A DNA stretch of 64,000 nt from Flavobacteriaceae bacterium (GTDB taxonomy: Bacteria; Bacteroidota; Bacteroidia; Flavobacteriales; Flavobacteriaceae). The first letter of the stretch is position 1; every line of letters begins with the position of its first letter. Under the pieces are notes generated by a model. The model did not search any database and was not told where the DNA came from. It worked only from the letters and a program-made list of their open reading frames with translations. Location of the stretch: assembly GCA_029248405.1 (NCBI GenBank), contig JAQWJJ010000011.1, positions 62,001-126,000 on the forward strand, in the 5' to 3' direction. Position numbers and translations under genes: made by a program. Below, piece by piece: positions 1 through 64,000 of this stretch.

Positions 1-270
1 TATAAGACACAAAACTTTTTTGGGCGATTACTGGTCATTGGGCTTGGTATGCCCATTATATTTCAGGCGTTCATCAATATGGCAGTGGCGGTAGCTCTTT
101 TTCCGGTGACTGGCCAAACTTTGCCTTTGATCAGCGCTGGAGGTTCTTCCATCTGGATGACTTGCCTTGCACTGGGGATCATTTTGAGCGTTAGTGCACA
201 TCATTCGATGGTCCCTGAAGAGACCCAAGACGAACAAAATCCTTTAGACATACTCAGTGAAACCATATAA
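1..270 (+). CDS. ftsW: FtsW, C-terminal fragment (cut by window edge)
   Basis: This is the last part of a SEDS-family peptidoglycan glycosyltransferase/lipid II polymerase of the division septum, an inner-membrane protein. The frame is open from base 1 and ends in TAA at 268-270. Two hydrophobic segments are visible, followed by the motif PLISAGGSS, which is the hallmark of the last periplasmic loop and final helix in FtsW/RodA proteins. A short acidic tail follows. Its position directly before murG (14-base overlap) matches the usual mraW-to-ftsZ division cluster and favours FtsW over RodA. The start lies outside the window. Confidence 0.85.
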   Translation, partial: YKTQNFFGRLLVIGLGMPIIFQAFINMAVAVALFPVTGQTLPLISAGGSSIWMTCLALGIILSVSAHHSMVPEETQDEQNPLDILSETI

Positions 271-1351
271 ATTCATCATATCGGGAGGGGGTACAGGCGG
301 TCATATCTATCCCGCTATTGCCATTGCCAATGAGTTGAAGCAGCGTTTTCCTGATGCCCACTTTTTGTTTGTGGGGGCAAAGGACCGCATGGAGATGGAT
401 AAAGTCCCACAAGCGGGTTACTCTATCAAGGGATTGTGGATCAGTGGTTTTCAGCGTGGGCAATTGTTCAAAAACCTCTTGATACCGCTGAAATTAATCG
501 CAAGCCTTGTGAAGTCTTTTGTGATTTTGCGCGCCTTCAAACCAGATGTGGTTATCGGTACTGGTGGATATGCCAGCGCGCCTTTATTGCGCACAGCCGC
601 TTGGATCGGGGTGCCTTGTTTGATTCAAGAGCAAAATGGATATGCCGGTGTCACCAATAAATTATTGCGACAGCACGTCCAAAAGATTTGTGTGGCATAT
701 GGTCAAATGGAGCGTTTCTTTCCGGCAGATAAATTAGTCTTTACAGGGAATCCAGTGCGCAAAGATTTGTTAGCAGACTTGCCAAATCGCCAAGTAGCGT
801 TAGATTATTTTAACATCAACAGCAATTCCAGTAAGGTGTTGCTGGTCCTTGGCGGCAGTTTGGGTGCCCGTCGAATCAATGAATTGATCGCCTCGAGATT
901 GTCCTATTTTGCCGACAATAATTTGACGCTGATTTGGCAATGTGGTAGTGCTTATTTCGCAGACAATAAGTCGCGTTCAGCACCAGAAGTCATCATTTTG
1001 CCCTTTATCGAGGATATGTCTATGGCTTATGCAGCCGCTGATTTTGTCATCTCTCGTTCGGGAGCACTTTCTGTATCAGAACTGTGCCTTGTTGCTAAGC
1101 CTGTTGTATTTGTGCCGTCGCCTAATGTTGCGGAGGATCACCAAACCAAAAATGCTATGGCCTTGGTCGATGAACATGCGGCCATCATGATACCTGAATC
1201 CGAATTGGACCAGTCTTTTGAAGGGGTCTTTGACCAGTTGCTCAATGATTTGACGCTACAACGGAAATTGACGGACGGGTTAAGGCGTTGTGCAAGACCC
1301 ATGGCCACCTCAGTTATTGCAGATGAAGTAGTAAAATTGATCAAAAACTGA
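257..1351 (+). CDS. murG: MurG, UDP-GlcNAc:lipid I N-acetylglucosaminyltransferase
   Basis: MurG transfers GlcNAc from UDP-GlcNAc to lipid I to make lipid II on the cytoplasmic face of the inner membrane. The 364-residue length is normal for this GT28 enzyme. The N-terminal glycine-rich loop GGGTGGHIYPA is clear, as are GTGGYAS, the QEQN segment (from about residue 124) and the C-terminal donor-binding region around SRSGALSVSE. The start is GTG at 257, inside the end of ftsW, which places the glycine-rich loop at the normal distance from the N-terminus. The 14-base overlap suggests translational coupling. murC follows after 1 base. Confidence 0.97.
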   Translation: MKPYKFIISGGGTGGHIYPAIAIANELKQRFPDAHFLFVGAKDRMEMDKVPQAGYSIKGLWISGFQRGQLFKNLLIPLKLIASLVKSFVILRAFKPDVVIGTGGYASAPLLRTAAWIGVPCLIQEQNGYAGVTNKLLRQHVQKICVAYGQMERFFPADKLVFTGNPVRKDLLADLPNRQVALDYFNINSNSSKVLLVLGGSLGARRINELIASRLSYFADNNLTLIWQCGSAYFADNKSRSAPEVIILPFIEDMSMAYAAADFVISRSGALSVSELCLVAKPVVFVPSPNVAEDHQTKNAMALVDEHAAIMIPESELDQSFEGVFDQLLNDLTLQRKLTDGLRRCARPMATSVIADEVVKLIKN

Positions 1352-1352
1352 T

Positions 1353-2702
1353 ATGATGGTCAACAGTCCTAAATCATATTTTTTCCTGGGTATCGGAGGT
1401 ATCGGTATGAGTGCATTGGCCAGATATGTTCTGGCTCAAGGCCATAAGGTTTTGGGTTATGACAAGGTCCCTTCGGTTATTACAGAAAGCCTCATCAATT
1501 CAGGCGCTGTCATTACCTTTGATTCAGTATTGAGTCCTGAACTTTTGTCTGCGATGGACCCAAAGGGTACATTGGTCATCTGGACCCCTGCCATCAAGAG
1601 CGACCATCCTTGGAAGCAATATTTTGATCAAGAAGGATTCTGCATGGAAAAGCGGGCGGTCTTTTTGGCCCGCATTACAGCACATACACGCTGTTTGGCT
1701 ATCGCTGGGACTCATGGGAAAACCACCACATCAAGCATTTTGGCCCATATTCTAGCAGCAGCCAGGAGTTCCGTCACGGCCTTTTTGGGTGGCATCGCCC
1801 AAAACTATCAGTCTAATTTTGTGTCACAAGGCAATGATTTTACTGTAGTCGAGGCAGATGAATTTGACCGTTCCTTTTTGCACTTGACCCCTAGTGTGGC
1901 GTGCATTACAAGTATGGATCCGGACCACCTGGACATTTATCGAACGTCTGCATCATTCCAAGAAGCCTTTATTGCATTCTCAGATTTAGTGCCTCCGGAG
2001 CATTTATTTATCGCAGAGGGATTGGCCCTTGATGGGGTTCGGGTTGGATTTACAGAACAGGCTGCGGTCCGGGCTTTAGCAGTGAGGGTACATCAAGGCG
2101 CTTATCATTTTGATGTGGTCACGCCACAAGGAAATGCGAGTTCTTTGACATTTGGTATGCCAGGACGTCATAATTTGAGCAATGCGTTGATGGCCGTCGG
2201 TATGGCAGCCTCTGTCGGGGTTTCTTTACCGCAAATACGCAGTGGTCTCGCAACGTTTAAAGGCATCCAGCGGCGCTTCAATGTGTCCCGGCATCGAAAC
2301 GATAAGGTTTTGATTGATGATTATGCGCACCACCCAACAGAATTGAATGCGCTCTTTCAGGGGGTTAAGGAGTTTTATTCTGCAGCATCAAATATGATAG
2401 TCTTTCAGCCGCACCTGTATAGCCGTACACAAGATTTTGGTCAAGAATTTGCGCGAAGCCTTAGCCAATTCGATCAGGTCTATATCCTGCCGATATATCC
2501 TGCCCGCGAATTGCCAATTCTGGGCATTGATTCTGAGTGGTTATGTGGGCAAATTCCAGGAGGAAAAGCCCAGGTGATAAAAGTCGATGAGGTTTATGAT
2601 TTGGTCCGAAATTCAGCAGTACAAGTTGCCATCATCGCAGGTGCTGGGGATATCGGCACGATCATTCCTGAACTCAAAAAATATTTAGAACATGAAGTTT
2701 AG
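1353..2702 (+). CDS. murC: MurC, UDP-N-acetylmuramate--L-alanine ligase
   Basis: MurC adds L-alanine to UDP-MurNAc in the first amino-acid step of peptidoglycan precursor synthesis, in the cytoplasm. The 449-residue protein shows the N-terminal Rossmann motif GIGGIGMSALA, the ATP-binding P-loop GTHGKTTT of Mur ligases at about residues 118-125, and the central DEFDRSF and HPTELNA regions. Two ATG codons (1353 and 1356) are possible starts; the first is 1 base after the murG stop. The 3' end overlaps ftsQ by 11 bases. As is usual in Flavobacteriales, no ddl or murB gene lies between murC and ftsQ. Confidence 0.97.
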   Translation: MMVNSPKSYFFLGIGGIGMSALARYVLAQGHKVLGYDKVPSVITESLINSGAVITFDSVLSPELLSAMDPKGTLVIWTPAIKSDHPWKQYFDQEGFCMEKRAVFLARITAHTRCLAIAGTHGKTTTSSILAHILAAARSSVTAFLGGIAQNYQSNFVSQGNDFTVVEADEFDRSFLHLTPSVACITSMDPDHLDIYRTSASFQEAFIAFSDLVPPEHLFIAEGLALDGVRVGFTEQAAVRALAVRVHQGAYHFDVVTPQGNASSLTFGMPGRHNLSNALMAVGMAASVGVSLPQIRSGLATFKGIQRRFNVSRHRNDKVLIDDYAHHPTELNALFQGVKEFYSAASNMIVFQPHLYSRTQDFGQEFARSLSQFDQVYILPIYPARELPILGIDSEWLCGQIPGGKAQVIKVDEVYDLVRNSAVQVAIIAGAGDIGTIIPELKKYLEHEV

Positions 2703-3408
2703 GTACCACAACATACGCATGATTTTGATATTGGGCCTGATTGGCTTTTTGATGGGATTTTCTGTGCAACGAAATGAACGTCGTGCGGTGCAGCACTTAT
2801 CGGTGACCTTTGTCAGTAATGATCAGCCTTTTATGGCTCTGGATACGGTTAATAAATTGTTAATACAAAATGCCGACACCCTCCTAACTACCCCCAAAGA
2901 AACCTTAGTTTTGAAAGAGATGGAGGCCAGGCTACTGCTGCATCCTATGGTGCGAGATGCCCAGGTTTTCGTCACAATTGATGGGGTTGTCGGGGCCAAA
3001 GTTGAGCAGCGCAAACCGATCGCCCGTATTTGGGCAGCGACGTCGTTTTATTTGGACCAAGACGGTTTGCCTATGCCGCTTTCATCGTTATATGCGGCTA
3101 GAGTGCCTTTAGTGACGGGAAGCGCTGAATTGTATTTGGGAGAGGTTCATGAGTTGATCATGTCCATAAATCAGGATCCTTTCATGGCGCAGCGTTTGGT
3201 CAACATTGCTGTTGGTGCTGATGGTGAGATGGTGCTAGAGCTGCGTGAAGCAGATTTTGACATTATTTTGGGTCCAGTAGAGCGCGTTGAAGAGAAATTA
3301 AAGAATTTTAAAGCCTTTTATCAAAAGCTTGTCCAAACGGAAGAGTTTAAGGGGTATAGAATAATAGATTTACGTTATAACAATCAGGTGGTTGCCACCA
3401 AACAATAA
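2692..3408 (+). CDS. ftsQ: FtsQ/DivIB-family cell division protein
   Basis: FtsQ is a bitopic inner-membrane scaffold of the divisome. The 238-residue product has a short N-terminal cytoplasmic stretch, a single hydrophobic helix at about residues 9-24, then a periplasmic region with POTRA-like and FtsQ domains (for example LHPMVRDAQVF and the KPIAR turn). Sequence conservation in this family is low, so the call rests on size, topology and the fixed position between murC and ftsA. The start overlaps the end of murC by 11 bases, which implies coupled translation. Confidence 0.9.
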   Translation: MKFRYHNIRMILILGLIGFLMGFSVQRNERRAVQHLSVTFVSNDQPFMALDTVNKLLIQNADTLLTTPKETLVLKEMEARLLLHPMVRDAQVFVTIDGVVGAKVEQRKPIARIWAATSFYLDQDGLPMPLSSLYAARVPLVTGSAELYLGEVHELIMSINQDPFMAQRLVNIAVGADGEMVLELREADFDIILGPVERVEEKLKNFKAFYQKLVQTEEFKGYRIIDLRYNNQVVATKQ

Positions 3409-3412
3409 AACC

Positions 3413-4765
3413 ATGGAACACTCAAGTATCGCAGTTGGCTTAGATATTGGAACAACCAAGATAGTGGCCATGATTGGCCGCAAGAATGAGTTTGGTAAAA
3501 TGGAAATCTTAGGTATTGGTAAATCCAAGAGTCTAGGGGTGCATCGCGGTGTGGTCAACAACATCACCCAGACGATCCAATCGATACAGCAAGCCGTTCA
3601 AGAAGCAGAGGCCTCTTCAGGAATGACCATTGCAGATGTTGTGGTGGGTATCGCGGGCCAGCACATTAGAAGTTTGCAACACAGCGACTACATCACCAGA
3701 AATAACAGTGATGAGGTGATCCATGACCAAGATATTGAGCGACTTTGCAATCAAGTCCACAAGTTGGTAATGCTGCCTGGAGAAGAAATCATTCATGTTT
3801 TGCCGCAGGATTTTAAAGTCGATGGGCAAGCCGAAATCAAAGAGCCGATAGGGATGTACGGTGGTCGTCTTGAGGCCAATTTTCACGTTGTTGTCGGACA
3901 GGTGTCGTCGATTAGAAATATAGGCCGATGTGTAAAAAGCGCTGGTTTAGAATTGTCGGCCATTCCCATAACGCTTGAACCTTTGGCGTCGTCCAATGCA
4001 GTGCTGAGTCAAGAGGAGAAGGAAGCTGGTGTGGCCTTGATCGATATTGGTGGCGGAACAACCGATTTGGCTATTTTTAAGGATGGCATCATTCGTCATA
4101 CGGCAGTCATCCCATTTGGTGGTAACGTCATTACTGAAGACATCAAAGAGGGCTGTTCGATTATCGAAAAACAAGCTGAATTGTTGAAAATTAAATTTGG
4201 TTCCGCCTGGCCAGGGGAAAACAAAGACAACGAAATAGTTTCTATTCCCGGACTGCGGGGCCGTGAGCCCAAAGAAATCAGTCTCAAGAATTTATCCCGA
4301 ATCATTCATGCTCGGGTGGTCGAGATCATCGAGCAGGTTTATTTAGAGATCAAAAATTATGGTCACGAGGAGCAAAAGAAAAAATTAATAGCCGGAATCG
4401 TTTTGACTGGGGGTGGCGCACAATTGAATCATTTGAAGCAGTTGGTCGAGTATATTACTGGAATGGACACCCGTATCGGCTATCCCAATGAGCACCTGGC
4501 TGGGGATAGTGATAGTGAGACAACAAGCCCCATGTATGCCACTGCCGTTGGTCTGGTTTTGACGAGTCTCAACAACCAGAAGACGATGGGGCATCAGTCG
4601 GCTTATCCGGCCGATGGACCAAAGCCAGAGGAAGTGTTTGCACCCATACCCCAGGAGGCGCCTGAAGTTGAGGTTCCTGAAGAAGCATCAGAGGAGCAGC
4701 CGGGCAAAGGCTTTTTTGATAAGTGGGCAGAGAAGTTTAAAGAATTTTTAGATAACGCAGAATAA
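3413..4765 (+). CDS. ftsA: FtsA, actin-like divisome protein
   Basis: FtsA is an actin-fold ATPase that tethers FtsZ to the membrane. The product shows phosphate-1 motif LDIGTTKIVA near the N-terminus, DIGGGTTD in the phosphate-2 region and TGGGA near the C-terminal subdomain. After a Pro/Glu-rich linker it ends with GKGFFDKWAEKFKEFL, an amphipathic helix that fits the FtsA membrane-targeting sequence. I take ATG at 3413, four bases after the ftsQ stop. An in-frame TTG at 3392 would add seven residues, but it lies inside ftsQ. ftsZ follows 26 bases downstream. Confidence 0.96.
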   Translation: MEHSSIAVGLDIGTTKIVAMIGRKNEFGKMEILGIGKSKSLGVHRGVVNNITQTIQSIQQAVQEAEASSGMTIADVVVGIAGQHIRSLQHSDYITRNNSDEVIHDQDIERLCNQVHKLVMLPGEEIIHVLPQDFKVDGQAEIKEPIGMYGGRLEANFHVVVGQVSSIRNIGRCVKSAGLELSAIPITLEPLASSNAVLSQEEKEAGVALIDIGGGTTDLAIFKDGIIRHTAVIPFGGNVITEDIKEGCSIIEKQAELLKIKFGSAWPGENKDNEIVSIPGLRGREPKEISLKNLSRIIHARVVEIIEQVYLEIKNYGHEEQKKKLIAGIVLTGGGAQLNHLKQLVEYITGMDTRIGYPNEHLAGDSDSETTSPMYATAVGLVLTSLNNQKTMGHQSAYPADGPKPEEVFAPIPQEAPEVEVPEEASEEQPGKGFFDKWAEKFKEFLDNAE

Positions 4766-4791
4766 CCATAAATCGTTATAAAAACAACCAT

Positions 4792-6768
4792 ATGAGTCAT
4801 ACAGATTTTGATAAAATAACATTTGATTTACCCAAAAACCAATCGAACGTGATTAAGGTTATTGGTGTAGGAGGTGGCGGTAGCAATGCCATTAATCACA
4901 TGTTTAATCAAGGAATTAAGGGAGTGGATTTTGTCATTTGTAACACAGACGCTCAAGCCCTAGAAAATAGTACGGTACCCGTTAAAATTCAACTTGGCGT
5001 TTCTTTGACAGAAGGACTTGGTGCTGGAGCGAATCCCAAAATTGGTGAAGAATCTGCTGTAGAGTCTGTCGGAGAAATCCGCGAGATGCTCTCGACCAAT
5101 ACCAAAATGATCTTCATCACTGCAGGTATGGGCGGGGGTACAGGCACTGGTGCGGCGCCGATTATTGCCCAAATGGCCCGAGAGTTAAATATCCTTACAG
5201 TAGGGATTGTGACCATGCCATTTCAATTTGAAGGTAAATTAAGAAACGATCAAGCCCAAATTGGCATTGAAAATTTGCGGCGTAATGTAGATTCTCTCAT
5301 TGTGATCAACAACAATAAGCTTCGTGAGGTTTATGGGAATCTTGGTTTTAAAGCTGGCTTTTCAAAGGCTGATGAAGTGCTTGCCACCGCTGCAAGAGGT
5401 ATCGCTGAAGTCATCACACACCATTACACGCAAAACATTGACCTTCGTGATGCCAAGACTGTTTTGGCCAATAGTGGAACAGCTATAATGGGAAGTGCTA
5501 CTGCTGTGGGCTCGAACCGTTCTATGGATGCCATTTCTCAGGCTTTAGATTCGCCATTGTTGAATGACAACAAAATTAAGGGAGCCAAGAATGTACTGCT
5601 GTTGATTGTCAGTGGTTCTGAAGAAATCACCATAGACGAAATAGGTGAAATCAGTGATTACATACAGGATCAAGCAGGTCACAGTGCTAACATCATCATG
5701 GGGGTTGGAGAGGACGAAAGTCTAGAAGGCGCAATTGCCATTACTGTTATTGCGACTGGGTTTGATAAGGAGCAGCAAAACGATATTGTGCACACGGAGG
5801 CCAAACGCATCATTCATACTTTGGGAGAAGAGCAAACTGCTGCTCTAGACCTTAGCCAACCCGAACAGACCCTTCCAAGTTCTTTTAAGGCGCCAGTTGA
5901 GCCAACACCGACCGCATCAAATGAAATGGACTTCGAAAGGGCCCCAAAGGTCATTCGTCATACGCTATTTGAAGAAGAGTCTGCTGTGGCAGATGATTTG
6001 CCTTTCGAGGATTATGTGGCCACGACCGATTTGATCAAGAATATTCCAGTGGTATTGGAATCTGTCGATATTCATTATTTAGCAGAATTCAAACAGCTTG
6101 AGGTAAATGATATCCAGGTGAATGATTTTGAAATTGTCGCTATTGATCGTCAAGCAGAACCAGAAGAATTTGCTGTCGATGAGGTGTCCGAAGAACAAAT
6201 GTTGATGTTTGACTTGCCCATACACAGAACGTCAGACGAACCCTCATACCGCGAACAAGAATTGGTCGATGCTGCGGATCACGAGATATTGCATGAAGAT
6301 GCGGTTCAAATTGATGTGACTGCTGTCGAGGTGACACCTGAGGCACTGGGTGCTCCTGAACCTGTAAGACGTTTTGTTTTAGAAGAAGAGCCAGAAGTTG
6401 CCGCAGCACCTGCAGCAGTGATCCAAGAGGAGGTCATGGAGATGACCGTCAAAACCGAGTCTATAGAAGAGGTAGAAGACGATAAGGCGGCGCTTGATCC
6501 GCTCAATACTCCGATATCCAAATTGCTTAGAGAACGCACCGAAGAGCGCAAGCGGAAAATGAAAGAATTTAATTATAAATTCCGCAATAGTGCGTCTAAA
6601 ATTGATGAAATCGAGAAGCAGCCTGCGTATAAAAGAATGGGTATCGATTTGGCAGACACCAGCCAGGAAAGTGGAACACAATTGTCCCGTACTACCGTCA
6701 ACTTAGACGATGATGATGGTTTAGATTTGCGCACAAACAATAGCTTTCTCCACGATAATGTTGATTAG
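4792..6768 (+). CDS. ftsZ: FtsZ, tubulin-like division GTPase with a long C-terminal extension
   Basis: FtsZ polymerises into the Z-ring. The GTPase core is standard, with the G-box GGGTGTG at residues 114-120 and the T7 catalytic loop NIDLRD at 215-220. At 658 residues the protein is far longer than the roughly 380 residues of E. coli FtsZ. Residues of about 331-565 are an acidic, low-complexity linker, followed by a basic helix (around RERTEERKRKMKEF) and a tail ending NNSFLHDNVD. I see no copy of the canonical C-terminal FtsA/ZipA-binding peptide. Long linkers are known in this phylum. A rho-independent terminator follows directly. Confidence 0.97.
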   Translation: MSHTDFDKITFDLPKNQSNVIKVIGVGGGGSNAINHMFNQGIKGVDFVICNTDAQALENSTVPVKIQLGVSLTEGLGAGANPKIGEESAVESVGEIREMLSTNTKMIFITAGMGGGTGTGAAPIIAQMARELNILTVGIVTMPFQFEGKLRNDQAQIGIENLRRNVDSLIVINNNKLREVYGNLGFKAGFSKADEVLATAARGIAEVITHHYTQNIDLRDAKTVLANSGTAIMGSATAVGSNRSMDAISQALDSPLLNDNKIKGAKNVLLLIVSGSEEITIDEIGEISDYIQDQAGHSANIIMGVGEDESLEGAIAITVIATGFDKEQQNDIVHTEAKRIIHTLGEEQTAALDLSQPEQTLPSSFKAPVEPTPTASNEMDFERAPKVIRHTLFEEESAVADDLPFEDYVATTDLIKNIPVVLESVDIHYLAEFKQLEVNDIQVNDFEIVAIDRQAEPEEFAVDEVSEEQMLMFDLPIHRTSDEPSYREQELVDAADHEILHEDAVQIDVTAVEVTPEALGAPEPVRRFVLEEEPEVAAAPAAVIQEEVMEMTVKTESIEEVEDDKAALDPLNTPISKLLRERTEERKRKMKEFNYKFRNSASKIDEIEKQPAYKRMGIDLADTSQESGTQLSRTTVNLDDDDGLDLRTNNSFLHDNVD

Positions 6769-6774
6769 AGATTG

Positions 6775-6812
6775 ATCAAAAAAAAGCAAGCTTTTACAGC
6801 TTGCTTTTTTTG
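6775..6812. terminator. Terminator between ftsZ and tRNA-Arg (bidirectional)
   Basis: A GCAAGC/GCTTGC stem is flanked by an A run on the left and a T run on the right. It can therefore end ftsZ transcription on the plus strand and the tRNA/YqeY transcript arriving on the minus strand. Confidence 0.88.
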
Positions 6813-6886
6813 TGACCCAGGGAGGATTCGAACCCCCAACCCTCAGAGCCGAAATCTGATATTCTATCCAGTTGAACTACTGGGCC
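6813..6886 (-). tRNA. tRNA-Arg (anticodon UCG)
   Basis: Read on the minus strand, the 74 bases fold as a full cloverleaf. The acceptor stem GGCCCAG pairs with CTGGGTC. The D arm is GTTC/GAAT. The anticodon stem TCAGA/TCTGA encloses the loop TTTCGGC, giving anticodon TCG (codon CGA, arginine). The T arm contains TTCGAAT. The discriminator base is A and no CCA is encoded. It lies 8 bases after the yqeY stop and may be co-transcribed with it. Confidence 0.95.
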
Positions 6887-6894
6887 AATTAGGG

Positions 6895-7347
6895 TTATGT
6901 ATTCAATTTTGATTTGATGAGTTGTGCTATAAAGGCACTTTCTGCTTTTCCCGCAAGAATTTTGTTGGCCTGACCCATCACGCGCCCCATGTCCTTCATA
7001 CTTGAAGCACCTGATTCTGTGATGATTTCTTCTACGATTTTTGTGACTTCTCCCTCGCTCATTGGCTTGGGTAAAAATTGTTCAATGACTGCTGCCTGAT
7101 CTAATTCAGGTTGGGCAAGATCTTCGCGGCCTTGCTCTGAAAATATGCGTGCACTGTCTTTGCGCTGCTTGACAAGTTTCTGCAATAATTTAAGCCCATC
7201 TTCGTGCGAAACGACTTCTGATCCTTGGCCAGCGCTTTGCAGCAAAAGAAGGCCCGACTTGACCGCTCTCAATGATTCGAGGGCGACAACATCTTTGTCT
7301 TTCATGGCTTGTTTTAAAGCCGACATTATTTGGTCTTGGAGGGTCAC
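6895..7347 (-). CDS. GatB/YqeY domain protein
   Basis: This 150-residue protein matches the YqeY family, which resembles the C-terminal tRNA-interacting domain of the amidotransferase subunit GatB. Its cellular role is not settled. Recognisable segments are the N-terminal LKQAMKDKD, the LRAVKSGLLLL helix, FLPKPMSEGEV and MGQANKILAGKA near the end. I keep the GTG start at 7347 because family members begin about seven residues before the LKQAM segment; an ATG at 7326 would cut that helix. It lies downstream of a YpdA-like flavoprotein on the same strand. Confidence 0.9.
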   Translation of the reverse strand: MTLQDQIMSALKQAMKDKDVVALESLRAVKSGLLLLQSAGQGSEVVSHEDGLKLLQKLVKQRKDSARIFSEQGREDLAQPELDQAAVIEQFLPKPMSEGEVTKIVEEIITESGASSMKDMGRVMGQANKILAGKAESAFIAQLIKSKLNT

Positions 7348-7410
7348 GCCGTTTATTGAAATTTAGGTTGCGAATATACAAAAATTGAGTGCATTATTTG
7401 CGTTAATGGA

Positions 7411-8376
7411 TTACTTATGGCAGATGTCTTTGATGATCATGTCGGCATGTGCTCTGGAATTTTCTATAAACCATAAATGCGTTTCTAGACCCCCACAAAT
7501 CACACCAGCGAGATATAATCCGGAGATGTTGGTTTCTAAAGTGTCGGGGTGGTATTGGGGCTTGCGGCGCGCATCTTGGCTGAGTGCAACGCCCAGATGT
7601 GTCAAAAATTCTAAATTGGGCTGATAGCCCGTCAGAGCCAATACACAGTCGTTGGGCAGATTGATCATCTTGTCAGTAGTCTTGATGATGACCTGATCGG
7701 CTAAAATTTCCACAATTTCTGCATTAAAATAGGCCTTGATGCTGCCTTCTTCGATGCGGTTCATGATGTCTGGCCTGACCCAATATTTGACGCGTTCTCC
7801 AATTTGGTCCCCGCGCACAACCATAGTGACATCTCCCCCTTTGCGATGAATTTCTAGTGCGGCATCTACAGCAGAATTACTGGCGCCAACAACAATGGTT
7901 TTTTTGAAAATATAAGGATGTCCTTGGGTGAAGTAATGTTGTACTTTGGGGAGTTCTTCACCAGGGACATTCAGGAGTTTGGGCAAGTCGTAAAAGCCCG
8001 TAGCGACAATCACATTGCGGCTCTGGTAGCACGATTTTTGTGTCTTGACCTCAAATAAATTTTCTTTTTTGTCTACGGTCTCTACACCTTCGAAAAGTCG
8101 CAGATGTGTCTTGAGTTGCGCCGCAACCCGCCGAAAATACTCCAGTGCTTCATCACGGTTGGGTTTGGGTTCTTTGCTGATGAACGGTATGCCGCCAATT
8201 TCTAGTTTTTCGGAGGTCGAAAAAAAGCGCATATTGGCCGGATAGTTGTATATGCTATTGACCAGCGCTCCTTTTTCGATGATGACAAATGACAAGCCCT
8301 TTTTCTGACAGGCCAAACCACAGGCCAAACCAATGGGCCCGGCACCGATAATGATGACCTGATAGGATTCTGACAC
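7411..8376 (-). CDS. YpdA-like FAD/NAD(P)-dependent oxidoreductase (putative bacillithiol disulfide reductase)
   Basis: The 321-residue flavoprotein has two nucleotide-binding folds: an FAD motif GAGPIGLACG at residues 11-20 and an NAD(P)H motif VVGASNSAVDAAL near the middle. The overall pattern (YNYPANMRFFST, HPYIFKKTIVVGASNSA, ALTGYQPN) fits the YpdA/Bdr family, which reduces bacillithiol disulfide in Firmicutes. The cysteine I recall in the GGGPCG motif of staphylococcal YpdA is Ile15 here, while Cys19 and Cys23 lie just downstream. The natural substrate is therefore uncertain. It sits 22 bases after rpe on the minus strand and may share its transcript. Confidence 0.8.
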   Translation of the reverse strand: MSESYQVIIIGAGPIGLACGLACQKKGLSFVIIEKGALVNSIYNYPANMRFFSTSEKLEIGGIPFISKEPKPNRDEALEYFRRVAAQLKTHLRLFEGVETVDKKENLFEVKTQKSCYQSRNVIVATGFYDLPKLLNVPGEELPKVQHYFTQGHPYIFKKTIVVGASNSAVDAALEIHRKGGDVTMVVRGDQIGERVKYWVRPDIMNRIEEGSIKAYFNAEIVEILADQVIIKTTDKMINLPNDCVLALTGYQPNLEFLTHLGVALSQDARRKPQYHPDTLETNISGLYLAGVICGGLETHLWFIENSRAHADMIIKDICHK

Positions 8377-8398
8377 GCTTGAACTGCCGATAGTAGGG

Positions 8399-9058
8399 TT
8401 ATTTTGTAAGTGTTTTTAGATCTTTTATGGTGTTTGTTGGGTCAGCGGCACCAAAGACAAAACTGCCAGCCACTAATACATCAGCGCCCGCATTCTTGAG
8501 TTCCAGTGCATTGTTGCTTGTGACTCCTCCATCGATTTCAATGAGGACTTGTGCATTTTTTTGTGCTACGAGTTGGCGCAGTTGGTTTGTTTTTTCAAAG
8601 GTGGTTTCGATGAATTTTTGACCACCAAACCCTGGGTTGACACTCATCAAGCAGACCAAGTCTAATTCAGTAATAATCGATTCCAAAACTGTAATCGGGG
8701 TATGTGGGTTGAGGGCGACACCGGCTTTCATTCCGGCTTGTTTGATGGCTTGAAGAGTCCGGTGCAAGTGCGTACAGGCTTCATAATGAACAGTCAAGAC
8801 ATCTGCTCCTAAGCCTGCAAAAGTATCGATATAGCGATCGGGATCGACAATCATCAGGTGGACATCAAGTGGTTTCGTGGCACTCTTTTTAATGGCCTTC
8901 AGTACCGGCATGCCGTAAGAAATATTGGGCACGAAAACGCCATCCATGATGTCAATATGAAACCAATCGGCCTGACTGGCATTGACCATTTCAATATCAC
9001 GTTGAAGATTGCCAAAATCGGCAGCGAGGACAGATGGAGCGATGAGGGTTGCAGACAT
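8399..9058 (-). CDS. rpe: Ribulose-phosphate 3-epimerase
   Basis: Rpe interconverts D-ribulose 5-phosphate and D-xylulose 5-phosphate in the pentose phosphate pathway. The 219-residue TIM barrel is full length. Family signatures are HIDIMDGVFVPN (substrate and metal residues), LDVHLMI with the metal-binding histidine, MSVNPGFGGQKF (phosphate loop) and EIDGGV near the end. The start is ATG at 9058. The primary sigma factor gene lies upstream on the same strand but is separated by a strong terminator, so rpe probably has its own promoter. Confidence 0.97.
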   Translation of the reverse strand: MSATLIAPSVLAADFGNLQRDIEMVNASQADWFHIDIMDGVFVPNISYGMPVLKAIKKSATKPLDVHLMIVDPDRYIDTFAGLGADVLTVHYEACTHLHRTLQAIKQAGMKAGVALNPHTPITVLESIITELDLVCLMSVNPGFGGQKFIETTFEKTNQLRQLVAQKNAQVLIEIDGGVTSNNALELKNAGADVLVAGSFVFGAADPTNTIKDLKTLTK

Positions 9059-9102
9059 GTTAGAGGTTTTTGTAAAAGTACAAAATCGATTGTTTATGAA
9101 AT

Positions 9103-9135
9103 AAAAAAAACCTCTAGGAATGAACCAGAGGTTTT
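9103..9135 (-). terminator. Terminator of the primary sigma factor gene
   Basis: On the minus strand AAAACCTCT pairs with AGAGGTTTT around an 11-base loop and is followed by a run of Ts. It lies 24 bases beyond the sigma gene stop codon and 45 bases before rpe. Confidence 0.9.
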
Positions 9136-9158
9136 GGTCTTGCTAAAAAAGTGGGCTG

Positions 9159-10022
9159 TTAACCCAAATAAGTTTTGAGAATTTTACTTCTTGAGGTATG
9201 TTTGAGTCGTCTGATGGCCTTTTCTTTGATTTGACGCACACGCTCTCGGGTCAAATCAAACGTCTCTCCAATTTCTTCCAGGGTCATTGGATGTTGGTTC
9301 CCCAAACCAAAATACAAGCGGATGACATCGGCCTCACGCGGGGTAAGTGTTTCAAGAGCACGCTCTATTTCTGTGCGCAATGACTCATGCAAAAGAGTGC
9401 GGTCCGGATTTGGTGATTCGCCGCTGCGCAAGACATCATAAAGGTTCGAATCTTCACCCTCTACCAGCGGTGCATCCATTGAGACGTGGCGCCCCGAATT
9501 TTTCATTGATTCTTTGACATCATTGATGGTCATGTCTAATTCCTTGGCAATCTCTTCTGCTGATGGTGGGCGCTCATGCGCCTGCTCCAAAAATGCATAA
9601 GTCTTATTAATTTTATTAATGCTGCCAATTTTATTCAAAGGCAAACGCACAATTCGAGACTGTTCTGCAAGTGCCTGAAGAATGGATTGTCGGATCCACC
9701 ATACGGCGTATGAGATGAACTTGAATCCTCTGGTTTCATCGAAGCGCTGTGCGGCCTTTATGAGCCCGAGGTTCCCTTCATTAATCAAATCGGGTAGGGT
9801 CAAACCTTGATTTTGGTATTGTTTGGCAACAGAAACCACAAAACGCAAGTTGGCCTTAGTCAGTTTTTCTAGAGCGCGTTGGTCGCCAGCTTTTATGCGC
9901 TGGGCCAATTCCACTTCTTCATCAGCGGTAATCAGATCCACTTTACCAATTTCTTGTAAATATTTGTCAAGTGAGGCAGTTTCTCTATTGGTAACTTGTT
10001 TGGTGATTTTTAATTGTCTCAT
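9159..10022 (-). CDS. rpoD: Primary (housekeeping) RNA polymerase sigma factor
   Basis: This 287-residue sigma-70 protein directs RNA polymerase to housekeeping promoters. It carries region 1.2 ([10 protein letters not shown]), region 2 ([25 protein letters not shown] and the -10 reading helix [13 protein letters not shown]), region 3 ([11 protein letters not shown]) and region 4 with the helix-turn-helix [18 protein letters not shown]. It lacks the long region 1.1 and the non-conserved insert of E. coli RpoD, as is typical of the Bacteroidota primary sigma factor that reads TAnnTTTG promoters. Many upstream regions in this window carry that box. A terminator follows. Confidence 0.95.
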
Positions 10023-10168
10023 GAAAATCGAGGGATTAGTTTAGTTGAACTCCGTTATTGTGTAATACGCAGGTTTTGGCAAAAGGTTACAAAATAATCG
10101 AGTTTTTTTGATCTTGAACACGATGTCCAAAAGTTAAGGCCCTGAATATCAGTGTACGCGCTGCCTTT

Positions 10169-10206
10169 AAAAAAAAAGCGCCTTCATTTTGAAGGCGCTT
10201 TTTTTT
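10169..10206 (-). terminator. Terminator of pnp
   Basis: GCGCCTTC pairs with GAAGGCGC around a four-base loop, with A and T runs on the two sides. It lies 14 bases after the pnp stop on the minus strand. Confidence 0.92.
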
Positions 10207-10220
10207 AAAGGAGGAGAGGG

Positions 10221-12464
10221 TTAGTCTCTTCTCTTATCGCGACGGTCTCGGTTGTCACGACTGCCTCCACGGCTATCGCGTCCTCCACGACTGTCACGTC
10301 CTCCAGAACGACGATCGTCGCGTGGTGGTCGCTCTACATAGCCTTCAGGCTTCGGCAACAAGGCCTTGCGAGATACTTTGTCTTTCTTGGTTCGTGGGTC
10401 AACACCTATATATTTCACATCAAAGACATCGCCCATATTCACGACATCAGAAACATTTTCGGTACGTTCCCATGCCAACTCAGAAACGTGCAGCAGTGTC
10501 TCGTTTCCTTTGGCCTCTTGATACTCCACTACAGCGCCAAAATCAAGCATCTTGATGACTTTCACTTCATATGCACTGCCTACGGTAGGCTTGAAGGTGA
10601 GTGAGTCAATTTTGGCCAACACCGCATCGATTCCTTCTTGACTGGTACCGAGTATTTCTACAATACCTTCTTCCGTAACAGGATCTTCGTTGATGACAAT
10701 TGTTGTTTTTGTTGCTTTCTGGAGTTCTTGAATGACTTTTCCACCAGGGCCAATAAGGCCGCCGATAAATTCATTAGCGATAATGGCAGTGACCATTTTT
10801 GGGGCATGTGCTTTTACATCGCCATTTGGTTTGTCAATAGTCTCTACGAGTTTTTCAAGAATATGTAAACGTCCATCTCGGGCTTGCTTCAAGGCATTGA
10901 CCAAGATTTCGTAAGACAAACCTTTTACTTTGATGTCCATCTGACAAGCGGTAATGCCATCGGCTGTTCCCGTCACCTTGAAGTCCATATCTCCTAAGTG
11001 ATCCTCATCACCCAAAATATCTGATAACACGGCATATTTACCGTCTTCTCCTGAAATGAGTCCCATGGCAATTCCGGAAACAGGTTTAGTCATTTGGACT
11101 CCTGCATCCATAAGGGCCATAGTTCCGCTACAGACCGTCGCCATAGAAGACGAGCCATTACTCTCTAATACTTCAGAAACCACGCGGACGGTATAAGGGC
11201 AGTCTGCAGGAATCATCCCTTTTAACGCTCGTTGTGCTAGATTTCCATGACCGACTTCACGACGTGAGGTGCCACGAATTGGTCGTGCTTCACCTGTCGA
11301 GAATGGAGGAAAGTTGTAATGGAGATAGAATGTTTCTTCACCTTCAAATGAAGGCATATCGATCTTGTTGGCTTCTCTTGAAGTCCCTAAGGTTACTGTC
11401 GCTAGGGCTTGCGTTTCTCCTCTAGTGAAAATTGCAGAACCGTGCGTAGAAGGCAGATAGTCTACTTCACACCAAATCGGGCGGATGTCAGTAGTCTTAC
11501 GACCATCAAGACGCAAACCTTCGTTTAAGGTCAAGTCGCGAATTGCTTCCTTTTCGGCTTTGTTATAATATTTGCTTACCAAGCCACCATAGTCGGCTAA
11601 TTCTTCTTCACTGAAGCTCGCTTTGACTTCTTCTTTGATCAAGCCAAAAGCCGCACTGCGTTCGTGTTTTGCAGAACCTGCTTTGGCCACGGCATAAACC
11701 TTGTCATAGACTAAATCATGGATTTTTTGTGCTAGAGCATCATCGGTGCGCTCACCATCATATTCGCGAACTGCTTTGCGCCCAACGGCATCGGCTAATC
11801 TCATTTGCGCCGCACATTGTACCTTAATCGCTTCATGTGCAGCTTTAATGGCTAGTGTCATTTCTTCTTCTGAAATTTCACTCATTTCACCTTCCACCAT
11901 CATCACAGAATCAGCAGAGGCACCAATCACCATTTCTAAGTCACTTTCTTCAAGTTGTGTGCGTGATGGGTTGATCACGAATTCGCCATTAATACGACCA
12001 ACACGGACCTCAGATATGGCACATTCAAAAGGAAAATCAGATAACTGTATGGCCGCTGAGGCGGCCAAACCGGCCATGGCATCAGGCATTACATCCTCGT
12101 CATGAGACATGAGCTGAATCATGACCTGAGTTTCGGCATGGTAATCTTTTGGGAATAGAGGACGAAGTACGCGGTCTACAAGACGCATAGTCAAAACCTC
12201 ACCGTCACTAGGACGCGCTTCACGCTTAAAGAAGCCACCTGGATAACGTCCAGATGCGGCAAACTTTTCACGATAATCTACGGTTAGGGGCAGAAAATCT
12301 ACATCACTTTGTTTGTAGTTGGAAACGACGGTACACAATAGCATACACTTTCCAGATTGCACCACGACAGAACCGTGAGCTTGTTTGGCTAATTTTCCGG
12401 TCTCTAGGGTGATTTCTCTACCATCTCCTAGGTCAATGACCTCTCTAAATACTTTAGGTTTCAT
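10221..12464 (-). CDS. pnp: Polynucleotide phosphorylase
   Basis: PNPase is a phosphorolytic 3'-5' exoribonuclease in mRNA decay. The 747-residue protein has two RNase PH-like domains (the second includes [20 protein letters not shown]), then a KH domain ([14 protein letters not shown]) and an S1 domain ([17 protein letters not shown]). The last 35 or so residues are a charged Arg/Gly/Asp tail with repeated DSRGG units, likely RNA-binding. The gene follows rpsO on the same strand, the conserved bacterial order. Its leader of about 130 bases contains a 7-bp inverted repeat. A TAnnTTTG box lies at 12593-12600. Confidence 0.98.
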
Positions 12465-12511
12465 TTGTTTTTCATTTTAACACCAGTCATAGGTGCTGTT
12501 ACTTTTGGTCA

Positions 12512-12530
12512 TTAGTCGTATATCGACTAA
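12512..12530 (-). repeat. Inverted repeat in the pnp leader
   Basis: TTAGTCG at 12512-12518 is perfectly complementary to CGACTAA at 12524-12530 across a 5-base loop. It lies 48-66 bases upstream of the pnp start, in the likely 5' untranslated region. In E. coli a leader hairpin of pnp is the site of RNase III-dependent autoregulation. A similar role here is inference only. Confidence 0.5.
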
Positions 12531-12592
12531 AAGTTGTGTTGTTGTGGTTGACCAATGAAAAACTAAATTCAGCTTTTTCGCATGCTCTACTG

Positions 12593-12600
12593 CAAAAGTA
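12593..12600 (-). promoter_or_regulatory. Candidate pnp promoter, -7 box TACTTTTG
   Basis: Read on the minus strand the box matches TAnnTTTG exactly. A TTG sits 21 bases upstream (12622-12624), a good Bacteroidota -33 spacing. That -33 element lies in the loop of the rpsO terminator. The promoter would give a pnp leader of about 120 bases. Confidence 0.5.
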
Positions 12601-12608
12601 GGCAAAAT

Positions 12609-12637
12609 AAAAGGGACACCGCAAAGTGTCCCTTTTT
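12609..12637 (-). terminator. Terminator of rpsO
   Basis: AAAGGGACAC pairs with GTGTCCCTTT around a six-base loop, four bases after the rpsO stop. On the minus strand it is followed by TTTTATTTTGCC, a usable T-rich tail. Confidence 0.85.
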
Positions 12638-12640
12638 GAC

Positions 12641-12910
12641 TTATTTACGCAGCCCTAGTTCTTTAACAATGGCACGGTAACGTAAGATGTCTTTTTTGAT
12701 CAAATAGTCCAATAAAGATCTGCGCTTTCCTACCAATTTTACCAAAGAACGTTCGGTATTGTAATCTTTGTGGTTGCGTTTAAGGTGTTCTGTCAAATGC
12801 TGAATACGGTAAGTAAACAATGCGATTTGACCTTCTGCGGTACCAGTGTCTGAGGCACTTTTACAGTGTTTTTTAAAAATTTCTTGTTTTTTTTCTGGTG
12901 CTAAATACAT
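12641..12910 (-). CDS. rpsO: 30S ribosomal protein S15
   Basis: S15 is a primary binder of the central domain of 16S rRNA. I place the start at ATG 12910, which gives 89 residues, the normal length, and the typical beginning MYLAPEKKQEIFKKHG-like (here KKHCKS). An in-frame upstream start at 12985 would add 25 residues with no family counterpart. Family motifs include GTAEGQIALFTYRI, LTEHLKRNHKDY and RRSLLDYL. It is followed by its own terminator and then pnp. Confidence 0.97.
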   Translation of the reverse strand: MYLAPEKKQEIFKKHCKSASDTGTAEGQIALFTYRIQHLTEHLKRNHKDYNTERSLVKLVGKRRSLLDYLIKKDILRYRAIVKELGLRK

Positions 12911-13054
12911 GCCAATATTATTTAAATGATTTTTATGTATGTTGATAACCTCTTGATTATCGAGCGGCGAATTTACAAAAATCAATCATTATTATTGGTA
13001 ATATTGTTTAAATATTTATGGGTTATGACCACATGGTGTGCGCCATTCTTGTTA

Positions 13055-13062
13055 TATCTTTG
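13055..13062 (+). promoter_or_regulatory. Candidate -7 box TATCTTTG for the 13090 lipoprotein gene
   Basis: An exact TAnnTTTG match lies 27 bases before the ATG at 13090. No clear TTG is found at the usual -33 distance, so the call rests on the -7 box alone. Confidence 0.4.
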
Positions 13063-13089
13063 AAAAAGTTACTTTAATCTTCTTGTTTT

Positions 13090-13926
13090 ATGAAACACAA
13101 TATTCGTTTTGCTGCATTTGGCTTGATGGCCTTTTTATCGGTTTCCTTGATCTCATGTAAGGGAGATGATGACAATATCCCGCAAATTGAGCTTTCTGAG
13201 GAAGACACCACGCGGTCGGCTCAGGCAGATGGAATTCTGGAGGGCAGTCAGCATGTGGTTGAGAGTGCTTATAATTTTGTAGAAAATCCAGATCCTGGAG
13301 CATTCCCTATTTTCGGCGCATCATGTCCTACTTGGACTTACACTGTTGTTGGTAACAACATATCTCTATTGATCGATTTTAACCCTTCATGTCAATTACA
13401 GAATAATCGTGTGGTGTCTGGACAGATATTATTGGAGTATGGTCCTTTAATTAATGGCATACGTGCTATCGTATATACTTATCTAGACTTTAGTTTCGAT
13501 GGACACATCCTTACCGGTGGTGGTGACATGATTTGGGTTTCTGAAAACGCCAATGGCAATCGAGAAACCAATCTCCAATCTGACGTTTCTATTGCATTTG
13601 CTAATAGCACGGTGACAGGGCGCCGCATGGGTACGCGGACTTCGGAATGGGTTGCAGGGGCGAACTCAGGCAATTGGTTTGATAATGTTTATCATATATG
13701 GGGTTCATGGGAGACCACATTGAGCACAGGATTTCAACGCATCGCTACAGTGGATGAGTCACAGTTTTTGTTGCGTGATTTCGGCATGTGTCAGGAGATC
13801 ATATCAGGAGTCATGATCATCAATCAGGATAATATTACCGGTGCTCTTGATTTTGGTGATGGTACTTGTGACGGGATTGCCATATTTACGGTCAATGGCA
13901 TTGAATTTCCGATCAATCTGAATTAG
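13090..13926 (+). CDS. Putative surface-exposed lipoprotein of unknown function
   Basis: I do not recognise this 278-residue protein. It has a lipoprotein signal peptide with the lipobox LISC (Cys23), followed by KGDDD. A run of acidic residues right after the lipidated cysteine resembles the Bacteroidota export signal that sends lipoproteins to the outer leaflet of the outer membrane. The rest is rich in Asn, Gly, Ser and aromatic residues with a beta-strand look, and ends with DFGDGTCDGIAIFTVNG. Four further cysteines (in ASCPTW, NPSCQL, FGMCQE and GTCDG) could form disulfides. It is monocistronic, between rpsO and accD, with its own promoter box and terminator. Confidence 0.8.
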   Translation: MKHNIRFAAFGLMAFLSVSLISCKGDDDNIPQIELSEEDTTRSAQADGILEGSQHVVESAYNFVENPDPGAFPIFGASCPTWTYTVVGNNISLLIDFNPSCQLQNNRVVSGQILLEYGPLINGIRAIVYTYLDFSFDGHILTGGGDMIWVSENANGNRETNLQSDVSIAFANSTVTGRRMGTRTSEWVAGANSGNWFDNVYHIWGSWETTLSTGFQRIATVDESQFLLRDFGMCQEIISGVMIINQDNITGALDFGDGTCDGIAIFTVNGIEFPINLN

Positions 13927-13946
13927 AGAACCAGACCTTACATCAT

Positions 13947-13976
13947 AAAAAAACCGCCAATATTGGCGGTTTTTTT
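13947..13976. terminator. Bidirectional terminator between the lipoprotein gene and accD
   Basis: The palindrome CCGCCAATATTGGCGG is flanked by six As and a T run. It can stop both the plus-strand lipoprotein transcript and the minus-strand fba-accD transcript. Confidence 0.9.
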
Positions 13977-13998
13977 ATGGTCATTTTATTGATGCTTT

Positions 13999-14859
13999 TC
14001 ATGCCGTCCTTAATGGCTGGTTTTGCACCAAATCTAAATACAGATTAATTCTAGCTTTCAATGCTTTGCGTTCGCTGATGAAATCCAAAAACCCATGCTC
14101 TAACAAGAACTCTGCAGTCTGAAAGCCTTCAGGCAATTCCTTGCCAGTAGTGTCGCGCACCACACGAGGGCCTGCAAAGCCAATTAGCGCTCCGGGCTCA
14201 CTGATGTTGATGTCGCCTAACATGGCAAATGAGGCAGTAGTTCCTCCAGTAGTCGGATCAGTACACAAAGAAATATACGGAATCTGTGCCTTGGCCAGTT
14301 GCGCTAGCTTGGCACTTGTTTTGGCCAGCTGCATGAGGGATAGCGCAGCTTCCATCATACGGGCGCCACCACTTTTAGAAATGATCATAAAGGGCAGTTT
14401 ATGGGTCAAGGCATAGTCTGCTGCGCGCGCAATTTTCTCCCCGACAACGCTACCCATTGAGCCGCCAATAAAACTAAAATCCATACAGGCAATCACCAAC
14501 TGCTTGCCCATTGATGGACCCACCGCTGTTCTAACGGCATCATTGAGATTGGTTTTCTTGTACGCTTCCTTGAGGCGTTGGGTATATTTTTTTGTGTCCT
14601 CGAACTTCAGCATATCTTTGGATCGAAGGTCTGTATCTAGCTCTGTGAATGTGTTGTCGTCAAATAATATTTCAAAATACTCTTTGCTGCCAATGCGCAC
14701 GTGATAACCATCTTCGGGACTCACATAATGATTCCGTTCTAATTCTTCAGCATCGACTACTTTTCCCGTTGGAGATTTGTACCAAAGTCCTTTTGGAACG
14801 TCTTTTTTCTCTTCGGTAGGGGTATGAATTCCTTTTGTTGTACGTTTGAACCAGGCCAT
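13999..14859 (-). CDS. accD: Acetyl-CoA carboxylase carboxyltransferase subunit beta, lacking zinc-finger cysteines
   Basis: AccD is one half of the carboxyltransferase that makes malonyl-CoA for fatty acid synthesis. The 286-residue protein has the crotonase-like core: [46 protein letters not shown] and [13 protein letters not shown]. The four cysteines of the N-terminal zinc ribbon of E. coli AccD are replaced by Ser29, Gly32, Ser47 and Asp50, while the flanking residues ([14 protein letters not shown]) still align. As I recall, this loss is seen in other flavobacterial AccD proteins. It lies 18 bases after fba on the same strand, so the two are probably co-transcribed. Confidence 0.96.
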
Positions 14860-14877
14860 AATAAGAGTGTTATCTGA

Positions 14878-15957
14878 TTATAAAGTATTCACATTGTTGA
14901 GGTCTTCAAAAGCCTGCTTGAGGCGGGTCTTAAAGGTCAACTCGCCTTCGCGCAACCACTTTCTTGGATCGTAATATTTTTTGTTTGGGATGCCGTCTCC
15001 ATCTGGATTACCAATCTGTGTTTTGAGGTAATCGTGGTGTCCGACCATATAGTCCCTGATGCCTTCGGTAAAAGCAAACTGTAGATCTGTGTCAATATTC
15101 ATTTTGACCACACCATAGCCAATGGCTTCTCTGATTTCTTCTAGGCTTGATCCACTCCCACCATGGAAGACAAAGTCAATTGGATTAGATCCGGTCTTAT
15201 AATTTTGTTCAATGTATTCTTGTGAATTTTTGAGAATTTTTGGCGTCAGTTTGACGTTTCCTGGTTTATAAACACCATGAACATTCCCGAAGGCTGCCGC
15301 GATAGTGAACTGGTCACTCACTTGCATGAGTTGTTCGTACGCGTAGGCGACCTCTTCTGGCTGGGTGTATAATTTAGAGCTGTCTACATCTGTATTGTCC
15401 ACACCGTCTTCTTCGCCACCGGTAATGCCTAATTCGATTTCTAATGTCATTCCGATCTTGCTCATCCGTGCCAAGTAGGTCTTGCAAATTTCAATGTTTT
15501 CTTCGAGAGATTCTTCAGAAAGGTCAATCATATGACTGCTGTAAAGAGTTCGTCCCGTGCGTGCGAAATGTTCTTCGCTCGCCGTCAGCAAACCATCGAT
15601 CCATGGCAGTAAGTTCTTGGCGCAATGGTCAGTATGCAATATTACAGGGACATTGTAGGCCTTAGCTAAGGCGTGAACATGATGCGCTCCAGCGATACTG
15701 CCGGCAATAGCCGCTTGCTGTTGCTCATTATTCAAGCCCTTTCCGGCGTTAAATTGTCCTCCACCATTGGAAAACTGAATGATCACCGGGGCATTGAGAT
15801 CACGCGCAGTTTCTAATACCGTGTTGATGGTGTTTGACCCAACGACATTGACCGCGGGCATCGCAAATTGTTTGGCTTTTGCTAATTCAAATAATTCTTG
15901 TACCTCTTTACCAGAGGCAACTCCAGCACTTATGGAATGGCTCATATTTATTGACAT
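14878..15957 (-). CDS. fbaA: Class II fructose-bisphosphate aldolase
   Basis: This zinc-dependent glycolytic/gluconeogenic aldolase cleaves fructose 1,6-bisphosphate. The 359-residue length and motifs (FNAGKGL, the zinc-ligand segment ILHTDHCAKN, LEIELGITGGEEDGVDN, FVFHGGSGSS and KMNIDTDLQFA) place it in the E. coli FbaA-type subgroup. ATG 15957 is used; an ATG at 15945 would remove four residues and is equally plausible. A TAnnTTTG box lies just upstream. accD follows after 18 bases. Confidence 0.97.
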   Translation of the reverse strand: MSINMSHSISAGVASGKEVQELFELAKAKQFAMPAVNVVGSNTINTVLETARDLNAPVIIQFSNGGGQFNAGKGLNNEQQQAAIAGSIAGAHHVHALAKAYNVPVILHTDHCAKNLLPWIDGLLTASEEHFARTGRTLYSSHMIDLSEESLEENIEICKTYLARMSKIGMTLEIELGITGGEEDGVDNTDVDSSKLYTQPEEVAYAYEQLMQVSDQFTIAAAFGNVHGVYKPGNVKLTPKILKNSQEYIEQNYKTGSNPIDFVFHGGSGSSLEEIREAIGYGVVKMNIDTDLQFAFTEGIRDYMVGHHDYLKTQIGNPDGDGIPNKKYYDPRKWLREGELTFKTRLKQAFEDLNNVNTL

Positions 15958-15968
15958 TGTTTAGGGCT

Positions 15969-15976
15969 CAAAAATA
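15969..15976 (-). promoter_or_regulatory. Candidate fba -7 box TATTTTTG
   Basis: The minus-strand sequence matches TAnnTTTG exactly, 12 bases before ATG 15957 and 24 before ATG 15945. The short distance slightly favours the downstream start. No good -33 TTG is visible. Confidence 0.35.
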
Positions 15977-15991
15977 TAAAAAAATACTGGT

Positions 15992-18562
15992 TTAGAAGGG
16001 ATAGTTGATGCCGATATTGTAGACGGCATTGGCAAAATTATATTCTTTAAACCAACGATCGTTAAGTGCTCTTGCTGGATTATGGGTCTTGAATCCAGTG
16101 TCTAACCGGATGACAAAAAATCCAAAATCATACCTCAGACCGATACCTGTGGCGACGGCCAGTTCCTTTAGATCGGTTAATCCGTTGAATTGAAAAGCTG
16201 GATCCAAGACGTCGTCACCCAAATTCCATATATTTCCAATATCAGTGAAGAACGCGCCTTTGAAATTGCCAAAAATGGGAAAGCGGTATTCGGCATTCAA
16301 GTTGAGTTTAAAATTGGCCTCGTTAAAATCTAAGTTACTGCCGCTAGACCCTGGCCCCAGATCATAAGCCCGCCAGCCTCTGTTGTCATTGGCACCTCCT
16401 GCAAAGTAACTGCGGGTAAAAGGAATCGATGAACTGTTGCCATATGGTGCGGCCCAACCACCAAATGAGCGAAAGGCAAAGACGTTTTGACGGCCCAAGT
16501 CCCAGTGTCGGATGTAATCTATTTCAAATTTGGCATACTGAGAAAACACGACCCCGAAGAGCTCACTATTGCCCTGACTGTTGTTGGCGTTAAATAGCGA
16601 AGACATTCCTGACAAGAGGTTTCCTGCCAACTCTACAGTACAATTGATTCGGGAAAAACTATTGTCGTTAAGCGTTTCTCTTGTGTCGTAGTTCCATGTA
16701 AAATTAGAGGCTAAAATCAAATTATTCTCTGTAAGGCGCGATTTTCTCTGGCCAATGGCGATCAGTTCATCTTTGACTTCTGGAGCGAAACTATAGGGAT
16801 TGGATGGATCATCGATACTGGCCAAAAAGGCGTTGGTCTGCTCAGGAATACCCAAAAGCTGTACATCTGAGTCAAAGGAATAACCCGCGTCAATGGCAAT
16901 TTGATTCAGCCGTTGATATGAATTTCTATAGACATTGAAGTAATTTGAAGAGTTGAGATTCCGCACATATTGGAGATTGAGCAAATCCAAAACATTCTTA
17001 CGTTTGCTGCTTGGTCGCCATTGATAACTAAAGGCACCATTAAAATTTTGACGGTCCAATCCTATGTTGTTCTGGGAATTGATTCCAGAGCTGATGGTCG
17101 TTACAGGGCCCATGTATTTGGGAATAAGCCGCTGTGTATTAATCGGAAATAAAAGTTGTGGCGTGGTCAATCGCGCGTTGATCCCGATGTCCGAAGTATT
17201 AAAGAATTGGCTGTCGCTATTGGCATTGTCCTTTGAAGATCCCACAGAGCCGCTGGCTGAGATTTCTAAATTTTCCGCTCCTTTGAAAACATTTCGGATC
17301 AAATAGGAAGCGCTAAACCCGACACCAAATTGCTGAATGGTAGAGGTGTAGGCATCGACATCTACCCCCAAGGTATATTTCTTTTGTGGGCTGAGCAATA
17401 TAGTGCTGATCAAACCAGTCCCTGTGCTGTCACTTGAATCTATTTCATAATTGATGGTGGGGTATTTGAAGTTGCGCAACTCATTTATTTGGCCATAAGT
17501 TAGGGTACGATCAATATCGCGATATAGGGCGCCTGGTGTAATGGCGATGGCATTGGTAATGGCCTTTGGTCTATACTGTGTTGGCCCATAACTCAAAACC
17601 TCATAACCGTTATAGGTTATTGAATCTGTAAAGGCTAGGGTTGGGTTTTGGGGGTCATGATCGGTAATCAATCGGACTGTGTTGACTTTGTATATTTTGA
17701 ATGGCTCTGTGGTGACAAGCGTATCACCGTTATTTAATCGCCGGTCTGGAATGATGTAAGCGACATTTACCTGGTGCCCCAAACCATTTGTATCTGCCTC
17801 GAACGTCACATAGTCTTGATCAAAATAATACAATCCAGAATTGCGCAGTTCAATGGTGATCCGGGCGCGTTCGTTGTCGAAGTTGGCCAAATCATATTTG
17901 GTGTTCGGGCGCAAAAACGATTGGGCTTGCGTTTTTTTGAACAATGAATCAACAGCAGGAGAGCTGATGTTGTAGCCTATTTGACCTAAAGTGTAAGGAC
18001 TTTGTAAGTCAAGATCATAGTGCACTGAGGCACGTTTGGACTTGACACTGTCTTGGCGCACATCGTATCGGCCTTGAACGGTGAAATAGCCTTGATTATA
18101 AAAATATTTTTTGAGTTGGGCTAAAGACTTTTGCGCCTTGCTTGTATCGATGATCGTTGGCGCCGACCCCGTGTTCTTAAGCCATCGGCTGAAATTGATT
18201 TTACTTGAATCAATGGCTTTAATTTGTTTCTTGGACAGCAAGCGCTCCAATCGCTCAGTTCTCTTTGGGTTTGCCTTGAGCCAACGGTCAAATTTTTCAT
18301 GAGGGTTGGGTTGGGCCAAATTGTATACCAAGACCCCTAATGGCGCACCAATAATTGGAAAGCGTGTGTTTGGTTTTTGAATGATAAGGCTTTCCACGTC
18401 ATTGTCTGTATTGGGCTGGCCATTAATGCTGATGTCGTTTTGAATCAGCCACAAATCATTTTCTGCCAGGCGCCTTGTAGGGCTGCAAGCACAGAGCAAG
18501 ATAAATCCTAAAAATAATGATATTTTTGTTGCAGCGCGCGTCAATGAAATAGGGTTTCTCAT
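15992..18562 (-). CDS. tamL: TamL-type BamA/TamA-family outer-membrane lipoprotein
   Basis: The 856-residue product has a lipoprotein-type signal (ILLCAC, acylated Cys probably 26), a long periplasmic part with POTRA-like repeats (for example YNQGYFTVQGRYDV and ELRNSGLYYFDQDYV) and a C-terminal Omp85 beta-barrel. The barrel carries the motif TRSYFAGGANDNRGWRAYDLG (split between loop and strand) and ends in an aromatic residue, NYPF. A lipidated TamA variant called TamL is described for Bacteroidota and is thought to act with TamB in envelope assembly. No tamB is adjacent. Its ATG lies 17 bases from the divergent methyltransferase start. Confidence 0.88.
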   Translation of the reverse strand: MRNPISLTRAATKISLFLGFILLCACSPTRRLAENDLWLIQNDISINGQPNTDNDVESLIIQKPNTRFPIIGAPLGVLVYNLAQPNPHEKFDRWLKANPKRTERLERLLSKKQIKAIDSSKINFSRWLKNTGSAPTIIDTSKAQKSLAQLKKYFYNQGYFTVQGRYDVRQDSVKSKRASVHYDLDLQSPYTLGQIGYNISSPAVDSLFKKTQAQSFLRPNTKYDLANFDNERARITIELRNSGLYYFDQDYVTFEADTNGLGHQVNVAYIIPDRRLNNGDTLVTTEPFKIYKVNTVRLITDHDPQNPTLAFTDSITYNGYEVLSYGPTQYRPKAITNAIAITPGALYRDIDRTLTYGQINELRNFKYPTINYEIDSSDSTGTGLISTILLSPQKKYTLGVDVDAYTSTIQQFGVGFSASYLIRNVFKGAENLEISASGSVGSSKDNANSDSQFFNTSDIGINARLTTPQLLFPINTQRLIPKYMGPVTTISSGINSQNNIGLDRQNFNGAFSYQWRPSSKRKNVLDLLNLQYVRNLNSSNYFNVYRNSYQRLNQIAIDAGYSFDSDVQLLGIPEQTNAFLASIDDPSNPYSFAPEVKDELIAIGQRKSRLTENNLILASNFTWNYDTRETLNDNSFSRINCTVELAGNLLSGMSSLFNANNSQGNSELFGVVFSQYAKFEIDYIRHWDLGRQNVFAFRSFGGWAAPYGNSSSIPFTRSYFAGGANDNRGWRAYDLGPGSSGSNLDFNEANFKLNLNAEYRFPIFGNFKGAFFTDIGNIWNLGDDVLDPAFQFNGLTDLKELAVATGIGLRYDFGFFVIRLDTGFKTHNPARALNDRWFKEYNFANAVYNIGINYPF

Positions 18563-18579
18563 TCAAAAATAGGATAATT

Positions 18580-19299
18580 TTGATAAGCAATAGCGAAATA
18601 AAATTAATAACGAGTTTACAGCAAAAAAAGTACCGTGCTCTGCATGAGTCCTTTGTTGCTGAGGGGGAGAAGTTGATCAGGGATTTATGGTTGTCGGGCA
18701 TGATTGCCACGCACCTTTTTACCACTTCTGAGGTGTCGGATACGCCTATAGACCCTGTGGTAATTAATGAACGTGCGTTGCACAAAATAAGTAGCCTTAA
18801 AAATGCCAATGGATGGTTGGCAGTTTTTCGAATGCCTGAGCCCAAACCCATACCTGTTTCTGGATTGATTTTGGCTTTGGATGGCGTCAGAGATCCGGGT
18901 AATTTAGGGACGATTTTGCGTTTGTGTGATTGGTATGGAGTGGGTCATGTGGTGTGCAGTTGTGATACTGTGGACTTATACAACCCGAAAGTTGTGCAGG
19001 CCAGTATGGGGTCAATCGCACGAGTTCAGTTACACTATCAAGATCTGCCACAATTACTTGCTGACGATCATCGTCCTGTCTTTGGTGCATTTTTGGAAGG
19101 AACACCAATTCAAAAAACTCAGCTACCCTCTGATGCCATATTGGTTATGGGGAGTGAAGCACATGGCCTACGTTCAGAGGTTTCCCAGGTCATCGAGCAG
19201 GCCATTACAATTGCGCGAAATAGCGAAAGCTCAGGAGCAGAAAGTCTTAATGTTGCTATGGCCACTGGAATCATTTTGCACGAGTGGTTCCGGGGGTGA
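18580..19299 (+). CDS. SpoU/TrmH-family RNA 2'-O-methyltransferase
   Basis: The 239-residue SAM-dependent SPOUT enzyme has an N-terminal substrate-binding segment (VAEGEKLIRDLW) and the knotted catalytic domain with motif 1 DGVRDPGNLGTILR, motif 2 ILVMGSEAHGL and motif 3 SLNVAMATGIILHEW. The exact rRNA or tRNA target cannot be told from sequence. The start is TTG at 18580: an in-frame stop lies at 18550 and no ATG exists before the conserved VAEGEK segment. Only 17 bases separate this start from the divergent tamL ATG, so the promoters must lie partly inside the neighbouring genes. Confidence 0.9.
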   Translation: MISNSEIKLITSLQQKKYRALHESFVAEGEKLIRDLWLSGMIATHLFTTSEVSDTPIDPVVINERALHKISSLKNANGWLAVFRMPEPKPIPVSGLILALDGVRDPGNLGTILRLCDWYGVGHVVCSCDTVDLYNPKVVQASMGSIARVQLHYQDLPQLLADDHRPVFGAFLEGTPIQKTQLPSDAILVMGSEAHGLRSEVSQVIEQAITIARNSESSGAESLNVAMATGIILHEWFRG

Positions 19300-19309
19300 G
19301 CCAACTCTT

Positions 19310-20023
19310 CTATTGAAAGGTAAAATTGATGAAGACCCCTCTTGTTTTCATTGAGGCGATGTTTGAGGTCCACGGGCTCAATGGATTCTTATCTTGTACT
19401 AATTCATCTGAAGTGGCAAAAACACCGCGAATAGAGGGGGAGAATTTAAAGTAATATAAATAAAAGTCGATCCCAAAACCAAGTTCGTAGTAATTGGTAT
19501 TGCGCCGCATTCGGAATTGGCCAAAATAATTGTCCTCTGGGTTAGTCTCGTTGCTTCCTAGATTTATTGATTTTGCGATGCCCGCCAACACAAAAGGCTT
19601 AAAATTGTTCAGACGCTTAGTTGAAATTTTCAGCAATAAAGGCAAATGCACATAGGTTGATTTCACAGCCCGAAAATAATCAGCCTCTTCTTCTATGCGC
19701 GGAAATGTGAGGTTTCTCTGTGTAAAATATATCCCAGGCTCAAGGCGCAAATTGAGGTATTTGTTGATCCGTAAATCACCAATGAGTCCAACATTAAATC
19801 CCGGCTGGCTTTCAACTATTACATCAGTATTGTCTGACTGAAACTCACGGTCATAATCGAAATTAAAATCATAGTTGTTGAATCCCAAAAAATACCCCCA
19901 TGATGTTGGGCGTGAGTCAAAAGTTTCAAGATTGGCCAGGCGTTCCCTATTTAAAAACTGACCATAGCTCAGCTGTACCCCAAATAGAGTCGCCACGATG
20001 ACCATAAAAACTTGATTTCTCAT
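19310..20023 (-). CDS. porT: PorT, type IX secretion system outer-membrane protein
   Basis: PorT is a beta-barrel protein needed for T9SS-dependent secretion and gliding. The 237-residue protein has a signal peptide ending near SYGQ, then alternating strands with typical PorT segments (WGYFLGFNNYDF, GFNVGLIGDLRINKYL, LRLEPGIYFTQR, TYVHLPLLLK, FKPFVLAGIAKS). It ends in FINFTFQ, a barrel terminus. It overlaps ubiE by 4 bases (ATGA), and the ubiE-porT order is conserved in Flavobacteriales. This implies that proteins with T9SS tags elsewhere in the window are exported by an intact system. Confidence 0.93.
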   Translation of the reverse strand: MRNQVFMVIVATLFGVQLSYGQFLNRERLANLETFDSRPTSWGYFLGFNNYDFNFDYDREFQSDNTDVIVESQPGFNVGLIGDLRINKYLNLRLEPGIYFTQRNLTFPRIEEEADYFRAVKSTYVHLPLLLKISTKRLNNFKPFVLAGIAKSINLGSNETNPEDNYFGQFRMRRNTNYYELGFGIDFYLYYFKFSPSIRGVFATSDELVQDKNPLSPWTSNIASMKTRGVFINFTFQ

Positions 20024-20757
20024 GCTTTACTCGCCTTATAAATGGTAGCAACCCCAAATGTTTGCGGTTCAAATGCTTGGACATTAAACCCAATTTTTGT
20101 CAAAATATTGTTGAAGGCTTGTCCAAAAGGAAAAACCGCAGCACTTTCACTCAAGTAGCGATAAGCCACTTTGTCTTTAGAAAAAACCCGACCCACTAAG
20201 GGCAAGATATATTTGGTGTAAATGGCATAGCCTTGTTTCATCGGAAATTTCATCGGTACTGATGTTTCCAGAACAACAAATAAGCCTCCAGGAGTCAAAA
20301 CGCGATAGATTTCTTCCAATCCAACCTCTAAATTCTCGAAGTTCCGCACACCGAACGATACGGTAATGGCCTCAAATGAGTTGTCTTCGAATGGGAGGGC
20401 TTCGCTGTCTCCTTTGACAAAGGTCAACCGTTCTCCTAGGTTGGGATTTAATTGAATTTTTTGCTGTGCCATGTGCAACATGCCCTCAGACAAATCTAAA
20501 CCGACAATGCGATCTGCTTTGGTATTTTGGGCAAATGCAATGGCAAGATCGCCGGTCCCTGTGGCTATATCTAATATGTTTTTTGCCCCATGGGCATTTA
20601 CAGATTGCACCACTTTTTTGCGCCATTTTAGGTCTGTGCCAAGAGATATGACACGGTTCAAACCATCATATTCTCCTGAAATAGTGTCAAACATTAATTC
20701 GACTTGCGCTTTTTTGCTCAAGGTCGACGACTGATACGGTTTTACTTTCTCTTTCAT
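20020..20757 (-). CDS. ubiE: Demethylmenaquinone methyltransferase (MenG/UbiE)
   Basis: This SAM-dependent C-methyltransferase carries out the last step of menaquinone synthesis. The 245-residue protein has the family signatures YDGLNRVISLGTDLKWR at the N-terminus, motif I ILDIATGTGDLAIAFA, the GLDLSEGMLHMAQ segment and SFGVRNFENLEVGL. Bacteroidota normally use menaquinone, which is also the likely quinone for the Nqr complex encoded at 40-46 kb. The gene starts at ATG 20757 and overlaps porT at its 3' end. A TAnnTTTG box lies just upstream. Confidence 0.96.
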   Translation of the reverse strand: MKEKVKPYQSSTLSKKAQVELMFDTISGEYDGLNRVISLGTDLKWRKKVVQSVNAHGAKNILDIATGTGDLAIAFAQNTKADRIVGLDLSEGMLHMAQQKIQLNPNLGERLTFVKGDSEALPFEDNSFEAITVSFGVRNFENLEVGLEEIYRVLTPGGLFVVLETSVPMKFPMKQGYAIYTKYILPLVGRVFSKDKVAYRYLSESAAVFPFGQAFNNILTKIGFNVQAFEPQTFGVATIYKASKA

Positions 20758-20767
20758 AAGATGAAGG

Positions 20768-20775
20768 CAAAACTA
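20768..20775 (-). promoter_or_regulatory. Candidate ubiE-porT -7 box TAGTTTTG
   Basis: An exact TAnnTTTG match on the minus strand, 11 bases before the ubiE ATG. The implied leader is only a few bases long, and no well-placed -33 TTG is seen. Confidence 0.4.
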
Positions 20776-20852
20776 CTATTTTTCTAGCAATCGTGCCGCA
20801 TGCTTAAAACGTATATTAAGTGAATCTCGTGCCTTGTATTCCTGTTATTTTG

Positions 20853-20860
20853 TACTTTTG
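20853..20860 (+). promoter_or_regulatory. Candidate trkA -7 box TACTTTTG
   Basis: An exact TAnnTTTG match lies 24 bases before ATG 20885, with TTG at 20834-20836 (16-base spacer) as a possible -33 element. Its position supports ATG 20885 over any further upstream start. Confidence 0.5.
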
Positions 20861-20884
20861 TCCCTGAAGATCATAGAATTCCTT

Positions 20885-22234
20885 ATGAAAATAATCATTG
20901 CCGGAGCGGGGGAAGTCGGGTTTCATTTAGCAAAACTATTGTCATTTGAATCTCAAGACATTACATTGATTGACAACAATCGAGAATCTCTTTCTTATGC
21001 CGATACCCACCTGGACATTCGTGTTGTTCGTGGTGATGCCACTTCCATTTCGATTTTAAAAGATGCTCAAGTGGCCCAAACAGACTTGGTGATTGGGGTG
21101 ACTTCCAGCGAAACCATTAATATTACTTGCTGTGTATTGGCCAAACAACTTGGCGCCAAAAGAACGATTGCCCGAATATCCAACACAGAATTTTTGGAAA
21201 ACAAGGACGAGGTGGGTTTCACGAAATTTGGGATTGACGAATTGATCTCGCCCGAGGCTTTGGCGGCAAATGAAATTGAGTTACTGCTCAACCAAAGTGG
21301 TTTTAATGATACTTATGAATTTGAGGAAGGTGCTTTGACCATGATTGGGTTGCACTTATCGCGCACAGCAGCATTTGTAGGACGCACTGTAAAAGAGGTC
21401 GGCTTACTTTATCCAGAATTGCGTTATGTCCCCATTGCGATCCAAAGATTTGGCACGCAGTACACCCTTATTCCAAGGGGCGACACACAATTCAAAGAAG
21501 GAGATCAAGTGTATTTTACCACAACGGAACAGGGCGTCGATGAAATTTTTAAATTGACGGGAAAAGTTAGAGACGAAATCAGAGACGTCATGATTTTAGG
21601 GGGCAGTAATATTGGTTGTCAAACAGCAATAGACCTCTGTCGCAACAAATTTAATGTCAAACTCATTGAAAACAGTAAGGAAAAAGCTTTCGAAATTGCT
21701 GATGACCTACCAGATTGTCTTGTGATCAATGGTGATGGTCGAAATGTTGAATTGCTTCAAGAAGAATCGATTGCAGATATGGATGCTTTTATTGCGGTCA
21801 CGGGCAATAGCGAAACCAATATCATGTCGTGCTTGGTGGCCAAGTCTAAAGGTGTCAAAAAGACGATCGCCTTAGTAGAAAATATGGATTATTTTCAGCT
21901 GTCTCATTCCATTGGCATTGATACTTTGATCAATAAAAAACTTTTGGCGGCCAATCACATTTTCCGTCATATTCGTCAGGGTGAGGTCGTGGCGATGACG
22001 CGACTCAACAACATGAATGCTGAGCTGCTTGAATTTGTCGTGGCCGCATCATCAAAGGTGTGTAATCGACGCATTAAAGAGCTTGATTTTCCACGCTCTG
22101 CAATTATCGGTGGGGTGATACGTGATGGTGAGGGGATGATTGCCTTAGGTGATTTCATGATTCAAGACGGTGATCGTATCGTGGTGTGTTGTCTGCCTCA
22201 GTCGATTAAGAAAGTGGAAAAACTCTTTATTTAG
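20885..22234 (+). CDS. trkA: TrkA, NAD-binding regulatory subunit of potassium uptake
   Basis: TrkA is the cytoplasmic gating ring of the Trk K+ transporter. The protein from ATG 20885 is 449 residues and consists of two tandem RCK units, each with an N-terminal NAD-binding fold (IIAGAGEVGFHLAKLL at the start; ILGGSNIGCQTAIDL in the second half) and a C-terminal ligand-binding part. A longer reading from 20834 would put 17 unrelated residues before the first Rossmann strand and would lie over the promoter box. trkH begins on the base after the stop. Confidence 0.95.
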   Translation: MKIIIAGAGEVGFHLAKLLSFESQDITLIDNNRESLSYADTHLDIRVVRGDATSISILKDAQVAQTDLVIGVTSSETINITCCVLAKQLGAKRTIARISNTEFLENKDEVGFTKFGIDELISPEALAANEIELLLNQSGFNDTYEFEEGALTMIGLHLSRTAAFVGRTVKEVGLLYPELRYVPIAIQRFGTQYTLIPRGDTQFKEGDQVYFTTTEQGVDEIFKLTGKVRDEIRDVMILGGSNIGCQTAIDLCRNKFNVKLIENSKEKAFEIADDLPDCLVINGDGRNVELLQEESIADMDAFIAVTGNSETNIMSCLVAKSKGVKKTIALVENMDYFQLSHSIGIDTLINKKLLAANHIFRHIRQGEVVAMTRLNNMNAELLEFVVAASSKVCNRRIKELDFPRSAIIGGVIRDGEGMIALGDFMIQDGDRIVVCCLPQSIKKVEKLFI

Positions 22235-23740
22235 ATGGGTAGATTTTTCAAGATAAACACCAAAATTATAGCCCATCTTATTGGCCTATTGTTTGTGGTG
22301 AATGGCGGCTTTATGCTGCTGGCAACCTTGGTGAGTTATATCTATCAAGATGGCGCAGCATTTGACTTATTCAAGGCGAGCCTCTTGGCTACTGTTCTTG
22401 GTATTGTGGCTATGGTACTCACGCGCCACCATAGAAAAGAATTGCACAAGAAGGAGGGGTACATCATTGTGGCTTTTGGCTGGCTCTTTATGGCATTAAT
22501 AGGCACTTTACCTTATTTATTGACGGGCGCGATTCCAGATTTTACCAATGCTTTTTTTGAAACCATGAGTGGTTTCACAACTACAGGAGCCTCTATTTTA
22601 AACGATGTAGAGTCCTTGCCAGAAGGAATTTTGTTTTGGCGCAGCATCACGCATTGGATTGGTGGTATGGGGATCATTGTCTTGGCCATTGCCATTCTTC
22701 CGTTACTGGGTATTGGCGGGATGCAATTATTTGCGGCAGAAGCTCCGGGGCCCAGTGGAGACAAGCTGCATCCCAGAATAACAGATACCGCAAAGCGTCT
22801 TTGGTATATTTACGTGGGTTATACTCTGGCAGAGACTTTGCTGTTATGGGTGGCGGGAATGTCGTTTTTTGATGCCATCAATCATTCTTTAAGCACACTC
22901 AGTACCGGTGGATTTTCTACCAAAAATGCTAGTGTAGCATTTTGGAATGACCAGCCAGTGATCCAATACATCATCATGATTTTTATGTTTCTCGCAGGGA
23001 CTAACTTTGTCTTGAGTTATTTCGCCTTCAAAGGGCGTTTTGCTAAAATATTTAATGACGAAGAATTTAAATTGTATGCCTCTTTTATTGCGGTATTGAC
23101 TCTTGTGACGGCCGTGTTTATTTATCTTCAGGCGGACCTTGCGGCGTCGACTATTGCTCATCCTATGGTTTTTGGAGCACTGGAAAGTGCTGTGCGACAT
23201 GGCCTTTTCCAAGTCTTGGCGGTCATTACAACTACAGGATTTGTTTCAGCTGATTTCACAGCTTGGACACCGCTGTTGACCATCATATTCTTCGGACTCA
23301 TGTTTTTGGGAGGATCCGCTGGGTCTACTGCTGGAGGGATCAAAGTGGTGCGCCATTTGATCATGATCAAAAATGGTGTCTTGGAGTTCAAGAGGACTTT
23401 ACATCCCAATGCAGTGCTGCCTGTGCGCTATAACAACCGGTCAGTGCATCAATCAATTGTGTTCAACGTTCTTGGGTTTTTCATTCTTTATATGCTGTCG
23501 TTTATTGTTGGTGTCTTGGTGTTTTCGCTCTTAGGTTTGGATTTTCAGACTGCTCTTGGTGGTGCCGCTTCGACCTTGGGTAATGTTGGTCCTGCATTCG
23601 GGGCTCTCGGTCCTGTGCACACCTACCACGATTTGTCGATACCCGCCAAATGGTGGGCGAGTTTCTTGATGCTCATCGGCCGCCTAGAGCTATTTACTGT
23701 TTTGATTTTGTTCACCCCATTTTTCTGGCGTAACCGCTGA
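22235..23740 (+). CDS. trkH: TrkH-family potassium uptake channel subunit
   Basis: TrkH is the membrane pore of the Trk system. The 501-residue protein has about ten hydrophobic segments and the repeated P-loop signatures of the SKT superfamily: MSGFTTTGASIL, SLSTLSTGGFSTKNAS, VITTTGFVSADF and STLGNVGPAFG. GGSAGSTAGGIKVVR is also typical of TrkH. It starts at 22235 with no gap after trkA, so the two subunits form one operon. Its TGA stop directly abuts the stop of the convergent OmpA gene. Confidence 0.96.
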   Translation: MGRFFKINTKIIAHLIGLLFVVNGGFMLLATLVSYIYQDGAAFDLFKASLLATVLGIVAMVLTRHHRKELHKKEGYIIVAFGWLFMALIGTLPYLLTGAIPDFTNAFFETMSGFTTTGASILNDVESLPEGILFWRSITHWIGGMGIIVLAIAILPLLGIGGMQLFAAEAPGPSGDKLHPRITDTAKRLWYIYVGYTLAETLLLWVAGMSFFDAINHSLSTLSTGGFSTKNASVAFWNDQPVIQYIIMIFMFLAGTNFVLSYFAFKGRFAKIFNDEEFKLYASFIAVLTLVTAVFIYLQADLAASTIAHPMVFGALESAVRHGLFQVLAVITTTGFVSADFTAWTPLLTIIFFGLMFLGGSAGSTAGGIKVVRHLIMIKNGVLEFKRTLHPNAVLPVRYNNRSVHQSIVFNVLGFFILYMLSFIVGVLVFSLLGLDFQTALGGAASTLGNVGPAFGALGPVHTYHDLSIPAKWWASFLMLIGRLELFTVLILFTPFFWRNR

Positions 23741-24553
23741 TCAATCTATCGAAGTGATTTCGATTTCGACTCGACGATCAAACTCATCACCTTTTTTGGT
23801 GGGTTGGCGATAGGCCATGCCAATGTAGCGCATGCGTCTGCGGTCTATTCCTTTTTTAAGTAGGTAGAGATAGACCGATCTTGCCCTGGCCTCAGATAGG
23901 TTTTTTTCGCCAGTGCGTGTGTTGATCACATCCATTGCTGGTCGTTCTGGATCACCACAGCAAATATGACCAATAAGCTTGAATTTTAAATTTCTATGAT
24001 AATTCAAAAGGCCTATGAGCCGTTCCAAAGCCGGGACTGATTCGTCCATGATCACATCTTGATCTGGATAGAAAAGGATACCGGCTAGAGCAATTTTCTC
24101 TCCAACTATGGGCATGTCAAAGCGTTTTGCCAGGTTAGCGAGTGTATCTAAGCGTATCGGCAGTTCTATGCGCTCGCCCGGCAATGGTATGTGTCTTGAT
24201 TTCAAATGAAATAGCACTTCTACACGGCGGTTATTTGCCGCTTCTGTACCGAGAGCGCCATGACCAATACTAGAAATTATGGTAAATGATCTCAGTTGTT
24301 TTTTGACTTCTTCAGCACGTTTGCGCGACAGCTCTAAATTATAAGGGCCTGAGCCAATGCTATTGGTGAAGCCTTTTATGTGGACGTCATAAAGCGCTTT
24401 GTCTTGTACTTTATTTAGGCTGTCGATTCGGGTAAGGTGCGTATGGTCAAGTGTGTATTGGTCGTGATCAAAGTATATAGAGAAGAGCAAGTCTTCTTGG
24501 GCATAGGTTTGAGCACCCATTACAAAAATCAGAAAAGCTAAAGTGGCTTTCAT
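23741..24553 (-). CDS. Protein with two OmpA-like peptidoglycan-binding domains
   Basis: The 270-residue exported protein has a signal peptide (cleavage near TYAQ, residue 19) followed by two OmpA_C-like domains and no beta-barrel. Domain 1 spans about residues 22-117 (IYFDHDQYTL, YNLELSRKRAEEVKK, NRRVEVLF). Domain 2 spans about 153-267 (ILFYPDQDVI, NLSEARARSVYLYLLKKG, DRRVEIEI). A CC pair lies in domain 2. It probably binds peptidoglycan in the periplasm. Its partner is unknown. It is convergent with trkH with no bases between the stop codons. purT lies upstream on the same strand. Confidence 0.85.
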   Translation of the reverse strand: MKATLAFLIFVMGAQTYAQEDLLFSIYFDHDQYTLDHTHLTRIDSLNKVQDKALYDVHIKGFTNSIGSGPYNLELSRKRAEEVKKQLRSFTIISSIGHGALGTEAANNRRVEVLFHLKSRHIPLPGERIELPIRLDTLANLAKRFDMPIVGEKIALAGILFYPDQDVIMDESVPALERLIGLLNYHRNLKFKLIGHICCGDPERPAMDVINTRTGEKNLSEARARSVYLYLLKKGIDRRRMRYIGMAYRQPTKKGDEFDRRVEIEITSID

Positions 24554-24610
24554 ATTCTAAAGATACAGGAAAGCACTGACAATTTAAAAATTGTTCTCTC
24601 TTTGGGTTGC

Positions 24611-25774
24611 TCAGCAGTTGACTTTGACCCTGCTGGCCAAGGCCTTGGCTTGCTCGATGAGTGGTTCAATTTCTTGATCCAATGGGCTGTGGACCAGAAC
24701 AACCCCCATGCGGCGGAATGGTCGTGCAGTGGGTTTGCCAAAAATCCGCACATCAGCCTTGTCTTCTTTTGTAATGCTTTCGAGACCTTCGAATGTCGGG
24801 TGGTCTGATGCTTCGGGGGCCAAGATAACCGCCGATGCTCCTTGACGTTCGAGCCTGATGTCACTAAGAGGAAGACCTAATATGGCTCGGAGATGTAATT
24901 CGAATTCGTTGAGATTCTGTGTGCCTGCCAGGGTCACCATACCTGTATCATGCGGTCGTGGTGAGAGTTCAGAAAAATACACCATGTCTTGAACGATGAA
25001 AAATTCCACGCCCCAGAGGCCTGCACCACCCAGTGCTTGAGTGACTTTATGGGCCATGTCTTGAGCCGTTTGGCGCACAGTATCTTTCATAGCGGCTGGC
25101 TGCCAGCTCTCTTGGTAGTCACCACGCTCTTGACGATGGCCTATTGGTGGGCAAAATAGGGTTGGGCCTTGGTTTTGGGTAACGGTGAGTAATGTGATTT
25201 CGTAATCGAAATTAATGAAAGCCTCAACGATGACCTCGGCGACATCACCCCGAGAGCCTTCTTGGGCGTATGCCCAGCACGAATCGATCTGATCAATGGT
25301 TTTGATTGTAGATTGGCCTTTTCCGCTAGAAGACATCAGTGGCTTGACCACACACGGCACACCAACTGCTGTAACCGCTTCTTTGAGTTCTTCGAGGCTT
25401 TTGGCATAAGCAAATGGTGCTGTCTTAAGGCCAAGGCCAGTCGCCGCTAAATCTCTAATCGCCCGCCGATTCATGGTGAAATTTGCTGCTTTAGCAGAGG
25501 GGACCACACGATAGCCTTGCTGCTCATAGGCATAAAACCGTTCGGTCCTGATGGCTTCTATTTCTGGTACGATAAAGTCGGGCTGATGCTTTTCAATCAC
25601 CCGGTCTAAAGCCGCACCGTCAAGCATATTGATCACTTCAAAATCATCGGCCACCTGCATGGCAGGAGCATTTGGATAGGCATCTATAGCAATAATTGTT
25701 TGTCCTAGGCGCTGTGCCGCTATGACAAATTCTTTACCCAATTCACCGGATCCGAGAAGTATTATTTTCGACAT
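24611..25774 (-). CDS. purT: Formate-dependent phosphoribosylglycinamide formyltransferase (PurT)
   Basis: PurT uses formate and ATP to formylate GAR in purine synthesis, replacing folate-dependent PurN. The 387-residue ATP-grasp enzyme begins with [19 protein letters not shown], contains [14 protein letters not shown] and the ATP-binding run [15 protein letters not shown], and the later metal-binding segment [13 protein letters not shown]. The start is ATG 25774. It lies downstream of an aminotransferase gene; the 83-base gap between them holds a strong hairpin at 25797-25826. Confidence 0.97.
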
Positions 25775-25796
25775 ATGATATACTCAATTGTTTTAT

Positions 25797-25826
25797 TGGT
25801 CGCGTCATTTCTAGAAGACGCGACCA
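25797..25826. repeat. 10-bp perfect inverted repeat upstream of purT
   Basis: TGGTCGCGTC at 25797-25806 and GACGCGACCA at 25817-25826 are exact complements across a 10-base loop that contains the palindrome TTCTAGAA. No T run follows on the minus strand, so it is not a standard terminator. It lies 23-52 bases before the purT ATG and 32 bases after the aminotransferase stop. It could be an operator, an RNA-stability hairpin or an attenuation element. Confidence 0.6.
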
Positions 25827-25857
25827 CAAAAAACAGTGCTAAAAGGCGATTGATTCC

Positions 25858-27054
25858 CTATGAAGCACTCAATAATGTTTTGATGCGGCTCATGGCTTCT
25901 TTGATATCGCTTTCTGCAGCTGCATAGGAAATTCGGATGCAATTCGGATCACCAAATGCTTCTCCAGTGACGGTTGCAACCCCAGTTTTTTCCAATAAAA
26001 ATAGAGCGAAATCTCCGGCAGAGTTGATTTGGCGCCCAGAAATACTGCGGCCAATATAGTAGGAAATATCGGGAAAAACATAAAAGGCTCCTTCAGGAAT
26101 ATTGGTCTTGAATCCGGGTATTTCAGCTAATAAATTCAAGATGAGTGTGCGGCGCTCCTTGAAGGCATCCACCATGTATTGAATGGCTTGAGGTGGCGTT
26201 TCTAATGCTTTGACTGTGGCCATTTGAGCGATACAATTGGCACCACTGGTTACTTGACCTTGCATTTTGTTGCAAGCACGAGCGATGTATTTAGGAGCGC
26301 CAATGTAGCCTATTCGCCACCCGGTCATGGCAAACGCTTTAGAGACCCCATTGACCGTTACCGTGCGTTCGTACATGTCTTCGAATTGGGCCATAGAATA
26401 ATGCCCCCCTGAGAAATTAATGTGCTCATAGATTTCGTCGCTAATGACGACAATATCTGGGTATTTTATCAAGACATCTGCCAAGGCTCTTAATTCTTTT
26501 TTGCTGTATACAGATCCACTTGGATTACAAGGTGAACTGTAAATCATCATCTTGGTTTTTGGTGTGATGGCGTTTTCGAGATCTTGGGGAGTGATTTTAA
26601 AATCTGTATCGATGCTGGCCTGAATTTCTACAGGAATTCCCCCAGCGACCTTGGCGATATCGGCATAACTGACCCAGTAGGGCGCCGGCAACAAGACTTC
26701 ATCACCTTCATTGAGCAGCACTTGGGCTAAATTAGCCAACGATTGCTTGGCCCCTGTGGACACGACAATTTGATCCGGCCCATAATCCAGACCATTATCG
26801 CGCTTGAATTTATGTTGTATGGCCTTTTTGAGCGCAGGATAACCATCTACTGGACTGTAGGCGTGGTAGTTGTCATTGATGGCTTGTATGGCGGCATCTT
26901 TGACAAAATCCGGCACTGTAAAATCTGGTTCTCCAAGACTAAGGCCAATAATTGATTGGCCTTGCTCTTTCAACTCTCGGGCCTTGGCGGCCATAGCCAA
27001 CGTGGCCGAAGTGGCCATTTGGTTGACTCTATCGGATAAATTTGTATTCATCAT
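25858..27054 (-). CDS. aspC: Class I PLP-dependent aminotransferase (aspartate aminotransferase type)
   Basis: This 398-residue fold-type I enzyme probably exchanges amino groups between aspartate and 2-oxoglutarate. Signatures are SLGEPDFTVPDF at the N-terminus, STGAKQSLAN, SSPCNPSGSVY and ISDEIYE. The PLP lysine is Lys239 in NGVSKAFAMTGWRIGY, and an Arg that anchors the substrate carboxylate follows near the C-terminus in CIRISYA. It fits the AspC-Igamma subgroup common in bacteria. Substrate range (aspartate or prephenate) cannot be settled by eye. Its ATG overlaps the desaturase stop as TAATG. Confidence 0.9.
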   Translation of the reverse strand: MMNTNLSDRVNQMATSATLAMAAKARELKEQGQSIIGLSLGEPDFTVPDFVKDAAIQAINDNYHAYSPVDGYPALKKAIQHKFKRDNGLDYGPDQIVVSTGAKQSLANLAQVLLNEGDEVLLPAPYWVSYADIAKVAGGIPVEIQASIDTDFKITPQDLENAITPKTKMMIYSSPCNPSGSVYSKKELRALADVLIKYPDIVVISDEIYEHINFSGGHYSMAQFEDMYERTVTVNGVSKAFAMTGWRIGYIGAPKYIARACNKMQGQVTSGANCIAQMATVKALETPPQAIQYMVDAFKERRTLILNLLAEIPGFKTNIPEGAFYVFPDISYYIGRSISGRQINSAGDFALFLLEKTGVATVTGEAFGDPNCIRISYAAAESDIKEAMSRIKTLLSAS

Positions 27055-28154
27055 TATGCGGCGAGGGATGGCTCCATCCCCATTTGTTTCAAGTGTCTCA
27101 GGTGTGCTAATATTGCTTGGCGAGTGGTTTTGTATTCGTGGTAGGGCAGATTGAATTCACGCGCAGTCTTCTTGACAATTTGGGCGATTTTTTTATAATG
27201 TATGTGACTAATGTGCGGAAAAATGTGGTGTTCTACCTGATGGTTCAACCCACCTGTAAACCAATTCATTAATCTGTTCTTTGTCGAGAAATTGACCGTT
27301 GTGAATAGTTGGTGGATGGCCCAAGTGTTTTTCATGGTCCCTGATTCATCGGGCAGAGGCATCGTGGTGTCTTCAATGACGTGTGCTAATTGAAAAACAA
27401 CACTTAAAATCATGCCTGCTGTATAGTGCATGACAACAAATCCTAATAGTATTTTCCACCACGCAAGATCAAAAAATATCAGAGGCACCACTAACCAGAT
27501 GCTCACGTACAAAATTTTAGTAAAGACCAAAACACTCCATTGTTTGATCGGATTGGGAAATTGGCCGTAAGACAATTTTCTTTTTAAATAGCGACGCGTT
27601 TGGAAAAAATCGGCAGTCAAAGCCCAGTTTATGGTCAATAGACCGTACAAAAAGACGCCGTATAAATGTTGGAATTTATGAAACTTTCGCCAAGGCGCGT
27701 GTTCAGAAAAGCGCAAAATCCTTCCAGCTTCTAGATCCTCGTCGTGGCCATGAATATTAGTATAAGTGTGGTGCAAAACATTATGTTGTACTTGCCAGTT
27801 ATAGACATTTCCAGCAAGGATATAAATACTGCTGCCCAAAATTTTATTGACCCATTTTTTGTTAGAGTAGGCGCCATGGTTGGCATCATGCATGACATTC
27901 ATTCCGACACCAGCCATTCCCAGTCCCATAACTACCGAGAGTAAAAGTTGCAACCAACCAGGCATGTTCATGGACCAAATCAGCAAATAGGGGCCAATAT
28001 AGAGCGCAAACATGACGAATGTTTTAAAATGAAGTGCCCAATTGCCTGATTTTGACAAGTTATTTTCCTTAAAGTATTGATTAACCCGCTTGTTCAGAGT
28101 TTTGAAAAATTGAGCGCTATTGGCTCGAGGGAATTTTACAGTTTGTTGTTGCAC
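27054..28154 (-). CDS. Membrane fatty acid desaturase, front-end type
   Basis: This is an integral-membrane di-iron acyl-lipid/acyl-CoA desaturase of 366 residues. Three histidine boxes are present: HDANH at residues 89-93, HNVLHH at 124-129 and QVEHH at 306-310. A Gln in the last box is typical of front-end (delta-5/delta-6-like) desaturases. No cytochrome b5 domain is fused, so an external electron donor is needed. Hydrophobic helices lie around residues 45-85, 105-120, 165-180 and 205-260. It heads a run with the aminotransferase and purT (1-base overlap), although no functional link is obvious. Confidence 0.9.
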   Translation of the reverse strand: MQQQTVKFPRANSAQFFKTLNKRVNQYFKENNLSKSGNWALHFKTFVMFALYIGPYLLIWSMNMPGWLQLLLSVVMGLGMAGVGMNVMHDANHGAYSNKKWVNKILGSSIYILAGNVYNWQVQHNVLHHTYTNIHGHDEDLEAGRILRFSEHAPWRKFHKFQHLYGVFLYGLLTINWALTADFFQTRRYLKRKLSYGQFPNPIKQWSVLVFTKILYVSIWLVVPLIFFDLAWWKILLGFVVMHYTAGMILSVVFQLAHVIEDTTMPLPDESGTMKNTWAIHQLFTTVNFSTKNRLMNWFTGGLNHQVEHHIFPHISHIHYKKIAQIVKKTAREFNLPYHEYKTTRQAILAHLRHLKQMGMEPSLAA

Positions 28155-28256
28155 AGTGTTCTATTTTGGAAAAAGGTGAATGATTACGAAAGTCTAAAAT
28201 ACATATCTGGATCGGGATTACCGCGATAATGTGTTCTAAAATTATTAAGGAAAACC

Positions 28257-28264
28257 TACATTTG
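28257..28264 (+). promoter_or_regulatory. Candidate rsmG -7 box TACATTTG
   Basis: An exact TAnnTTTG match lies 16 bases before the rsmG ATG. No clear -33 TTG is present at the standard spacing. Confidence 0.4.
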
Positions 28265-28280
28265 CGGTTAATAACTTCAT

Positions 28281-28898
28281 ATGCAATTGATTCAGCATTA
28301 TTTCCCGGGTATGAGTTCTAAGCAATTGGAACAGTTCGCTGCTTTGGAGCAGTTGTACGTGTTTTGGAATGAACAAATCAATGTCATTTCAAGGAGAGAT
28401 ATGGAGGCACTTTATGAGCGCCATGTACTGCATTCCTTGGGAATTGCAAAAGTCATTGCATTTGTTCCGGGTGCACGAATTCTCGATGTTGGGACGGGTG
28501 GAGGTTTTCCAGGAATTCCTCTGGCGATTATGTATCCGGAGTCGGAGTTTGTATTGGTGGATAGTATTGGTAAAAAGATAAAGGTCGTAAACGAAATAGT
28601 GGACGCTTTGTCCTTGACAAATGTTCGTGCACAAAAGTGTCGTGCAGAAGCGGTGGCAGGATCCTTTGACTTCGTTGTGACACGCGCGGTGACCAAGATG
28701 GAAGGCCTGGTGCAGTGGACCCAGAACAAGATTGAGTCTAGAGACCAGCATCCCTTGCCAAATGGCATATTAGCGTTGAAAGGCGGTGATTTGACTGGCG
28801 AGTTAAAACTCTTTAAAAGCGCCATGAGATTTTCTTTGTCTGAATTTTTTGACGAAGATTTCTTTGAGACTAAAGAGGTCGTTTATTTGCCAATTTAA
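28281..28898 (+). CDS. rsmG: RsmG, 16S rRNA (guanine-N7) methyltransferase
   Basis: RsmG methylates G527 (E. coli numbering) of 16S rRNA. The 205-residue protein has the N-terminal segment YVFWNEQINVISRRD, the SAM-binding motif ILDVGTGGGFPGIPLAI and FVVTRAVTKM in the catalytic region, and LALKGGDL near the end. All fit the GidB/RsmG family. It is divergent from the desaturase gene, with a TAnnTTTG box in front. It is followed by a hairpin that also serves the convergent Omp28 gene. Confidence 0.96.
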   Translation: MQLIQHYFPGMSSKQLEQFAALEQLYVFWNEQINVISRRDMEALYERHVLHSLGIAKVIAFVPGARILDVGTGGGFPGIPLAIMYPESEFVLVDSIGKKIKVVNEIVDALSLTNVRAQKCRAEAVAGSFDFVVTRAVTKMEGLVQWTQNKIESRDQHPLPNGILALKGGDLTGELKLFKSAMRFSLSEFFDEDFFETKEVVYLPI

Positions 28899-28908
28899 TT
28901 GGCTACAA

Positions 28909-28946
28909 CACCAAAAAAAAAATCCCGATGAAGACATCGGGATTTT
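28909..28946. terminator. Terminator between rsmG and the Omp28 genes
   Basis: AAAATCCCGATG pairs with CATCGGGATTTT around a three-base loop. The minus-strand side carries a T run of about ten, so it works best for the Omp28-type genes transcribed leftward. The plus-strand side (TTTTCTTG) is weaker. Confidence 0.88.
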
Positions 28947-28967
28947 CTTGTGAGATCAGGAAATGAA

Positions 28968-30656
28968 TTATTTCGTGATCAAGAGTTTCTCTGTTTGAGT
29001 TTGACCATTCAATGTCATGCGCACAAAGTAAGTTCCTGTCACTAGGGTGCTGACATCAATCGGTGTACTGTTTTGCAACTGGTCTTGCGATAATATAGCG
29101 CGCCCAAGAACATCGTATATGACTACAGAGGCATTTTCTGCGCCAGAGATGTTCAATACATTCAAAGCAGGGTTTGGATAAATGATGGCCCCTATTGATT
29201 GATGATCGGTAGCGCCAAGAGTGATCACTTGATAGCCAAATGTTTTGCTGGCTCCTGAACCATAATCACCACTAGATTCGAAGATGATAGTTCCTTGATC
29301 ATCTACTAAAGATACGCCACCTGATAACAGGCCATCGCCATAAGAATCATAAATATTGAAAGTATAACAACTTTCAGCGGGAAGGCTAATGGTTTCTGTA
29401 AAAGTACTGTTGTTGCCATAAGGTCCTCCTGAAGTTACCATAGTGCCGTTGTAATCACGGACATCCCAAGTCACTTCACTGCCCCATCCATCAGTAGTGA
29501 TGGTCAATGTTAAATCGCCAGAATATTCTTGTGCATCTGCGAATGTAGTCGTCTGGGTGTTGTTGCTATTGTTTTCATCCGCTCCAGCAGTCACAGTAAC
29601 GGTATTGGTGCCACTGAAATTAAAAGGTTCGCTAGGTAATTCTACTGATTCTGATTGAAGAGAGAGTAATTCTCCAGTCCAAGTATAGTTATAGGTCAAG
29701 TCGTTAATCGTATAGGACAAGTCCACTGAAGTCAATGTATCAGAACCCGTATTCTGTATATTGACAACAGGGCCTAATTCACCATAACATTGTTCGGAAA
29801 TATCTTCGATCGAGCGAACAAAGACATCATTTTGGTGCACTAAACCTGAAAATGTAGGGTAAGCTCCATTACCACTGATCACTTCCTGTGTCGTCTCTGT
29901 CATGAATACCACTACTTCGAGATCACCCAATTCAGCAGGAATACCATTAAAATCTGGTGGAATCTGGTAGGTGTATGTACGAGAAATGAAATCTCCGGTA
30001 GAGGTTTCAGTAATTTCTTCACCCCATTGACCAGTCACCATATCGACTAGTCGGTGCATGTGGTTGTATTCATTACCTGCATTACCGCTAGTTTGTGGCC
30101 CCAATGTATTGTTTTGAATTAAGGCGACATTCAAAAAGTTTGATGGCTCTGGGCTAGTGCCTGTATAGTAAGCCTCAACCAATATTGTCATTTCACGTGT
30201 GCTGACATCGATATTGGCTTCTGTGGCCATATTGACATATGATGCAAGCCCGAGGGTCTCATTGCTGCGCGCGGTCCATGCACCACGGCTCATAGCTGTC
30301 CCTTGAGCGCCATTTTGTGCTGATCCAGGGAAAAAGTGTCTGTTGACTGTTCCTGCTGGATAACCCACCAATTGAGATTGGTTGGCTATTGCGGTGCCCC
30401 AAGGTGTTCTAAAATCTGGATCATTACCACTAGGTACAGAATAAGAACCAACATGAATATTGATCAAGAAGACATCACCTGGGTTATTGTCTTGAATAGT
30501 TTGGGCAATCTCATGTCCTTGAGGACAAAAAACACAATAAATGCCTGTGAATTCTTCAAGAATTACTTTTTTATTTTCTGCATCTGTTGACACAATTGTT
30601 TGGGCGAAGGCTGCAGGAGCACATAACGCAAAAATTAAAAGCGCTTTTAATTTCAT
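28968..30656 (-). CDS. Omp28-type CxxC protein with T9SS type A sorting domain (paralogue 1)
   Basis: The 562-residue secreted protein has a signal peptide (cleavage near AFAQ), then a thioredoxin-like Omp28 domain beginning VILEEFTGIYCVFCPQ with the CxxC pair Cys41/Cys44. A middle region of beta-sandwich repeats (residues about 270-470) follows. The C-terminal T9SS sorting domain of about 75 residues contains IIYPNPALNVLNIS and ends GQTQTEKLLITK. The product is likely exported through T9SS and attached to or released from the cell surface. It lies 19 bases after paralogue 2 on the same strand, with part of the DNA nearly identical between the two. Confidence 0.88.
   Translation of the reverse strand: MKLKALLIFALCAPAAFAQTIVSTDAENKKVILEEFTGIYCVFCPQGHEIAQTIQDNNPGDVFLINIHVGSYSVPSGNDPDFRTPWGTAIANQSQLVGYPAGTVNRHFFPGSAQNGAQGTAMSRGAWTARSNETLGLASYVNMATEANIDVSTREMTILVEAYYTGTSPEPSNFLNVALIQNNTLGPQTSGNAGNEYNHMHRLVDMVTGQWGEEITETSTGDFISRTYTYQIPPDFNGIPAELGDLEVVVFMTETTQEVISGNGAYPTFSGLVHQNDVFVRSIEDISEQCYGELGPVVNIQNTGSDTLTSVDLSYTINDLTYNYTWTGELLSLQSESVELPSEPFNFSGTNTVTVTAGADENNSNNTQTTTFADAQEYSGDLTLTITTDGWGSEVTWDVRDYNGTMVTSGGPYGNNSTFTETISLPAESCYTFNIYDSYGDGLLSGGVSLVDDQGTIIFESSGDYGSGASKTFGYQVITLGATDHQSIGAIIYPNPALNVLNISGAENASVVIYDVLGRAILSQDQLQNSTPIDVSTLVTGTYFVRMTLNGQTQTEKLLITK
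30276..30562 (-). repeat. Near-identical DNA block shared with 31972-32258 (copy 1)
   Basis: This stretch matches 31972-32258 at a constant offset of 1696 bases. Over the first 160 bases (30276-30435) I count two mismatches. The remainder to about 30562 has roughly 15 more. Flanking parts of the two genes are much more diverged at the DNA level. The block encodes the conserved part of the Omp28 domain from the CVFCP motif to the NGAQGTAMSRG segment. Confidence 0.8.
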
Positions 30657-30675
30657 GTCTTTAGTTTTTAATTAA

Positions 30676-32355
30676 TTAGTTTTTTATTAGTTTTTGAATC
30701 GAACGATATCCATTTTGAGTAATGGACACAAAATAGCTGCCTTGGGTCAACGACGAAACATCAAACGTTTCATTGGCACTCTGGGTTTCAAAACTCTTGA
30801 TGACTTTGCCCAAGAGATCATATAGGACCACCTGACTGTTTTGTGCATTCACTAAAGTCACAATACCATTTGCTGGATTAGGATACAAGACGACACTTGA
30901 CAAGGCTTGATCCGTAATGTCCAAGTTGGCTTCAGTAGCAAAAGTTACTGAGGCGCCTGATCCGTATGTCCCTGAGGTTTGGTATATCGTATTGCTGTCT
31001 GAATCAAATAGAACGATTGATTCACCACCATTGTTGCCAGAATCGTACAGTTTAAATTTGTAACACCCACCGTTTAGGGTAAAGGTCTGGACGTCATTAC
31101 TGACACCATTGTAAGGGCCACCACTCACAACAGCAACACCATTATCATCGATAATTTCCCAAGTACACTCATTTCCTTGAGCATCAGTATTCAAAATCAA
31201 TGTGATTTCATTGGTGTTGAGTTCCGTCAATTCATTGAAAGTTTGGGAACCGCTATTGTTGGTGAGGTCATCATCATTTTCTAAAGTAATATCGACGGTG
31301 TTGGTGCTTTGGACTTCAAATGATACGCCTGGCAGGGTCACTAATTCCGAATACAAAGCGGGAATGAATCCGGTCCAGGTGTAGGTTTGAACGGCGCCAT
31401 TATTGACAGAATAGCTAATTTCGACGGACTCTAAAGGGTCGTTTCCGTTATTCTTGAGTTCAATCTGAGGCTCCACGTAACCACACTGGTCACTAATGGC
31501 AGGAACAGATTGTATTTCGGCGTCATTCTGAAGTGTAATCCCTGTAAAAATAGGTGTCCCACCATTTCCGCTGATGATTTCTTGTGTCGTTTCTGTCATA
31601 AACACAACGATTTCAAGGTCAAGGATATTTATTGGTACATTGTTATGTGCCGCTGGAACTTGGTAAGTATAGGTTCTGTCAATAAATGAACCACTTGTTG
31701 TTGGTGACACATCTTCGCCCCACTGACCTGTAATCATCTCAATTAAACGGTGCATGTGAATGTAATTGTTGCCGGCATTTCCACCAGTTTGAGGTCCTGC
31801 TGTATTGTTTTGTAATAGAGCAACATTCAGTTTGTTGGTGGACTCTGGGCTCGACCCAGTGTAATAGGCCTCAACATGAACCGTCAATTCATTGGTTTGG
31901 ACGTCAATGGTTGATTCAACAGCCATATTAAGGTACGACGGTGTGTCTAAGGTTTCGTTAGATCTCCCTGCCCATGCACCACGGCTCATTGCTGTCCCTT
32001 GAGCGCCATTTTGTGCTGATCCAGGGAAATAGTGTCTGTTGACTGTTCCTGCTGGATAACCCACCAATTGAGATTGGTTGGCTATTGCGGTGCCCCAAGG
32101 TGTTCTAAAATCTGGATCATTACCACTAGGTGCAGCAAAAGAACCAACATGAATATTGATCAAGAAGACATTACCTGGGTTATTGTCTTGGACGGCTTGG
32201 GCGATCTCATGTCCTTGAGGACAAAAAACGCAATAAATTCCTGTAAATTCCTCTATAACCACCTTGGTATTTTCTGGCTGTGTGGATACTATTGTCTGTG
32301 CAACAGTGCCAAGTGAAAAAATACTCAATAAGGTGAAAAAATAAAAGTGTTTCAT
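30676..32355 (-). CDS. Omp28-type CxxC protein with T9SS type A sorting domain (paralogue 2)
   Basis: This is the tandem relative of the gene at 28968-30656, 559 residues from ATG 32355. The signal peptide ends near TVAQ. The Omp28 domain starts VVIEEFTGIYCVFCPQ with Cys42/Cys45. Beta-sandwich repeats follow, and a T9SS type A domain (VVLYPNPANGIVTLV, ending YRSIQKLIKN) closes the protein. A longer frame from 32493 would add 46 residues before the signal peptide and is rejected. It is upstream of paralogue 1 with a 19-base gap, so both are probably one transcript. The upstream intergenic region contains overlapping inverted repeats. Confidence 0.87.
   Translation of the reverse strand: MKHFYFFTLLSIFSLGTVAQTIVSTQPENTKVVIEEFTGIYCVFCPQGHEIAQAVQDNNPGNVFLINIHVGSFAAPSGNDPDFRTPWGTAIANQSQLVGYPAGTVNRHYFPGSAQNGAQGTAMSRGAWAGRSNETLDTPSYLNMAVESTIDVQTNELTVHVEAYYTGSSPESTNKLNVALLQNNTAGPQTGGNAGNNYIHMHRLIEMITGQWGEDVSPTTSGSFIDRTYTYQVPAAHNNVPINILDLEIVVFMTETTQEIISGNGGTPIFTGITLQNDAEIQSVPAISDQCGYVEPQIELKNNGNDPLESVEISYSVNNGAVQTYTWTGFIPALYSELVTLPGVSFEVQSTNTVDITLENDDDLTNNSGSQTFNELTELNTNEITLILNTDAQGNECTWEIIDDNGVAVVSGGPYNGVSNDVQTFTLNGGCYKFKLYDSGNNGGESIVLFDSDSNTIYQTSGTYGSGASVTFATEANLDITDQALSSVVLYPNPANGIVTLVNAQNSQVVLYDLLGKVIKSFETQSANETFDVSSLTQGSYFVSITQNGYRSIQKLIKN
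31972..32258 (-). repeat. Near-identical DNA block shared with 30276-30562 (copy 2)
   Basis: This is the partner of the block at 30276-30562. Synonymous positions are preserved along with the coding ones, which points to recent duplication or gene conversion limited to this part of the two genes. Confidence 0.8.
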
Positions 32356-32465
32356 AATGATGTGACGTTTAGCTGCGTTAATTTTTTGAATAGATGTTAA
32401 ATGTACATTAAAAAAACGTAAATATTGCGTTAACAATCTACCATCTGCGGCCGTGTACTGTGCAC

Positions 32466-32526
32466 GACCAAAAAACAAATTTCGTTTGGTCATGAATTTC
32501 CTCCCCCCAGCGAATTATTCATGACC
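32466..32526. repeat. Overlapping inverted repeats between divergent T9SS-cargo genes
   Basis: GGTCATGAAT (32488-32497) is an exact complement of ATTCATGACC (32517-32526) with a 19-base spacer. GACCAAA (32466-32472) is complementary to TTTGGTC (32485-32491), which shares GGTC with the first arm, so the two hairpins exclude each other. The element is 85 bases before the plus-strand gene at 32611 and 111 bases before paralogue 2. No known riboswitch pattern is recognised. Confidence 0.45.
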
Positions 32527-32610
32527 TTTGAATGGACTGAGGATGCATAAAATTTCCAGATTTTTCCCAGATACTTTTCTTAAATTGCAAAAAAATCAAA
32601 TTTAAAACTC

Positions 32611-33330
32611 ATGACAAAAATTTTTACATTATTGGGATTGTTCCTGACAACTGCCGTTTTTGCGCAGTTCTCCTTAGAAAAGCACAGTGGTGAACCTTTA
32701 GTTGATGGACAGACCGATACCTACGGGGTTTATGGTTATGGTGCCGCCGAGCTGGATTTTTATGTCAACAATCTGTCGACAACTGATCAGATCTTTATGA
32801 AAATTGAATTCGTCAGTGCTGTAAACGACGATGGCTCTGGTGTTGAAGTTTGTTTTGGCTTGTGCTACAGTAGCCTTGTTATTGGCATGTCTTATCCTCC
32901 TGGAACGGAAGTGGTAACAATCGAACCAGGACAGAATCAAGGATTTCCAGGTGATCACATTGTCAATTTGAGTGATGGTGGTGGCGATCCAATTGAATAT
33001 GTTTTCAGATGGTATCAAGTAGACGCAAATGGCACTGAATTTGGTGACGATTTGTCAATCACTTACCGCTACGATCCAAACTTAGGATTAAACGATCTGG
33101 AAGTTGACGCATTTGCCTTGAGCACTAATGTAACGCAATATCTTCCAGTACAAATTAACGAGCAGGTGCAGATGACTTTGTTTGATCTTCAAGGCCGTCG
33201 CATCAGTGAGACTAGTTTAGCCTCTGGAATGCACCAAATCAGTGTGGGCCACCTGTCTTCTCAAATGTATTTAGCCATTTTGGAAAACGATAAGGGACAA
33301 CGGACAACAATCAAATTCATCAAGCGATAG
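32611..33330 (+). CDS. Small exported protein with T9SS type A sorting domain
   Basis: The 239-residue protein has a signal peptide (cleavage near AVFAQ, residue 19), a beta-rich domain of about 140 residues with two cysteines (VCFGLCYSS) and a C-terminal T9SS-like tail (QMTLFDLQGRRISET, QMYLAILEN, ending TTIKFIKR). The tail lacks the usual YPNP motif, so the tag is somewhat degenerate. The function of the main domain is unknown. It is divergent from the Omp28 pair and ends at a strong terminator. Confidence 0.8.
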   Translation: MTKIFTLLGLFLTTAVFAQFSLEKHSGEPLVDGQTDTYGVYGYGAAELDFYVNNLSTTDQIFMKIEFVSAVNDDGSGVEVCFGLCYSSLVIGMSYPPGTEVVTIEPGQNQGFPGDHIVNLSDGGGDPIEYVFRWYQVDANGTEFGDDLSITYRYDPNLGLNDLEVDAFALSTNVTQYLPVQINEQVQMTLFDLQGRRISETSLASGMHQISVGHLSSQMYLAILENDKGQRTTIKFIKR

Positions 33331-33352
33331 TACGGCCCGAATTTATAATGAT

Positions 33353-33389
33353 AAAAAAAGCCCGGAACCATGGTTCCGGGCTTTTTTTT
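33353..33389. terminator. Bidirectional terminator between the small T9SS cargo and the DUF6029 gene
   Basis: A perfect palindrome GCCCGGAACCATGGTTCCGGGC is flanked by seven As and eight Ts. It serves the plus-strand gene at 32611 and the minus-strand DUF6029 gene. Confidence 0.93.
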
Positions 33390-33405
33390 ATTCCTGTTTT
33401 TTTTG

Positions 33406-35073
33406 CTAAAACGTGACATTTAAATTCATGCTGAATCCATTGTTCTCGGGGACAAATCGGCAGACACCTCCCACACATATTAGGCCTCCGCGTTGGCGAC
33501 CATAATTCATAGCAAAACGGGTACGGCCCTTAGTGTAACTCCCACCTGTGTTGTAATAGTGTATTTTTCCTTCGCCACCGTGGTTATAGGCATCGGCTGC
33601 ATAAACAGCCCATTTTGCGTTGAAATTATATTCTACAACGGCACCAGACCAATTTTTACGATCTTGCTCTGTACTCAGATATTGCACCACACCTCTTATA
33701 GAACGCCCTTTGCTGAGCTTGTATGTGCCTTCTGCCACTATAATTGATGCTTTGATGTCTCCTTGACTCCCAAGCGGACCGCCCAGTACAACGCCTTTGT
33801 CGGCAATGATGTTTTGATAAGTCAATACGGAATTAAAGGATTTGCCCCACCTGTTTTTTATTTCTGCATTGATGTCCCGAAAATAGCGATTGCCCTTACC
33901 AATAAATTCTACATCATAGGATTGGTCTTCGTAAAAAGTAGCGTCAAGACCGGCCCAATATGAAAAGTTAGCGGCTATTTTTGTTCCTACTTTTCCCAGA
34001 GCACTTTTCTTCGGAAAGGAGAGGAAAATATCGGACTGCAATCCGACCTCACCAGCGCGCTGGTCAAGTGGGTCAGTGATGAGTCTTGGCTGAGCATTAT
34101 AAACATAGATATTGGTCAAGAGATAATCCTGTTGTTTGGTCAATGCTGGAGTATAGTTGATCAGCTCCTGATTAAATTGATTGCCTTCAGCCAATCGATC
34201 TGAGTAAAAACTAAAGTTTTCAAGACGTCTGAAGGTGGCGCTAGCGCCGAGTCCTTTTTTGGAAAAACCAATATTGGCTTGAAGTGCTGTTCCGTCATAC
34301 AATCGGTTCGATACCAGGGTGCCCTCGTTGGCGATCACGTCCGGATCTTTTTTTATGGCTTCAATACCCCCATAAAATTGTCCGATGCCCCAATCGATAC
34401 GGCCACTGTATGCTGCGACGTTAGTTGGAATAGCGCTATTAGTGCCTCGGTCTTGAAAGCGATTGACATAACTCCCGCCCATGCGTAAGTCTATTTGTGA
34501 CCATTGAAATTTTTGTCCTAAATCGAAGTTCAGGTCAAAAGCATTGACCACCCCCTCAGAAAGTTCAAATCCATTTCTTTGTTGGCCAATGAGGCCTGTA
34601 AAAGCAAAGTAGTCCGTAGGGTTAAATTTCGCACGAATGCCTTGAAAAGCAGAATTGATGCCAAGCTGCCTGTCTTCCCAACCTCTTAAAATAAGTCCAT
34701 TACCGAATTGCTCATAGAAATAACCTGCAGTAAGATCTAATTGATCGTGTTTGAAATTTAGGTAATATGTCGCGACACCACTTTGGTTGTCGAAGGTCGG
34801 ACTAAAACCTAAAAGAGCTGAGGGCATATAGCTTTCATATTGTACACCAGCGGTAAATTCTCCGAGATTATAATTCAGTTGAAAATAACTATTGGCCCGG
34901 AAAGCGTCTTCAGGTGCAATAAAACCCGGTTCTGACTCAGATACTTTTAAATCAAAATCATCAAGTAGCCACTGACTATTTGATTCAAATCCACCAAAAA
35001 GCGTGCCTTGTGGTGTTTGGCCAGTTGCCATGATAGTTGTAATAAGCCCACAAAGAGCCAAAAAATATTTCAT
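33406..35073 (-). CDS. DUF6029-family outer-membrane beta-barrel protein
   Basis: The 555-residue protein has a signal peptide (cleavage near MATGQ, residue 19) and then alternating aromatic/polar beta-strands over its whole length, ending FSMNLNVTF with a terminal Phe as in outer-membrane barrels. Segments such as YFYEQFGNGLILRGWEDR and GVQYESYMPSALLGF match what I know as DUF6029. A CVGGVC pair lies close to the C-terminus (RQRGGLICVGGVCRF). No function is established for this family. It follows the TlpA gene by 22 bases on the same strand and is probably co-transcribed with it. Confidence 0.82.
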   Translation of the reverse strand: MKYFLALCGLITTIMATGQTPQGTLFGGFESNSQWLLDDFDLKVSESEPGFIAPEDAFRANSYFQLNYNLGEFTAGVQYESYMPSALLGFSPTFDNQSGVATYYLNFKHDQLDLTAGYFYEQFGNGLILRGWEDRQLGINSAFQGIRAKFNPTDYFAFTGLIGQQRNGFELSEGVVNAFDLNFDLGQKFQWSQIDLRMGGSYVNRFQDRGTNSAIPTNVAAYSGRIDWGIGQFYGGIEAIKKDPDVIANEGTLVSNRLYDGTALQANIGFSKKGLGASATFRRLENFSFYSDRLAEGNQFNQELINYTPALTKQQDYLLTNIYVYNAQPRLITDPLDQRAGEVGLQSDIFLSFPKKSALGKVGTKIAANFSYWAGLDATFYEDQSYDVEFIGKGNRYFRDINAEIKNRWGKSFNSVLTYQNIIADKGVVLGGPLGSQGDIKASIIVAEGTYKLSKGRSIRGVVQYLSTEQDRKNWSGAVVEYNFNAKWAVYAADAYNHGGEGKIHYYNTGGSYTKGRTRFAMNYGRQRGGLICVGGVCRFVPENNGFSMNLNVTF

Positions 35074-35095
35074 GTCGCGTTGTTTGAGATTTTAA

Positions 35096-35578
35096 TTAAT
35101 CAGCTTGCGCTAAAATTTCTTCATAAAGTTCGTCCTCTGCACCAGGGGCATAACCCGAGTGTCTGTAAACGATCACGCCATCTTTGACCAAAATGGTCAG
35201 CGGCACCGTTGCAGCGCCAAGTGCTCGTTTTACATCATTATTGGTGTCGAGTAAAATCGTATAGTCCCAGCCCTTTCCATTGATCATTGGCTTGACCCGT
35301 TTCACAGTTCTGGCGTCATCTATAGATACCGCAATTAAGGACACATTAGTTTCGTCTTGCCAGTCTTGATAGACTTCACTTATGGCATCCAACTCTTTGA
35401 TGCAAGGAACACACCAGGTGGCCCATAGAGAAATGATTGTAAGGGACTGTGTCGCCGATGCCTCAGAAAGACTCGTGTTGGTTCCGTCGAGAGTTTTTAG
35501 GGCGACATCAGGAAGTAAATTTTGGGCGCTGACGCCAAAAGAAATCAAGAAAAAACTGAAATAAAAAAGGTATTTCAT
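35096..35578 (-). CDS. TlpA-family periplasmic thioredoxin
   Basis: The 160-residue protein has a signal peptide (cleavage near VSAQ, residue 19) and a thioredoxin fold with active site WATWCVPC (Cys56, Cys59), as in TlpA/ResA-like proteins. The expected cis-proline is in TVPLTILV. It should catalyse thiol-disulfide exchange in the periplasm or at the outer membrane. It is encoded directly before the DUF6029 barrel gene and divergently from an Omp28-type lipoprotein gene, so its substrate may be one of those proteins. That link is inferred from context only. Confidence 0.9.
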   Translation of the reverse strand: MKYLFYFSFFLISFGVSAQNLLPDVALKTLDGTNTSLSEASATQSLTIISLWATWCVPCIKELDAISEVYQDWQDETNVSLIAVSIDDARTVKRVKPMINGKGWDYTILLDTNNDVKRALGAATVPLTILVKDGVIVYRHSGYAPGAEDELYEEILAQAD

Positions 35579-35747
35579 ATCGAGGGGTTGAGTTGTTACT
35601 GAACAATATTAAGCAAAATTTATATGAAAGTTGATTTTTTGACCAAAGAGAAAGGTAAATATGACCTTGCCTAGAATTCTCAATTTTTAAAAATAATATT
35701 ACATTAGCACGAATAAATGATTCACACCTTTTATATTTTATAAGAAC

Positions 35748-36800
35748 ATGACAAGAGCAACATTATGGATGTCCCTAAGTTTGGCTTTTATGACCACGGC
35801 TTGCAGCGACAAAGAAGACTTTTCATCATTCGAAGAAGTCGTTATAGATGATCCGATTGAAATAGGTCTTTCCTACAGATCTGCGTCATTGCGCAACCAG
35901 GAGGTAGTCTTTCAAGTATTTGATGATCAATCGCAGGACATTACCCAGAACAGTGTTTTTTATGTTGATGGTGTACAATTGACGGCCAATACATTTAGCT
36001 CTGCTGCGGAAGGTGTTTTTTCGGTTTATGCTGAGTACGAAGTCAATGGAACGCTATCGACTACCGATACAGAGCAGTTTTCTGTGATCATCCCGACCAA
36101 AAATGTTTTGGTTGAGGATTATACTGGGACTTGGTGTGGTTATTGTCCGGCGGTCTCTGCTGCTGTAGATGAAGTCCAGGCCCTGACCGATCATATTTCT
36201 TTGGTCGCCTTGCATAATGGCGATGATTTGTCCTTATCCATTGAGCCTCAAATTAGAGAAGGATTAGGAGTGCCTTCAGGTTCTCCGCGTGCCCGTATCG
36301 ACCGCACAGTGGTATGGGGTGCAGGGGTGCCACCTGTGTTTCCACCAGAGGATGTTATGAATCTCGCAGGAATTCCCTCGTCAATCGCTATTGCAGTTGC
36401 CGCAGAGATGAGTGGTGGGGACTTGCAAATAAGTATTGATGTGGCATGTGAAGACGCCTTGGTGGACAGAAAGCTGGTGGTGTACATCACCGAAGATGGC
36501 CTCTTACGCGATCAAACAAATTATTACAATGAGGATGCGACCAGTCCTTATTTTGATCAGGGCAATCCGATGATTGATTTTGAGCAAAAGCATGTCTTGC
36601 GCGCGACCTTAACAGATGCTGTTGGAGATGCCATACCGACTACTGATGCCTTAACAGATTATACCGTTGATTTCATTTATACCGTGCCTTCTTCTATGGT
36701 GGTCGCGGAACTTGGTGTGGTCGTGATGGTCGTTGATTCAGACAACACGGCGCTCAATACCCAATATGTGCATGTGGGCGAGACAGTGCCCTACAACTAA
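35748..36800 (+). CDS. Omp28-type CxxC lipoprotein without T9SS tag
   Basis: The 350-residue protein has a lipoprotein signal (MTTAC, Cys19) followed by SDKED, acidic residues that could act as a surface export signal. An Ig-like region covers about residues 35-115. The Omp28 thioredoxin-like domain begins VLVEDYTGTWCGYCPA with Cys130/Cys133. Unlike the two paralogues at 29-32 kb it has no C-terminal sorting domain, so it reaches the outer membrane by lipidation. It is divergent from tlpA across 170 bases in which I see no good promoter box or hairpin. Confidence 0.85.
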   Translation: MTRATLWMSLSLAFMTTACSDKEDFSSFEEVVIDDPIEIGLSYRSASLRNQEVVFQVFDDQSQDITQNSVFYVDGVQLTANTFSSAAEGVFSVYAEYEVNGTLSTTDTEQFSVIIPTKNVLVEDYTGTWCGYCPAVSAAVDEVQALTDHISLVALHNGDDLSLSIEPQIREGLGVPSGSPRARIDRTVVWGAGVPPVFPPEDVMNLAGIPSSIAIAVAAEMSGGDLQISIDVACEDALVDRKLVVYITEDGLLRDQTNYYNEDATSPYFDQGNPMIDFEQKHVLRATLTDAVGDAIPTTDALTDYTVDFIYTVPSSMVVAELGVVVMVVDSDNTALNTQYVHVGETVPYN

Positions 36801-36833
36801 CATCATGCTGGTGCCTATTGCACTAACGCTCAT

Positions 36834-36863
36834 AAAAAAGCCCAACTAAGTTGGGCTTTTTTT
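36834..36863. terminator. Bidirectional terminator between the Omp28 lipoprotein gene and pruA
   Basis: AAAAAAGCCCAAC pairs with GTTGGGCTTTTTT around a three-base loop. A and T runs on both sides let it serve either strand. Confidence 0.92.
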
Positions 36864-36867
36864 ATGT

Positions 36868-38496
36868 TTAAGACTCTAAGAATGGATACCTATAATCTGT
36901 TGGGGTGACCAAAAGTTCTTTAACCGTTCTTGGTGAGACCCATCTGTAGAGATTCAACTTGCTGCCCGCTTTATCGTTTGTGCCACTGGCACGAGCGCCA
37001 CCAAAAGGCTGCTGTCCCACAACGGCACCAGTTGGTTTGTCGTTGATGTAGAAATTACCCGCAGCATTTTCCAAAGCACGAACGGCCTGCTCTAGGGCAT
37101 AGCGATCTTGACTAAAAACCGCTCCGGTTAAGGCGTAAATGCTTGTTTGGTCAACCAGTGTTAAGGTTTCTTCCCATTGGTCATCGGGATAAACAAAGAC
37201 CGTCAATACTGGTCCGAACAATTCAGTCGACATGGTTTCGTAATGCGGATTAGTGGTTTTGATTACTGTCGGGGCGATAAAATAGCCCTTGGACTTATCA
37301 TAGGTACCGCCAAAAATAACTTCCGCATCAGGTGCTGCGGCGGCGCGATCAATATAATGGGCCAATTTGTCAAAAGAGCCTTCGTGAATCACTGCTGTCA
37401 CAAAATTTGAAAAATCACCCGGCGAGCCCATGCTTATTGAGGCTAAATCATCATGAATGGAGTCATGGACTTCTTGCCACAAGCTTTCTGGAATGTAACA
37501 GCGACTTGCTGCACTGCATTTTTGACCTTGGAATTCAAAAGCACCTCTGACCATGGCCGTGGCCACCTGCTTGGGGTGCGCAGAGTGGTGTGCGACAATG
37601 AAATCTTTTCCACCCGTCTCTCCAACAATTCGTGGGTAAGTCTTATAATGATGCACATTAGTGCCGATTTTTTTCCAAAGATCTTGGAAAACATGTGTTG
37701 AACCGGTAAAGTGCACACCACTGAAATCTCGGCTTGCCAATACCGTATCGGTGATCATCACAGGGTCACCCATGACCATGTTGATGACTCCGGGAGGCAC
37801 TCCGGCCTCTTTGAACACCTCTAATACGACTTGCGCAGAGTAGATCTGACTATCACTGGGTTTCCAAACCACGACATTCCCCAACATTGCAGCACTTGCC
37901 GGCAGGTTGGCGGCAATAGCCGTAAAGTTAAAAGGTGTAATGGCATATATAAATCCTTCTAATGGTCGGTACTCTAACCTGTTCCATGTATCGCTCGATG
38001 ATTTAGGTTGCTCTTGGTACATCTCGGTCATGTACGCCACATTAAATCGCAAAAAGTCAATCAGCTCACACGAGGCATCTATTTCTGCCTGATGGATGGT
38101 TTTGGATTGGGCCAACATCGTTGCGGCATTTATTTTGGCACGATACGGTCCGGCTATAAGCTCAGCAGCTTTTAAAAAGATAGCCGCTCTTTGCTCCCAA
38201 GGAGTCACTGACCATTTTTTTCTGGCCTCTAAGGCGGTCTCTATGGCTAGTGACACATGAGACTTGTCGGCCTTGTGGTAGTGACCTAATAGGTGCGCGT
38301 GGTCGTGCGGCGGTGCCATAGTGCCGATCTTATCTGTACGTATTTCTTGACCATTGATGTATAGGGGAACTTCTATTGAACTGTGATACATTGTGTCGTA
38401 TGCTTCAGCGACAGCCTGGCGTTCAGGACTGCCCGGAGCATATGATTTTATAGGTTCATTGATTGGTTCTGGTACCGAAAAAAATCCTTTTCCCAT
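36868..38496 (-). CDS. pruA: L-glutamate gamma-semialdehyde (P5C) dehydrogenase
   Basis: This NAD-dependent aldehyde dehydrogenase makes glutamate from the proline breakdown product glutamate semialdehyde. The 542-residue length and the N-terminal NEPIKSYAPGSPER segment fit the single-domain P5C dehydrogenase type also found in eukaryotes, not the bifunctional PutA. Active-site residues are Cys327 in FEFQGQKCSAASR, Glu293 in VGETGGKDF and Asn190 in TPFNFTA. No proline dehydrogenase gene is adjacent. A strong TAnnTTTG promoter precedes it, so it is likely transcribed alone. Confidence 0.95.
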   Translation of the reverse strand: MGKGFFSVPEPINEPIKSYAPGSPERQAVAEAYDTMYHSSIEVPLYINGQEIRTDKIGTMAPPHDHAHLLGHYHKADKSHVSLAIETALEARKKWSVTPWEQRAAIFLKAAELIAGPYRAKINAATMLAQSKTIHQAEIDASCELIDFLRFNVAYMTEMYQEQPKSSSDTWNRLEYRPLEGFIYAITPFNFTAIAANLPASAAMLGNVVVWKPSDSQIYSAQVVLEVFKEAGVPPGVINMVMGDPVMITDTVLASRDFSGVHFTGSTHVFQDLWKKIGTNVHHYKTYPRIVGETGGKDFIVAHHSAHPKQVATAMVRGAFEFQGQKCSAASRCYIPESLWQEVHDSIHDDLASISMGSPGDFSNFVTAVIHEGSFDKLAHYIDRAAAAPDAEVIFGGTYDKSKGYFIAPTVIKTTNPHYETMSTELFGPVLTVFVYPDDQWEETLTLVDQTSIYALTGAVFSQDRYALEQAVRALENAAGNFYINDKPTGAVVGQQPFGGARASGTNDKAGSKLNLYRWVSPRTVKELLVTPTDYRYPFLES

Positions 38497-38524
38497 GATC
38501 GTTTTGTTTATTTAGATTGGACTG

Positions 38525-38532
38525 CAAAGGTA
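38525..38532 (-). promoter_or_regulatory. Candidate pruA promoter, -7 box TACCTTTG
   Basis: An exact TAnnTTTG match on the minus strand lies 28 bases before the pruA ATG, with a TTG at 38553-38555 giving a 20-base spacer. This is one of the best promoter matches in the window. Confidence 0.6.
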
Positions 38533-38634
38533 CAAAAAAATGCTCTGGTGTCCAATGGTCTTGACCGCAAAACAAGGAGCGAGGTACAGCAATCGGGGCA
38601 CTGTTTTTGGCCCGGTCCTGGTCGATTTGGTGTC

Positions 38635-39885
38635 TTAATTCGTCGTGATCATATTAGAGTTGCCCTGACCCATGCCGATCAATTGATCATAACGGTCTCC
38701 TGGCCCACGATAATAGACTAAAACACTGTATTGGTTTTCGGTTTGCCAATAGTTGCCGTCAACAGCTCCTAGATTTATGGTCCCATCGGTTTCTTCCAAA
38801 GCGAAGTTATAATTATAAAAGCCTTGTTTGAGCAATAATACTGTCTCGTACAAGCCCGATTCAGTATTGAACAAAAGTTCATTGGCCACGTTCAGATCAT
38901 AGTTATTGAAATTGCCGTTGACATAGAGCTTTCGTCCATTGAGCGGCTCGTCATAACGCAATCCAAAGTGCATGAAAATATATTCCGCTTCTATTTGGCT
39001 GTTTTGGACGCCCAAAGAGCGGACTACAAAATTTCCATTGATGTCTGGGTAATAGGTATAGGGTCTGTTTTTTCTTGGGCTTTGGGTGAAGAGATAGTGT
39101 TCGAATAAATCATTGAGCTCAATACGGCGAATGCCAACGTTGGCCACTCTCGCTTCTTTGCTGTCAAAATTCAGAAACTCATTACCGGCCCAAAATGCTG
39201 CCGGCTGGTCATAACGATAAATTAATTCTTGGCCCATGGTGTATTGGGGCTTGAGGTCGGTGATGGCTGTTTTTAGGTTGCTGTTTTGGAGGACCATCGT
39301 TTTGACAGAACGGTCTGGGTTGATCAAGAGTTTATCGTTGCTGTAGATGGTGAATTGCACGGCCTGTTTGGTGTCGATATAGGCCAAATCTCGCGACCTC
39401 TTGATGGCGACCCCTACCGTGACTTGATCTTCGAGCAGCATGAATTTTCGGGCAAAAACCAAATCGCCATCGTCGTTGTAGATGTGGATCATATAGTTCC
39501 CGCTTTTTTTCAGGGCCCTGGTTTCTCGATTGGGAAATGCCACTTCGTAGTGCGCGTAGAGTTGTAAGGAATTGAATGAGTTCGTATACTGCTCAATCCG
39601 GACATCGTCAAATCCATCTAAATATTCTCCCTTGGATAAATCACTTGGTGTCCAGTCAAAATTATAGTGGGAAATGCGGTAGTAATAATCCGCTTCATTG
39701 GCTCTTAAATCATCGAAGGACAGCACCAATTTTCCACCAAGCCTGATGATGGGCAGTTGGGCTTGATTCGTCCCGCCTTTAAATTGTATGGATTTGATGT
39801 AATAAGGTTCAGGGGTTTCGATGGCTTGACTCAGCAAAAACCAAGGGTTCAACAAGCTCAAGACGAAGATAAAAAGAAGGCGCAT
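38635..39885 (-). CDS. DUF5103 type IX secretion plug protein
   Basis: The 416-residue exported protein starts with a signal peptide (cleavage near FLLSQ) and matches the DUF5103 family: YYIKSIQFKGG, LGGKLVLSFDDLRANEADYYYRISHYNFDW, YTNSFNSLQLYAHYE and VYGNFNNYD-like VNGNFNNYD. In Flavobacterium johnsoniae the homologue was identified as the Plug that closes one side of the SprA translocon of T9SS. It is divergent from nqrA; I recall this neighbourhood in other Flavobacteriales. No clear terminator is seen after the stop. Confidence 0.88.
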   Translation of the reverse strand: MRLLFIFVLSLLNPWFLLSQAIETPEPYYIKSIQFKGGTNQAQLPIIRLGGKLVLSFDDLRANEADYYYRISHYNFDWTPSDLSKGEYLDGFDDVRIEQYTNSFNSLQLYAHYEVAFPNRETRALKKSGNYMIHIYNDDGDLVFARKFMLLEDQVTVGVAIKRSRDLAYIDTKQAVQFTIYSNDKLLINPDRSVKTMVLQNSNLKTAITDLKPQYTMGQELIYRYDQPAAFWAGNEFLNFDSKEARVANVGIRRIELNDLFEHYLFTQSPRKNRPYTYYPDINGNFVVRSLGVQNSQIEAEYIFMHFGLRYDEPLNGRKLYVNGNFNNYDLNVANELLFNTESGLYETVLLLKQGFYNYNFALEETDGTINLGAVDGNYWQTENQYSVLVYYRGPGDRYDQLIGMGQGNSNMITTN

Positions 39886-40005
39886 ATCATGGAATTAAAC
39901 CTTAAATATAGGTAATTTTTAGCAGCTCTATTGGTTGGGAAAAGCGCCCTCAAGATCTTGTCAGAAATTTATAATTATTTATTATGGAAAGCACTTTTTA
40001 ATTTT

Positions 40006-40013
40006 TAAATTTG
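40006..40013 (+). promoter_or_regulatory. Candidate nqr operon -7 box TAAATTTG
   Basis: An exact TAnnTTTG match lies 65 bases before the nqrA ATG at 40079. The -33 region is AT-rich without a clean TTG. The predicted leader is about 60 bases. Confidence 0.45.
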
Positions 40014-40078
40014 CAGTCCTTAAAACAGAGATTTTTCTGCTTTAAGTCATGATAAAGAGAACTTTAATTTACGTATCC

Positions 40079-41431
40079 ATGTCCAGAGACATTAAGATTA
40101 AAAAAGGTCTTAACATTAATCTTAAAGGCGAAGCAGAAAAAACCCTCTCCAAAGCACCTCGTGCTGCGACCTTTGCCATAAGACCTAAAGATTTTCACCT
40201 CGTCACGCCAAAAATGGTCCTCAAAGAGGGCGCATCGTTCAAGGCTGGTGAGGTTTTATTTTACGACAAAAACAATGAGTCTGTAAAATTTGTCGCTCCG
40301 GTCAGCGGAACATTAAGCAGTATTGAGCGTGGGGCAAAACGCGTCATCAATCAGCTGCTGATTCAAGCTGATGCCGAGGACACTTATGTGAGTCATGCGC
40401 CGCTGGACTTGAGCAAAGCCTCAGCAGAAGAGATCAAAGCTCATCTATTGGCCACTGGTTGCTGGCCTTTTATTACGCAGCGACCCTACCACCTCATGGC
40501 CCATCCGGACCACAGCCCCAAAGCGATTTTTGTATCGGGATACACTACAGCGCCATTGGCAGCTGATCTCGATTTTACTTTGATCGGCAAAGAGTCTGAG
40601 CTTCAGGCTGCTTTGACTGCCTTGAGTAAATTGACTTCTGGACCAGTGCATGTTTGTGTCGGACGCGACAGCAATTCACCTTTAAAGGGACTTAAGGATT
40701 GTCAAGTGCACTCGATTTCTGGACCACACCCAGCAGGTAATGTTGGGGTGCAAATTGCACAAATTGATCCTGTGAACAAGGGAGAAGTCGTTTGGACTGT
40801 CAAAGCCGAAGATTTGGTGATCATTGGTGAGTTGCTTTTAACTGGAAAGTTCAATGCAGAGCGCATTGTCGCACTTGCCGGATCTTGCTTAGCGGCCCCT
40901 CAATATTATGCGGCAATTATCGGAAGTGAAGTAGGGCCACTCCTGAGCGAGGCTCAGTTACTTGAGCCCAATTCGCGGGTGATCTCTGGTGATGTTCTTT
41001 CTGGCCACACCATCAGTCAAGCTGGATTTTTGGGTTATTTCGACAACACAATCATGGTGATCCCTGAAGGCGATGACTATGAATTATTTGGTTGGAACAA
41101 GCCGGTTTTTGATAAAATATCGTCTACGCGTGCTTTAACTTTCTCGTGGATGCAACCAAAAAAGAAGTACGACTTGAACACCAATACTAATGGTGAGCAT
41201 CGCGCCTTTGTGGTGACGGGCAATTATGAAGAAGTCTTTCCCCTAGATATTTACCCGCTACAAATATTAAAAGCGTGTATGGTGCAGGACTTGGATCAAA
41301 TGGAAGCACTCGGCATGTACGAAGTCGCGCCGGAGGATTTTGCTTTGACCGAATTTGTTTGTGTCTCCAAGCAACCGCATCAAAAGATCATTCGCGAAGG
41401 ATTAGACCTCATGTATAAAGAAATAGGATAA
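40079..41431 (+). CDS. nqrA: Na+-translocating NADH:quinone reductase subunit A
   Basis: NqrA is the cytoplasmic, quinone-site-associated subunit of the Na+-pumping NQR. From ATG 40079 it is 450 residues and begins IKIKKGLNINLKG, the usual NqrA start. A longer frame from 40049 adds ten residues without family support. Other signatures are FVAPVSGTL (a lipoyl-like hammerhead), GPHPAGNVGVQI and ISGDVLSG near the C-terminal third. It is the first gene of nqrABCDEF, all on the plus strand with gaps of 2-3 bases except before nqrE. Confidence 0.96.
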   Translation: MSRDIKIKKGLNINLKGEAEKTLSKAPRAATFAIRPKDFHLVTPKMVLKEGASFKAGEVLFYDKNNESVKFVAPVSGTLSSIERGAKRVINQLLIQADAEDTYVSHAPLDLSKASAEEIKAHLLATGCWPFITQRPYHLMAHPDHSPKAIFVSGYTTAPLAADLDFTLIGKESELQAALTALSKLTSGPVHVCVGRDSNSPLKGLKDCQVHSISGPHPAGNVGVQIAQIDPVNKGEVVWTVKAEDLVIIGELLLTGKFNAERIVALAGSCLAAPQYYAAIIGSEVGPLLSEAQLLEPNSRVISGDVLSGHTISQAGFLGYFDNTIMVIPEGDDYELFGWNKPVFDKISSTRALTFSWMQPKKKYDLNTNTNGEHRAFVVTGNYEEVFPLDIYPLQILKACMVQDLDQMEALGMYEVAPEDFALTEFVCVSKQPHQKIIREGLDLMYKEIG

Positions 41432-41433
41432 TT

Positions 41434-42660
41434 ATGGGATTGAAACAATCATTACATACCTTAAAAGAGAAGTACAAGGGCCAGAAAATGGCGCCAGCGT
41501 TTAATGCGTTACATACTTTCTTATACACGCCCAATGAAATCACTCATGATGGCACGCACATCAAAGCAGTGGATGATTTGAAAAGAACCATGAATACTGT
41601 GATTATGGCTTTGGTGCCTTGTTTGATTTTTGGCATGTTCAATGCTGGCTATCAACATTATTTGGCTACAGGCGAAATTACTGCGGTGAGCAATGGCTTT
41701 TTTAGTACAGAGTTTTGGCAGTGGTCAAATTTAGTTTTTGGCGCATGGAAGGTTTTGCCTTTAGTTGTTGTGTCCTATGGTGTAGGATTGGCAGTGGAGT
41801 TTCTTTTTGCAGTGATCAAAGGACATGAAGTGGAGGAAGGATATTTGGTTACAGGAATGCTTGTGCCCCTCATTGTCCCTGTAGATATTCCGTTATGGAT
41901 GTTGTCCATTGCCGTTATTTTTGGTGTGGTCATCGGCAAGGAAGTTTTTGGCGGTACAGGGATGAACATTTTGAATCCAGCATTGACCATTCGCGCCTTT
42001 TTGTTTTTTGCTTATCCGACTTGGATGAGTGGTGATAAAGTATGGGTCGCTGGTGCTCAAGAACGTGCCAATCAATTGGCTGCCGGAATGGATGTCGACA
42101 GTATCTCTGGCGAAACCATTTTAGGGAGTCTGGCCCAAAACAAATCAATGGGTTATGAATTGTGGGATATGTTTTACGGATTCATTCCAGGCTCTGTAGG
42201 GGAAACTTCTACACTTCTTATTTTGATAGGGGCTGCGGTATTGATTTTTTCAAAAATTGCCAGTTGGCGCATCATGTTATCTGGCCTGATAGGTGCGGTT
42301 GTAATGGGGCTTATATTCAACGGTGTGGTTGATGCAGGTTGGATCAGCTCTAATAGTGGTTTTTATGGCTTGATGAGTACACCCTATTGGTTACACCTGA
42401 TGATTGGGGGTCTTGCTTTTGGTATTGTCTTTATGGCTACTGACCCAGTGACTGGTGCCCAAACCAATAAGGGCAAATGGATCTATGGATTCTTTATCGG
42501 CTTTATATCGATCATGATTCGGGTTTTCAACCCGGCCTATCCTGAGGGTGTATTTTTGGCTATTCTCTTGATGAACGTCTTTGCACCAACTATTGATCAT
42601 TATGTCGTTCAGGGCAATATAAAAAGAAGATTAAATCGTTTAAAAGTTAAAAACGCTTAG
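41434..42660 (+). CDS. nqrB: Na+-translocating NADH:quinone reductase subunit B
   Basis: NqrB is the large membrane subunit that carries a covalent FMN and riboflavin and takes part in Na+ translocation. The 408-residue protein has about ten hydrophobic segments. The covalent FMN site is expected at a threonine in GSVGETST (residues 254-260). GKEVFGGTGMNILNPALT and ATDPVTGAQTNKGKW are typical of NqrB/RnfD. The ApbE needed to attach the flavin is encoded at the end of the same gene cluster. Confidence 0.96.
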   Translation: MGLKQSLHTLKEKYKGQKMAPAFNALHTFLYTPNEITHDGTHIKAVDDLKRTMNTVIMALVPCLIFGMFNAGYQHYLATGEITAVSNGFFSTEFWQWSNLVFGAWKVLPLVVVSYGVGLAVEFLFAVIKGHEVEEGYLVTGMLVPLIVPVDIPLWMLSIAVIFGVVIGKEVFGGTGMNILNPALTIRAFLFFAYPTWMSGDKVWVAGAQERANQLAAGMDVDSISGETILGSLAQNKSMGYELWDMFYGFIPGSVGETSTLLILIGAAVLIFSKIASWRIMLSGLIGAVVMGLIFNGVVDAGWISSNSGFYGLMSTPYWLHLMIGGLAFGIVFMATDPVTGAQTNKGKWIYGFFIGFISIMIRVFNPAYPEGVFLAILLMNVFAPTIDHYVVQGNIKRRLNRLKVKNA

Positions 42661-42662
42661 AC

Positions 42663-43412
42663 ATGGCGATAAACACAGATAAAAATAGTTATACCATTGG
42701 TTTTGCAGTAGTAATGGTCCTGGTGGTCGGTACATTATTGGCGGGGTTGTTCATGTTGTTCCGACCACAAATAGAAGCCAACGAGCGTTTTGAAAAGCAA
42801 CAAAACATTCTTTATGCCCTTGGCGTGAATCAAAACTCAGGACCCAATGATGTGGCTTTTATTCCGACAGACATTGTATCTGCAGAGTTCGACAAGTACA
42901 TCACAAAACAAGTAGTCATTCAGGGAGATGCGGTGACAGAGGACAGCAACGCTTACCTTATTGACATTAAGAAGGAAGCGACCAAGGCCAAAGATGCGGC
43001 ATACGACAGAAGACTGCCCTTGTTTATGGGACAAAAAGACGGTAAAGATCTGTACGTGGTTCCAGTCCGAGGAAAGGGACTTTGGGATGCGATTTGGGGA
43101 TTTGTCGCTATGGACAATACCATGACGATTCAAGGCGTATATTTTGATCATAAGGGCGAAACACCAGGTCTGGGCGCCGAAATCAAACAACGTTATTTTA
43201 TGGATGATTTCGCGGGCGAAAGCTTTTTGGTCGACGGACGCTTCAGTGGTATTGCTGTAGCCAAAGGAAACAACGATCCTAAAAATCTGATCAAGGACGA
43301 TCAGGAGGTTGACGCCCTAGCTGGCGCGACTATTACTGGAGACGGTCTGAGTGCCATGCTCCAGAAGGATGTGAAATTATACGTGCCTTATTTTAAATCT
43401 TTAAAGAACTAA
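42663..43412 (+). CDS. nqrC: Na+-translocating NADH:quinone reductase subunit C
   Basis: NqrC is a periplasmic FMN-carrying subunit anchored by one N-terminal helix (about residues 11-33). The 249-residue protein contains GLWDAIWGFVAM, HKGETPGLGAEI and the flavinylation motif DALAGAT (residues 217-223), in which FMN is expected on Thr223. The family consensus has Ser or Thr where this protein has Ala220, a minor deviation. It follows nqrB by 2 bases. Confidence 0.96.
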   Translation: MAINTDKNSYTIGFAVVMVLVVGTLLAGLFMLFRPQIEANERFEKQQNILYALGVNQNSGPNDVAFIPTDIVSAEFDKYITKQVVIQGDAVTEDSNAYLIDIKKEATKAKDAAYDRRLPLFMGQKDGKDLYVVPVRGKGLWDAIWGFVAMDNTMTIQGVYFDHKGETPGLGAEIKQRYFMDDFAGESFLVDGRFSGIAVAKGNNDPKNLIKDDQEVDALAGATITGDGLSAMLQKDVKLYVPYFKSLKN

Positions 43413-43414
43413 GC

Positions 43415-44062
43415 ATGGGTTTATTATCAAAAAAAGACAGTAAGTTAATCCTAGATCCTTTATCGGATGATAACCCTATTACCATACAGGTTTTGGGTAT
43501 TTGTTCTGCTTTGGCGATTACCGCTCAGCTCAAGCCATCTATTGTGATGGCGGTTTCTGTGATCTTTGTCTTGGGGATTGGCAATGTGGTGATTTCGTTG
43601 ATGCGCAACATTATTCCATCAAAAATACGGATCATTGTTCAATTGATTGTTGTGGCTACGCTAGTGATCATTGTCGATCTGATTCTGAAAGCCTTCGCCT
43701 ATGAACTCAGTAAGGAGTTATCGGTATTTATTGGTTTGATCATCACCAATTGTATCATTATGGGACGATTTGAAGCATTTGCTCTGGGTAATGGTCCATG
43801 GCGCTCTTTTTTAGATGGCGTTGGTAATGCTTTGGGTTATGGCGTGATCCTGGTCATTGTTGGTTTCTTTAGAGAATTGTTAGGCTCTGGAACCTTGTTT
43901 GGATTCAAAATTTTGGGAGATTCTGTAGAGAAAACAGGCTTGTATGCTATTGGTTATGAGAATAATGGCTTTATGGTTTTGCCTCCGATGGCACTTATTG
44001 TTGTGGGCATTATCATTTGGATCCAGCGTTCAAGAAACAAGGCATTAATAGAGGAACTTTAA
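43415..44062 (+). CDS. nqrD: Na+-translocating NADH:quinone reductase subunit D
   Basis: NqrD is a six-helix membrane subunit related to RnfE. The 215-residue protein has the half-channel cysteines in GICSALAITAQL and LIITNCIIMGRFEAFALG, which with the NqrE pair are thought to bind an iron or [2Fe-2S] centre inside the membrane. SFLDGVGNALGYG is a further signature. A 66-base gap separates it from nqrE, the only long gap in the operon. I see no promoter box or strong hairpin in that gap. Confidence 0.96.
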   Translation: MGLLSKKDSKLILDPLSDDNPITIQVLGICSALAITAQLKPSIVMAVSVIFVLGIGNVVISLMRNIIPSKIRIIVQLIVVATLVIIVDLILKAFAYELSKELSVFIGLIITNCIIMGRFEAFALGNGPWRSFLDGVGNALGYGVILVIVGFFRELLGSGTLFGFKILGDSVEKTGLYAIGYENNGFMVLPPMALIVVGIIIWIQRSRNKALIEEL

Positions 44063-44128
44063 AACATAAGCTTTGGGCACTGGCGCAGTATTGGCGCATA
44101 GGGCTCTGGACAATCGAATACATATCAT

Positions 44129-44881
44129 ATGGAGCATTTAGAATTATTTTTTAAATCAATTTTTGTCGATAACATGGTGTTTGCGTATTTCTTAGGAATG
44201 TGCTCTTACCTTGCGGTATCGAAAAAAGTGAGTACTGCTGTAGGCCTTGGTGCTGCAGTGATCTTTGTCCTTACGGTGACTGTGCCGCTCAACTGGCTAT
44301 TGGATCAATACATCCTTCAGCGTGGTGCATTGAGTTGGTTAGGTGCAGAATACGCCGATTATGACCTGAGCTTTTTGTCCTTTATTTTGTTCATTGCAAC
44401 CATTGCAACGATGGTCCAATTGGTCGAAATTATTGTAGAAAAATTTTCACCGTCCTTATATAACTCACTCGGTATCTTTTTGCCATTAATTGCGGTGAAT
44501 TGTGCCATCTTAGGAGGCTCGCTATTCATGCAATCTCGTGAGATTGAAACTGTAGCCTTAGCGCTCAATTACGGTTTCAGTAGTGGAATTGGTTGGTTTT
44601 TGGCCATAGTTGCTATTGCGGCGATCCGCGAAAAAATCAGATACAGTAATGTTCCTGCCCCATTGAGAGGATTGGGCATTACGTTTATCATTACGGGGCT
44701 CATGGCGATTGGTTTCATGAGTTTTGGAGGAATGTTAACGGGTGGTGATGCAGAAGAGGTGAGTGCACCAATTGCAGAGGTCAGCCTACCGATACCTGCT
44801 GCAACTCCAGAATTAGATCCATCGGCTGTGCAGGCCACCGAAGTATTAGAAGTTGAAGTTTCAGATATAACAGAAAAATAG
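44129..44881 (+). CDS. nqrE: Na+-translocating NADH:quinone reductase subunit E, with C-terminal extension
   Basis: NqrE is the partner of NqrD, with membrane cysteines in [10 protein letters not shown] (Cys25) and AVNCAILGG (Cys125). The conserved part, including [12 protein letters not shown] and [21 protein letters not shown], ends near residue 203, the usual total length. Residues 207-250 are an added hydrophilic tail rich in Glu, Ala, Val and Pro with net negative charge and no cysteine. The tail probably faces the cytoplasm or periplasm next to NqrF. nqrF starts 1 base after the stop. Confidence 0.95.
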
Positions 44882-44882
44882 T

Positions 44883-46193
44883 ATGTTTTTAGTCGCAAGT
44901 ACAGGAGGAGTAATCGCCGCAACAGTTGTCGCCTTTTTGGTCTTGACCTTATTGTTGGTGGCTTTATTATTGTTCACCAAACAAAAGCTTTCGCCGTCTG
45001 GGCCAGTCAAAATCACCATCAATGATGAACGTGTGATTGAGGTAGCCAGTGGTGATACGTTATTGTCTACTCTGGGCAATAATAAAATCTTTTTACCTTC
45101 TGCCTGTGGTGGTGGTGGTACATGTATCCAATGTGAATGCCACGTCACCAGTGGAGGTGGAGAAGCATTGCCCACTGAGACGCCGCATTTCAGCAGAAAA
45201 GAATTGGCGGATGGTGCGCGTTTGTCATGTCAGGTCAAAGTGAAGCAGGACATGAACATTCACATCCCTGAAGAAGTGTTTGGCATCAAAAAATGGGACG
45301 CTACTGTCGTGCGTAACTATAATGTGGCCTCATTCATCAAAGAGTTTGTTGTTGAGATTCCAGAGGACATGAATTACAAGGCTGGGGGGTACATTCAAAT
45401 CGAAATCCCGCCATGTGAAATTAACTATAAAGACATGGATATTACTGCTCATCCCGAAGAGCATGAAACACCTGATAAGTTTCAAGCAGAGTGGGATAAG
45501 TTTGGTATTTGGCCGTTAGTCATGAAAAATAATGAGACTATTGAGCGCGCTTACTCCATGGCGTCTTATCCTGCAGAGGGTAGAGAAATCATGCTTAATG
45601 TGCGTATCGCTACCCCGCCGTGGGACCGTGCTAAGAATCAGTGGATGGATGTGAATCCAGGTATTGCCTCATCTTACATTTTTGCGCAAAAGCCAGGAGA
45701 TAAAGTGGTGATTTCAGGACCTTATGGTGAGTTCTTTATCAACGAATCCCAGTCGGAAATGCTTTATGTAGGTGGTGGTGCTGGTATGGCACCAATGCGT
45801 TCACACCTCTACCACTTGTTCAAAACCCTCAAGACTGGTCGTACGGTGACTTATTGGTATGGTGGTCGATCTAAAAGAGAGTTATTTTACTTAGATCACT
45901 TCCAACAGCTTGAGCAAGAATTCAAAAACTTTAAATTTTTCCTCGCATTGTCGGAGCCGCTTCCAGAGGATAATTGGAAGGTCAAAAAGGACATTCATGA
46001 CACTCAGGGCGATGGTTTTGTAGGGTTCATTCACCAGGTGGTGATTGACAATTATTTGGATCGTCATGAGTCACCAGAAGATATTGAATTATATTTCTGT
46101 GGTCCACCACTGATGAATCAGGCGGTGCAAAAAATGGGTGAAGATTTTGGCATCCCTGACGAGCACATCCGTTTTGACGATTTCGGAGGATAA
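44883..46193 (+). CDS. nqrF: Na+-translocating NADH:quinone reductase subunit F
   Basis: NqrF is the NADH-oxidising subunit. The 436-residue protein has an N-terminal membrane helix (about residues 8-31), a plant-type ferredoxin domain with [2Fe-2S] ligands Cys75, Cys81, Cys84 and Cys116, then an FNR-like module with the FAD motif RAYSMAS (222-228) and the NADH-binding GGGAGMAP (297-304). YFCGPPLMNQAV is near the C-terminus. It is the last canonical nqr gene and is followed by a terminator. Confidence 0.97.
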   Translation: MFLVASTGGVIAATVVAFLVLTLLLVALLLFTKQKLSPSGPVKITINDERVIEVASGDTLLSTLGNNKIFLPSACGGGGTCIQCECHVTSGGGEALPTETPHFSRKELADGARLSCQVKVKQDMNIHIPEEVFGIKKWDATVVRNYNVASFIKEFVVEIPEDMNYKAGGYIQIEIPPCEINYKDMDITAHPEEHETPDKFQAEWDKFGIWPLVMKNNETIERAYSMASYPAEGREIMLNVRIATPPWDRAKNQWMDVNPGIASSYIFAQKPGDKVVISGPYGEFFINESQSEMLYVGGGAGMAPMRSHLYHLFKTLKTGRTVTYWYGGRSKRELFYLDHFQQLEQEFKNFKFFLALSEPLPEDNWKVKKDIHDTQGDGFVGFIHQVVIDNYLDRHESPEDIELYFCGPPLMNQAVQKMGEDFGIPDEHIRFDDFGG

Positions 46194-46201
46194 AAATTAA
46201 T

Positions 46202-46230
46202 AAAAAAGACCAGTGCGCTGGTCTTTTTTT
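46202..46230 (+). terminator. Terminator after nqrF
   Basis: AAAAAAGACCAG pairs with CTGGTCTTTTTT around a four-base loop, 9 bases past the nqrF stop. The downstream small gene and apbE lie beyond it, so their expression may depend on read-through or a separate promoter. Confidence 0.9.
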
Positions 46231-46247
46231 GGCGCATTAATGAAATC

Positions 46248-46613
46248 ATGATGAGTGTCCCATTATCAAAGCAAGAGCGACATAACCTGGCGATGAATAT
46301 TGTAGGAAAGGACCTAGAAGAACTCGGTTATGAGTTTATGGGGGTCAATTCTGACCTCAAGAAGAACCCGCAATTCGTTGCCCTAAAGAACAAGACTTTA
46401 CACTTTGTGATTGTCCGTGCGGTGTCATATCCCAGTGAACCAGAACAATATGATACTGATTTTATGACCAGTATCACGGCACATGCACAAAAATTCGATG
46501 CTAAGGTGTTTTATGCAGGTGTCGGCTTGGGTCATGGAACGGATTATGCTTTACCCCCTGTCAAAGAGGAACCTTACACCCAGCTTTACCGTGGATTACA
46601 AGAATTACTTTAA
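46248..46613 (+). CDS. Conserved small protein of the nqr-apbE region, function unknown
   Basis: The 121-residue soluble protein has no signal peptide, membrane helix or cysteine. It contains NLAMNIVGKDLEELGYEF, the lysine-rich NSDLKKNPQFVALK and HAQKFDAKVFYAGVGLGH. I recall similar proteins in Flavobacteriales databases named NQR subunit F because of their position, although they share no domain with NqrF. Two ATGs (46248 and 46251) are possible. The stop is 1 base before the apbE start, so the pair is one unit, consistent with a helper role in NQR assembly or flavinylation. Confidence 0.75.
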   Translation: MMSVPLSKQERHNLAMNIVGKDLEELGYEFMGVNSDLKKNPQFVALKNKTLHFVIVRAVSYPSEPEQYDTDFMTSITAHAQKFDAKVFYAGVGLGHGTDYALPPVKEEPYTQLYRGLQELL

Positions 46614-46614
46614 G

Positions 46615-47622
46615 ATGAGGTATGTTGGTGCTTTTTTATTGTTAGTGCTGTGCCTGGGTTGCGGCGCAGAGTCTGAAATGCAAATTATTCAAGGTCAGGC
46701 TTTCGGCACCACTTATAATATTCAGTATTATAGTGGTCATCAGGTTGACCAAGTGACCAATGGCATAGAAGATGTGGTGACACAGGTCAACGCCTCGATC
46801 AGCACCTATCAACCCAATAGTTTGATCTCAGCCATTAATCGCGGTGAGTTGGATACAGAGGTGGATTCAATTTTCGTGGCAGTTTATGAGTGGTCCAAAA
46901 GAGTTCATCAAACCACGAAGGGTTATTTTGATCCAACAGTTGGTATTCTGCGTAATGCCTACGGATTTGGACAAGACAAGCCGTTAGAATCTTTATCTTC
47001 TGATGCATTAGATTCCCTTTGTATCCGCGTCGGTTTTGCTCAGGTAGATTTGCTTTCGAACGGTCGAATTGTGAAGCCTTATCCAGAAACATATTTAGAT
47101 TTTAACGCCATAGGAAAAGGATATGGTATTGATTTGATGGGAGCGTACTTAGAATCTTTGGGCGTCACCGATTATTTGATCGAGTTGGGGGGGGAGATAA
47201 GAGTCAAGGGCTTTAATGTCGTCAAACAAAAGCCTTGGACCATTGGTATTGAGGCGCCAAGTGAAGACCAGAACGAACGAATTATTGCCAAAACCATAGC
47301 GCTAGAAAATCAGAGTATGGCAAGTTCGGGTAATTACCGAAAGTTTAGAGTTGATGAAAAAACGGGCAAAAGATTTGTCCATACGATCAATCCTTTAGAT
47401 TGTACCGCCCAGCAGAGTAATGTGACTAGTGCAACTGTTTTGGCCTCGACTTGTGCTGAGGCCGATGCTTATGCCACCGCATTTATGGCTATGGGTCTCG
47501 AGCGTTCTTTGCAAGTACTAGAAACACAAAAGCAACTCTCTGTTTATTTGACCTATATTGACCAGCAACAGGTAACGCGCTGGTACGCATCATCGTCTTT
47601 GGCCAAGCGCTTAGGTGAGTAA
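46615..47622 (+). CDS. apbE: ApbE, FAD:protein FMN transferase (lipoprotein)
   Basis: ApbE attaches FMN to Thr/Ser of NqrB and NqrC outside the inner membrane. From ATG 46615 the protein is 335 residues with a lipobox CLGC (Cys16). An upstream in-frame start at 46483 lies inside the previous gene and is rejected. Signatures are GQAFGTTYNIQYY, VSTYQPNSLIS-like ISTYQPNSLIS, YLDFNAIGKGYGID, NQSMASSGNYRKF and HTINPLD. Its place behind nqrF is the expected context for NQR maturation. Its last 12 bases overlap a convergent methyltransferase gene. Confidence 0.95.
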   Translation: MRYVGAFLLLVLCLGCGAESEMQIIQGQAFGTTYNIQYYSGHQVDQVTNGIEDVVTQVNASISTYQPNSLISAINRGELDTEVDSIFVAVYEWSKRVHQTTKGYFDPTVGILRNAYGFGQDKPLESLSSDALDSLCIRVGFAQVDLLSNGRIVKPYPETYLDFNAIGKGYGIDLMGAYLESLGVTDYLIELGGEIRVKGFNVVKQKPWTIGIEAPSEDQNERIIAKTIALENQSMASSGNYRKFRVDEKTGKRFVHTINPLDCTAQQSNVTSATVLASTCAEADAYATAFMAMGLERSLQVLETQKQLSVYLTYIDQQQVTRWYASSSLAKRLGE

Positions 47623-48384
47623 TTTGTAGGCTACAGGAATCAATTCTCCTGGGGCTAAACGATAGCGGTCCACCTCTTGAGCGGACATTTCTGCGGTGAG
47701 GTCTATGGCTTTGACCTCAAATCCGACCGAGCGCACCCGATCAAAATAATCCATACCATAAACCCGAACATGATCATATTGGCCAAATATTTTGGTCCGT
47801 TCTTTCCTATCAGTAATACGGTCATCTTGAAATGTTTCTCTTCTGCTTGGGTCATAAGGGACTTGGAGAATGGCCATGCCGTTTGGGGCCAAAACACGAT
47901 ACAGTTCGCGTAAGGCATCGAGATCATTAGGTATGTGTTCGAGAACATGATTGCAAATGATGACGTCAAAGTTGTCGTTTGTAAAGGGCAGGTCAGTAAT
48001 GTCGGCCGTGACATCGGCCAATGGTGAGTTGAGGTCTGTTGTGGTATAAGAAAGATTGGGTAGCGCTTTGAAGCGGTGATAAAATGCTTGCTCTGGTGCA
48101 AAATGCAATACGCGGCTCGTTTGGCTAAAAAAGGATGTTTTGTTTTTTAAATATAACCAACACAAGCGATGACGCTCTAAGGACAAGGTGCCTGGAGACA
48201 ATACATTGGGCCGTACCTTGGCATAGCCATAAGGCAGAAAAGTCCGGTAATTTTTGCCGTCTATTGGGTCGGTAAATCGATGGCCTCTATAAGCCATACT
48301 GAGCACGGGTCTCAAATAGTAACTCAAGGAAATGAGCCAAGGACGAGGGATGGCATTCAATAAGATTTTGAATAGGGCCTTCAT
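47611..48384 (-). CDS. Class I SAM-dependent methyltransferase, substrate unknown
   Basis: The 257-residue cytoplasmic protein has an N-terminal part (YRGHRFTDPIDGKNYRTFLP, RHRLCWLYLKNKT) that is typical of a Bacteroidota-specific group and a Rossmann-type methyltransferase domain: motif I-like VLHFAPEQAFYH, DFDVIICNHVLEHIPND-like (NFDVIICNHVLEHIP) and LAPNGMAILQVP. The substrate cannot be deduced; related genes are often near surface polysaccharide genes, which is not the case here. It lies 10 bases after map on the same strand and overlaps apbE tail-to-tail by 12 bases. Confidence 0.85.
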   Translation of the reverse strand: MKALFKILLNAIPRPWLISLSYYLRPVLSMAYRGHRFTDPIDGKNYRTFLPYGYAKVRPNVLSPGTLSLERHRLCWLYLKNKTSFFSQTSRVLHFAPEQAFYHRFKALPNLSYTTTDLNSPLADVTADITDLPFTNDNFDVIICNHVLEHIPNDLDALRELYRVLAPNGMAILQVPYDPSRRETFQDDRITDRKERTKIFGQYDHVRVYGMDYFDRVRSVGFEVKAIDLTAEMSAQEVDRYRLAPGELIPVAYKLLT

Positions 48385-48394
48385 CGGTCTTAGA

Positions 48395-49213
48395 TTATAA
48401 TGAAAAGGGCTCTTGCCTAAAATTGATTTCTTCGTCTGACGAAATGCCTAGAGCTTCATAAACATAGGCAAAGGTACTCAAGAGTTCTGGTCGCCCATCG
48501 ATCAGGGCTATGTTGTGTTCAAAATGAGCGCTTGGTTTTTTGTCTTGAGTGACTATAGTCCATCCATCGGGAAGTTGCTTGACCCTATGTGTCCCCATAT
48601 TGATCATTGGTTCTATGGCAATAGTCATGCCCTCAACCAACTTTTTTCCTCGACCTCTTTTGCCATAATTTGGCACTTCAGGGTCTTCGTGTAATTTGCG
48701 TCCTAGACCATGTCCGACAAGATCTCGAACCACGCCATAACCATTGGCCTCGCAATATTGCTGCACCGCATATCCAATGTCACCGACACGATTGCCTTGC
48801 TTGAATGCAGCCACTCCAAGATAAAGAGACGCTTTGGTTACGGCCAATAACTTTTTGGTCTCTGGCGCTACATCACCAACCTCAAAGGTATAGGCATGAT
48901 CTCCATAGAACTCATTCATAAGGACACCACAATCTATAGCAACAATATCTCCGTCTTTGAGCGATTGGTCATTGGGGAGTCCATGAACTACGGCTTCATT
49001 GACACTGGTCAAAAGCGTAGAAGGGCAACCATAAAGGCCAAGAAAACCAGGGACTCCTTTGTGGTCTCGGATAAATGCTTCTGCAAGCTGGTCTAATTTT
49101 TTGGTGGTGACACCGGGCTTTACCTCCTTGGCGAGCATGCCCAGAGTTTTGGAAACCAATAGCGCACTTTGACGCATCAATTCGATCTCATCGCGAGTCT
49201 TTACTTGAATCAT
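48395..49213 (-). CDS. map: Methionine aminopeptidase, type I
   Basis: Map removes the initiator methionine from nascent proteins. The 272-residue enzyme has all metal ligands of the family in the segments AIDCGVLMNEFYGDHAYTF (two Asp), GHGLGRKLHEDPEVPNYG (His), AIEPMINMG (Glu) and HFEHNIALIDG (Glu). It starts at ATG 49213 and overlaps the upstream membrane-protein gene by 4 bases (ATGA). It is part of a minus-strand run from the thioredoxin-like lipoprotein through map to the methyltransferase. Confidence 0.97.
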   Translation of the reverse strand: MIQVKTRDEIELMRQSALLVSKTLGMLAKEVKPGVTTKKLDQLAEAFIRDHKGVPGFLGLYGCPSTLLTSVNEAVVHGLPNDQSLKDGDIVAIDCGVLMNEFYGDHAYTFEVGDVAPETKKLLAVTKASLYLGVAAFKQGNRVGDIGYAVQQYCEANGYGVVRDLVGHGLGRKLHEDPEVPNYGKRGRGKKLVEGMTIAIEPMINMGTHRVKQLPDGWTIVTQDKKPSAHFEHNIALIDGRPELLSTFAYVYEALGISSDEEINFRQEPFSL

Positions 49214-49731
49214 AGGGTGGTGTGGATTTTTTCAGAAAAATGGGTTTGGATGAATTGATTCAGGAGGTCGGGTTTTTGGGTGCCGATAAGAAATTTTTTC
49301 CCCTTTTCTAGATTTATGGCAAGCCCCTTGGTGCCGCGCATATTATAAACAGTGCCATAGGCGGTGAAAAATCGGATCCCCCATCCCCCCACAAAACCGT
49401 AATGGACGATGTGCAGATTTTGTACTTCTGACCAAGTAATGGATTTGGTGACAAAGGGGGTGAAGCGCATATAAATGCCATTTTGGTCTATTCGGGTATC
49501 CAAACGCATCCATCGAAACAATAGAATAAGCGCCATGCTAAAGACAAAATAGGCCATGACACCATCATCGGACATTGGTTTTGAGCCAAAGGGCTCACCG
49601 ATGATGAGTTGTTCATAAATCCCATAAACGGCACTCGTTGCGATACCAATAAGTAATAACCATAACCACCATTGATTGAATCTCTGCTGTTCTTCAAAAA
49701 TAATATTATCAGGCGATTGCTCAATCTGCAT
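49210..49731 (-). CDS. Two-helix membrane protein, PH-like, function unknown
   Basis: From ATG 49731 the protein is 173 residues. It has two hydrophobic helices (WWLWLLLIGIATSAVYGIY and YFVFSMALILLFRWM) followed by a soluble beta-rich region with TRIDQNGIYMRFTPFV, ITWSEVQNLHI and a C-terminal helix. The pattern resembles bacterial PH-domain membrane proteins. An ATG at 49755 would add eight residues and a longer overlap with the upstream gene. I prefer 49731, where ATG overlaps the end of the thioredoxin-like gene by 11 bases. No function can be assigned. Confidence 0.75.
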   Translation of the reverse strand: MQIEQSPDNIIFEEQQRFNQWWLWLLLIGIATSAVYGIYEQLIIGEPFGSKPMSDDGVMAYFVFSMALILLFRWMRLDTRIDQNGIYMRFTPFVTKSITWSEVQNLHIVHYGFVGGWGIRFFTAYGTVYNMRGTKGLAINLEKGKKFLIGTQKPDLLNQFIQTHFSEKIHTTL

Positions 49732-50290
49732 AGCCCGGGGTATAAGGTTGTCCACTGGCTATTGTGCGCAAGTCTTTTTCTAGGGTTTCTTGAGTGTATT
49801 CGACTATTCTATTGACTTCTGCCCCATCTCTGAAAAGTATGATCGTGGGAACGAATTCTAGTGCGTAACCTTCTTCAAGATGGTCGGGTGTGTCCTTGTC
49901 ATGAGACACGGCGACCATGTCCAATTGTTGTTTCTTAAAGTCGGCCAAATCTAATAGCTTAAGCAACGCAGGAACTTCTCGTTGACTGTCTTCACACCAT
50001 GTGCCCATAAAGACTTTGATCGAGTGGTTCTTAAGCAGCGGCTTTAATTCATTCACTATAGTCATGTCCGGCTCGTACGCTTGAGCTGCAGATGCAAACC
50101 ACTCTGAGTACGGAGCTTTGCTCAGTCCATTGGCATTAATAGGGCCAATCAGCATTGTCCCGCCATCAATGGTGTCTGCTATTTCTTTATTGAATTCTGA
50201 TGAGGTTTCTTGAGTTTGTGGTGCCTTGACGGCATCACCACAGGCAACCAATAGCGCTGTAAAAACGATGAGAAAAACTGTTTTTTTCAT
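49721..50290 (-). CDS. Thioredoxin-fold lipoprotein with a single active-site cysteine
   Basis: The 189-residue protein has a lipoprotein signal (LLVAC, Cys17), a spacer and a thioredoxin-like domain with KVFMGTWCEDSQREVP. The active site reads CEDS (Cys99-Ser102), so the second, resolving cysteine of CxxC is absent. The expected cis-proline is in FVPTIILF. It is therefore not a classic disulfide reductase; a monothiol role or a binding role is more likely. It is encoded upstream of the PH-like membrane protein and map, 13 bases after gpmI, all on the minus strand. Confidence 0.85.
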   Translation of the reverse strand: MKKTVFLIVFTALLVACGDAVKAPQTQETSSEFNKEIADTIDGGTMLIGPINANGLSKAPYSEWFASAAQAYEPDMTIVNELKPLLKNHSIKVFMGTWCEDSQREVPALLKLLDLADFKKQQLDMVAVSHDKDTPDHLEEGYALEFVPTIILFRDGAEVNRIVEYTQETLEKDLRTIASGQPYTPGYAD

Positions 50291-50303
50291 GTCAATGGAT
50301 GAT

Positions 50304-51818
50304 TTAGATAAGTGATTTTTCTGTCATGGCTTCTGGTGCTTGGAGCTTCATGAGTGCTAATATTGTTGGCGCAATGGCCCCCAAAACTCCAGAGTTAATG
50401 TGTTTTTGATCAGGGTCTACCAGAATAACGGGCACTGGATTGGTGGTGTGCGCCGTATTGGGTGATCCATCTGGGTTTTTCATGATCTCGCTATTGCCAT
50501 GATCTGCAATAATTAAAGTGCTGTATCCATTTGCCAGAGCTTTTTGAACAATGGACGCTGCACATTGATCTACAGTTTCACAAGCAATTATGGCGGCATT
50601 GATGTCGCCTGTATGGCCCACCATATCCGGATTGGCGAAATTCAAACAAATGAAATCGGCCGTCTGTTGTTCTATTTCTGGGAGGATGGTGTCTCGAATG
50701 TCGTAGGCACTCATTTCTGGCTGCAGGTCGTAGGTCGCCACTTTCGGAGAGGGGCATAAAAGTCGGCGTTCTCCATCGAATGGCACTTCTCTTCCGCCAT
50801 TGAAGAAGAAGGTAACATGGGGATATTTTTCGGTTTCTGCAATCCTTATTTGGGTCTTTCCCGCCTTCTCAAGTGTTTCGCCTAAAGTGTCTTGAATATT
50901 GTCCTTGTCATAGACCACATTAATTTTTTTGAAGGTATCGTCGTAATTGGTGAGCGTTACATAATGCAGATTCAGTGGTGTCATTGTTTGCTGCGGAAAC
51001 GCAGTTTGGGTGAGCGCTTGAGTCAATTCTCTTCCACGATCGGTACGGAAATTAAAAAATACCACGACATCATGCTCACTGATAGACACGGTTTTACCAT
51101 CGGCTTGCGTCACCGAAAGCGGCTCAATGAATTCATCTGTGATGCCATTTTGATAGGAGTCGGTTAAGGCTTGGGAGAGGTCATTACAAGGCGTCCCTTT
51201 GGCACTTACCAAAAGATCGTAGGCTTTTTTGACCCGTTCCCACCTTTGGTCTCGGTCCATGGCGTAATAGCGGCCAATAAGACTGGCCATTTTTCCGCCA
51301 GTTTTTGTCAAAATCGGGGACAACTCTTTGAGGTACTTTGGTGCACTTTTGGGGTCGACATCTCGGCCATCAGTAAATCCGTGCACAAACATCTGCGGGA
51401 CACCGCTGATCTGACCAGCTTGGAGTAAGGCTTTTAGGTGGTCGATGTGCGCATGGACACCACCATCGGACAGCAAGCCGATAAAGTGTACAGGTTTTTC
51501 ATGGGCTTTAGCATAAGAAAAGGCCTCTTGTAATACCGGTTCTTGACTCAGTGTTCCCTGGGCGACAGCACGATTTATTTTAGCCAAGTCTTGGTAGACG
51601 ATGCGTCCAGCACCCAAATTCATATGACCAACTTCACTATTGCCCATTTGCCCATCAGGAAGCCCAACATGTGCACCGTGGGTCAGTAATTGAGCATGTG
51701 GATATTGGTTGTAGAGCCCATCAATAAAAGGGGTGTTGGCCTGGGCCACTGCAGAAACTGAGGCGTCCTGGGTGATGCCCCAGCCATCTAAGATCATTAG
51801 AAGGACTTTTTTACTCAT
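50304..51818 (-). CDS. gpmI: Cofactor-independent phosphoglycerate mutase
   Basis: This Mn2+-dependent enzyme interconverts 3- and 2-phosphoglycerate in glycolysis. From ATG 51818 it has 504 residues and begins KKVLLMILDGWG, as in the family. Upstream in-frame starts at 51824 and 51857 are less likely; the latter lies upstream of the promoter box. The catalytic serine is in GQMGNSEVGHMNLGAGR, and metal sites are in NFANPDMVGHTGD and IIADHGNSE. It probably heads a transcript that continues into the thioredoxin-like lipoprotein gene. Confidence 0.97.
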   Translation of the reverse strand: MSKKVLLMILDGWGITQDASVSAVAQANTPFIDGLYNQYPHAQLLTHGAHVGLPDGQMGNSEVGHMNLGAGRIVYQDLAKINRAVAQGTLSQEPVLQEAFSYAKAHEKPVHFIGLLSDGGVHAHIDHLKALLQAGQISGVPQMFVHGFTDGRDVDPKSAPKYLKELSPILTKTGGKMASLIGRYYAMDRDQRWERVKKAYDLLVSAKGTPCNDLSQALTDSYQNGITDEFIEPLSVTQADGKTVSISEHDVVVFFNFRTDRGRELTQALTQTAFPQQTMTPLNLHYVTLTNYDDTFKKINVVYDKDNIQDTLGETLEKAGKTQIRIAETEKYPHVTFFFNGGREVPFDGERRLLCPSPKVATYDLQPEMSAYDIRDTILPEIEQQTADFICLNFANPDMVGHTGDINAAIIACETVDQCAASIVQKALANGYSTLIIADHGNSEIMKNPDGSPNTAHTTNPVPVILVDPDQKHINSGVLGAIAPTILALMKLQAPEAMTEKSLI

Positions 51819-51836
51819 GCTCATTAAATTAAGGCA

Positions 51837-51844
51837 CAAAGATA
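51837..51844 (-). promoter_or_regulatory. Candidate gpmI -7 box TATCTTTG
   Basis: An exact TAnnTTTG match on the minus strand, 18 bases before ATG 51818. Its position excludes the far upstream ATG at 51857 as a start if the box is used. Confidence 0.45.
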
Positions 51845-51932
51845 AGCAATACATCACTTTAGCTTTGAGGATTTCACCAAAAACCTTTAGCCGTCATGGC
51901 CTTGAAGGTGGGGCACGTCAAATGGCAGAGGA

Positions 51933-52670
51933 CTATAAGAGTTTGGGATTGATGTCTAGAATATGCGCGGTTTTGTACCGCTTCAAAAAGTTAGAGTCCA
52001 ATACAATGCCGCCCAATAATGAGGCTTTGCTGATGACTTGTTCTAAGTCTAAAAGGATAAATTTTCGGAGGTAGGGAATGGCCAGCGGGGCATAACTGTA
52101 ATGCCATGGTTCGTGATTGAAGCCACTGCGCTGGGGGTGGTTCGTGTAGACTTCGACAAAGCCATAATTATGGGCATGTTGTTGCATCCATTCGCGCATG
52201 GGGCAAAAAACCCCGTCGCCGTAGAAATGTTCAGGTTCCAGGACAGCATTTGGTGCTTCAGGCTTGCCATCGATGAGGTCGAGATCCGTACCCCAATGAT
52301 GGCGAGAAGTGCCAGGAATGGTAGAGTATTCTATAATTTTTTCAACCGCTTGTTCAGGGGTCAAACCTTGATCCACGTACTTTCTGTATTTCCTTTCGTA
52401 GATTGCTTTTTGACGGTCAAAGCTTCGAAACGCAGAGACAACCTGAAGTTCAATACCATCTTTTGAGGCAGCATTTTTCATGGCTTCAAAGGCTTTTGCA
52501 GTGGCTTTGTTCATTTTTGACAAATAGTCGTCGCCGACAATATCAATGGGGGCAATGCCCATTAATTGGTCTGCGGTATAGGGGTGCTCTTGTCCCATCA
52601 ATTTATGGTTTTTGGCGCCCGTCAAAATCAAAACAATGAAGAGGGTCCGCAAAATAGTGACTGTCTGCAT
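51933..52670 (-). CDS. M15-family D-alanyl-D-alanine carboxypeptidase
   Basis: The 245-residue exported protein (N-terminal hydrophobic segment, residues about 6-18) has a VanY/M15 zinc peptidase domain. Zinc ligands and catalytic residues are seen in TSRHHWGTDLDLID (His124, Asp131) and HEPWHYSY (Glu187, His190). VSAFRSFDRQ is the substrate-binding Arg segment. It probably trims the D-Ala-D-Ala end of peptidoglycan stem peptides in the periplasm. It overlaps the pepE stop as TAATG, so translation of the two is likely coupled. Confidence 0.9.
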   Translation of the reverse strand: MQTVTILRTLFIVLILTGAKNHKLMGQEHPYTADQLMGIAPIDIVGDDYLSKMNKATAKAFEAMKNAASKDGIELQVVSAFRSFDRQKAIYERKYRKYVDQGLTPEQAVEKIIEYSTIPGTSRHHWGTDLDLIDGKPEAPNAVLEPEHFYGDGVFCPMREWMQQHAHNYGFVEVYTNHPQRSGFNHEPWHYSYAPLAIPYLRKFILLDLEQVISKASLLGGIVLDSNFLKRYKTAHILDINPKLL

Positions 52671-53377
52671 TAGATGAGCGTATTGAGGTCTTGTCCTGGT
52701 GCGACATAAAAAGTTGGCTTATTTTTTTTAAAAACCGCAGCATGTCCTGACCCTTGAAGGCTTATGTCTGGGCCAATTACCCGAAGCCAACTGCCTTCGC
52801 GAAGTCCAATGACTGCGGTGCTGTTCTGAGTGAGATACTCTCGAATTCGGGTTTCTCGACTCTCTCCCATATGTTGGCTGTTTTGCTCCGGTTCTGTATA
52901 ATGAGGGTTGATGTTGAAAGGAATTTGTTGCAGCACCTCATGATGTGGTATTGGTACAATCGGCATATCATTGGTCGTGGACATGGTTTGGCCACAAATA
53001 TTGGTCCCTGCACTTGTGCCGAGATAGGGTGTGCCAGAAGCCAACACTTCTTTGAGGACAGACATCAGTCCTAATTCGTAAAGTCGTTTGACCAATAAAA
53101 AGGTATTGCCTCCTCCTGTAAAAATGGCTTCAGCATCGCGTAACGCACTTTTGGGATCTTTTTGATGATCGAGACCAATAACTTTGATGCCTATGGCTGC
53201 AAACGCCTCTGCAGTTTTGCGGGTATACTCTTGCTCAGTGATGCCGCCAGGTCGGGCGTATGGCACAAATGTCACATTCTGAACACCAGCGAAAAGGATG
53301 CTCAATTCGGGCATGAGGTATTCTAGAAAGGCACTTCCGTAAATTGTTGAGGTACTTGCTAATAGGAGGTTTTTCAT
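52670..53377 (-). CDS. pepE: Dipeptidase E (peptidase S51)
   Basis: PepE hydrolyses N-terminal aspartyl dipeptides in the cytoplasm. From ATG 53377 it has 235 residues. The serine nucleophile is in LGTSAGTNI, with FTGGGNTF before it and NINPHYTEP after it, all as in S51 peptidases. An ATG at 53398 would add seven residues, but it sits almost on the -7 box, so 53377 is preferred. It is co-transcribed with the M15 carboxypeptidase gene, giving a two-gene peptidase unit. Confidence 0.93.
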   Translation of the reverse strand: MKNLLLASTSTIYGSAFLEYLMPELSILFAGVQNVTFVPYARPGGITEQEYTRKTAEAFAAIGIKVIGLDHQKDPKSALRDAEAIFTGGGNTFLLVKRLYELGLMSVLKEVLASGTPYLGTSAGTNICGQTMSTTNDMPIVPIPHHEVLQQIPFNINPHYTEPEQNSQHMGESRETRIREYLTQNSTAVIGLREGSWLRVIGPDISLQGSGHAAVFKKNKPTFYVAPGQDLNTLI

Positions 53378-53399
53378 AGGTAAGGTCTGAGCTATCACT

Positions 53400-53407
53400 C
53401 AAATGTA
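53400..53407 (-). promoter_or_regulatory. Candidate pepE -7 box TACATTTG
   Basis: An exact TAnnTTTG match on the minus strand, 22 bases before ATG 53377. The -33 region is not convincing. Confidence 0.45.
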
Positions 53408-53544
53408 CTAATTAACTGATAATATTGACGCGCCAATGACTCATTAGGTTATTGCTTGAACGCGCTCCTGACCTGACCTGGTGCCCCTGAGATATGATTG
53501 GATAAGTTTGTCTTATTTTCAGAAAGAGTCTAGAGAATATTTGA

Positions 53545-53552
53545 TAGGTTTG
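53545..53552 (+). promoter_or_regulatory. Candidate -7 box TAGGTTTG for the DUF6702 gene
   Basis: An exact TAnnTTTG match lies 61 bases before ATG 53614. A second exact match, TAAGTTTG, is at 53503-53510. Neither has a well-spaced TTG, so which one is used is unclear. Confidence 0.3.
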
Positions 53553-53613
53553 TTCTGTCGTGCGGGATGGCCCCTTAACTCCGCATCAGACCTCAAAAAA
53601 ACTTGTTTGGAGC

Positions 53614-54117
53614 ATGACTTGGCAAAAGGTTTTATTGTTTTTCGTTTTGGTGTTGACCTTGAGCGCTGCGCAACGCCACAAGTTTTACGTCAGCACGACC
53701 AATATCGAATACAATGCCCAGGTAAAGTCTTTAGAGATCATATGTACGCTCTTTACTGATGACTTAGAGGCGGTTTTGCAACAGCGCTATGAGCCTACCC
53801 TCAAATTAGATCGTGGCGCTAATAAAGTGCGCAATGAAAGTTTTATTAAAAGATACATCTTGTCTCAATTATCCTTGACCGCGGACCAGCAGGTTGTCCC
53901 ACTGGAATATCTTGGTTTGGTCTACGAGAATGACCAGGTGAAAATTTACATTGAGGGCCCAAGGGTAGACAATTTTGAGACCCTCTTTGTCGCTAATAAA
54001 ATGTTATTTGACTTGTCGACAGAACAGCAAAATGTGATCCACGTGAAGCATCGCGACCAGCGCAAGAGTTTGCTCCTTTTTAATGAAAATCCAAACGGTT
54101 TGTTAAATTTTAATTGA
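53614..54117 (+). CDS. DUF6702-family exported protein
   Basis: From ATG 53614 the protein has 167 residues with an N-terminal signal peptide (KVLLFFVLVLTLSAAQ). The mature part begins HKFYVSTTNIEYN and contains LEIICTLFTDDLEAVL, a pattern I know as DUF6702. Function is not established. An in-frame ATG at 53560 would put 18 residues before the signal peptide and is rejected. It lies 58 bases before an M1-type metallopeptidase gene; this pair recurs in Flavobacteriales as far as I recall, which suggests a shared role. Confidence 0.8.
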   Translation: MTWQKVLLFFVLVLTLSAAQRHKFYVSTTNIEYNAQVKSLEIICTLFTDDLEAVLQQRYEPTLKLDRGANKVRNESFIKRYILSQLSLTADQQVVPLEYLGLVYENDQVKIYIEGPRVDNFETLFVANKMLFDLSTEQQNVIHVKHRDQRKSLLLFNENPNGLLNFN

Positions 54118-54175
54118 GAGTTGTGGCCATGCTCCTAAAAAGGTATTTTTAACACTTATTCTAACTTTCCAATTT

Positions 54176-56503
54176 ATGAACTTTAAATCTACTCCACTCG
54201 CTATTTTAACGCTTTGTTTTATGGCAGTTTTACCACTTAATGCCCAAGAGCCAGCCGCTGAGCAATCGCGTAAGCCAGGTCATTATAACAACAATCGTTT
54301 CAAACAGCTTTACCAGGAATTTTCTACACCTAACCAATATCGTTCTGCTAACGGGGCTCCCGGGCCGGCATATTACCAGCAGCAGGCTGACTATGATATG
54401 ACTTTAGAACTGGATGACGCCACAGCCAGAATTTATGGTGAAGAAACCATTACCTATACCAACAACTCGCCAGATGTATTAGAATATCTATGGGTTCAAT
54501 TGGATCAAAACAAACGTGCACGTGATTCAAAAAGTCCTTTAATTGAATCAAGTGGTGCTTTTCCAGCAGAAATGACGGGCAGTTTTGTCGGCAAGTACAT
54601 GGGTGAAGGGTTTGATGGTGGATTTAAGATTGATTGGGTAAAAGACGCCAATGGACGTCCATTGCCTTATATGGTCAATCGAACGATGATGCGCATTGAA
54701 ATGCCAAAACCTCTGGCCTCTGGAGATCAGTTCGAGTTCTCCATCAAATGGTGGTATAATGTGCCAGATCATACTATTGATCGCGCGCGCAGTGGGTATG
54801 AAGTTTACGACGATGGCAATAAAGGATTTGTCATTGCGCAGTTCTATCCTCGCATGGCGGTTTACAGTGATGTCGAGGGATGGCAAAACAGTCAGTTTTG
54901 GGGACGAGATGAGTTTGCTTTGCCTTTTGGGGACTTTGAAGTTTCGATAACGGTACCTGCTGATCACATTATGGATGCGACGGGCGTTTTGGTCAATAGA
55001 AAAGAAGTTTTTTCAAAGGAAATGATGCGCCGTTTTGAGCGTGCCTCTGAAAGTTTTGATGCTCCAGTGATGATCGTCACTCAAGCCGAAGCAGAAGCTG
55101 CAGCGGCAAATGGTGTTGCAAATGGCATTCCTTCTGCCAAAAAAACCTGGAAATTTAAGGCAGAAATGGTGCGTGATTTTGGTTTTGCCACGTCTCGTCG
55201 TTTCATTTGGGACATGATGGCCGTTAAAATTGGCAATCGCGATGTTATGGCTGTTTCTATGTATCCGCCAGAAGGGAACCCTCTTTGGGAAGATTGGTCA
55301 ACCCGTTTGGTCGCCAGCACACTTGAATCTTACTCAAGAATGACCTTTGATTATCCTTATCATAAGGCCATCTCTGTCCACGCCAAAAACCAGGGAATGG
55401 AATATCCTATGATCTGTTGGAACTACGGCCGTCCGGATAAAGACGGGACATACAGTGAGCGCACCAAGTATGGCATGTTTGGGGTCATCATACACGAAGT
55501 GGGTCACAATTTTTTTCCGATGATTGTCAATAGTGATGAGCGCCAGTGGACTTGGATGGACGAAGGCATTAATACTTTTGTTCAATATGTTGCAGAGCAA
55601 GATTTCGGAGAAAAATATCCAGAGGCCATTGCACCAAATCTAAAATACCCGTCACGCCGTGGGCCAGCCAAAGCTATTGTGCGTTATATGGCCGGTGAGC
55701 AGGATGAATTGGCGCCCATTATGACAAAAGGTCTGAACACCTATAATTTTGGTGCCAACGGGTACTCTAAGCCTGCTACGGGACTCAATATTTTGCGGAC
55801 GACGCTAATGGGCAAGGATTTGTTTGACTATTCTTTCAAGACTTACGCCCAAAGATGGATGTTCAAACACCCAACCCCAGAGGACTTCTTCCGTACTATG
55901 GAGGATGCATCAGCTATGGACCTTGATTGGTTCTGGCGCGCATGGTTTTACACAACAGATTATACAGATATCGGTGTAAAGGAGGTGAAAAAGTATTACG
56001 TGACGTCTAAGATGAACAGCCAAATGAAGGAGATGATGGCCGCTCGTGGCCTCTCCGAGAGTGATTTGCCGTCACTCGTTTATTTGGTCGAAGAGGGTAG
56101 TGAAGATTTTGAAGAATCGATGCGCACCCAAACCTTAAATGATGTGGTCAGTCTTCAGGAATATTTGATGGATAAAATGACACCTCAGGAGCGTGCTTCA
56201 TTGAAGCAGCCCAATTATTTTTATGAGGTAACGTTCGAAAAGCCAGGAGGTATTCCTATGCCGATTATCGCCGAATACACCTATGCTGATGGCACTACTG
56301 AGCGCGTGACTTATCCAGCGCAAATATGGCGCCTTAACGATAAAAGTGTTGGTAAAGTTGTGGCTTCCGAGAAGGAAATTGTGAAAATTGTGGTTGATCC
56401 TGATGAGGAAACTGCCGATATTGATACAGACAACAATAGTTGGCCAAAGGACGAAAAGGCAGGAGAATTCCAGACTTTCAAAAACAACATCAAAGGCCAA
56501 TAG
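54176..56503 (+). CDS. Exported M1-family metallopeptidase
   Basis: The 775-residue protein has a signal peptide (cleavage near LNAQ). The gluzincin motif is HEVGHNFF (His440, Glu441, His444) with the third ligand Glu463 in WMDEGIN. The usual aminopeptidase GxMEN motif reads GMEYP around residue 407, so exo-peptidase specificity may differ. No T9SS tag is present, and the protein ends in a Lys/Asn-rich tail (QTFKNNIKGQ), so a periplasmic location is likely. It probably forms a unit with the DUF6702 gene and ends at a terminator. Confidence 0.9.
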   Translation: MNFKSTPLAILTLCFMAVLPLNAQEPAAEQSRKPGHYNNNRFKQLYQEFSTPNQYRSANGAPGPAYYQQQADYDMTLELDDATARIYGEETITYTNNSPDVLEYLWVQLDQNKRARDSKSPLIESSGAFPAEMTGSFVGKYMGEGFDGGFKIDWVKDANGRPLPYMVNRTMMRIEMPKPLASGDQFEFSIKWWYNVPDHTIDRARSGYEVYDDGNKGFVIAQFYPRMAVYSDVEGWQNSQFWGRDEFALPFGDFEVSITVPADHIMDATGVLVNRKEVFSKEMMRRFERASESFDAPVMIVTQAEAEAAAANGVANGIPSAKKTWKFKAEMVRDFGFATSRRFIWDMMAVKIGNRDVMAVSMYPPEGNPLWEDWSTRLVASTLESYSRMTFDYPYHKAISVHAKNQGMEYPMICWNYGRPDKDGTYSERTKYGMFGVIIHEVGHNFFPMIVNSDERQWTWMDEGINTFVQYVAEQDFGEKYPEAIAPNLKYPSRRGPAKAIVRYMAGEQDELAPIMTKGLNTYNFGANGYSKPATGLNILRTTLMGKDLFDYSFKTYAQRWMFKHPTPEDFFRTMEDASAMDLDWFWRAWFYTTDYTDIGVKEVKKYYVTSKMNSQMKEMMAARGLSESDLPSLVYLVEEGSEDFEESMRTQTLNDVVSLQEYLMDKMTPQERASLKQPNYFYEVTFEKPGGIPMPIIAEYTYADGTTERVTYPAQIWRLNDKSVGKVVASEKEIVKIVVDPDEETADIDTDNNSWPKDEKAGEFQTFKNNIKGQ

Positions 56504-56524
56504 CCATTGGTTTTAGTACAATAC

Positions 56525-56551
56525 AAGCCTCGCAAATCTTGCGGGGCTTTT
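56525..56551 (+). terminator. Terminator after the M1 peptidase gene
   Basis: AAGCCTCGCAA pairs with TTGCGGGGCTT (one G-T pair) around a three-base loop, followed by TTGTGTTTGTG. The T tail is interrupted but adequate. Confidence 0.75.
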
Positions 56552-56565
56552 GTGTTTGTGACCCC

Positions 56566-56573
56566 TAACTTTG
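56566..56573 (+). promoter_or_regulatory. Candidate tatA -7 box TAACTTTG
   Basis: An exact TAnnTTTG match lies 13 bases before the tatA ATG. A second match, TATATTTG at 56575-56582, is too close to the ATG to give a leader. The call is tentative. Confidence 0.35.
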
Positions 56574-56586
56574 GTATATTTGTATC

Positions 56587-56859
56587 ATGATATTGTCTTC
56601 TTTGTTCATAAGTGGAGCCGAAATAGGGTTCATCATCTTCATCGTACTGATGGTATTTGGTGCCGACAAGGTGCCTGAGCTCGCACGTGGATTGGGAAAA
56701 ACCATGAAGCAGATACGCCATGCCACAGATGATATTAAAAAAGAAATCACCAAAAGCGCGGATAAGCAAGGGATAGACGTGACCGATTTTAAAAAGGATA
56801 TCGAAAAAGTCAAAGACGACGTGGATCAAATCACGGGGCCAATCAAGAGACAATTCTAA
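56587..56859 (+). CDS. tatA: TatA/TatE-family twin-arginine translocase component
   Basis: TatA forms the protein-conducting element of the Tat pathway in the inner membrane. The 90-residue protein has one N-terminal hydrophobic helix (residues about 8-24), then the hinge and amphipathic helix FGADKVPELARGLGKTMKQIR, which matches the family's FGxxKLPELxRxLG pattern. A charged, lysine-rich tail follows. No tatC gene is in the window. Its stop is 1 base from the stop of the convergent O-methyltransferase gene, with no terminator between them. Confidence 0.92.
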   Translation: MILSSLFISGAEIGFIIFIVLMVFGADKVPELARGLGKTMKQIRHATDDIKKEITKSADKQGIDVTDFKKDIEKVKDDVDQITGPIKRQF

Positions 56860-56860
56860 G

Positions 56861-57502
56861 TCATTTCTTTCTTGCGATCGAAAGACCGTCTCGTATAGGC
56901 AATAATACCGTTTCTAATTCTTGATGTAGGTTAAGGGCTTGGTTGTAAACAAGTAAGGCCTTGGTGTCGGCATCATTCTCCGCTAACGGCTCAACGACCT
57001 TACCACTCCACAAAACATTGTCGCTGACAATCAATCCACCTTTTTTTAGTATTGGCACGACCAATTCTAAGTAAAGCGGATAGTTGGCTTTATCTGCATC
57101 GATGAATACCAAGTCAAAATGTTGGTCAAGTGTCGGTATGATGTCGCTCGCGGCGCCCAAATGTTGTATGATTTGAGTCCCCTTACCTGAGCGGTCAAAA
57201 TATTTTCTTTGGATGGCTTGTAGTTCTGGATTGCGATCTATGGTATGCAAGACACCATGTTCTGTCAGGCCTTCGGCCATGCATAATGCAGAATAACCCG
57301 TATAGGTGCCAATTTCTAGGATGTGCTCTGGAGCTTTGATTTTGACCAGAAGGCTCAGTAGGCGTCCTTGAAGGTGTCCGCTCAGCATTCTGGGTGCCAA
57401 AACGGTTTGCCATGTTTCTTTGTTCAGCGCCTTGAGTAGCTCTGGTTCTTCTTGAGAATGTGCGCTGGAATATAGGTCTATCGCTTGAGGGATAAATTCC
57501 AT
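56861..57502 (-). CDS. COMT-like O-methyltransferase at the end of the kynurenine operon
   Basis: The 213-residue SAM- and metal-dependent methyltransferase shows ILEIGTYTGYSALCMAEGL (SAM site), DLVFIDADKANYPLY (first metal Asp) and LIVSDNVLWSGKV (second Asp and Asn), as in catechol and caffeoyl-CoA O-methyltransferases, and ends LPIRDGLSIARKK. Its start overlaps the ACMSD stop by 1 base, so it is the last gene of the kynurenine operon. Bacterial members act on small hydroxylated aromatics or have unknown substrates. 3-Hydroxykynurenine or 3-hydroxyanthranilate would be candidate substrates, which is inference only. Confidence 0.88.
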   Translation of the reverse strand: MEFIPQAIDLYSSAHSQEEPELLKALNKETWQTVLAPRMLSGHLQGRLLSLLVKIKAPEHILEIGTYTGYSALCMAEGLTEHGVLHTIDRNPELQAIQRKYFDRSGKGTQIIQHLGAASDIIPTLDQHFDLVFIDADKANYPLYLELVVPILKKGGLIVSDNVLWSGKVVEPLAENDADTKALLVYNQALNLHQELETVLLPIRDGLSIARKK

Positions 57503-58584
57503 TAGCCTATTATCTTTTTGATCAATGCGTCTTTTTGTTGTTGGTCATCTCCAAACAACCATTGCAAAACGTTGTCTGACCATATGGCGTCATATTGGTC
57601 TTGATCCAATAGGCCTTGATTTTGGGCAAGGTCTAGAATCTTTCCTGGATACGATGACTGTGGTACGCTTTCCATTTCGCCAAGTGGGTAAGGATCATCA
57701 AGGCCCATGAGTACTTGTTTACTGCCTTGATTTTTGATCAATAATTCAAGGGATCCTGTATCATGCACCAAGGTGTCGAAAAATATATTTTTGTGTCCTA
57801 CACTTTTTCGTGGATGTGTTTTTCCTTCAAAAAGATCTGGTCGTCCATCAAATCCTTGGATCCGGCGGCCCAAGTTGATCTGGGCCAATTGACCCCCGTG
57901 GGCAAAACAAGTGCGCATATTGGGGTATTTGTCTGCGTAACCATTTAGGGTAAAAAAGTGATAGGCATCGGCACATTGTGCGAGCATCCAAATCAAATGA
58001 AAGCGCCATGCGGTATTTTGGAGTTTGATGAATTTTTCGCCATCATACGGATGTATTTCTACCGCTAAATTATAGGAGGAGGCCAATTCGAAAATGGGTT
58101 CGTTTTCGGGGTCAAATATGCTTCTCCAGGTGCCTATAGTATCCATGTAATGGGTCGGCAAACACAATAATTTCAGGCCCAATTCCTCTACACAACGCTC
58201 CATTTCCCATAAAGCGCCTCGGACAAAACCAGGGTGTACAACAAATCCGCAAGTGAATTTTTGACCATAATCTTGTTGGATGCGGGCATTAAAATCATTC
58301 TGGAATCGCAGTGCTTGTTTCATTTCTTCAAGACGCAAACCATTGCCATAAAGCTGAGATAAATTGAGCACTACGGCATGATCAATTTTAAAACGCTCCA
58401 TCCACTCGAGTTTTTCGTCCAAGAAAAAACTTGAATCAGTTACGGGACGGCTCCAATCTTTTTGAAGCATGTATTTGCGTTCTTTATCCACCCAGAAAAT
58501 CCCCTTATCCTTCATGAATGCAGGAATCTCTTCTGGATAGGGAAGAAGGTGAGAGTGTCCGTTAATGCGTAGTTTTCTGGCCAT
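57502..58584 (-). CDS. 2-Amino-3-carboxymuconate-6-semialdehyde decarboxylase (ACMSD)-type amidohydrolase
   Basis: ACMSD decarboxylates the ring-opened product of 3-hydroxyanthranilate and so diverts it from quinolinate/NAD synthesis. The 360-residue amidohydrolase-fold protein has the zinc-binding HxH in GHSHLLP (His10, His12), further histidines in CLPTHYMDT, AVEIHPYDG and CFAHGGQL, and the catalytic Asp in GLDDPYPLGE, the ACMSD version of GTDYPFPLGE. Context in a kynurenine operon supports the call. It lies 14 bases after the SDR gene and overlaps the O-methyltransferase gene by 1 base. Confidence 0.93.
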   Translation of the reverse strand: MARKLRINGHSHLLPYPEEIPAFMKDKGIFWVDKERKYMLQKDWSRPVTDSSFFLDEKLEWMERFKIDHAVVLNLSQLYGNGLRLEEMKQALRFQNDFNARIQQDYGQKFTCGFVVHPGFVRGALWEMERCVEELGLKLLCLPTHYMDTIGTWRSIFDPENEPIFELASSYNLAVEIHPYDGEKFIKLQNTAWRFHLIWMLAQCADAYHFFTLNGYADKYPNMRTCFAHGGQLAQINLGRRIQGFDGRPDLFEGKTHPRKSVGHKNIFFDTLVHDTGSLELLIKNQGSKQVLMGLDDPYPLGEMESVPQSSYPGKILDLAQNQGLLDQDQYDAIWSDNVLQWLFGDDQQQKDALIKKIIG

Positions 58585-58598
58585 ATTGAGGACTTAAG

Positions 58599-59384
58599 TT
58601 ACAAAGATTTAGTGCGCCCGCCATCGACGGGCAAATTAATTCCGTTGATATAGCCGGCGGCAGGACTTGCCAAAAAAGCAATACTGAAGGCGACTTCTTG
58701 CGGAGAGGCAAAGCGTCGGGCAGGGACAAGCGAGCGCATGAACTCAGCGGCTTCCTCAGGTGTTTTATTGAAACGATTTGCGGCACTGTTGACGATGTCT
58801 GCTAAACGATCCGTTTGGGTGAAGCCTGGTAAGACATTGTTGATGGTGATGCCAAATGGTCCGAGTTCTGTCGATAATGTCTTGCTCCAATTCGCGACAG
58901 CACCACGAATGGTGTTGCTTACTCCCAAATTTTCAATGGGTTGTTTGACCGAAGTAGAAATCACATTGATGATGCGTCCATACCCTTTAGCTTTCATGCC
59001 CGCAACCAAACCTTGAACCAGAATTTGGTTACACATGAGGTGCTGTGCAAAGGCATCGGCGTAAGCTTTTGGTGCTGCAGCTAGGGCTGGTCCACCTTTT
59101 GGCCCACCGGTGTTATTGACCAATATTTCATAAGGTTCTTTCCCCGCTAGTTCGTCTATTGTTTTTGAAAAGACTTCGAGGTCCGTGAAATCGACCGCCA
59201 CGAATTGATGGTGCTGTTGCCCATTATTTGGCAATTCGTCAAGGACTGCTTTGAGCTTGTCTGGGTTTCTGGCCATGATGGTGACATGAGCGCCGAGCGC
59301 AGCAAGTTCTATAGCGGCTGCTTTGCCGATACCTGCAGATCCGCCGCAGACCAATGCTTTTTTGTGAGCGATACTTAGATTCAT
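58599..59384 (-). CDS. SDR-fold protein lacking the YxxxK catalytic pair, in the kynurenine operon
   Basis: From ATG 59384 the protein has 261 residues; a longer frame from 59471 runs back into the dehydrogenase gene. The cofactor loop is CGGSAGIGKA (residues 13-22), slightly off the classical TGxxxGxG, and VNNTGGPKGG replaces NNAG. Where classical SDRs have Ser and YxxxK it reads VISTSV (Ser143) and SNTIR (156-160), so both Tyr and Lys are missing. This fits an atypical BKR-like SDR group. No step of the known 2-aminomuconate pathway needs such a protein, so its role is open. Confidence 0.88.
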   Translation of the reverse strand: MNLSIAHKKALVCGGSAGIGKAAAIELAALGAHVTIMARNPDKLKAVLDELPNNGQQHHQFVAVDFTDLEVFSKTIDELAGKEPYEILVNNTGGPKGGPALAAAPKAYADAFAQHLMCNQILVQGLVAGMKAKGYGRIINVISTSVKQPIENLGVSNTIRGAVANWSKTLSTELGPFGITINNVLPGFTQTDRLADIVNSAANRFNKTPEEAAEFMRSLVPARRFASPQEVAFSIAFLASPAAGYINGINLPVDGGRTKSL

Positions 59385-59385
59385 T

Positions 59386-60834
59386 TTATGTGGTCTTATA
59401 ATTGATACAAACGTTTTTGGCTTCAGTAAAGAAGCGCAGGGCCTCAAAACCTCCTTCACGACCAACACCACTGGCTTTTATACCGCCGAATGGTGTGCGG
59501 AGATCCCGATTCATCCATGTATTGATCCAAACAATTCCAGCCTGAATAGATTGACTCATGCGCATTGAGCGGTCTAAGTCAGAGGTCCAGACACTGGCCG
59601 AAAGCCCATAGGGGACATCGTTGGCGTAATTCAATACTTCCTGCTCACCATCAAAGGGCATGAGTGTCACAACAGGCCCGAATATTTCCTCTTGATTGAC
59701 ACGGCAATCTGCCCGTTTGACCTCGATGACCGTTGGTGCCAAATAGAAGCCCTTCTCATGGCCTTGGACAACAACCTTATGGCCTCCTGTAAGCACGCGT
59801 CCGCCTTCTTCCTGTGCCACAGCAATATAGTGCAGTATTTTGTCTCTATGGTCCTCTGAAACAATGGCGCCGAGATAGACGTCTTGGGCAGGATGACCGA
59901 CAGTCAGTTGGGCAACACGTGACACAAAATCGTTCTTGAATTTTTCAAAAATAGAGCGTTCCACAAATATTCGGCTGCCACAGAGACAAATTTGACCCTG
60001 ATTGGCAAATGAAGACCTGATGGTGACGTCGAGCATTTTTTGATAGTCACAATCAGCGAATATGACATTCGGATTTTTACCGCCGAGTTCTAACGATAAT
60101 TTCTTGAACATTGGTGCAGCTGTCCGGGCAATATGGGCTCCAGTTTTGGTGCCTCCGGTAAATGAGATGGCTTTGATTCCAGGATGTTCAATAATGGCTT
60201 GACCAGCACTATTTCCTGTGCCGTGAACAATATTCAGGACGCCTGGAGGAAGTCCAGCCTTTTGGACGATCTCGGCTAACAAATAGGCGGTGGCTGGAGT
60301 GACTTCACTTGGTTTGGCAACCACTGTATTGCCAGCGGCAATGGCGGGCGCTATTTTCCAAGTAAAGAGGTAAAGGGGTAGGTTCCATGGAGAAATACAG
60401 CCCACCACGCCCAAGGGTTGCCTTAAGGTAAAATTCAGGGTGTTCTGTCCTGTACTCTCATGAGATTCACTGGCAAACTGAGTAATGGCATGACCAAAAA
60501 ACCTGAAGTTTGCAGCCGCACGTGGAATATCAACGCTCAAAGCTAATTTTAATGGTTTGCCATTGTCTTTGGATTCTGCCCGTGCAAGTTCTTGTGCTTG
60601 TTCATCGATGAGGTCTGCTATAGTGAGCAAAATTTTGCTTCGTTGGTCTAAAGTGGTCTGGCGCCAAGAGTCGAAGGCTTCTGCAGCAGCCTTGTATGCC
60701 AAACCAACATCAGTTTGATCACTATCGGGAATGGCCCCGTAAACTTCGCCGCTACTTGGATCAATATTGTCCAAACAGCGCTGGCTCGCGGCATCAGAAA
60801 AAGTTCCTCCGATAAAGTTTTGGATCCTTAACAT
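59386..60834 (-). CDS. 2-Aminomuconate-6-semialdehyde dehydrogenase
   Basis: This NAD+-dependent aldehyde dehydrogenase oxidises 2-aminomuconate semialdehyde to 2-aminomuconate, the step after ACMSD. The 482-residue protein has the active-site Cys283 in NQGQICLCGSR, Glu249 in SLELGGKNP and Asn151 in SPWNLP. The CLCGSR form of the cysteine motif is the version I associate with AMSDH/ALDH8A1-type enzymes. It lies 1 base after the RidA gene and 1 base before the SDR gene, which supports the substrate assignment. Confidence 0.92.
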   Translation of the reverse strand: MLRIQNFIGGTFSDAASQRCLDNIDPSSGEVYGAIPDSDQTDVGLAYKAAAEAFDSWRQTTLDQRSKILLTIADLIDEQAQELARAESKDNGKPLKLALSVDIPRAAANFRFFGHAITQFASESHESTGQNTLNFTLRQPLGVVGCISPWNLPLYLFTWKIAPAIAAGNTVVAKPSEVTPATAYLLAEIVQKAGLPPGVLNIVHGTGNSAGQAIIEHPGIKAISFTGGTKTGAHIARTAAPMFKKLSLELGGKNPNVIFADCDYQKMLDVTIRSSFANQGQICLCGSRIFVERSIFEKFKNDFVSRVAQLTVGHPAQDVYLGAIVSEDHRDKILHYIAVAQEEGGRVLTGGHKVVVQGHEKGFYLAPTVIEVKRADCRVNQEEIFGPVVTLMPFDGEQEVLNYANDVPYGLSASVWTSDLDRSMRMSQSIQAGIVWINTWMNRDLRTPFGGIKASGVGREGGFEALRFFTEAKNVCINYKTT

Positions 60835-60835
60835 G

Positions 60836-61261
60836 CTAAAGTGGTTTATAGGCCATGGCTTTAATTTCGATCAGTAGATGAGGGTGAGGCAGTTGGTGCA
60901 CTGCTACTGTGGTCCTGGCAGGGCCTCTCTCATGACTAAAATATTGGGCATAAACTTCGTTATAGCCTGCAAAATCATTCATATTGACCAAAAAAGTTGT
61001 CAAATCGACTAAGTCTTCCAATGTCGCATTTTCAGCAGCAAGATAATCACTGATGTTGTCCAAGACTGCTTTGGTCTGTTGTTTGATGTCCAAAGACATG
61101 GTGCCCATTGCATCGACTTTTTGCACTCCAGCAAATGAATTGTCAGGCAAGCGTGAACTTGTCCCACTGATGAAAATATAATCGCCAACGCGCTTGATGT
61201 GCGGATATGCGCCCCTGGGTGTTGCTTTCCCGTCAATTAATTTATTTTCTGATCCCGTCAT
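60836..61261 (-). CDS. RidA-family protein, probable 2-aminomuconate deaminase
   Basis: The 141-residue protein is a YjgF/YER057c/UK114 (RidA) fold member. It shows the segments YPHIKRVGDYIFISGTSSR, QQTKAVLDNISDYLA, FLVNMNDFAGYNEVYAQYF and ARTTVAVHQLPHPHLLIEIKA. The substrate-binding Arg and Glu expected in the last part are present. Its length and operon position between KMO and the semialdehyde dehydrogenase match AmnD/NbaF, which deaminates 2-aminomuconate to 4-oxalocrotonate. A general enamine deaminase function cannot be excluded. Confidence 0.88.
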   Translation of the reverse strand: MTGSENKLIDGKATPRGAYPHIKRVGDYIFISGTSSRLPDNSFAGVQKVDAMGTMSLDIKQQTKAVLDNISDYLAAENATLEDLVDLTTFLVNMNDFAGYNEVYAQYFSHERGPARTTVAVHQLPHPHLLIEIKAMAYKPL

Positions 61262-61269
61262 ATGAATGA

Positions 61270-62655
61270 TTATTTGATTAAACCCTGATCTAAAATTTCG
61301 TTTGTTCTTTCCTGTACCTTATTGAAGCGTTCTTTGAGCGCCATTTCTTTTGGTAATTTGTCTTCTCGTAGTAGTGATAAAATGGCTTTGTCTTGCGCTC
61401 TTCCGCGTTGCATAGCAGTATGGTAGGGGATGTCCGCATGAAAAGTAACCAAAGAATACTTGCTCGCATAGAGTTCCGGTAGCTCGGTCTCAAAAGCGAC
61501 TTCGAGTTGTCTTTTCTGCTGGAAATAGGGGTCAGCGGTATGCTCTTTCATCTCATGAAAATTATCCAATGCCAAATCTGCAATGGCGTCAGTATTGATT
61601 TTTCTCAAGTTTTCGAAAGCAGTAAATCGTTCGGGCCAACCGTTATGGTTTTGTGCCAAGACTTGATCAAAAACCAAAACATCTTCGAATGATGCATTCA
61701 TGCCTTGACCATAAAAAGGCACAATGGCATGCGCCGCATCACCCATAATCAGGGTTTTATCAAAACAGTGCCAAGGACTGCATCTTATGGTGCCTAAACC
61801 GCCTGTTGGGTTTTTTTGGTATTGATCCACCAGATCGGGGATCAACTTGAGCATGTCCGGATATTGGGTATTGAAAAATTCTGTGATGTCTGCTTCTTGA
61901 ATCAGGTGGTCAAATCCATAAGGTTGCTCCGCATAACTCATAAAGAGGGTAACAGTAAAACTCCCATTGAGGTTTGGCAAGGCGATGAGCATGTCTTTGC
62001 CTCGGGGCCAGATATGCAGGGCATCTGGATCTAAGAGGTAGTCGCCTTTTGGTCCTGCTGGAATTTCTAATTCTTTGTATCCATGTGACAGCCATTCTTG
62101 AGCAAAGCTAAAACGCATGGTAGGGGTGGCAAACATACTTTGACGTACTTTTGATCCAGCGCCGTCGGCACCGATCAAAATATCTCCAGACAATTGGACT
62201 TGCTCTTGGCCATGATGGTCGTAGAATACTGCAGTTCCATCATTCAGGGCTACGGATTGGCAGGACAAATTGAATTGCACAGTGATGTTGGCCATTTTGT
62301 CAATTTCGTCTAAAAGCAACGCATTGAGACCAGGTCTTGAGATGGAATTGATGGCGGTATCGGGTCGCCCACTGTAAGGGCTAAAAAAAGATTTTGAATG
62401 CTGCTGGTGGATCATTCTCCCACGCATGGGAATGCACAAGGCCTGGACCTTTTTCCCAAGCCCCGCAAGACTTAAGGCTTTTAATCCACGGGCGCTGAGC
62501 GCCAAATTGATAGAGCGGCCCGCATCGAGTGGTTGCAGTCTGAGATCAGGTCGTTTCTCTGCTAAAGTCACCTTATGGCCCAGCTGCCCTAGACGTAATG
62601 CCAGAAGACTGCCGCAAAGGCCTGCGCCTACAATTAAAATATGGTCTTTGGTCAT
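61270..62655 (-). CDS. kmo: Kynurenine 3-monooxygenase
   Basis: KMO is an FAD- and NADPH-dependent hydroxylase that makes 3-hydroxykynurenine. The 461-residue protein has the FAD motif VGAGLCGSLLALRLGQLG (residues 9-26), AGRSINLALSARG, GADGAGSKVR and the second FAD motif GDAAHAIVPFYGQGMNA starting at 305. These match the KMO branch of the PHBH-type flavoproteins. The protein may be membrane-associated through its C-terminal helices. It overlaps kynU by 4 bases (ATGA), and ridA follows after 8 bases. Confidence 0.96.
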   Translation of the reverse strand: MTKDHILIVGAGLCGSLLALRLGQLGHKVTLAEKRPDLRLQPLDAGRSINLALSARGLKALSLAGLGKKVQALCIPMRGRMIHQQHSKSFFSPYSGRPDTAINSISRPGLNALLLDEIDKMANITVQFNLSCQSVALNDGTAVFYDHHGQEQVQLSGDILIGADGAGSKVRQSMFATPTMRFSFAQEWLSHGYKELEIPAGPKGDYLLDPDALHIWPRGKDMLIALPNLNGSFTVTLFMSYAEQPYGFDHLIQEADITEFFNTQYPDMLKLIPDLVDQYQKNPTGGLGTIRCSPWHCFDKTLIMGDAAHAIVPFYGQGMNASFEDVLVFDQVLAQNHNGWPERFTAFENLRKINTDAIADLALDNFHEMKEHTADPYFQQKRQLEVAFETELPELYASKYSLVTFHADIPYHTAMQRGRAQDKAILSLLREDKLPKEMALKERFNKVQERTNEILDQGLIK

Positions 62656-63920
62656 GCAACAACTTCTTTTAAATGTTCGACAAATTGAAATACATCCTCA
62701 AAGCTATTATACATCGGAGTGGGCGCTACTCTTATCACATCAGGCTCTCGCCAATCGCAGACCACACCACGCTCTGTAAGGGCATCATGCAGAAGCTTAT
62801 TGCTGTCTTTGATTTGAAGAGATAATTGGCAGCCCCGTTCAAGAGGATTTCTGGGTGTGATCACCCGGATCTTGTCTGATGACAAGTCATCGATCAAATA
62901 TTCTAGGTAACCTGTTAGTTTTATTGATTTCGCCCTCAAGCGGGTCATTGATGCCTGATGGAACAAATCTAAAGAAGCCCTAATTGCTGCCATGGATAGG
63001 ATTGGCGGATTGCTCAACTGCCACCCTTCGGCACCTGGAATCGGGTCGAAGTCATGTCGCATATTGAATCGGGTTGTCTTGTTATGTCCCCACCATCCCG
63101 TGAATCTTGGCAGTGTTTTGTCTTGCGCATGGCGTTCGTGCACGAAGACCCCTCCTAAACTTCCTGGGCCACTATTGAGGTATTTGTAGGTGCACCAAAC
63201 TGCAAAATCAGGTCCGTTTTTGTGCAGTTCTGGCATGATATTGCCCACACCGTGTGCCAAATCAAACCCGACTAAGGCACCATGTTGATGGCCTAAATTT
63301 GTGATGCGGTCAATGGGGTAGGCCTGACCGGTATAATAGTTTGTGTTGCCGAGCAAAACTAACGCGACTTGGTGCCCCTGCGCTGTCATCAAATCCTCGA
63401 GGTCCGCAAAGTTGCACAGTTCTTCTCCATTGGGAGGCGCCCATTGGATCAACGCCTCTTTAGGGTCATATCCATGAAAGCGCAATTGACTTTCTACCGC
63501 ATAGCGATCACTAGGAAAGGCATCTTTTTCTATCACGACTTTGAAACGCTTGTCTGTGGGTCTATAAAACGATACCATCATCAGATGTAAGTTTGCGGTC
63601 AATCCGTTCATCACAACCACCTCGTGGTCTTTGGCTCCAACAATTTCTGCCATTTGTTGGGTCAAAAATTCGTGATAGGGGAGCCAAGGATGTGTTCCTT
63701 CAGTATGTCCGTCTACCCCTAAAGCGCGCCATGAGTCTAGTTCTTCTTTAAGGAACTGTTCGGTTTGCTTGGGTTGGAGTCCTAATGAATTGCCACACAA
63801 ATATACTGTGGGGCCTCCGTTTGGCGTTTGGGGCAAGTAAAAGGCATCACGAAAGGAGCGTAAAGGGTCTTTAAGGTCAGCGGCTTGAGCGAATTCTAAG
63901 GTGTTTTGATACAATGTCAT
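62652..63920 (-). CDS. kynU: Kynureninase
   Basis: Kynureninase is a PLP enzyme that cleaves 3-hydroxykynurenine or kynurenine to (hydroxy)anthranilate and alanine. The 422-residue protein contains YLCGNSLGLQPKQT at the N-terminus, GLTANLHLMMVSFYRPT, VGFDLAHGVGN (PLP-binding Asp) and the Schiff-base lysine Lys246 in VWCTYKYLNSGPGS. SNPPILSMAAIRASLDLF is a further signature. It is the first gene of the operon visible here; the 80 bases upstream to the window edge hold only a weak promoter-like TACTTTTA at 63970-63977. Confidence 0.96.
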   Translation of the reverse strand: MTLYQNTLEFAQAADLKDPLRSFRDAFYLPQTPNGGPTVYLCGNSLGLQPKQTEQFLKEELDSWRALGVDGHTEGTHPWLPYHEFLTQQMAEIVGAKDHEVVVMNGLTANLHLMMVSFYRPTDKRFKVVIEKDAFPSDRYAVESQLRFHGYDPKEALIQWAPPNGEELCNFADLEDLMTAQGHQVALVLLGNTNYYTGQAYPIDRITNLGHQHGALVGFDLAHGVGNIMPELHKNGPDFAVWCTYKYLNSGPGSLGGVFVHERHAQDKTLPRFTGWWGHNKTTRFNMRHDFDPIPGAEGWQLSNPPILSMAAIRASLDLFHQASMTRLRAKSIKLTGYLEYLIDDLSSDKIRVITPRNPLERGCQLSLQIKDSNKLLHDALTERGVVCDWREPDVIRVAPTPMYNSFEDVFQFVEHLKEVVA

Positions 63921-64000
63921 GGTTTGCCCTGAAGGTTCATTTTGGTCGGTTCGGGTGCACGGTCTTCAGTAAAAGTAAACAATCTTCAAATGCTCTCATA

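Follow-up and report, generated by a model that had tools for sequence, protein, structure and literature searches.

A tyrosine-less SDR protein encoded in a flavobacterial kynurenine operon is a candidate ene-reductase of the 2-aminomuconate branch

An SDR gene within a kynurenine operon

The window, i.e., the whole stretch of 64,000 nucleotides that was analyzed, comes from a marine bacterium and contains a minus-strand operon with the gene order kynureninase, kynurenine 3-monooxygenase (KMO), RidA, 2-aminomuconate semialdehyde dehydrogenase (AMSDH), SDR, ACMSD, and O-methyltransferase. The kynureninase (positions 62652 to 63920) matched TIGR01814 over the cut-off, at 464.6 bits, and KMO (61270 to 62655) was assigned from its FAD_binding_3 domain and its operon position and is conserved in the operon orthologs. 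The RidA-family protein (60836 to 61261), assigned as a 2-aminomuconate deaminase of the AmnD/NbaF type, matched the families TIGR00004 and PRK11401 and is 60 to 67% identical to the RidA proteins encoded next to 3-hydroxyanthranilate dioxygenase (HAO) in classical clusters. AMSDH (59386 to 60834), a Pfam Aldedh protein, scored 566.9 bits against TIGR03216, below the cut-off of 693, and shares 44 to 48% identity with the AMSDH of classical HAO clusters.

The SDR gene (58599 to 59384) encodes a protein of 261 amino acids, a predicted NADPH-dependent 2-oxohex-3-enedioate (4-oxalocrotonate)/2-aminomuconate reductase. The gaps of 1 base to AMSDH and 14 bases to ACMSD given in a first-pass annotation of this DNA were confirmed. 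Translation starts at the ATG at 59384; a longer open reading frame with a GTG start at 59471 is unsupported because the homologs begin at the same methionine as the ATG.

The ACMSD gene (57502 to 58584) encodes a divergent ACMSD-like amidohydrolase (Amidohydro_2) that is 24 to 30% identical to classical ACMSD and matched no NCBIfam model. No other protein encoded in the operon is as well conserved (75 to 96% across flavobacterial operons, mostly 78 to 96%), and its HxH and later His/Asp motifs, as judged by eye, are retained. The operon ends with an O-methyltransferase gene (56861 to 57502; PF01596), which is conserved in flavobacterial operons. Its product is of the catechol/caffeoyl-CoA type and accompanies the operon in 48 loci; to our knowledge, no O-methyltransferase step has been described in the kynurenine pathway.

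Active site and conservation of the SDR protein

Membership in the SDR superfamily follows from matches to PF13561 and PF00106 over their cut-offs, a GxxxGxG loop, an NNxG motif (present as NNTGG), and the Rossmann fold. The protein does not have the active site of a classical, catalytically competent SDR: aligned with L002, an ordinary SDR that is encoded in this genome and carries N, S, Y, and K, its tetrad reads H115-S143-S156-R160. The same alignment bears out the initial reading of the YxxxK motif as SNTIR, placing S156-N-T-I-R160 at that position, and revealed no displaced Tyr near positions 140 to 165 that might restore a Tyr/Lys pair. The cofactor loop had also been called off-consensus. 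This is accurate for the replacement of Thr by Cys in CGGSAGIG and is otherwise overstated, because the loop is nearly normal: GxxxGIG is retained, strand 2 ends in an invariant R39, and NADP(H) is bound by the nearest relatives of solved structure.

H115, S143, K147, S156, N157, and R160 are invariant in 46 homologs from several phyla (56 to 85% identity), and the differences from the closest homolog are mostly synonymous (pN, 0.09; pS, 0.77). These results argue that the unusual active site is maintained by selection, and they rule out a pseudoenzyme or a decaying gene. The S-N-x-x-R motif is present in 100 of the 101 SDR sequences examined, the exception (L122) having S-T, and position 115 is Leu in some outlying members. 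The protein carries the motif of the Tyr-less S-N-x-x-R group, for which NADP(H) binding has been seen in relatives of the window protein rather than in that protein itself. The absence of the tyrosine is a family-wide trait, and it fits reduction of a C=C rather than a C=O bond. Another SDR of the window's genome (L003), 28% identical to the operon protein, has Ser at the Tyr position and retains the Lys; it resembles SDRs of the 2,4-dienoyl-CoA reductase type.

Linkage to the 2-aminomuconate branch

A scan of GTDB genomes for relatives of the SDR gave 80 loci. A kynurenine-pathway gene was present at 76 of these, and AMSDH lay within 3 kb of the SDR at 68, so that the conserved link to ACMSD and AMSDH genes by which a pathway role was to be judged is found across many genomes, as is one to HAO genes. 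Gene order varies by lineage, and the SDR-AMSDH pair usually remains intact. The Flavobacteriaceae have kynureninase (KYNU)-KMO-RidA-AMSDH-SDR-(HAO)-ACMSD-O-methyltransferase, SDR-AMSDH diverges from HAO-KYNU-KMO in Cytophagales-type genomes, and in planctomycete loci KYNU-KMO is encoded on the strand opposite SDR-AMSDH. In a sample of 340 genomes from the class of the Lysobacteraceae genome G023, the SDR was found in 6 genomes, with AMSDH close by in 4 and a complete SDR-AMSDH-RidA-HAO-ACMSD cluster in 2. Every linked protein in a tree of 104 SDRs fell into one clade of 95 sequences (support, 95), and the unlinked LALSN-type SDRs formed a clade apart from it.

Small cupin genes were seen beside two unlinked copies of the SDR (L121, 7525 to 7851; L124, 7263 to 7670). 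Two proteins that group with those of the Flavobacteriaceae come from records labeled Candidatus Rokubacteria (L010, which carries the whole operon) and Oceanospirillaceae (L034); both records are probably misbinned or mislabeled.

The branch of the pathway that the SDR serves was addressed by co-occurrence in 296 Bacteroidota genomes, using identity cut-offs of at least 55% for AMSDH and at least 44% for the SDR. HAO was present in 68 genomes, AMSDH in 40, and the SDR in 48. The SDR was found in 38 of the 40 genomes with AMSDH and in 2 of the 28 HAO-positive genomes without AMSDH (Fisher test, 3e-14, with the caveat that related genomes are not independent). This distribution indicates that the SDR tracks the branch after 2-amino-3-carboxymuconate semialdehyde (ACMS) and not the upstream steps; the HAO-positive, AMSDH-negative Bacteroidota probably use HAO for NAD synthesis. 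A function in upstream steps shared by all kynurenine users, such as hydrolysis of N-formylkynurenine, might be suggested by SDR genes that sometimes adjoin tryptophan dioxygenase or kynureninase, but the near absence of the SDR from HAO-positive genomes without AMSDH brings it close to refutation, as does a separate gene for a formamidase-type cyclase-family protein in the genome of the window and in most of the AMSDH-positive genomes.

Ten genomes carried the SDR without AMSDH and may have lost AMSDH secondarily or may put the protein to another use; in 3 of them (G061, G281, and G154), the SDR adjoins kynureninase and HAO is lacking, and G150 and G178 are further examples without AMSDH. A kynureninase-adjoining SDR is seen at L117, L118, and L120, in genomes without HAO, AMSDH, or the cyclase-family formamidase, i.e., in a reduced operon.

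Absence of the classical tail

The 3-hydroxyanthranilate (nba/amn) pathway of Burkholderia and Pseudomonas shares HAO, ACMSD, AMSDH, and a RidA deaminase with the type represented by the window. The classical tail consists of 4-oxalocrotonate decarboxylase, 2-oxopent-4-enoate hydratase, and 4-hydroxy-2-oxovalerate aldolase. Whereas the nba/amn pathway goes on with these DmpH/DmpE/DmpG/DmpF-type enzymes, the window type lacks them and has the SDR instead. With a DmpH profile, which also finds DmpE, no such gene was detected in 39 of the 40 AMSDH-positive Bacteroidota, and the remaining genome gave one weak FAH-like match. In a second set, of 29 SDR-positive genomes, 27 had no match to the profile and none had a 4-hydroxy-2-oxovalerate aldolase over the cut-off. 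The genome of the window (92% complete) is not of the classical nba/amn type, as neither a DmpH-type gene nor an aldolase above the cut-off was detected in it.

The converse arrangement is seen in annotated clusters on plasmids of Caballeronia, Cupriavidus, Rhodococcus, Vibrio, Streptomyces, and Polaromonas, which contain HAO, RidA, and ACMSD and/or AMSDH together with FAH/DmpE/DmpF/DmpG-type genes; an SDR of the window's type was not found in them, and the best plasmid matches to the SDR reached at most 40% identity. An SDR in the Caballeronia HAO cluster was considered as a counterpart and rejected, being an ordinary SASK-type protein unrelated within the family. Likewise, in genome G156, HAO lies next to a gene of the DmpH type, and no member of the SDR clade is present. 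Genome G321 has AMSDH, RidA, HAO, and ACMSD with neither the SDR nor DmpH. Operons of the Mesonia group (L038, 3642 to 4403; L045; L053; L057) encode both the SDR and an FAH-family DmpH/DmpE-like protein; the latter lies between KMO and RidA and scored 163 bits, with an equivalog cut-off of 350.

All 40 AMSDH-positive Bacteroidota genomes contain glutaryl-CoA dehydrogenase (GCDH). In the 1.9-Mb genome of the window, it is one of four acyl-CoA dehydrogenases and is closely related to the solved human and bacterial enzymes. GCDH was present in 26 of the 29 SDR-positive genomes, and 3 showed none. As it is common in the phylum (220 of the 296 Bacteroidota genomes), GCDH is necessary for the route proposed below without being specific support for it.

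The tight coupling of the SDR to AMSDH and ACMSD, and its retention in some genomes without AMSDH, might instead mean that the SDR clears away a by-product that arises in the branch, e.g., by reducing aminomuconate semialdehyde, the unstable product of ACMSD (PMC4539516), or a different aldehyde. We regard this as improbable. The same semialdehyde is handled in classical clusters without an SDR of this type, and the AMSDH-positive Bacteroidota would be left without a known way past 4-oxalocrotonate. Moreover, carbonyl-reducing SDRs normally require the Tyr/Lys pair, which is absent here.

Structural relatives and proposed reaction

The AlphaFold2 model of the SDR (pLDDT, 90.2; pTM, 0.90) aligned with PDB 5va8 at a TM score of 0.91. 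Its fold matches were, in order, NADP(H)-bound Burkholderia S-N-x-x-R SDRs, AerF, and YwfH/BacG, in agreement with the profile neighbors. Structures 5va8, 5idx/5idy, 5vps, and 1o5i share the S-N-x-x-R motif with the window protein and presumably correspond to the CDD group of BKR-like atypical SDRs; we know of no activity for any S-N-x-x-R member. The Burkholderia structures are 35 to 38% identical to the window protein, and NADP(H) is bound in 5va8, 5idy, and 5vps. They are distinguished from it by Asn in place of His at position 115 (in 5va8) and by the separate clade that the kynurenine-linked proteins form (support, 95).

The nearest relatives with a characterized function are BacG/YwfH and AerF, which, like the window protein, have an SDR fold, no Tyr/Lys pair, and Lys at position 147 in K-x-P. 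BacG converts epoxy-3E-H2HPP to epoxy-4S-H4HPP (PMC9147277). The YwfH structure was released as that of an NADPH-dependent reductase, and AerF structures were released with NADPH and with 4-hydroxyphenylpyruvate. The BacG conversion is a reduction of the C3=C4 bond in a 2-oxo-3-enoic acid. The same class of acids includes 4-oxalocrotonate, which yields 2-oxoadipate on reduction. BacG and AerF are only 29 to 31% identical to the window SDR, their substrates are ring-bearing and belong to secondary metabolism, and positions 156 and 160 are S and N in AerF and N and N in BacG versus S and R here; the resemblance would therefore be one of how the enzymes may work and not of family membership.

These relatives also bear on the non-redox role, as a chaperone or channeling protein, that had been offered for the SDR. 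The missing Tyr/Lys pair and the adjacency to the ACMSD and AMSDH genes speak for such a partner of the two enzymes, but the active-site and nucleotide-loop residues of the SDR are invariant, NADP(H) is bound in crystals of close relatives, and the SDR was not found in classical clusters, whose pathway has the same labile intermediates. Because the closest characterized Tyr-less relatives are NADPH-dependent reductases, a reductase is favored, and we consider a chaperone role very unlikely.

The first-pass annotation had held that the described 2-aminomuconate route has no step for a ketoreductase. This does not stand for the animal route, in which the 2-aminomuconate/oxalocrotonate stage is reduced to 2-oxoadipate according to PMC5897657 and a review figure legend that names an "oxalocrotonate reductase" (PMC12899273); for Aspergillus, PMC7842363 puts reduction to 2-oxoadipate forward as an option. 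The first-pass suggestion that the SDR could be a component of a known pathway that has yet to be described fared better, since our literature search found no gene for the reductase forming 2-oxoadipate.

Gene linkage, co-occurrence with AMSDH, the missing classical tail, the presence of GCDH, the conserved active site, and kinship with BacG/AerF together lead us to propose, with moderate confidence, that the SDR serves the 2-aminomuconate branch as an NADPH-dependent ene-reductase and feeds 2-oxoadipate into the glutaryl-CoA route; its substrate, product, and cofactor are predicted. Against this proposal count the ten SDR-positive genomes without AMSDH, G321, the Mesonia-group loci, the SDR-positive genomes in which GCDH was not found, and the outlying members with Leu at position 115. 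ACMSD and AMSDH would produce 2-aminomuconate, which RidA would deaminate to 2-oxohex-3-enedioate (4-oxalocrotonate). By hydride addition at C4 of the 2-oxo-3-enoic acid group, the SDR would then form 2-oxoadipate. The oxoglutarate dehydrogenase complex may act as the oxoadipate dehydrogenase, forming glutaryl-CoA, and GCDH would complete an animal-type tail, where Burkholderia and Pseudomonas have one that leads to pyruvate and acetaldehyde. The reaction to 2-oxoadipate would be the same as that in the mammalian glutarate route of tryptophan, which likewise continues to glutaryl-CoA. H115, K147, S156, and R160 may bind the carboxylates and/or stabilize and protonate the enolate, and the Tyr/Lys pair would be dispensable because a conjugated C=C bond is reduced and protonation of a carbonyl oxygen by Tyr is not required.

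The order of the RidA and SDR steps could be the reverse, with the SDR reducing 2-aminomuconate itself and RidA then hydrolyzing the 2-iminoadipate or enamine to 2-oxoadipate, for the same net route. Linkage and co-occurrence fit this order equally well, and RidA proteins act on enamines and imines. We nevertheless think it rather unlikely, as the RidA of the window closely resembles proteins that are presumed to deaminate 2-aminomuconate in clusters lacking a reductase. This resemblance makes deamination before reduction the simpler order, with 4-oxalocrotonate expected in window-type and classical clusters alike.

Implications for bacterial tryptophan degradation

We give about even chances to the broader proposal that Bacteroidota, some Planctomycetota, and some Gammaproteobacteria degrade tryptophan via 2-oxoadipate and glutaryl-CoA and that the SDR is the first gene for the reductase step known biochemically from mammals, for which pathway charts show the 2-aminomuconate stage being reduced to 2-oxoadipate. 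If this is true, the bacterial pathway would have two tails, one leading to acetaldehyde and pyruvate and the other to glutaryl-CoA, which could be read from genomes, and many annotations as "SDR family oxidoreductase" could be corrected. The orphan SDR crystal structures would also gain a chemistry, in which the C=C bond of 2-oxo-3-enoic acids is reduced, and with it an explanation for their absent tyrosine.
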